The translations under genes were made by a program, and so were the position numbers. The notes beneath the pieces are model-generated. The model was not told where the DNA came from. It made no database searches and saw only the letters and a program-made list of their open reading frames with translations. Below, one piece after another: positions 1-19,455 of a DNA stretch of 19,455 nucleotides; position 1 is the stretch's first letter; each line of letters opens with the position of its first letter. Source of the DNA: Candidatus Eiseniibacteriota bacterium (GTDB lineage Bacteria > Arandabacterota > Arandabacteria > JAGLYR01); NCBI GenBank assembly GCA_023132135.1, contig JAGLYR010000238.1, positions 1 to 19,455 on the forward strand, read 5' to 3'.

Positions 1-24
1 GGACTTCTAACACCGGCCGTGACA
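1..24. repeat. Left copy of 24-bp terminal inverted repeat
   Basis: The first 24 bases, beginning GGACTTCTAACACC, are the exact reverse complement of bases 19432-19455. Base 25 onward no longer matches. This copy lies inside the AbiEi-like reading frame, where it encodes a family-compatible LSRPVLEV stretch, so it looks native here. It may reflect a contig-end k-mer overlap rather than a transposon end. Confidence 0.9.
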
Positions 25-451
25 GGGGAGGCTGGTCGGCAAGGCGGTACAGACCGCGAGACACGGCTTCGAGGACTCCGTTGTCTCTCATCCAGTACAG
101 GGTATGGGGCGCAATGCCCAGCTTCAGAGCGTCCCTGGTTCGCACCAGCCCACCCTTTGTGCGTATTGCTCGGATCGCAGTCTGCACGCTTCTTCTCGCC
201 AGGGGACTCCAACTTCTCCGACCCTGTCCAGTTCGTTTTTTACTCCTTGTCTTGCCGGCTTTGTCTTTGGCCACTTCACGAGGTACATCACTCAGCCGAT
301 AGAGACCCCACTCTTCTCTGACGAGCAGAGCCGTATCACGCATGTCATATAGGGTCCTCGGATGAATGCCCCGCCGCAGTGCCTCGCCTGTGCGGATCAT
401 GCCGCCGTTTGCCCTGATCTTGATGATAGCTTCTCGAAAGGATTCCCTCAC
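1..451 (-). CDS. AbiEi-type antitoxin with two tandem N-terminal winged-helix domains (partial, runs off left edge)
   Basis: The frame is open from a GTG at 451 to the window edge, giving 150 residues without a stop. Two related units are visible. Residues 16-56 contain GGMIRTGEALRRGIHPRTLY and then WGLYRLSDVP. Residues 100-150 contain GGLVRTRDALKLGIAPHTLY and then RGLYRLADQPPLSRPVLEV. Both match the wHTH domain at the N-terminus of AbiEi antitoxins (type IV abortive-infection toxin-antitoxin systems), which in the family binds and represses its own promoter. A basic linker (residues 63-88) joins them. Family members normally have one such domain, so this is an internal duplication. The start is a GTG with a distant purine-rich AAGGGAG about 11 nt upstream; no ATG is available, and GTG at codon 90 would give a single-domain form. 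The C-terminal part and any AbiEii toxin would lie left of the window. Family assignment is fairly firm; partner and function are inferred. Confidence 0.78.
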   Translation of the reverse strand, partial: MRESFREAIIKIRANGGMIRTGEALRRGIHPRTLYDMRDTALLVREEWGLYRLSDVPREVAKDKAGKTRSKKRTGQGRRSWSPLARRSVQTAIRAIRTKGGLVRTRDALKLGIAPHTLYWMRDNGVLEAVSRGLYRLADQPPLSRPVLEV

Positions 452-644
452 TGTTTTCAGAACTCCCTTCCCGATAGAGGACCAGCGCTGCCATGTTTGC
501 CTGGTTCAGGGCAGCTGGCAGGACTTACGACCGGTGCCATTCTAGACGCACCTCCAGGGCAGCGCAAGTATTTTATCCATTTATCCTTCTTATTCGTTAA
601 CTTCTAAATAGTTACATCTCATATTCTCATTCCATTTCTGTATA

Positions 645-673
645 ATTATACCTTCACTTAGCGATAAAATGAA
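645..673 (-). promoter_or_regulatory. Candidate sigma70-like promoter toward the AbiEi-like gene
   Basis: On the minus strand a perfect TATAAT (650-645) is preceded, after 17 nt, by TTCATT (673-668), a poor -35 with three of six consensus bases. It would give a leader of nearly 190 nt before the GTG at 451. The perfect -10 sits in AT-rich DNA where such matches arise easily, so this is a weak call. Confidence 0.25.
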
Positions 674-769
674 GGTGTTTTTATACTGATTCTCACTCCA
701 AATTCCCACTTCCTTTCTTCAATACTCTTTTGGATTTCTTTTTCCTCTTCCTCATCATTATCTCTTCTA

Positions 770-809
770 TTTCTTTTTCTTTTTTTCTTCTTCTTTTTCC
801 TTTCTTCCC
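770..809 (+). repeat. 40-nt homopyrimidine tract
   Basis: All 40 plus-strand bases are C or T, mostly T. It is followed at 856-866 by 11 consecutive G. It is low-complexity sequence with triplex-forming potential and no coding content. Confidence 0.85.
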
Positions 810-1172
810 ATCCCAAGGCCACCATTGCCCCAGATAACCTACCCTACATGTGCTCGGGGGGGGGGGCAAGATACTCATCCGATACTTCCGTGACAGTCCA
901 GTAGTGGTGCAGGGCACCCATGTGTGTGTGCGAATGCTGCTGCGTGAATCGTCAGCAAGCTGTTGGCAGACATTCAGAATACATTGAGATGGAACAGCAC
1001 TGCCGTTCGTCCCAAGTTTCCACACAAATCTCTCCCCAGCAAACTCAATCCCCCCGACAGAAATCTGGCAGTCAGAATCCGCATTCAAGCCTTTCAGTAC
1101 CGGCCTTGATGTGATATCATTGATGAATGTCAAGCTTGGGTTCATCAACAGGTCTTCCTCCCGGAGGCTGCG

Positions 1173-3260
1173 ATGCGATTCCTCGCCAGCTCCACTTGCC
1201 TACTTCTTCTGATTGTTTCCCCAGCATCGGCCGATTTCCTCGACACGTTCAGCTACCCGGACGGGACATTCCCACCGGAGTACGAATGGACGGGAGATCC
1301 GACGGGCGGCGGTTGGTTCCTGGTCCAGGACGAGACCTTTGCCCATGCCGAAGGTGGACACGTCCATTTCTTCCGTCCGGGGAGCATTGCAGGGAGAGGA
1401 GAATACGAGTTTGACTATTTGGGCGACGACTGGACCTTCGCCTGGCGGATTACACATGGCAATCCCGGATTTGGCTATTGCCTCCTTCTCCACCCAGGGT
1501 TTGTGCTCGTAGAGGGCTGGTGGTATACGCCCTATGGCTATCCTGATGGCCAGTACATGTACCATAATCCATGGGACATCAGGACCATAGAGAGTCCGTA
1601 TGACCCAGGGCCCGGCTGGCACCACGTCAGGATTGTCGACGACTACGAGCATGTTCGGATTTACGTGGATGAAGACCTGATCTTCGAGGAACCCGTAATG
1701 GGATTGTCCGACGGATACATCGGATTGGGCTCTGGCTCCAATTCCGGTGTAGGTTTCCCTGCCTTTGACAACGTGGGCTACACTTGGGCTCCTCCACCTT
1801 CAGGGCGCGTCTGGCACGTGCCGGGCGATGCACCGACGATTCAGGCCGGCATTGACTCAGCAGCTGCAGGTGACACCGTCCTCGTGGCGTGTGGTACCTA
1901 CTACGAACATGATATCGACATGAAATCCGATATTTGGCTTCGCAGCGAAAGCGGCGACCCCGACTGCGTGACCGTCCACGCTCAGAACATGGGCCCGGTG
2001 ATTATATGTCGGAACCTGCCGGCCACTGCGTGGATCGAGGGTTTCACGTTCACCGAGGGCCAAGGCGGTGAGTATGGCGGCGGAGTGCTGTGTGAACGCT
2101 CGTCTCCGACCCTCATGAACTGTCTGTTCAATGTCAACCGGGCCTCAGCCGGCGGTGGCATGTACTGCGTTGACTCTTTTCCGACGCTCATCAACTGCGT
2201 GTTCACTGGCAACCGGGCTCCGACGGGGGCCGGAATGTGCTGCTTCGACTCCTCTCCGGCTCTCACCGGCTGCGCATTCTACAGCAACTTTGCCGAGGAC
2301 GATGGGGTCGATTACGGTGGGGGAGGAGCGTGCTGTTCGGGCGGTGCTCCGGTCTTCGCTGACTGCCATTTCTTGGACAATGCCGCCCTAATGTCGGGTG
2401 GGGGCATGGTCTGCAGACACTCGTTCTTGACAATGAGCGACTGTGTCTTCGAGGGCAATACGACTTGCCAGCTTCTCACGAATGGTGGCGCGGGTCTCTG
2501 TTGCTGGGGCGGTTCAACGACGCTAACACGTTGCACGTTCCAGAACAACACATCGCGTTACGGAGGAGCCGGTGCTGGCATGGTCAGCACCGGCTCGGCT
2601 TTCCTCACCGACTGCGTCTTCTCTCAAAACTGGGCTGACGGCGGGCCGGGCGGCGGGATGCACTACCACGGGGAATCACTGACTCTCGTCGGATGCAGCT
2701 TCCTCAACAACAATGCCAATGATGGCGGCGGACTGGTCGCTGCCGGAGCCTCCACTACGCTCGAGCAATGCTTCTTCCACGGAAACCGGGCAGGACACGG
2801 CGGCGGGATGCACTTGGGCGCGTCCTCTGTGACACTGTCCAATTGCACGCTATCCGGCAACTCGGGTACGTACGGGGCCGGGATCAAGTGCACAGGCTCC
2901 TGCCCTGTTCTGGAAAACACTATCATTGCTTTTGGGATTGATGGGGAAGCCATTTGTTGTGATCCCGCAGCTCCCCCTACACTGAGTTGCTGTGACATCT
3001 ATGGCAATGAAGATGGCGACTGGGTCGGCTGCATCGAGGACCAGTACGGCATCAACGGCAACTTCTCAGCGTGCCCGCAGTTCTGTGATCCGGTGAACGA
3101 TGATTATTCACTTCAGGACTGCTCCCCGTGTGCTCCGGGCAATCACCCCGAAGGATACGACTGCGGACTCATCGGCGCGTACGGCGTCGGCTGCGACTGT
3201 GGTATGCCATCACGGGTTGAAAGGACGACGTGGTCTTCTATCAAAGCCCATTTCCGCTAG
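1173..3260 (+). CDS. Secreted right-handed parallel beta-helix protein with N-terminal lectin-like domain and TTW tail
   Basis: This is a 695-residue exported protein. Residues 1-20 form a signal peptide (MRFLASSTCLLLLIVSPASA, cut before DFLDTF). Residues 21-205 resemble a LamG/concanavalin-like beta-sandwich (WHHVRIVDDYEHVRIYVD, then GYIGLGSGSN). From about residue 212 a beta-helix begins with APTIQAGIDSAAAGDTVLV, typical of pectate-lyase-like and DUF1565-type starts. It continues as many coils of the pattern SxPTLxxCxFxxNxAxxGGGM, like chlamydial Pmp repeats, with regularly placed Cys. No catalytic set is recognisable, so adhesion or surface binding is more likely than polysaccharide lysis. 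The C-terminus is VERTTWSSIKAHFR, a tail shared with the protein ending at 4922. The ATG has GGAGG at 1163-1167, 5 nt upstream. It is the first gene of a three-gene operon. Confidence 0.85.
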   Translation: MRFLASSTCLLLLIVSPASADFLDTFSYPDGTFPPEYEWTGDPTGGGWFLVQDETFAHAEGGHVHFFRPGSIAGRGEYEFDYLGDDWTFAWRITHGNPGFGYCLLLHPGFVLVEGWWYTPYGYPDGQYMYHNPWDIRTIESPYDPGPGWHHVRIVDDYEHVRIYVDEDLIFEEPVMGLSDGYIGLGSGSNSGVGFPAFDNVGYTWAPPPSGRVWHVPGDAPTIQAGIDSAAAGDTVLVACGTYYEHDIDMKSDIWLRSESGDPDCVTVHAQNMGPVIICRNLPATAWIEGFTFTEGQGGEYGGGVLCERSSPTLMNCLFNVNRASAGGGMYCVDSFPTLINCVFTGNRAPTGAGMCCFDSSPALTGCAFYSNFAEDDGVDYGGGGACCSGGAPVFADCHFLDNAALMSGGGMVCRHSFLTMSDCVFEGNTTCQLLTNGGAGLCCWGGSTTLTRCTFQNNTSRYGGAGAGMVSTGSAFLTDCVFSQNWADGGPGGGMHYHGESLTLVGCSFLNNNANDGGGLVAAGASTTLEQCFFHGNRAGHGGGMHLGASSVTLSNCTLSGNSGTYGAGIKCTGSCPVLENTIIAFGIDGEAICCDPAAPPTLSCCDIYGNEDGDWVGCIEDQYGINGNFSACPQFCDPVNDDYSLQDCSPCAPGNHPEGYDCGLIGAYGVGCDCGMPSRVERTTWSSIKAHFR

Positions 3261-3270
3261 GAGGTGTACG

Positions 3271-4017
3271 ATGACACGCTCAGGCATTGCTTCGATTCTC
3301 GTCACTGCGGTAGCAGTGCTTCTGATCCCACACATAGGCTGTCAGGGCCCACTGGACTCGACGGAAGAGAGGGCCTCATCTCCCGGCCCGATCTCCGTCT
3401 CGCAGATCCCGTTCCCCGTGCCAGAGAGATTCGCTGCAACCGACGACAGCACGCTCTTTGGGGTCGGCTTCGTCGACGACATGCAAACACCCGTGACAGT
3501 GGATCTCGAGACCTTCCAGTACACCTGGGTTCTTGAAGGAGTGCACTTCGACTCCCTGGTCGTGGACCAGTACGGATGCGAGTACTACTACTATACTGGC
3601 GGAACTTTCAGGATCTACGAGGACTCGAACTGGAACGCGTTCTACAGCGACATGAATTGTGTGCCTCCCGACTGGACCGGGGAAATCAGTAACCAGCGGA
3701 CCTTCAGGGACGGCGAGATGATCCTGGGGGGAGAATTCCGGTATCTGGTTCTCGATTACTTTCCAGCTTACGGGTTCGGCTACTACTCGGGAGTTCTGGA
3801 GCTAACAGAGGGCACGCACCTTTTCGAGATCCCGGAATGGATCAGGTACCCGTGGTTCTTGACAGGTCCTGTGGAGGCACTGTGGGGTTGTGTCCCGGAC
3901 GGCTACGAGCTTAGGTTCGACGGACAGCTTGTTGGTCACGGGAAGTGGGTGACATACACCATGGAATGTTGGGGATTCGCGCATCAGTTGAACTGGCTTG
4001 GAGGGGACACACCATGA
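3271..4017 (+). CDS. Probable lipoprotein of unknown function
   Basis: This 248-residue protein starts at ATG 3271, chosen for AGGAGG just upstream (about 3259-3264, overlapping the stop of the previous gene) and a signal peptide directly after it (MTRSGIASILVTAVAVLLIP). A longer frame upstream to 3100 merely overlaps the beta-helix gene. The hydrophobic stretch ends in HIGC, so lipidation at Cys28 is likely, although His at -3 is off-consensus. The body is beta-rich and aromatic, with segments such as YYYYTGGTFRIYEDSNW and GEMILGGEFRYLVLDYF. It resembles repetitive sandwich regions of PEP-CTERM-type secreted proteins, but I cannot name a family. It lacks the TTW tail. It sits 10 nt after the beta-helix gene, and its stop overlaps the next start in ATGA, so translational coupling is likely. 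Confidence 0.75.
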   Translation: MTRSGIASILVTAVAVLLIPHIGCQGPLDSTEERASSPGPISVSQIPFPVPERFAATDDSTLFGVGFVDDMQTPVTVDLETFQYTWVLEGVHFDSLVVDQYGCEYYYYTGGTFRIYEDSNWNAFYSDMNCVPPDWTGEISNQRTFRDGEMILGGEFRYLVLDYFPAYGFGYYSGVLELTEGTHLFEIPEWIRYPWFLTGPVEALWGCVPDGYELRFDGQLVGHGKWVTYTMECWGFAHQLNWLGGDTP

Positions 4018-4922
4018 AACGCTTCATGTACGCATCGATCGGAATTCTAGCCCTGATCTTTTTCCAGCTCGGGGCCATGGCCGCTTGTGATGACAATCTC
4101 ATCGCGGAAGAGGTGCTGAGCTTCTCCGGACCAGAGCACATCGGTGACGAAACGTGGCCGGGATGCGTTCCAGAAGCCCCCAGTGGACTGTCTCTCAGCC
4201 TGCCCTTTGAGATCCCGTTTGAGCCAGAGGAGGCATACCTGCAGTTTGAGGCCGCTCAAGTCTACCTCGACGCCGATTCGGTGTTGATCAACGGTCAGCT
4301 AGTCGACCTGCTACAGGTTGGTGTGGATGACTGCTCGATCTACGACACCATTCTCTCCGCAGACGTTTCGCCGTTTGTCCACGCTGGCGCCAATGAGATC
4401 GTCATCACATGCGATCAGACCTCGGGCAACTATGACGACATCTGGATCCGGGAACTCGTGATCACGGCCTCGCCATGCAGCTCGCCACCCGGAGAGGAAG
4501 TGCTCAGTTTCGCTGGACCGGAACACATTGGCGACGAAACGTGGCCGGGATGCATTCCAGATACCCCTAGTGGATTGTCCCTTACCTTGCCCTTTGAGAT
4601 CCCGTTTGAGCCAGAGCAAGCGTACCTGCAGCTTGAGGCCGCGCAAGTCTACTTCGGCGGAAATTCGGTTTCGATCAACGGCCAGATAGTCGGCCTGCTG
4701 GCAATTCGGACTGATGACTGCGCTGTCTACGACACGTTCTTCTCAGCGGACGTTTCGCCGTTTGTCCACGCTGGCGCCAATGAGATCGTCATCACGTGCG
4801 ATCAGGAGTCGGGGTACTATGACGACATTTGGATCCGAGAACTCATAATCACCGCCTCTCCCGAGGGCTCAACTGCTGCGGAGAAGACTACGTGGTCCCA
4901 GCTCAAGTCTGAGTTCAAGTAG
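4014..4922 (+). CDS. Secreted protein of two near-identical 129-residue repeats, with TTW tail
   Basis: This is a 302-residue protein. The start at 4014 overlaps the preceding stop by 4 nt and is served by GGAGGGG about 9 nt upstream; the frame also extends upstream to 3945 but without a signal. Residues 1-23 are a signal peptide (MKRFMYASIGILALIFFQLG, then AMA). Two repeats follow (residues 32-160 and 161-289), both starting EEVLSF[SA]GPEHIGDETWPGC and ending YYDDIWIREL[VI]ITASP-like. The elements S[VI]xINGQ[LI]V and ANEIVITCDQ suggest a jelly-roll or galactose-binding-like fold, which I infer rather than recognise. Each repeat has matching cysteines. The tail AEKTTWSQLKSEFK parallels the end of the beta-helix protein. 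It is the last gene of the operon and is followed by a hairpin at 5074-5110. Confidence 0.8.
   Translation: MKRFMYASIGILALIFFQLGAMAACDDNLIAEEVLSFSGPEHIGDETWPGCVPEAPSGLSLSLPFEIPFEPEEAYLQFEAAQVYLDADSVLINGQLVDLLQVGVDDCSIYDTILSADVSPFVHAGANEIVITCDQTSGNYDDIWIRELVITASPCSSPPGEEVLSFAGPEHIGDETWPGCIPDTPSGLSLTLPFEIPFEPEQAYLQLEAAQVYFGGNSVSINGQIVGLLAIRTDDCAVYDTFFSADVSPFVHAGANEIVITCDQESGYYDDIWIRELIITASPEGSTAAEKTTWSQLKSEFK
4107..4880 (+). repeat. Tandem intragenic duplication, 387-bp period
   Basis: Units 4107-4493 and 4494-4880 are direct repeats offset by exactly 387 bp (129 codons). Long identical stretches, such as the block from 4362 and its copy from 4749, include silent positions, which indicates a recent duplication or gene conversion. 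Confidence 0.88.
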
Positions 4923-5073
4923 ACCTGACGGCCAGAATGACCAAAAACCGTTAGCAGATCGTTAGCAACGTCCCGGAACCGATTGATGGGCAAGTGGTTG
5001 GAGAGCGGGATTGGGTAATGAACCCAACGGTCATACAGGAGTGCAGGATCTCGCACGAAGACCGACTAACAGT

Positions 5074-5110
5074 GGAGGAGCAAGTGCACCCCCAGCCCAC
5101 TTGCCCCTCC
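5074..5110 (+). terminator. Probable intrinsic terminator of the secreted-protein operon
   Basis: GGAGGAGCAAGTG (5074-5086) pairs with CACTTGCCCCTCC (5098-5110). This is a 13-bp stem with one mismatch and an 11-nt loop. A short GTTTT follows at about 5117-5120. It lies between convergent genes, 150 nt past the stop at 4922 and 38 nt past the lipoprotein stop on the other strand. The U-tract is short and displaced, so termination strength is uncertain. Confidence 0.5.
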
Positions 5111-5147
5111 GGTTGAGTTTTCGGTGTGCCCTTCGCTCACCGTCTCG

Positions 5148-8100
5148 TCAATCAGCCTTCGGCTCCATGTCTTCCAGTTCTCCGACGACGAGCTCAACGG
5201 GGATGATCCCTCCGCTGGCTGCCTTGCTCGATGCACAAACCCCTTCGAATTCGTAGTAGATCCAGTAGTCATTGTTGGAAGGGTTGAAGTCGTAGGTTAC
5301 AAACACAATATCCTTGTAGCAGGCTGGCCACGCCACGTTGTTCGTGCCCACCAGAATCTTCCGGTACCCTGCCGAATTCGAATACGGCCAGTTGAAGGTT
5401 GGGGAGTACTTCCGGCATGATGTGCTCGGGTTCTCGATGTGGAACTCACGGCCGTCGATCTCGACCAGGATTTCCGCACAGGTGTTCTCAGCATCCGCCC
5501 TGAACTTCATCCTTAGTTTCGTGCATCCTGCTGGGATGTAAACTCCGCCATGACCATTCTGCTTCAGATACCAACCCCGCTCCCACGTGGCATCTCCGTT
5601 AACTCGCCAACCCTTTTCGCAGTGATTCCAGCTGGGATCCTCATATGACACCCCGGATTTCATAAGAGTCATCTCACTCGCCGACCAACGGTTTGATTCA
5701 AAATAGACACCAGAAGCAGTCGGCTTGAGCATGATGTAGGCCGTCTCCGCCCCCTCGCCGCTGCAGCTGACATCATCGCATGCTGCTCCAGTGCTGATGG
5801 TGCAGTTGCTGCGGCCCGGACTCGTCGGACGATAGCGCACCGCGACTGTCCGCCGCTGTCCGGGATTCAGAGTGTAAGAACCACTCCCAGAGACGATGCT
5901 GAAACGCGTGCAGTTCTCGGACACCTGTCCCGAGATGGGGCAGGGGCTTGAGCTTGGACAATGGATTGTGAACTCCAGATCTTGTGAGTTCCCTACGCAA
6001 ACATCTCCGAAGTCCAAGGTCCTGGGGCTCACCGAGCACCTTCCCTCAACACCGACACCTCTACAGGAGACATCCGAGCATCCGGTCCCGGTGCTGATCG
6101 TGCAGTTCTTGGTACCGGAGGAGCCGGGGCTGAATCGCACGGTGACCTTTCGACTGTCCCCCGGATTGAGGGTGTATGATCCCCCGCCGGAAACGATCGT
6201 GTAGCGAGAGCAATTCTCAGAAACTCTACCCGAAATTGGGCAGGGACTTGAGCTGCCACAGCTAATCCTGAAAGTCTTGTCCTTATAGTCTCCGACGCAA
6301 ACGTCTCCGAAGTTCAGGGTCCTGGGGCTCACTCCACACGATCCTTCGACTCCGTCACCCTTCATGATGACATTTGAACAGCCTGATCCGGTATTGATGG
6401 TGCAGGTCCAGTTTCTGACCGAAGCAGGCTGGAACCGCACGGTGACAGTGAGAGCCTGGCCCGGGTTGAGTGTGAAAGAACCACTGCCTGAGACGATACT
6501 GTAGCTCGAGCAATCCCCGGAGAGGGTCCCAGAGATCGGACAGGGGCTATCGCTGTGGCAGCTGATCGTGAACCTCTTGTCTTTTGAACCACCGACGCAT
6601 ACGTCCCCGAAGTCGATTGCCGTGGGACGCACTTGGCACATTCCTCTGACCCCAACACCAGTACAGGATACGTCCGAACATCCAGACCCGGTGCTGATGG
6701 TGCAAGTCTTGGGTCCAGAGGAAGTCGGCTCAAACCGCACAGTGACTGTTCGGCTTGCTCCCGGATTCAGCGTATACGAGCCGCCCCCGGAGATAAGGCG
6801 ATAGCGCGACGAACTTGAGGACACAGTTCCGGAGATTGAACGGGGGTTCGTCGGGGGACAGGTGATCGTGAAAGTCTTGTCCTTTGAGCTACCGACACAG
6901 ATATCTCCGAAATCCAGGTTCGTTGGATTCACCACACACGAGACACAGTTGCTGTCCCCAACACCTGTACAGGACACATTGGAGCACGCAGATCCCGTGC
7001 TAATGGTGCAGGTCTTGGTTCCGGAAGAGGTGGGGCTGAACCGCACTTTGACCGTGCGCCTTTGCCCAGGGCTGAGAGTGTACGAACCGCCGCCCGAGAT
7101 GATCCTGTAATGTGCGCAGCTCTCAGAAACACTTCCCGAGATCGTACATGCGCTCGAGCTCGGGCATCTGATCTCAAAAGTCCGGTCCTCAGAAGCACCG
7201 ACACAGACATCTCCGAAGTCGAGAGTCGTAGGACTCACCTGGCACGTTCCTTCGATGCCAACACCAGTGCAGGATACGTTCGAACAATCCGACCCAGTGT
7301 CGATCACACCGGCCTTCGTTCCGGAGGAGGTGGGGCTGAATTGCACTGTGACTGTTCGGCTCTCTCCGGGACTCAGGGTGTAGGAGCCCGTGCCGGAGAC
7401 GATCTGGTAGTGCGAACTGTTTTCAGAGACCGTTCCCGATACGGAACTGGGACTGGATGGCGGGCAAGTGATCGTGAAGGTCTTACTCCTCGACTCCCCG
7501 ACACAGAGCTCCCCAAAATCGAGACTGCTCGGCTCTACCTCGCAAGCACGGCACTCAGCCCCGCTTCCCGTGCACGAAACATTCGAACAACCGGACCCGG
7601 TGTTGATGGTGCAGGTCTTGGTTCCGGAAGAGGTGGGGCTGAACCGCACTTTGACCGTGCGCCTTTGCCCAGGGCTGAGAGTGTACGAACCGCCGCCCGA
7701 GATGATCCTGTAATGTGCGCAGCTCTCAGAAACACTTCCCGAGATCGCACATGCGCTCGAGCTCGGGCATCTGATCTCAAAAGTCCGGTCCTCAGAAGCA
7801 CCGACACAGACATCTCCGAAGTCGAGAGTCGTAGGACTCACCTGGCACGTTCCTTCGATGCCAACACCAGTACAGGAAACGATTTGGCAGTCAGAGCCGG
7901 TGTGGACCTTGCACCCTTTCACGCCCGCAGACGTAGGTTGAAAGCGCACAGTGAACGTCTTAGACTGCCCTGCTGACAAACTGAAGCTAGCGTTGCCCAC
8001 CAACCCGTAGTCGTTACAGTTTTCGCTGACCGTCCCGACCAGCTGCCCCTGGCCGATGTTGGCAATCGTGAAGGCCTTGTCTTTCGAGTTCCCAACACAT

Positions 8101-8534
8101 ACCTCCCCGAAATTCAAGGTTGCAGGACTCACTCTGCACTCCGGTCCGGCGTGCGCCGCGATTACGGCTACTGACTTGCTTCCACCGTTGGATGTGACGC
8201 TGATCGTCCCAGTGTTTCGACCATTACTCAGCCGAGAACGGTTAATCCTGACCACAAGGTGGTCCTTCTCCCCTGAACTCGTTCCACCAGAATGGGAAAG
8301 CGTAATCCAATCTCTGTCGGCGGCCAGGTTGTACCGCAGGTTTGCCGGACTGGATCCCAAAACTCGGGAATCCTTTCCTGCATTCCACACGGTCAGCCGC
8401 GTCTCCGAGGCTGTGCTACCGAAGTCCAGGACTGAGGGAGCTACTTCAAGTTCGGGATCGCCACCGCAGCCGACGATGAAGCTGATAGCAAGCAGAGCGG
8501 CGATGACACTTGCAACAATCCGATTACGCCCCAT
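5148..8534 (-). CDS. Large lipoprotein: BACON domain, eight Cys-rich choice-of-anchor-D (ASH-like) repeats, C-terminal sandwich domain
   Basis: This is a 1128-residue protein. ATG 8534 is chosen because AAGGAGGG lies at 8539-8546 and a lipoprotein signal follows at once (MGRNRIVASVIAALLAISFI, VGC; lipidation at Cys23). The frame stays open upstream to 8741 without signal features. Residues 26-128 resemble a BACON domain (WITLSHSGGTSSGEKDHLVV, then GTISVTSNGGS). Residues 129-930 hold eight units of about 100 residues with the pattern CxVxPxxLDFGDVCVGxSxDxTF, then GSYTLxPGxxRTVxVRFxP, then CTIxTGxxCSxVSCTGxG. These match the choice-of-anchor D/ASH (HYDIN-like) Ig fold, enriched in cysteines that probably form disulfides. 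Residues 931-1128 are a further beta-rich, Cys-containing domain of unknown family (WYLKQNGHGGVYIPAG). A surface structural or adhesive role is inferred. Units 2 and 4 are almost identical in DNA (see the repeat entries). It has no TTW tail. Confidence 0.85.
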   Translation of the reverse strand: MGRNRIVASVIAALLAISFIVGCGGDPELEVAPSVLDFGSTASETRLTVWNAGKDSRVLGSSPANLRYNLAADRDWITLSHSGGTSSGEKDHLVVRINRSRLSNGRNTGTISVTSNGGSKSVAVIAAHAGPECRVSPATLNFGEVCVGNSKDKAFTIANIGQGQLVGTVSENCNDYGLVGNASFSLSAGQSKTFTVRFQPTSAGVKGCKVHTGSDCQIVSCTGVGIEGTCQVSPTTLDFGDVCVGASEDRTFEIRCPSSSACAISGSVSESCAHYRIISGGGSYTLSPGQRRTVKVRFSPTSSGTKTCTINTGSGCSNVSCTGSGAECRACEVEPSSLDFGELCVGESRSKTFTITCPPSSPSSVSGTVSENSSHYQIVSGTGSYTLSPGESRTVTVQFSPTSSGTKAGVIDTGSDCSNVSCTGVGIEGTCQVSPTTLDFGDVCVGASEDRTFEIRCPSSSACTISGSVSESCAHYRIISGGGSYTLSPGQRRTVKVRFSPTSSGTKTCTISTGSACSNVSCTGVGDSNCVSCVVNPTNLDFGDICVGSSKDKTFTITCPPTNPRSISGTVSSSSSRYRLISGGGSYTLNPGASRTVTVRFEPTSSGPKTCTISTGSGCSDVSCTGVGVRGMCQVRPTAIDFGDVCVGGSKDKRFTISCHSDSPCPISGTLSGDCSSYSIVSGSGSFTLNPGQALTVTVRFQPASVRNWTCTINTGSGCSNVIMKGDGVEGSCGVSPRTLNFGDVCVGDYKDKTFRISCGSSSPCPISGRVSENCSRYTIVSGGGSYTLNPGDSRKVTVRFSPGSSGTKNCTISTGTGCSDVSCRGVGVEGRCSVSPRTLDFGDVCVGNSQDLEFTIHCPSSSPCPISGQVSENCTRFSIVSGSGSYTLNPGQRRTVAVRYRPTSPGRSNCTISTGAACDDVSCSGEGAETAYIMLKPTASGVYFESNRWSASEMTLMKSGVSYEDPSWNHCEKGWRVNGDATWERGWYLKQNGHGGVYIPAGCTKLRMKFRADAENTCAEILVEIDGREFHIENPSTSCRKYSPTFNWPYSNSAGYRKILVGTNNVAWPACYKDIVFVTYDFNPSNNDYWIYYEFEGVCASSKAASGGIIPVELVVGELEDMEPKAD
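7003..7268 (-). repeat. 266-bp near-identical direct repeat, copy A (ASH unit 4)
   Basis: This block matches 7606-7871 at an offset of 603 bp (201 codons, two ASH units). The only difference I find is T at 7145 versus C at 7748, giving Thr versus Ala. The other units of the gene are far more diverged, including at silent sites, so this copy arose by recent duplication or gene conversion. Confidence 0.88.
7606..7871 (-). repeat. 266-bp near-identical direct repeat, copy B (ASH unit 2)
   Basis: This is the partner of 7003-7268 with a single mismatch. The intervening unit 3 (about 7270-7600) is distinct, so the identity skips one unit. Confidence 0.88.
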
Positions 8535-8993
8535 GATACCCTCCTTGTGATGGTGAAATCCTCGAAGTCTACGCGGCCGATTCGCTCCCGAGTTCGAGCG
8601 CCGACGCGACAGTTGCCGTGCCCACGGTTTTCTGAGTGCCATCATGTCCTCCCGGCGATCTGACCAAGTGATGTCCACTGCGCTCGGTTGTGACAGGCGA
8701 ATCAAGTCTTTGCACCTCCACTTACTCCGTCGCCGGTACATCTCAACTGTGACGCGGATGAATCAGAACTTTCTGCGCAGTGGAATTTCCGTTGGGATTC
8801 GAGTCGAAGACTGGGATTGCGGCCAGCCGGTGGACTCAAGACGTGGTAGGACAAACCAGGACCTACAGTGTCCTCGACCGACATACATGAAGGGGGCGGC
8901 ATTTGCCGCCCCCTTCATACCCCCTCGAACGCTGGGACCTGTCTTCACACACCTAGCATCTCTCTTTTTTCAGAGCGCCAGTCGATCGTCGTG
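8535..8993. other. Intergenic region between lipoprotein start and small secreted gene
   Basis: I see no credible gene. The minus-strand frame 8535-8741 is an upstream extension of the lipoprotein frame without its own signal, and its start is poorly supported. The region contains the perfect hairpin at 8887-8918. It must hold either the lipoprotein promoter or a read-through leader from the small gene upstream on the same strand. Confidence 0.5.
8887..8918. terminator. Perfect 14-bp hairpin, probable terminator or REP-like palindrome
   Basis: ATGAAGGGGGCGGC (8887-8900) and GCCGCCCCCTTCAT (8905-8918) form a perfect 14-bp stem with an ATTT loop. It lies 76 nt after the stop of the small minus-strand gene (8994). 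No U-tract follows on either strand, so it is not a classical intrinsic terminator. Its core GGCGGCATTTGCC recurs as a reverse complement in the hairpin near 18451, so a shared palindromic repeat family is an alternative. Confidence 0.5.
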
Positions 8994-9422
8994 TCAAAAA
9001 GCGTACTTCACAACTCCGCGCTCACGATCGAGCGGACCCTCCATGTGATACCCATTCTTCTTACAGTACTTACACAGACGTCCCCGAGGGCACCTCACCT
9101 TTTCGTCCCACAGGGCAACTGTGAAGCGAGCACCCTCGTATCCCTCAACAGGCCAGGACACATGGAATGTACGGTTCATCCAGTTCCCCTCAACCTCTCT
9201 AGCCGGAAAGTCGAGCTCCTCCCCATCTTCGGTGAAGATCGTCAGCCCAACCCAATCGCTGTCATCGCTGGCAACTCCTTCAACAATGATCTTCCCACCA
9301 CTGAAGAAATCTAGCCAGACCATCACATTGTCAATGGAACCTCTCCTCCCGGCAGCGACCTGCGAACCACCGAGTAACAGCAGGGTAACGACGACCGCCA
9401 TCACAAATGCTGTGACCTTCAT
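8994..9422 (-). CDS. Small secreted protein of unknown function
   Basis: This is a 142-residue protein. ATG 9422 is preferred because AAGGAGG lies at 9429-9435 and a signal peptide follows (MKVTAFVMAVVVTLLLLGGS, QVAA, cut before GRRG). A frame extending to 9470 lacks these signals. The mature part is a single beta-rich domain with NVMVWLDFFSGGKIIVEGVA and RTFHVSWPVEGYEGARFTVA, suggestive of a small Ig or C2-like sandwich, though no family is recognised. Near the C-terminus C-x5-C-x2-C (CPRGRLCKYC) could form disulfides or bind metal. It is transcribed in the same direction as the large lipoprotein but 459 nt away, and divergently from the sigma factor operon. Confidence 0.72.
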   Translation of the reverse strand: MKVTAFVMAVVVTLLLLGGSQVAAGRRGSIDNVMVWLDFFSGGKIIVEGVASDDSDWVGLTIFTEDGEELDFPAREVEGNWMNRTFHVSWPVEGYEGARFTVALWDEKVRCPRGRLCKYCKKNGYHMEGPLDRERGVVKYAF

Positions 9423-9925
9423 GTCGTTCCTCCTTTCGTGAAAGAATCCGCCAACGATCGGTGCTTCCACCTAGACATGTCGCCTCACCTTGCTGCCTGT
9501 GACGCGGAAAATCTCTGTCTTCGTCCGAGGGGAAGGACCCGCCCGCTGGCGGGCAAGTCAGGGCAGCCCTATCACGCGACTGAGAATTCCTCATTGACGC
9601 TACTGGCAGTGCCGGTAACGTGCCCAAGATTTCTGTCACAGAAGGCGCCCTTGTGCGACGAATAGTGTGAAGAGGCTCGACTCCTTGAGTACCCCTTTTC
9701 TCTTGGATGGAGACTAGGATGAACGCTATAATTCTCCTTGAAATCCGTCAGAATTGCCTGGTAGGGTGCACTTGGGAGGCTGGTTTGCGCTCCTCCCTGC
9801 CGGCAAGCCATGTTCCGCGACTTTCATGCGGATTCAGGCAACGTACTCGGTCTGTTGGCGAGATTCGGCAAGAAGATCTTTTGCGTGAGCGCCTTGCAAG
9901 CCGTGGTGCGAGGACTGTGAGTGAG
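9423..9925. other. Divergent intergenic region upstream of sigma/anti-sigma operon
   Basis: These roughly 500 nt lie between two divergent genes. The sigma frame stays open back to 9707, but that extension has no sigma-like residues. A small GC hairpin (GCCCG-CTGG-CGGGC, 9541-9554) and one TATAAT (9727-9732) are the only visible features. ECF sigma factors commonly activate their own promoters, so an ECF-type promoter may be present, but I cannot define one by eye. Confidence 0.5.
9703..9732 (+). promoter_or_regulatory. Weak candidate promoter for the sigma/anti-sigma operon
   Basis: A perfect TATAAT (9727-9732) lies 18 nt after TTGGAT (9703-9708), which shares only TTG with the -35 consensus. 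Transcription would begin about 185 nt before the sigma start codon. Confidence 0.2.
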
Positions 9926-10486
9926 ATGTCTGAACCTGCCGCTTTCGGCGAGACTGAAATCGACTGGGATGAGGCCACCCTCTTCCTGAAACGCCGCCTG
10001 ACTCGCAAACTCGGACGGGTGGACGAACTCACACTGGAGGATCTCACCCAGGAAACCTGTGTCCGGCTGCTACGGGCAGTCCGCAGAGAAGGTGCCACAA
10101 ATCCCCACGCTCTGATGACCACGATCGCGGACCGGACAGCGGTCTCACACATCCGTCGCATCACACGGGAAAGGCCCATCTTCGAGCCTCTGACAGAGGT
10201 CACCGAGAACCTGCCCGATCCGAAATCCGAGACCACGCAAGTACCCGGCGATATCCAGGAGCGTGTGGAGCTTGTTGTTCAGGAAATCTTCCGTTCCCGA
10301 AGATCATCGTGTCTGGAGTTGGCTGTGGCTTTTTTTGAGAAGCGGAACTGGTCCGCGGTTGCCAGCGCGCTGGGCATTTCGCACGACGCGGTCCGTGCCC
10401 GTTGGTCCCGCTGTGTGGCACTCCTGCGGAAAGTCGTTGCCGCGGATCCGGAGTTCCGTCTTCTGGCGGACTGGGTTACCGAATAA
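9926..10486 (+). CDS. ECF-family RNA polymerase sigma factor
   Basis: This is a 186-residue protein of normal ECF length. Residues 35-80 correspond to region sigma-2 (LTLEDLTQETCVRLLRAV, then NPHALMTTIADRTAVSHIRR), which binds core polymerase and the -10 element. Residues 127-170 correspond to sigma-4, with a helix-turn-helix (NWSAVASALGISHDAVRARW) for -35 recognition. The linker carries the usual acidic/proline stretch (ENLPDPKSE). The start is uncertain: ATG 9926 has only a weak ribosome site, and GTG 9917 (CGAGG at 9909-9913, very close) is an alternative adding three residues. The frame upstream to 9707 does not look like protein. The next gene begins 15 nt after the stop and encodes its likely anti-sigma factor. 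The ECF subgroup and regulon are not determinable from sequence alone. Confidence 0.85.
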   Translation: MSEPAAFGETEIDWDEATLFLKRRLTRKLGRVDELTLEDLTQETCVRLLRAVRREGATNPHALMTTIADRTAVSHIRRITRERPIFEPLTEVTENLPDPKSETTQVPGDIQERVELVVQEIFRSRRSSCLELAVAFFEKRNWSAVASALGISHDAVRARWSRCVALLRKVVAADPEFRLLADWVTE

Positions 10487-10501
10487 CGGCGGAGAACATG
10501 T

Positions 10502-11440
10502 ATGACTTCGCAGAATGAGCATTCCTGGTTCCGAAAGCGGTTCGTTGCTTTCAGATCTGGTCTTCTGGAAGAGGTAGAAGAGGAGCGTTTCCAGACCCAT
10601 CTTTCCGAATGCGATGAGTGCCGCAAGGCCTGGGACGCATACTTGGAAGGGGAAGTCCCGGGGGAAACCGGGGCTAGACACATTCCAAGTGCCATGGTGG
10701 CGCGTTGGGACAGGGCCAGTGGGACGCTTCGGGGCCTGGAGCGGGCCATGGTCCGCCAACACCTCGAACACTGCGGCCAGTGCAGGCAGGACCTCGAGGT
10801 ACTCGGTTTCGACCCCGTCCTGCCGTTTGTACCCGAACTGGAGCTTCAATCTCAGATGCTGGACGCTGCCCGCGAGGAGACCCCTCCCAAGGCGGAGGAG
10901 TCGGCGATCACCCGGGAGCTGGAACCACCGGGAGGACACGTGATAAGGATCGTCCGGCAGGAGAGACCTGGAGGCCTCGCTGCCTGGTGGAACTGGGCAT
11001 TTGCGGGATGGGCAGTCGCGGCGACGGCGGCGGCTCTTCTGCTATTCGTTGGCCGCGATATCTCGAGACAGCCCCCACCCCCGTTCGATATGACGGCTCT
11101 GCCCTTTGTTCAGACGGGCGTAGCACGAGGGGATGCGAGCACCAGCAAGCTCGAGGTGACGAGAGACACCCGAACGATTCTCCTCGGAGTCTCCGTACCA
11201 TACGGTACCCCGCCAGGCCCCGGTGCGGTGATCGACGTGTACTCGCCCGAGAAAACCCGTCTTGCTAGTGTGCAGGTGAGGAGCAATGAGTTGCGGCGAG
11301 CCGTTGTCATGGTGCCAGTATGTAGTCCTACCGGGTTCCAACCTGGGGTCTATCGAGTAGCATTCTTGAAAGGAGATCCGCCCACGTCTTCAGAGGCACC
11401 GAGGGATACCTTCTTCGAGGTCGCGTTGGCCGAACACTAG
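10502..11440 (+). CDS. Membrane anti-sigma factor with two zinc-finger (HxxxCxxC) motifs
   Basis: This is a 312-residue protein encoded 15 nt downstream of the ECF sigma factor. The cytoplasmic N-terminus has two anti-sigma zinc-type motifs: H33-x3-C37-x2-C40 (THLSECDEC) and H87-x3-C91-x2-C94 (QHLEHCGQC). Known ZAS/zf-HC2 anti-sigma factors usually have one, so this is a doubled or two-module version. A single membrane span at residues 163-184 (WNWAFAGWAVAATAAALLLF) puts about 125 residues outside the cytoplasmic membrane. That part is beta-rich (TSKLEVTRDTRTILLGVSV, then GVYRVAFLKGDPP) and may be the sensor or cleavage target. CGGAG lies about 8 nt before ATG 10502. It converges, with only 62 nt between, on two genes for exported CHAT-domain proteases. 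Confidence 0.82.
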   Translation: MTSQNEHSWFRKRFVAFRSGLLEEVEEERFQTHLSECDECRKAWDAYLEGEVPGETGARHIPSAMVARWDRASGTLRGLERAMVRQHLEHCGQCRQDLEVLGFDPVLPFVPELELQSQMLDAAREETPPKAEESAITRELEPPGGHVIRIVRQERPGGLAAWWNWAFAGWAVAATAAALLLFVGRDISRQPPPPFDMTALPFVQTGVARGDASTSKLEVTRDTRTILLGVSVPYGTPPGPGAVIDVYSPEKTRLASVQVRSNELRRAVVMVPVCSPTGFQPGVYRVAFLKGDPPTSSEAPRDTFFEVALAEH

Positions 11441-11502
11441 CACTCTGCATTTCCCTGACCAGTTATCTGCGGGCCTTTCAAGCCCTCTTGCTCCTTCGCA
11501 TG

Positions 11503-14500
11503 CTAGCCTCGATCACCAATCAGAATGAACGCGGACCAGAAGTAGGGGTGCTCGAACGGCTGGCGGCCGTACTCATCTTCGTAGGTCCGCAGCCAGTGCT
11601 TGGCCTCCTGAAGAGCCTTGGCCTTGGACATGGGTTGACCTGCTCCTGCGCCCCGGTCATCCGCGTACTTTCCGGTGCGATTCTCATAGAAACGTCGCAT
11701 CAAGAGTGACGTCGCTTCGTCCTCCACAGGCCAGAGACTCACTAGCAGACTCCGCGCGCCAGCCTGCAGAAACGCATGCGCGAATCCAACGTAGCCTTCT
11801 CCCAGCACTTCTTTCCCAAGACCCGTCTCGCAGGCACTCAAGGTGACTAGATCAGCACTGAGATCCCATTCCCGCAGGATCTCCTTGGCCGTGAGGAGGC
11901 CGTCGTAGATTCGCGTGCCCGCCATTGCCGCCTCTAACGGGTCCGGGAGATCGACCTGGGACAGCACCAGCGCCGAACGTTCTGGCCACTCGTCGTCCAT
12001 CAAGGCATGCGTCGCCAGGTGGATCACCTCGTAGTCCTTGAGAGTCCCCGCCTCGGCCAGCCTGACCAGCTCCTGCTCAGAAGCGTCGGGACCTGCAAGG
12101 ACCGTCGCTTCTGAGTAAAACCCCGCGACGCTCGAGATCTCTTCTCGGGTCCTGGGTAGGTGAGGAAGAGACGCAAGCGCGGCGTCATTTCCTGCAAGTG
12201 CGGCTCGGAGTACAGGAGCGTCTCGAACAACTTCTGTGGAAGCGAGGACCACTTCCTCACGCTCCATCGCAGCAGCATGAGCTTCCGTGAAAGGCGGATC
12301 TCCTACGAGCAGAGCTAGTGCCTTTCCCTCAGTCTCACGGGCTTTCTCACTCAGCCATGTGTAGATCGTCGCCGAGGGGATGTAGGAAACCGCGTACCGG
12401 TCTCCTAGAAACACGCCCTGATCGTCCGCAAGAGTCTCAACCGGAAGCCCAAGCATTGCGCCAGAAGGAATGACGATCAGCTCCTCGACCCCCTCCAGAG
12501 TGTCTGATAGAGGCCTAATCCGCTCGCGCCATAGCTTCCCGGCATCCCTGACTTCAGCGAGGCCTAAAAAGCCGGGGGCGGCCAGTTGATATCGGAAGGC
12601 ACGAGCCTCGTCAAAGGAAGATCCATTGGTTGCCGCTTCGGAGGAAATGGCAAGGTGTGCCCAGCGCACGGGCCCCGAGCTCCGGACGACGTAGCCCCAG
12701 GAATCGTACTCGCCCTTCTTGGCCTCTACGTCGAGCCAGCCGACCAGGGCCACGTGTTGGGAGAGGGCAGACTGGATGCGATCGAGTGAGAACGCCTGAC
12801 CCTCGGTGACCGGGTACTTTGCCGCCATCTCTTGGTGAAAGGCGCTCCAGTCTGCCTCGGCAGCGAGGAGCTGATTGCGGGCATTGTCCGCACGATCTTG
12901 AGAGGCTGCTGTCGTGTCTTCCCGCGCAGCCTCGCTATACGCTCCAAGCTCACGCTCTCGGTTCCCCAAGGCCTCCTTCAGAGTGTCTTCCAGGGCTGCC
13001 TCCGACGGACTCAAATCCCGCGTGCCGGACGCCATCAAAAGGTCGGCAAGCGCCCGGGCCTGAGCTTTCTCGGCCGCGGGCCAAGCGTCGTCCAGCCTTC
13101 CAATGGCCAACCGCGCAGCCGCAAGTTCAGCATACAGAGTGTGCGCAAGAGTCGCACGCTTGAAGCCAGAACCTGCTCGAAGGCGCGCGCTTTCGAGGAC
13201 GCGGCCAGCCTCTGTAAGAAGTTGCTCGGCCCCAACGTAGTCGCCCTGTGCCCGAAGGAGTCTCGCTAGGTCCCTCAGGCTGGAGGCAACAACCGGGTGT
13301 TCGTGACCCAGAAGGTTCTTCCTGATAGCAAGTGCCTCTCGGGAGAATGGCTCCGCGCCAGCATACTCACCCCGTGCCCCGAGGAGGGAGGCAAGACTAT
13401 AGAGACTGATGGCAGTCGTGACATGCTCACTGCCCAAGAGCTTCCTCCTCATCGCCAGCGCTTCCTGGAAAAGCGGCTCCGCTCCAGCATAGTCCCCCTG
13501 AGCCAGCAGGAGACTGGCGACGTTGTGGAGGCTTGTGGCGATGTGAGGATCTTCATCTCCAAAGAGCTTTCGGAACATCGCCAATGCCTCGCGGTGCGAC
13601 GCCTCCGCTCCGGTGTAGTCCTCTTTGGCCTGTAGCAGGTGGCCAAGGTTGTTGAGGGTCACGGCGACATTGACGTGCTCATCGCCGAAGCGCTCTCTCC
13701 ATATCGCCAACGCCTCACGGAAAAGTGGCTCTGCGCCAGCATAGTCCCCCTGATCCATGTAGAGGAGGTAGGCGAGGTTGTTAAGGCTCTGAGCCACCAG
13801 GGGGTGCTCACCGCCCAGGAGTCTCCTCCTCATCGCTAGTGCTTCCCGGAAAAGTGGCTCTGTACACGCATAGTCGCCCTGACCTCGGAGGGCCATTCCG
13901 AGATGATTTAGGGTGGTGGCGACGTCGGGGTGCTCGTCGCCCAGAAGCTTCTTGGTCATCGCCAGCGCTTGTCGGTAGAGCGGTTCTGCGCCAGCATAGT
14001 CACCCTGAGCCCGCAGGAGACTTGCGAGGTTGTGGAGAGTATCAGCAACACGGACGTCGTCGCCAATGGACTTCCTCCACATCGCCAAAGCGTCGCGATA
14101 GAGCGCTTCTGCACCCGCGTAGTCGCGCTGGCGTTGGAGGCAGAGAGCAAGATTGTTGAGGCTTGTAGCCACATCAGGGTGCTCGTCGCCCAGGAGCTTC
14201 TTCTTTGCCACTATTGCCTCGCGGAAAGGCCGCTCCGCACCGGCGTAGTCGCGTTGGTCCATGAGAAGACAGGCCAGGTTGTTAAGGCTAATCGCGACAT
14301 CGGGATGTTCATCGCCGAGGAGCTTCTTCCACATAGCGAAAGCCTCGTGAAAAGGCCCCTCTGCACCAGCGTAGTCCCCCTGCGCCTGGAGAACCAGCCC
14401 AAGATCATTCAGGCTATTGGCGATGTCGGGGTGCTCATCGCCGAGCAGTCTCCGGCGGATCTCCAATTGCCGCCCCACTGCGTCAGCACCCTCGGCGTAT

Positions 14501-14871
14501 TGGCCCATTCTGTAGTATCTGTTAAAGACATCCGTCAGGCTATCGGCCAGAGCCAGCTCCTGCCTCGCTTGCTCCCGAAGATTCTCTACGTACTCGAGCG
14601 TGGACACCAGCCGCTCGGCATCTGCGATCTCCCATGCCTTCGCTTTGGTATCCTCCTTTCTCAGTAGGAGCAGTTTCTTCGCCACCTCGGCTGCCTCAGA
14701 GTATCTTGCTTGTTTCCTTAGCTCCCAGATCCGCTCTTGGAGCTCCTCAGCGGGATCTTGCTCCTGTGTGACGGCAGCACTTGCGAGTGCAAGGAGGGAG
14801 ACTGCCAACACAACGACTGCAGCAACCCGTGCTCTGAGAGTGGAATCAGGTCCCGTCATCAGTACCCTCAT
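11503..14871 (-). CDS. Exported TPR-CHAT caspase-like protease (second gene of pair)
   Basis: This is a 1122-residue protein. A signal peptide covers residues 1-32 (hydrophobic VAAVVVLAVSLLALASA). The start is taken as ATG 14871; ATG 14859 with GAGGG 5 nt upstream is an equally good start, giving 1118 residues. Ten kinesin-light-chain-like TPRs of 42 residues (LLGDEHPDVAxSLNNLAxLL, QGDYAGAEPLxREALAM) fill residues 136-556. A helical linker precedes a C-terminal CHAT domain (about 720-1122), a clan CD caspase-like peptidase fold. The dyad is intact: His955 in HLATHA and Cys1014 in SACETGLG. TPRs normally bind the substrate or activator. No substrate is shown. Being exported differs from cytoplasmic Csx29 of type III-E CRISPR. 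It follows its paralogue by 17 nt, as the second gene of an operon. Confidence 0.88.
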   Translation of the reverse strand: MRVLMTGPDSTLRARVAAVVVLAVSLLALASAAVTQEQDPAEELQERIWELRKQARYSEAAEVAKKLLLLRKEDTKAKAWEIADAERLVSTLEYVENLREQARQELALADSLTDVFNRYYRMGQYAEGADAVGRQLEIRRRLLGDEHPDIANSLNDLGLVLQAQGDYAGAEGPFHEAFAMWKKLLGDEHPDVAISLNNLACLLMDQRDYAGAERPFREAIVAKKKLLGDEHPDVATSLNNLALCLQRQRDYAGAEALYRDALAMWRKSIGDDVRVADTLHNLASLLRAQGDYAGAEPLYRQALAMTKKLLGDEHPDVATTLNHLGMALRGQGDYACTEPLFREALAMRRRLLGGEHPLVAQSLNNLAYLLYMDQGDYAGAEPLFREALAIWRERFGDEHVNVAVTLNNLGHLLQAKEDYTGAEASHREALAMFRKLFGDEDPHIATSLHNVASLLLAQGDYAGAEPLFQEALAMRRKLLGSEHVTTAISLYSLASLLGARGEYAGAEPFSREALAIRKNLLGHEHPVVASSLRDLARLLRAQGDYVGAEQLLTEAGRVLESARLRAGSGFKRATLAHTLYAELAAARLAIGRLDDAWPAAEKAQARALADLLMASGTRDLSPSEAALEDTLKEALGNRERELGAYSEAAREDTTAASQDRADNARNQLLAAEADWSAFHQEMAAKYPVTEGQAFSLDRIQSALSQHVALVGWLDVEAKKGEYDSWGYVVRSSGPVRWAHLAISSEAATNGSSFDEARAFRYQLAAPGFLGLAEVRDAGKLWRERIRPLSDTLEGVEELIVIPSGAMLGLPVETLADDQGVFLGDRYAVSYIPSATIYTWLSEKARETEGKALALLVGDPPFTEAHAAAMEREEVVLASTEVVRDAPVLRAALAGNDAALASLPHLPRTREEISSVAGFYSEATVLAGPDASEQELVRLAEAGTLKDYEVIHLATHALMDDEWPERSALVLSQVDLPDPLEAAMAGTRIYDGLLTAKEILREWDLSADLVTLSACETGLGKEVLGEGYVGFAHAFLQAGARSLLVSLWPVEDEATSLLMRRFYENRTGKYADDRGAGAGQPMSKAKALQEAKHWLRTYEDEYGRQPFEHPYFWSAFILIGDRG

Positions 14872-14888
14872 GTTTCTTTCCTCACAAC

Positions 14889-17800
14889 CTACCCTCGATC
14901 CCCAATCAGTATGAACGCGGACCAGAAGTAGGGGTGCTCGAATAGCCTGCGGCCGTACTCATCTTCGTAAGTCCGCAGCCAGTGCTTGGCTTCCTGAAGG
15001 GCCTTGGCCTTGGACATGGGATGCCCTGCTCCTGCGCCCCGGTCATCCGCGTACTTCCCTGTACGGTTCTCGTAGAAACGACGCATAAGGAGAGACGTTG
15101 CTTCATCCTCGACTGGCCAGAGACTCACTAGCAGGCTTCGTGCGCCAGACTGAAGAAACGCATGCGCGAAACCGATGTATCCCTCACCTAGAACTTCGCG
15201 TCCAAGACCCGTCTCGCAACCGCTGAGCGTCACCAGATCCGCATGCAGATCCCACTCTCTGACAATCTCTCTGGTTGTTACCAGACCATCATAGATCCGC
15301 GTTCCGGCCACCGCCGCTTCCAGTGGATCGGGAAGGTCAACTTGGGAAAGCACCAGTGCCGATTTCTCCGGACGCTGGTCGTCCACCAGCGCATGTGTCG
15401 CCAAGTGGATTGTCTCGAAATGAGCGAGCTCGCCCGACTCTGCAAGTCGGACAATTTCCTGCTCCGAGGCATCTGCACCGACGAGAACAGTCGATTGAGC
15501 CAAAACCGCGGCAATGCTCGAGATCTCCTCCCTCGTCCCAGGCAAGCGCGGAAGCGAAGCCAAGGCTTGGTCATTTCCGGCCAGAGCACTCCTGAGAACG
15601 CTGGCATCTGGCGGCATGGCGGACGCAACTACCACTCTCCCCTGTTCCATAGTAGTCAACTGTTCCTCCGAGAACGGAGGATCTCCAACCAGCAGCGACG
15701 GACCCGCTGTCCCTGAATGCGCCCCTTTCTCGGCAAGCCAAGTATGAATCGTCGCAGACGGAACGTAGGAAACTGTGTACCTGTCGCCAACAAACACACC
15801 TTCGTCGTCAATGAGGATCTCAATAGGGAAACCCAGCATCGCCCCAGAAGGAACGATAATCAGATCTCTGACTTGGTCAAGGGCCCCGATCAGAGGCCGC
15901 AACCGCTCTGTCCACAGATCCTTGGTCTCCTCGACCGCGCCGAATCCCAAAAAACTCCGGAGCGCAGCAACATCCCTGGTCGACCGGATTCTCGAGAAGG
16001 ATGAAGGTTGCTCATCGTCCGGAAATGAACGCGCAAGACGTACCCATTGCACAGACCCAGAATCCCTGACTACGTATCCCCAAGAAACACGCGGGCCTCC
16101 CCGGTGCTCAACGTCGAGCCAGCCGACAATCGCCGCCCGCTTGGTCAGGGCCCGTTGGACACGTTCCAAAGGATACGCTTGGCCTTCAGATACGGGGTAT
16201 TTCTTGGCCATTCGCTGTTGGAAGCTGCCCCAAGCCGCTTCTGCAGCAAGTAGTGATGAATGTGTTGATTCGACCCGCCAGGAAGATTCCTCGGTGCCGT
16301 CGTCGCCAGCTGCATCTCTGAAAGCAGAGAGCTGATCTTCTAGGTCGCTCAACTGTTCTCTCAGGTAATCCTCATGGGCCTGTTCTTCAGGGCTCAGCGC
16401 CCGATTCTCTGACGCTAGCATAAGATCTGCGAGCAATCTGGAGGACGCACGCTCGGCCGCCGACCAAGCCTCGTCGGCTAAACCACATTCAGCTCGTGCA
16501 ATCGCCAGGTCCGGATATGGAGTATGCAAGAACGTGGCCTTCTTTAGACCTGCACCAACTCTTAGACGGGCTGCGTCATAGACTCTCGCACCCTCGGCAA
16601 GCAATCGCTCAGCCCTGGCGCAGTCTGCCTGAGCTAGGAGCATACGACCTTGATTCCAGAGACCCTCAGCAACCAAAGGGTGCTGCTCGCCGAGGACATC
16701 TCTCCAAGTCTCAATCGCTACAACAAACAGCGACTCCGCAGTTCCGTAGGCGCGCTTGTCCCAATGTACTAAAGCAAGATTGTGCACGCCCAAGGCGACA
16801 TCTCGGTGCCTTTCACCCAAAAGCCTTCTTGAGATCCCTGTCGCTTCGCGATACAGGCTCTCGGCTTGGACGTAATCGCCCTGCCTGAGGCGGGTCCCGG
16901 CCAAGTTGTTCAGGCAAAGAGCGACATTCGGATGGTCTTGTCCCAGCAGTCTCCTCAGCATTGCAAGCGACTCACGATATAGTGCCTCCCCGCCGGTCCA
17001 ATTTCCCTGAGCGACCATAACTGCGGCAATATTGTTCAAGCTTGCAGCCACATCTGGGTGTTCGTTTCCAAAGAGTTCCCTTCGCATTTCCAGAGCTTCG
17101 CGGTACAAGAGCTCCGCATTGACTTTGTCACCCTGCTTCTCTAGAACACCTGCAAGATTGTTCAAAGCAGATGCTACGTAGGGGTGCGGTCCGTCAAAGT
17201 GCGCCTGGGTTATCGACAGCGCGCGTCGGTAGAGCGGTTCGGCGGCTGCAAACTCCCCCTGAGCATGCATGACCAGCGCGAGATTGTTGAGACTCATAGC
17301 AACCTCAGGATGTTCGTCCCCAAGCAGTTTTCTGCGCATTGCAAGTGCTTCACGTTGGAGATCTCGAGCCCCGTCGTAATCTCCTCGATCTGCGAGCAGA
17401 GAACCTAGGTTGCCTAAGGCAGTCGCAACAAGTGGATCTTCGCTGCCCAACATTTGTCTGTACAGGGACAGAGCATCCTTGAACATAGGCTCCGCCTCCG
17501 CATATGCTCCCTGAAGCTGAAGCAGAAAGGCAAGGTTATTGACCGTGCCGGCCACTTCCGGATGGAGGTGGCCGAGGACCTCTCTCCGCATTGCCAATGC
17601 CTGGCGGAAGAGTCCCTCTGCACCGGCGTAGTCGCCTTGAGCGTAGTGCACAGCTGCGAGATCATTCAGAGTGAGTGCAATTTCCGGATGTGGTTCACTC
17701 AGCAACTTGCGGCGAATTGACAGGTCCTGCTTAAGAGCAGCCTTAGCCTCAGCAAGTCTACTGCTCTCCCACAGCTCTACAAAGACCGCACTCAGGCTGT

Positions 17801-18101
17801 CGGCCACACGAAACTCAAATCTCTCTTGTAGCGAGAAGTTGGCAGCCTGCTCAATCGTTCTCAACTGCCACTCGGTATCCACAACTTTCCAGCTGTTGGT
17901 TGTCGTGTCTGCGCGAAGTAGATCAAGGAGTTGCCTAGCTTTTGCAGCAGCTCTCTCGTACTCACCTGCTCGGCGCAGAGTGGAGATGCTGTCCTCAAGC
18001 ACTGAAACCTGATCCTCTGTGTCTTGCGCGTCAGCGCAGACAGCCAGCGGAAACGCAACTGCGATGATTATCAACCCCAAGAATACTCGTCCGTAAACCA
18101 C
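14889..18101 (-). CDS. Exported TPR-CHAT caspase-like protease (first gene of pair)
   Basis: This is a 1070-residue paralogue of the downstream gene. The frame is open upstream to 18338. I choose GTG 18101 because GGAGGGAG (18104-18111) sits ideally before it and a signal peptide follows directly (VVYGRVFLGLIIIAVAFPLA, VCADA). Nine 42-residue TPRs (HPxVAxxLNNLA, QGDYAxAExLYREAL) span about residues 140-520. A linker and the CHAT domain follow. The dyad residues are His903 (HLATHA) and Cys962 (SGCETGLG), so peptidase activity is plausible. The last 103 residues differ from the paralogue at only six positions, while the TPR part is much more diverged. That suggests different TPR ligands but one shared catalytic end. 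It heads a two-gene minus-strand operon convergent with the sigma/anti-sigma pair. Confidence 0.86.
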   Translation of the reverse strand: MVYGRVFLGLIIIAVAFPLAVCADAQDTEDQVSVLEDSISTLRRAGEYERAAAKARQLLDLLRADTTTNSWKVVDTEWQLRTIEQAANFSLQERFEFRVADSLSAVFVELWESSRLAEAKAALKQDLSIRRKLLSEPHPEIALTLNDLAAVHYAQGDYAGAEGLFRQALAMRREVLGHLHPEVAGTVNNLAFLLQLQGAYAEAEPMFKDALSLYRQMLGSEDPLVATALGNLGSLLADRGDYDGARDLQREALAMRRKLLGDEHPEVAMSLNNLALVMHAQGEFAAAEPLYRRALSITQAHFDGPHPYVASALNNLAGVLEKQGDKVNAELLYREALEMRRELFGNEHPDVAASLNNIAAVMVAQGNWTGGEALYRESLAMLRRLLGQDHPNVALCLNNLAGTRLRQGDYVQAESLYREATGISRRLLGERHRDVALGVHNLALVHWDKRAYGTAESLFVVAIETWRDVLGEQHPLVAEGLWNQGRMLLAQADCARAERLLAEGARVYDAARLRVGAGLKKATFLHTPYPDLAIARAECGLADEAWSAAERASSRLLADLMLASENRALSPEEQAHEDYLREQLSDLEDQLSAFRDAAGDDGTEESSWRVESTHSSLLAAEAAWGSFQQRMAKKYPVSEGQAYPLERVQRALTKRAAIVGWLDVEHRGGPRVSWGYVVRDSGSVQWVRLARSFPDDEQPSSFSRIRSTRDVAALRSFLGFGAVEETKDLWTERLRPLIGALDQVRDLIIVPSGAMLGFPIEILIDDEGVFVGDRYTVSYVPSATIHTWLAEKGAHSGTAGPSLLVGDPPFSEEQLTTMEQGRVVVASAMPPDASVLRSALAGNDQALASLPRLPGTREEISSIAAVLAQSTVLVGADASEQEIVRLAESGELAHFETIHLATHALVDDQRPEKSALVLSQVDLPDPLEAAVAGTRIYDGLVTTREIVREWDLHADLVTLSGCETGLGREVLGEGYIGFAHAFLQSGARSLLVSLWPVEDEATSLLMRRFYENRTGKYADDRGAGAGHPMSKAKALQEAKHWLRTYEDEYGRRLFEHPYFWSAFILIGDRG

Positions 18102-18103
18102 GA

Positions 18104-18111
18104 CTCCCTCC
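18104..18111 (-). promoter_or_regulatory. Ribosome binding site deciding the GTG start of the first CHAT gene
   Basis: The minus strand reads GGAGGGAG immediately before GTCGTG. Its GGAGG core is 5 nt from the GTG at 18101. This, together with the signal peptide that begins there, argues against the upstream ATG at 18338. Confidence 0.6.
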
Positions 18112-18414
18112 AGCTGTTGTGCGGCCCGCGGCCACCATGGTAGCATCATCACGGCTGGTCCTATGAGACAGCCAGATTCTAGCCCCTTTCCCCAGCAGGG
18201 ACAATGGTTTTCCCTTGCAAGGAGCGTGCGCTCATCCAGAGCAATCTCCAGACTTGGCGAGGCGTCACAAACGTCCGTCCTGGTGTTTCGGGACAGAGCC
18301 CTAATAGGGATATCGCTATATTCCACAGGTGATTCCATTATCCAGATTTGTTGCTGAGTCCTTGATCTGTTTCAGGGATTCAGGTAGGTTTGTGAAGGGG
18401 TAGGTACAAAGGAG

Positions 18415-18475
18415 AGCGACCGGCGGGACTCTGAAGTTCTGGAGTCTGGAGGCAAATGCCGCCGGTCGCTTTTTC
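18415..18475 (+). repeat. REP-like long hairpin with T-tract (copy 1)
   Basis: AGCGACCGGCGG (18415-18426) pairs perfectly with CCGCCGGTCGCT (18459-18470), and TTTT follows. A nested GACTC/GAGTC stem (18427-18431 with 18442-18446) lies in the loop. Together with GGTAGGTTTGT upstream and a G-run downstream, it resembles the hairpin at 19205-19238 next to the RayT gene. It could also act as an intrinsic terminator on the plus strand. Confidence 0.65.
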
Positions 18476-18712
18476 ATTGTGGGGGGGCAGTCCGAGGCGA
18501 AGATGGAAATCGACAATCGCAAATTGGGGGGAATCTGAAGGAATGTCTCTCGGCCGGCCCAGATTTCCGGAGGGAAGCAGTTTGTTGATCGATCGGAGAA
18601 GATGCTGGGGCGGTGGCTCCGGCCACAAAAGAAAGGTCCTAAGCCCAAGGCGGGTAACTCGTTCAGTCTGTAAGGGCTCTGTCCCAAAATACAAAGGGTG
18701 AATGTCGCCGAG

Positions 18713-19054
18713 TCACCGAAGCCCGTACTTCTTCTCGAATTCCCCGATCCAGTCTCCGTGTCGGCCAGATGCCTTGATGGCGCGCACGACGTTCTGGATG
18801 GTAACCGCATGGATTCGCGACCTCAGATCCGCCGGGACCAGCGAGCGCAGGAAGGGAAAGAGTCCACGCTCCGTGCTGTGCTCCTCTGAAACGAAGGTCG
18901 GGTTCCTCTCGTCGTGCAACAGCACGAATACGCCACCTTTCTCAATCGCCAAGAGCACCTCACGGAAAAACTGATAGTGACCGGAAAGAATACAAGTCGG
19001 CATGGTCCCGAGGGCTCCGTTTAGGAAGCGATGCTGCTTGAGAGGTTCCCGGGG
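18713..19054 (-). pseudogene. C-terminal remnant of a putative PGN_0703-type restriction endonuclease
   Basis: The frame is open from a TGA at 19055-19057 down to the stop at 18713. It includes HYQFFREVLLAIEKGG, VLLHDERNPTF, RGLFPFLRSL and GDWIGEFEKKYGLR. I recognise these, with moderate confidence, as the C-terminal part of the PGN_0703 family of putative restriction endonucleases (PD-(D/E)XK-like), whose full proteins are several times longer. Coding-like sequence (LKQHRFLNGALGTMP) continues upstream of the only ATG (19003). That ATG lacks a ribosome site, so the 5' portion is missing rather than the gene being short. The break coincides with GGGGTCAGGTCTTGCAAT at 19051-19068, the apparent end of the RayT element, which suggests disruption by insertion. 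It is unlikely to be functional. Confidence 0.62.
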
Positions 19055-19204
19055 TCAGGTCTTGCAATGCCACAAGATTGGGGATAAGTGCAGGATTAGC
19101 AGAGGTTGACATCGAGGGTATGCCCGGGTAGGTTTGTCTGGGGTGTGGGAGAGGGAGGTATCCCGGAGAGGCAATTCGGGACGGCCTTGAAGGAAGTAGA
19201 TCCG

Positions 19205-19238
19205 AGCGACCGGTAGGGCTTCGGCCCCCGGTCGTTTT
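19205..19238 (+). repeat. REP-like hairpin with UUCG tetraloop (copy 2), terminator-like
   Basis: CGACCGG (19207-19213) pairs with CCGGTCG (19228-19234), and GGGC pairs with GCCC around a C(TTCG)G tetraloop, with a 2-nt TA bulge. TTTT follows at 19235-19238. It has the same outer sequence (GAGCGACCGG) and flanks as copy 1 at 18415. It lies 66 nt before the RayT start codon on the same strand, so it could insulate the transposase from read-through or serve as a substrate-type palindrome. Confidence 0.65.
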
Positions 19239-19303
19239 GTATGTGGCGGGCGGTGTCGGGGGGGACATCTGGGTTCGGGTGGGGGAGGTGGGAGGAAGCG
19301 CAC

Positions 19304-19455
19304 ATGGCCAGGCCGCTGAGGGTCACGTATCCCGGGGCGCTCTATCATGTCACTTCTCGAGGTGACAACCGCGGGACGATCTACTTGGACGAAGGTGACC
19401 GTCGCATGTGGTTGGGGATTCTCGGGAACGTTGTCACGGCCGGTGTTAGAAGTCC
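19304..19455 (+). CDS. REP-associated tyrosine transposase (RayT, Y1_Tnp/IS200-like), N-terminal part
   Basis: Fifty codons are visible before the right edge, starting MARPLRVTYPGALYHVTSRG. This is the signature N-terminus of RayT proteins (family pattern MARPLRxxYPGAxYHVTSRGN), followed by the usual IYLDEGDRRMWLGIL segment. The catalytic HUH motif and tyrosine lie further on and are not in the window. GGAGG at about 19291-19295 precedes ATG 19304 by 8 nt. RayTs mobilise or process short palindromic repeats and are usually domesticated single-copy genes. The final residues (TAGVRS) do not fit the family's expected aromatic/His segment and coincide with the 24-bp terminal repeat, so the last bases may not be genuine continuation. 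Confidence 0.8.
   Translation, partial: MARPLRVTYPGALYHVTSRGDNRGTIYLDEGDRRMWLGILGNVVTAGVRS
19432..19455. repeat. Right copy of 24-bp terminal inverted repeat
   Basis: This is the exact reverse complement of bases 1-24. It starts just where the RayT reading frame departs from its family pattern, while the left copy fits its gene. That asymmetry favours an assembly or joining artefact at this end. Confidence 0.88.

Follow-up and report, generated by a model that had tools for sequence, protein, structure and literature searches.

Genes and features of the window

The window analysed here is a stretch of 19,455 nucleotides from a Candidatus Eiseniibacteriota bacterium and corresponds to all of C155, one of the 345 contigs that make up a 3.4-Mb genome. 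The sequence-only reading had described in it an ECF sigma factor and a one-span anti-sigma factor whose genes converge, with stop codons 62 nt apart, on two CHAT genes with intact dyads; an ORF check of the window, which returned the same coordinates for the four genes, together with Pfam searches and alignment, leaves that description standing as it was written (Table 1). The anti-sigma gene begins after a gap of 15 nt from the stop codon of the sigma gene. The CHAT genes lie in tandem with a 17-nt gap, and their products are 52% identical, from which an operon of order B-A appears probable. The ORF of CHAT B is open to 18338, and its start, at 18155 or 18101, is uncertain. Neither Rfam families nor tRNA genes were found in the window, and the PADLOC defence models rendered there only a generic TPR match and a weak match to BovA.

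Table 1. Features of the window, with strand and supporting evidence
Feature	Position	Strand	Evidence
ECF sigma factor, 186 aa, family A4	9926..10486	+	PF04542 35.5 bits (cut-off 24), E 8.6e-9
Membrane anti-sigma factor, 312 aa: twin zf-HC2, one TM span, outer domain	10502..11440	+	PF13490 46.2 bits (cut-off 22.2), E 4.8e-12
zf-HC2 motif 1 of the anti-sigma factor (H33, C37, C40)	10526..10624	+	HxxxCxxC, residues 33-40
zf-HC2 motif 2 of the anti-sigma factor (H87, C91, C94)	10709..10786	+	HxxxCxxC, residues 87-94
Transmembrane (TM) span of the anti-sigma factor, residues 166-184	10997..11053	+	Hydropathy
Outer domain of the anti-sigma factor, residues 185-312; candidate docking/cleavage target	11054..11437	+	Conserved in L142 and L152
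TPR-CHAT A, 1122 aa, predicted exported	11503..14871	-	PF12770 220 bits (cut-off 24), E 5.3e-65; many TPRs
CHAT domain of A	11512..12546	-	
TPR-CHAT B, paralogue of A, predicted exported, dyad intact	14889..about 18155	-	PF12770 205 bits, E 2.2e-60
CHAT domain of B	14898..15923	-	

In the sigma factor, residues 28-169 are covered by TIGR02937 at 32.6 bits, against a cut-off of 42.9, and no Pfam match to region 4 was found; a weak region-4 match is present in a homologue at locus L155 (G103:C136), which is 48% identical to the window protein. The ATG at 9926 is consistent with the start of the nearest homologue. The product of the adjoining gene, with its zinc-finger domain and single TM span, is a class I membrane anti-sigma factor of the zf-HC2 type. 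Proteins of this family bind their ECF sigma factor through the zinc-finger domain and so keep it on the inner membrane face. The zinc ligands of motif 2 are absent from the nearest homologues. Those encoded at L142 and L152 align to the window protein on both flanks of the TM span, the L152 protein being soluble, and a twin zf-HC2 plus TM anti-sigma factor is encoded as a separate gene in the window and at L036, L065, L072 and L110. The AF2 model of the outer domain has a pLDDT below 50 and is unusable; judged by eye, this domain is possibly a beta-sandwich or Ig-like. Outer domains vary among loci, appearing beta-like or TPR-like by eye, and since they differ in this way no common cleavage site is evident across them.

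TPR-CHAT A and B both belong to the CHAT family, as judged by PF12770 and by a His/Cys dyad (His955/Cys1014 in A and, in the numbering of the 1149-aa ORF, His982/Cys1041 in B) whose two columns are invariant in alignment A1. Hydropathy indicates a hydrophobic leader at residues 16-34 of A and 85-103 of the B ORF, so that both proteins are predicted to be exported, as the sequence-only reading had proposed, to the side where the outer domain of the anti-sigma factor lies. The AF2 model of A, with a mean pLDDT of 78, has a TPR superhelix at residues 40-565. The nearest named CHAT relatives come mostly from Candidatus Eisenbacteria MAGs. Most bacterial TPR-CHAT proteins lack a known substrate.

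Linkage of CHAT genes to sigma and anti-sigma genes

The contigs of the genome were scanned for CHAT genes with alignment A3, A1 lacking a sufficiently conserved stretch. In gene maps made by running HMMs on all ORFs, an ECF sigma factor and a zf-HC2 anti-sigma factor are encoded at all four CHAT loci found, namely the window, C44 and C210, which are sigma/anti-sigma/CHAT operons, and C103, with the order CHAT/thioredoxin-like/sigma/anti-sigma. Given about 16 genes with sigma-70 region 2 in 3.4 Mb, a random locus would have a sigma gene within 5 kb with p ~0.06, and the occurrence of one at four of four loci corresponds to p ~1.5e-5. All eight genomes of the class share the C103-type locus in synteny, and it was therefore counted once. 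Outside the class, an ECF sigma gene lies within 5 kb at 34 of 99 sampled CHAT loci from many families, against none of 20 CHAT-distant control stretches from the same genomes (Fisher p 8e-4). Gene order varies from convergent and divergent to operon and fused arrangements. On the CHAT tree the linkage is scattered, with 27 changes of which at least 17 are forced by supported branches, indicating that gain or loss has occurred on many occasions. About two thirds of the sampled CHAT genes have no sigma gene nearby, and the CHAT domain therefore has other jobs besides sigma control.

Approached from the sigma side, the association is also found. Sigma factors of the window type are rare, a profile search of 386 genomes and additional searches of small phyla having rendered five members at E<=1e-12 in four genomes (the window, G103:C136, G188:C50, G188:C75 and G347:C1). 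A TPR-CHAT gene lies within 6 kb of all five, a count to be read in the light of how the members were reached: the profile was built from the first three, all met through their CHAT neighbour, and only the last two were found independently, G188:C75 having also been fetched as a CHAT locus. The sigma and CHAT genes are convergent in the window and G188:C50, on the same strand in G103 and G188:C75, and divergent in G347. A homologous anti-sigma factor is seen at four of the five loci, that is, the window, both G188 loci and G347, where the contig end cuts it, and the G103 contig ends too early to show one. A sixth, weaker match to the profile, G347:C158 (E 7e-11), has no CHAT gene on its 6.6-kb contig.

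These results (four of four loci in the genome itself, 34/99 versus 0/20 outside the class, and the five window-type sigma factors) bear out the proposal that sigma factor, anti-sigma factor and CHAT protein belong together outside CRISPR. The sequence-only reading had named the lack of a conserved neighbourhood in related genomes as evidence against it, and what was found is a linkage that recurs in other genomes.

Co-variation of predicted compartments and a natural fusion

The predicted location of the CHAT proteins follows that of the anti-sigma factors. A TM span in the anti-sigma factor and a leader in the CHAT protein occur together at 20 loci and are both missing at 11, while two loci (L072 and L119) have a span without a visible leader and none has the reverse (p 4e-7 with kinship ignored, leaders, spans and table assignments having been made by hydropathy and by eye rather than with a trained predictor). 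The two states cluster on the CHAT tree, where they imply two to four independent switches, all concordant and too few for a tree-corrected significance. Both states occur within genome G188: at C75 the anti-sigma factor has a span and the CHAT protein a leader, and at C50 the CHAT protein is leaderless and the anti-sigma factor, which aligns on both flanks to those of C75 and the window, has no span.

At locus L035 of the relative genome G001, an ORF of 1191 aa directly after the sigma gene has the architecture zf-HC2(x2)-TM(142-160)-TPR-CHAT, that is, anti-sigma factor and TPR-CHAT protein are naturally fused. In genome G004 the same gene is interrupted by a single in-frame stop, located after the TM span and before the TPRs, which may be a real split, a sequencing error or decay. 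The split anti-sigma factor of G004 (L047) has almost no outer domain.

Conservation of the dyad is high in the CHAT proteins linked to sigma genes, 61 of 63 keeping both His and Cys. It is just as high in unlinked ones (94/98), so retention of the dyad does not single out a role in sigma control.

Interpretation

The wide recurrence of the sigma/anti-sigma/CHAT partnership makes the TPR-CHAT protein the probable trigger for release of the sigma factor. Leaders and spans that come and go together, as well as the fusion, are consistent with TPR-CHAT protein and anti-sigma factor being in contact in the same compartment, which we regard as quite likely. For cleavage of the anti-sigma factor by the TPR-CHAT protein the chances appear evenly balanced. 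In such a scheme, the zinc-finger domain of the anti-sigma factor would tether the ECF sigma factor to the inner side of the membrane, and both exported TPR-CHAT proteins would work on the outer domain. A signal or client received by the TPR superhelix would render the CHAT cysteine protease active, the protease would cut the anti-sigma factor on the outer side (site 1), and a general M50 site-2 protease, for which there are two genes in the genome, would clear the stub and leave the sigma factor free.

Other explanations can be given for the same arrangement. It could be the case that the two exported CHAT proteins merely happen to adjoin a sigma/anti-sigma pair, CHAT genes being common and two thirds of those sampled having no sigma gene nearby, but as a general account chance is refuted by the linkage counts, both those at the genome's own loci and those of the wider survey, and with the five window-type sigma factors and the fusion also against it we consider it very improbable. 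It is also conceivable that the CHAT proteins are outputs, exported envelope or defence effectors turned on by the sigma factor with no feedback on the anti-sigma factor, and ECF sigma factors often do regulate neighbouring genes. This would leave unexplained, however, the fusion of anti-sigma factor and TPR-CHAT protein, the example of DdvA described below, and the paired absence of TM span and leader. Nor do the regions upstream of the sigma gene and of CHAT B share an ECF-like promoter motif: the comparison rendered one shared gapped motif where 1.84 were expected, hence nothing above chance, and the one sigma-70-like box upstream of CHAT B is at chance level. We hold a pure output role to be rather improbable.

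The more serious rival, still an unlikely one in our estimation, is allosteric. An exported TPR-CHAT protein would dock on the outer domain and, on sensing a ligand, alter the anti-sigma factor without cutting it, or would cut itself or an outer client. The linkage, fusion and compartment evidence speaks for this version too; the ectodomain both of the fused protein and of DdvA consists of the TPR-CHAT part, which could thus be a plain sensor, and the L047 protein has little outer domain to be cut. Against it, a pure docking module would have no need of the dyad that nearly all linked CHAT proteins keep, and the sole precedent with biochemistry, Csx29-Csx30-CASP-sigma, acts by cleavage (PMC10028731). 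On balance, we give an even chance to the view that the window encodes a split version of a DdvA-like switch, in which exported CHAT proteases would cut the anti-sigma factor outside the membrane and thereby free the sigma factor. By analogy with DdvS, the sigma factor of the window may possibly control a defence regulon; as for the death circuit that the sequence-only reading had entertained, nothing in the analysis points to one, and the suggestion is without support.

If the outer domain were the substrate or docking site, as linkage and predicted topology suggest, many CHAT genes would gain a job amenable to testing. Extending the argument beyond the window, CHAT-gated sigma release might be a widespread modular class, in which TPR-CHAT proteins would be site-1 proteases dedicated to ECF anti-sigma factors, split or fused, and the pair would shift between cytoplasm and envelope by changing TM span and leader together, with DdvA and Craspase as special cases; we advance this tentatively, at somewhat less than even chances.

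Comparison with known systems

In the Craspase of type III-E CRISPR systems, the TPR-CHAT protease Csx29 controls an ECF sigma factor by cutting its inhibitor (PMC10028731). The sequence-only reading had taken Csx29 as its precedent, which is fair as regards mechanism but does not extend to membership, and DdvA, which it did not mention, is closer. The presence of a TPR-CHAT protein, an ECF sigma factor and an anti-sigma factor speaks for the window as a member or remnant of such a system, but with the Csx29 model CHAT A reaches 16.9 bits, the cut-off being 300, and B is not matched at all, on which grounds membership was rejected; by sequence, Csx29 is matched weakly (E 0.03-0.05), and it is absent from the Foldseek matches listed for the CHAT A model, a search dominated by the TPR part. 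Craspase is activated by RNA via Cas7-11, whereas the window CHAT proteins have leaders that predict a location outside the cytoplasm, the inhibitor is a zf-HC2 protein with another domain, and neither Cas7-11 nor other Cas genes were seen in the Pfam scan of the nine main ORFs of the window, so that a Craspase origin of the window has a practically negligible probability. If the outer domain of the window's anti-sigma factor is the substrate or docking site, Craspase would look like a recruited member of an older scheme of sigma control.

Linkage of ECF sigma factors to CHAT genes, which the sequence-only reading took into no account, is already in print for the ECF54 group, whose neighbours include CHAT, subtilase and carboxypeptidase genes and for which proteolytic control has been proposed (PMC8999054). 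The window resembles this group in having an ECF sigma gene near CHAT genes and differs from it in having an anti-sigma factor, ECF54 having been described without one. In the DegS-RseA-sigmaE and RsiW/RsiV cascades, an outer cut of a one-span anti-sigma factor releases the ECF sigma factor (PMC8103513), site 1 being cut there by a PDZ serine protease or signal peptidase, unlike the TPR-CHAT cysteine protease proposed for the window. In EACC2-caspase neighbourhoods, described in silico, a caspase-fold protease adjoins an ECF sigma factor and DUF1822 (PMC8195603); the protease family is other than CHAT, and the parts of that description available to us do not mention a zf-HC2 anti-sigma factor. 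A partial literature search found no published description of separate exported TPR-CHAT proteins with a membrane anti-sigma factor of their own.

The closest known system is DdvS/DdvA. The transmembrane anti-sigma factor DdvA of Myxococcus xanthus (PDB 8rot, 8rw5, 8rlz) is among the matches listed in the Foldseek search with the CHAT A model. Its residues 845-977 are matched by the CHAT profile (E 3e-7) and its N-terminal part, weakly, by the anti-sigma profile (8rlz construct, E 0.014; long chain, E 0.58), the latter match being consistent with the name given by the depositors, from which it follows that DdvA is built like the L035 protein. What signal inactivates DdvA was reported as unknown (PMC4374960), and if the outer domain is the substrate or docking site, the orphan signal input of DdvA-like systems could be approached through the split version, with two purifiable soluble partners. 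DdvS/DdvA and the window have in common an ECF sigma factor, a zinc-finger anti-sigma factor, a TM span and a TPR-CHAT part outside the membrane, a location that in the window is predicted by hydropathy. They differ in that DdvA is one polypeptide, as is the fused protein of the relative genome G001, whereas the window encodes an anti-sigma factor with its own outer domain and two separate TPR-CHAT proteins.

CHAT genes linked to sigma factors

Each of the eight genomes in the class carries an operon of CHAT, thioredoxin-like, ECF sigma and soluble zf-HC2 anti-sigma genes; a PEGA domain was seen in it for locus L003. A gene encoding an M50 protease adjoins this operon in several of these genomes, and at L037 the protease carries CBS domains. 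Two sigma-linked CHAT proteins (L220 and L228) lack a leader, and their N-terminal part resembles a class III adenylate cyclase domain (FTDI..STAFFE..GD). At L047, a single in-frame stop breaks a fused anti-sigma-TPR-CHAT gene. A tandem pair of sigma/anti-sigma/TPR-CHAT operons was observed in MAG M3-44_Bin_119.

Coordinates of the features described
Feature	Location	Positions
CHAT/thioredoxin-like/ECF sigma/anti-sigma operon	L003, L037, L040, L046, L048, L050, L051, L052	
Leaderless CHAT	L220	5887-9111
Leaderless CHAT	L228	6213-9092
Broken fused gene	L047	2957-3602
Tandem operon pair	L065	6178-16864
CHAT-SpoIIE neighbourhood	L062	7799-15126
Compared CHAT ends	window	11503-12483; 14889-15866
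Ig-repeat protein	window	5148-8741
96-aa ORF	window	18713-19003
Inverted identity	window	1-24; 19432-19455

Other features of the window

Over their final ~990 nt, CHAT A and CHAT B share 73.6% DNA identity, far higher than in the remainder of the genes, which reflects either conversion or a CHAT end under strong constraint. A long protein that contains numerous Ig repeats of the ASH/HYDIN/Cep192-like kind is probably exported. The 96-aa ORF is a truncated restriction-type gene: of REase-ARP (PF22558), just the final third is matched. The perfect 24-bp inverted identity of the contig ends (GGACTTCTAACACCGGCCGTGACA) is probably an assembly-graph repeat.

A SpoIIE phosphatase neighbourhood

A second recurrent neighbourhood for exported TPR-CHAT comprises, at L062, the CHAT gene, one or two exported ~305-aa proteins (weak fn3) and then a CHASE2-SpoIIE phosphatase; the Pfam domains are those of L062 alone, and L060, L064, L071 and L073 have a similar gene order. 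SpoIIE phosphatases take part in partner-switching control of sigma factors, so that CHAT may reach sigma regulation by a second route.
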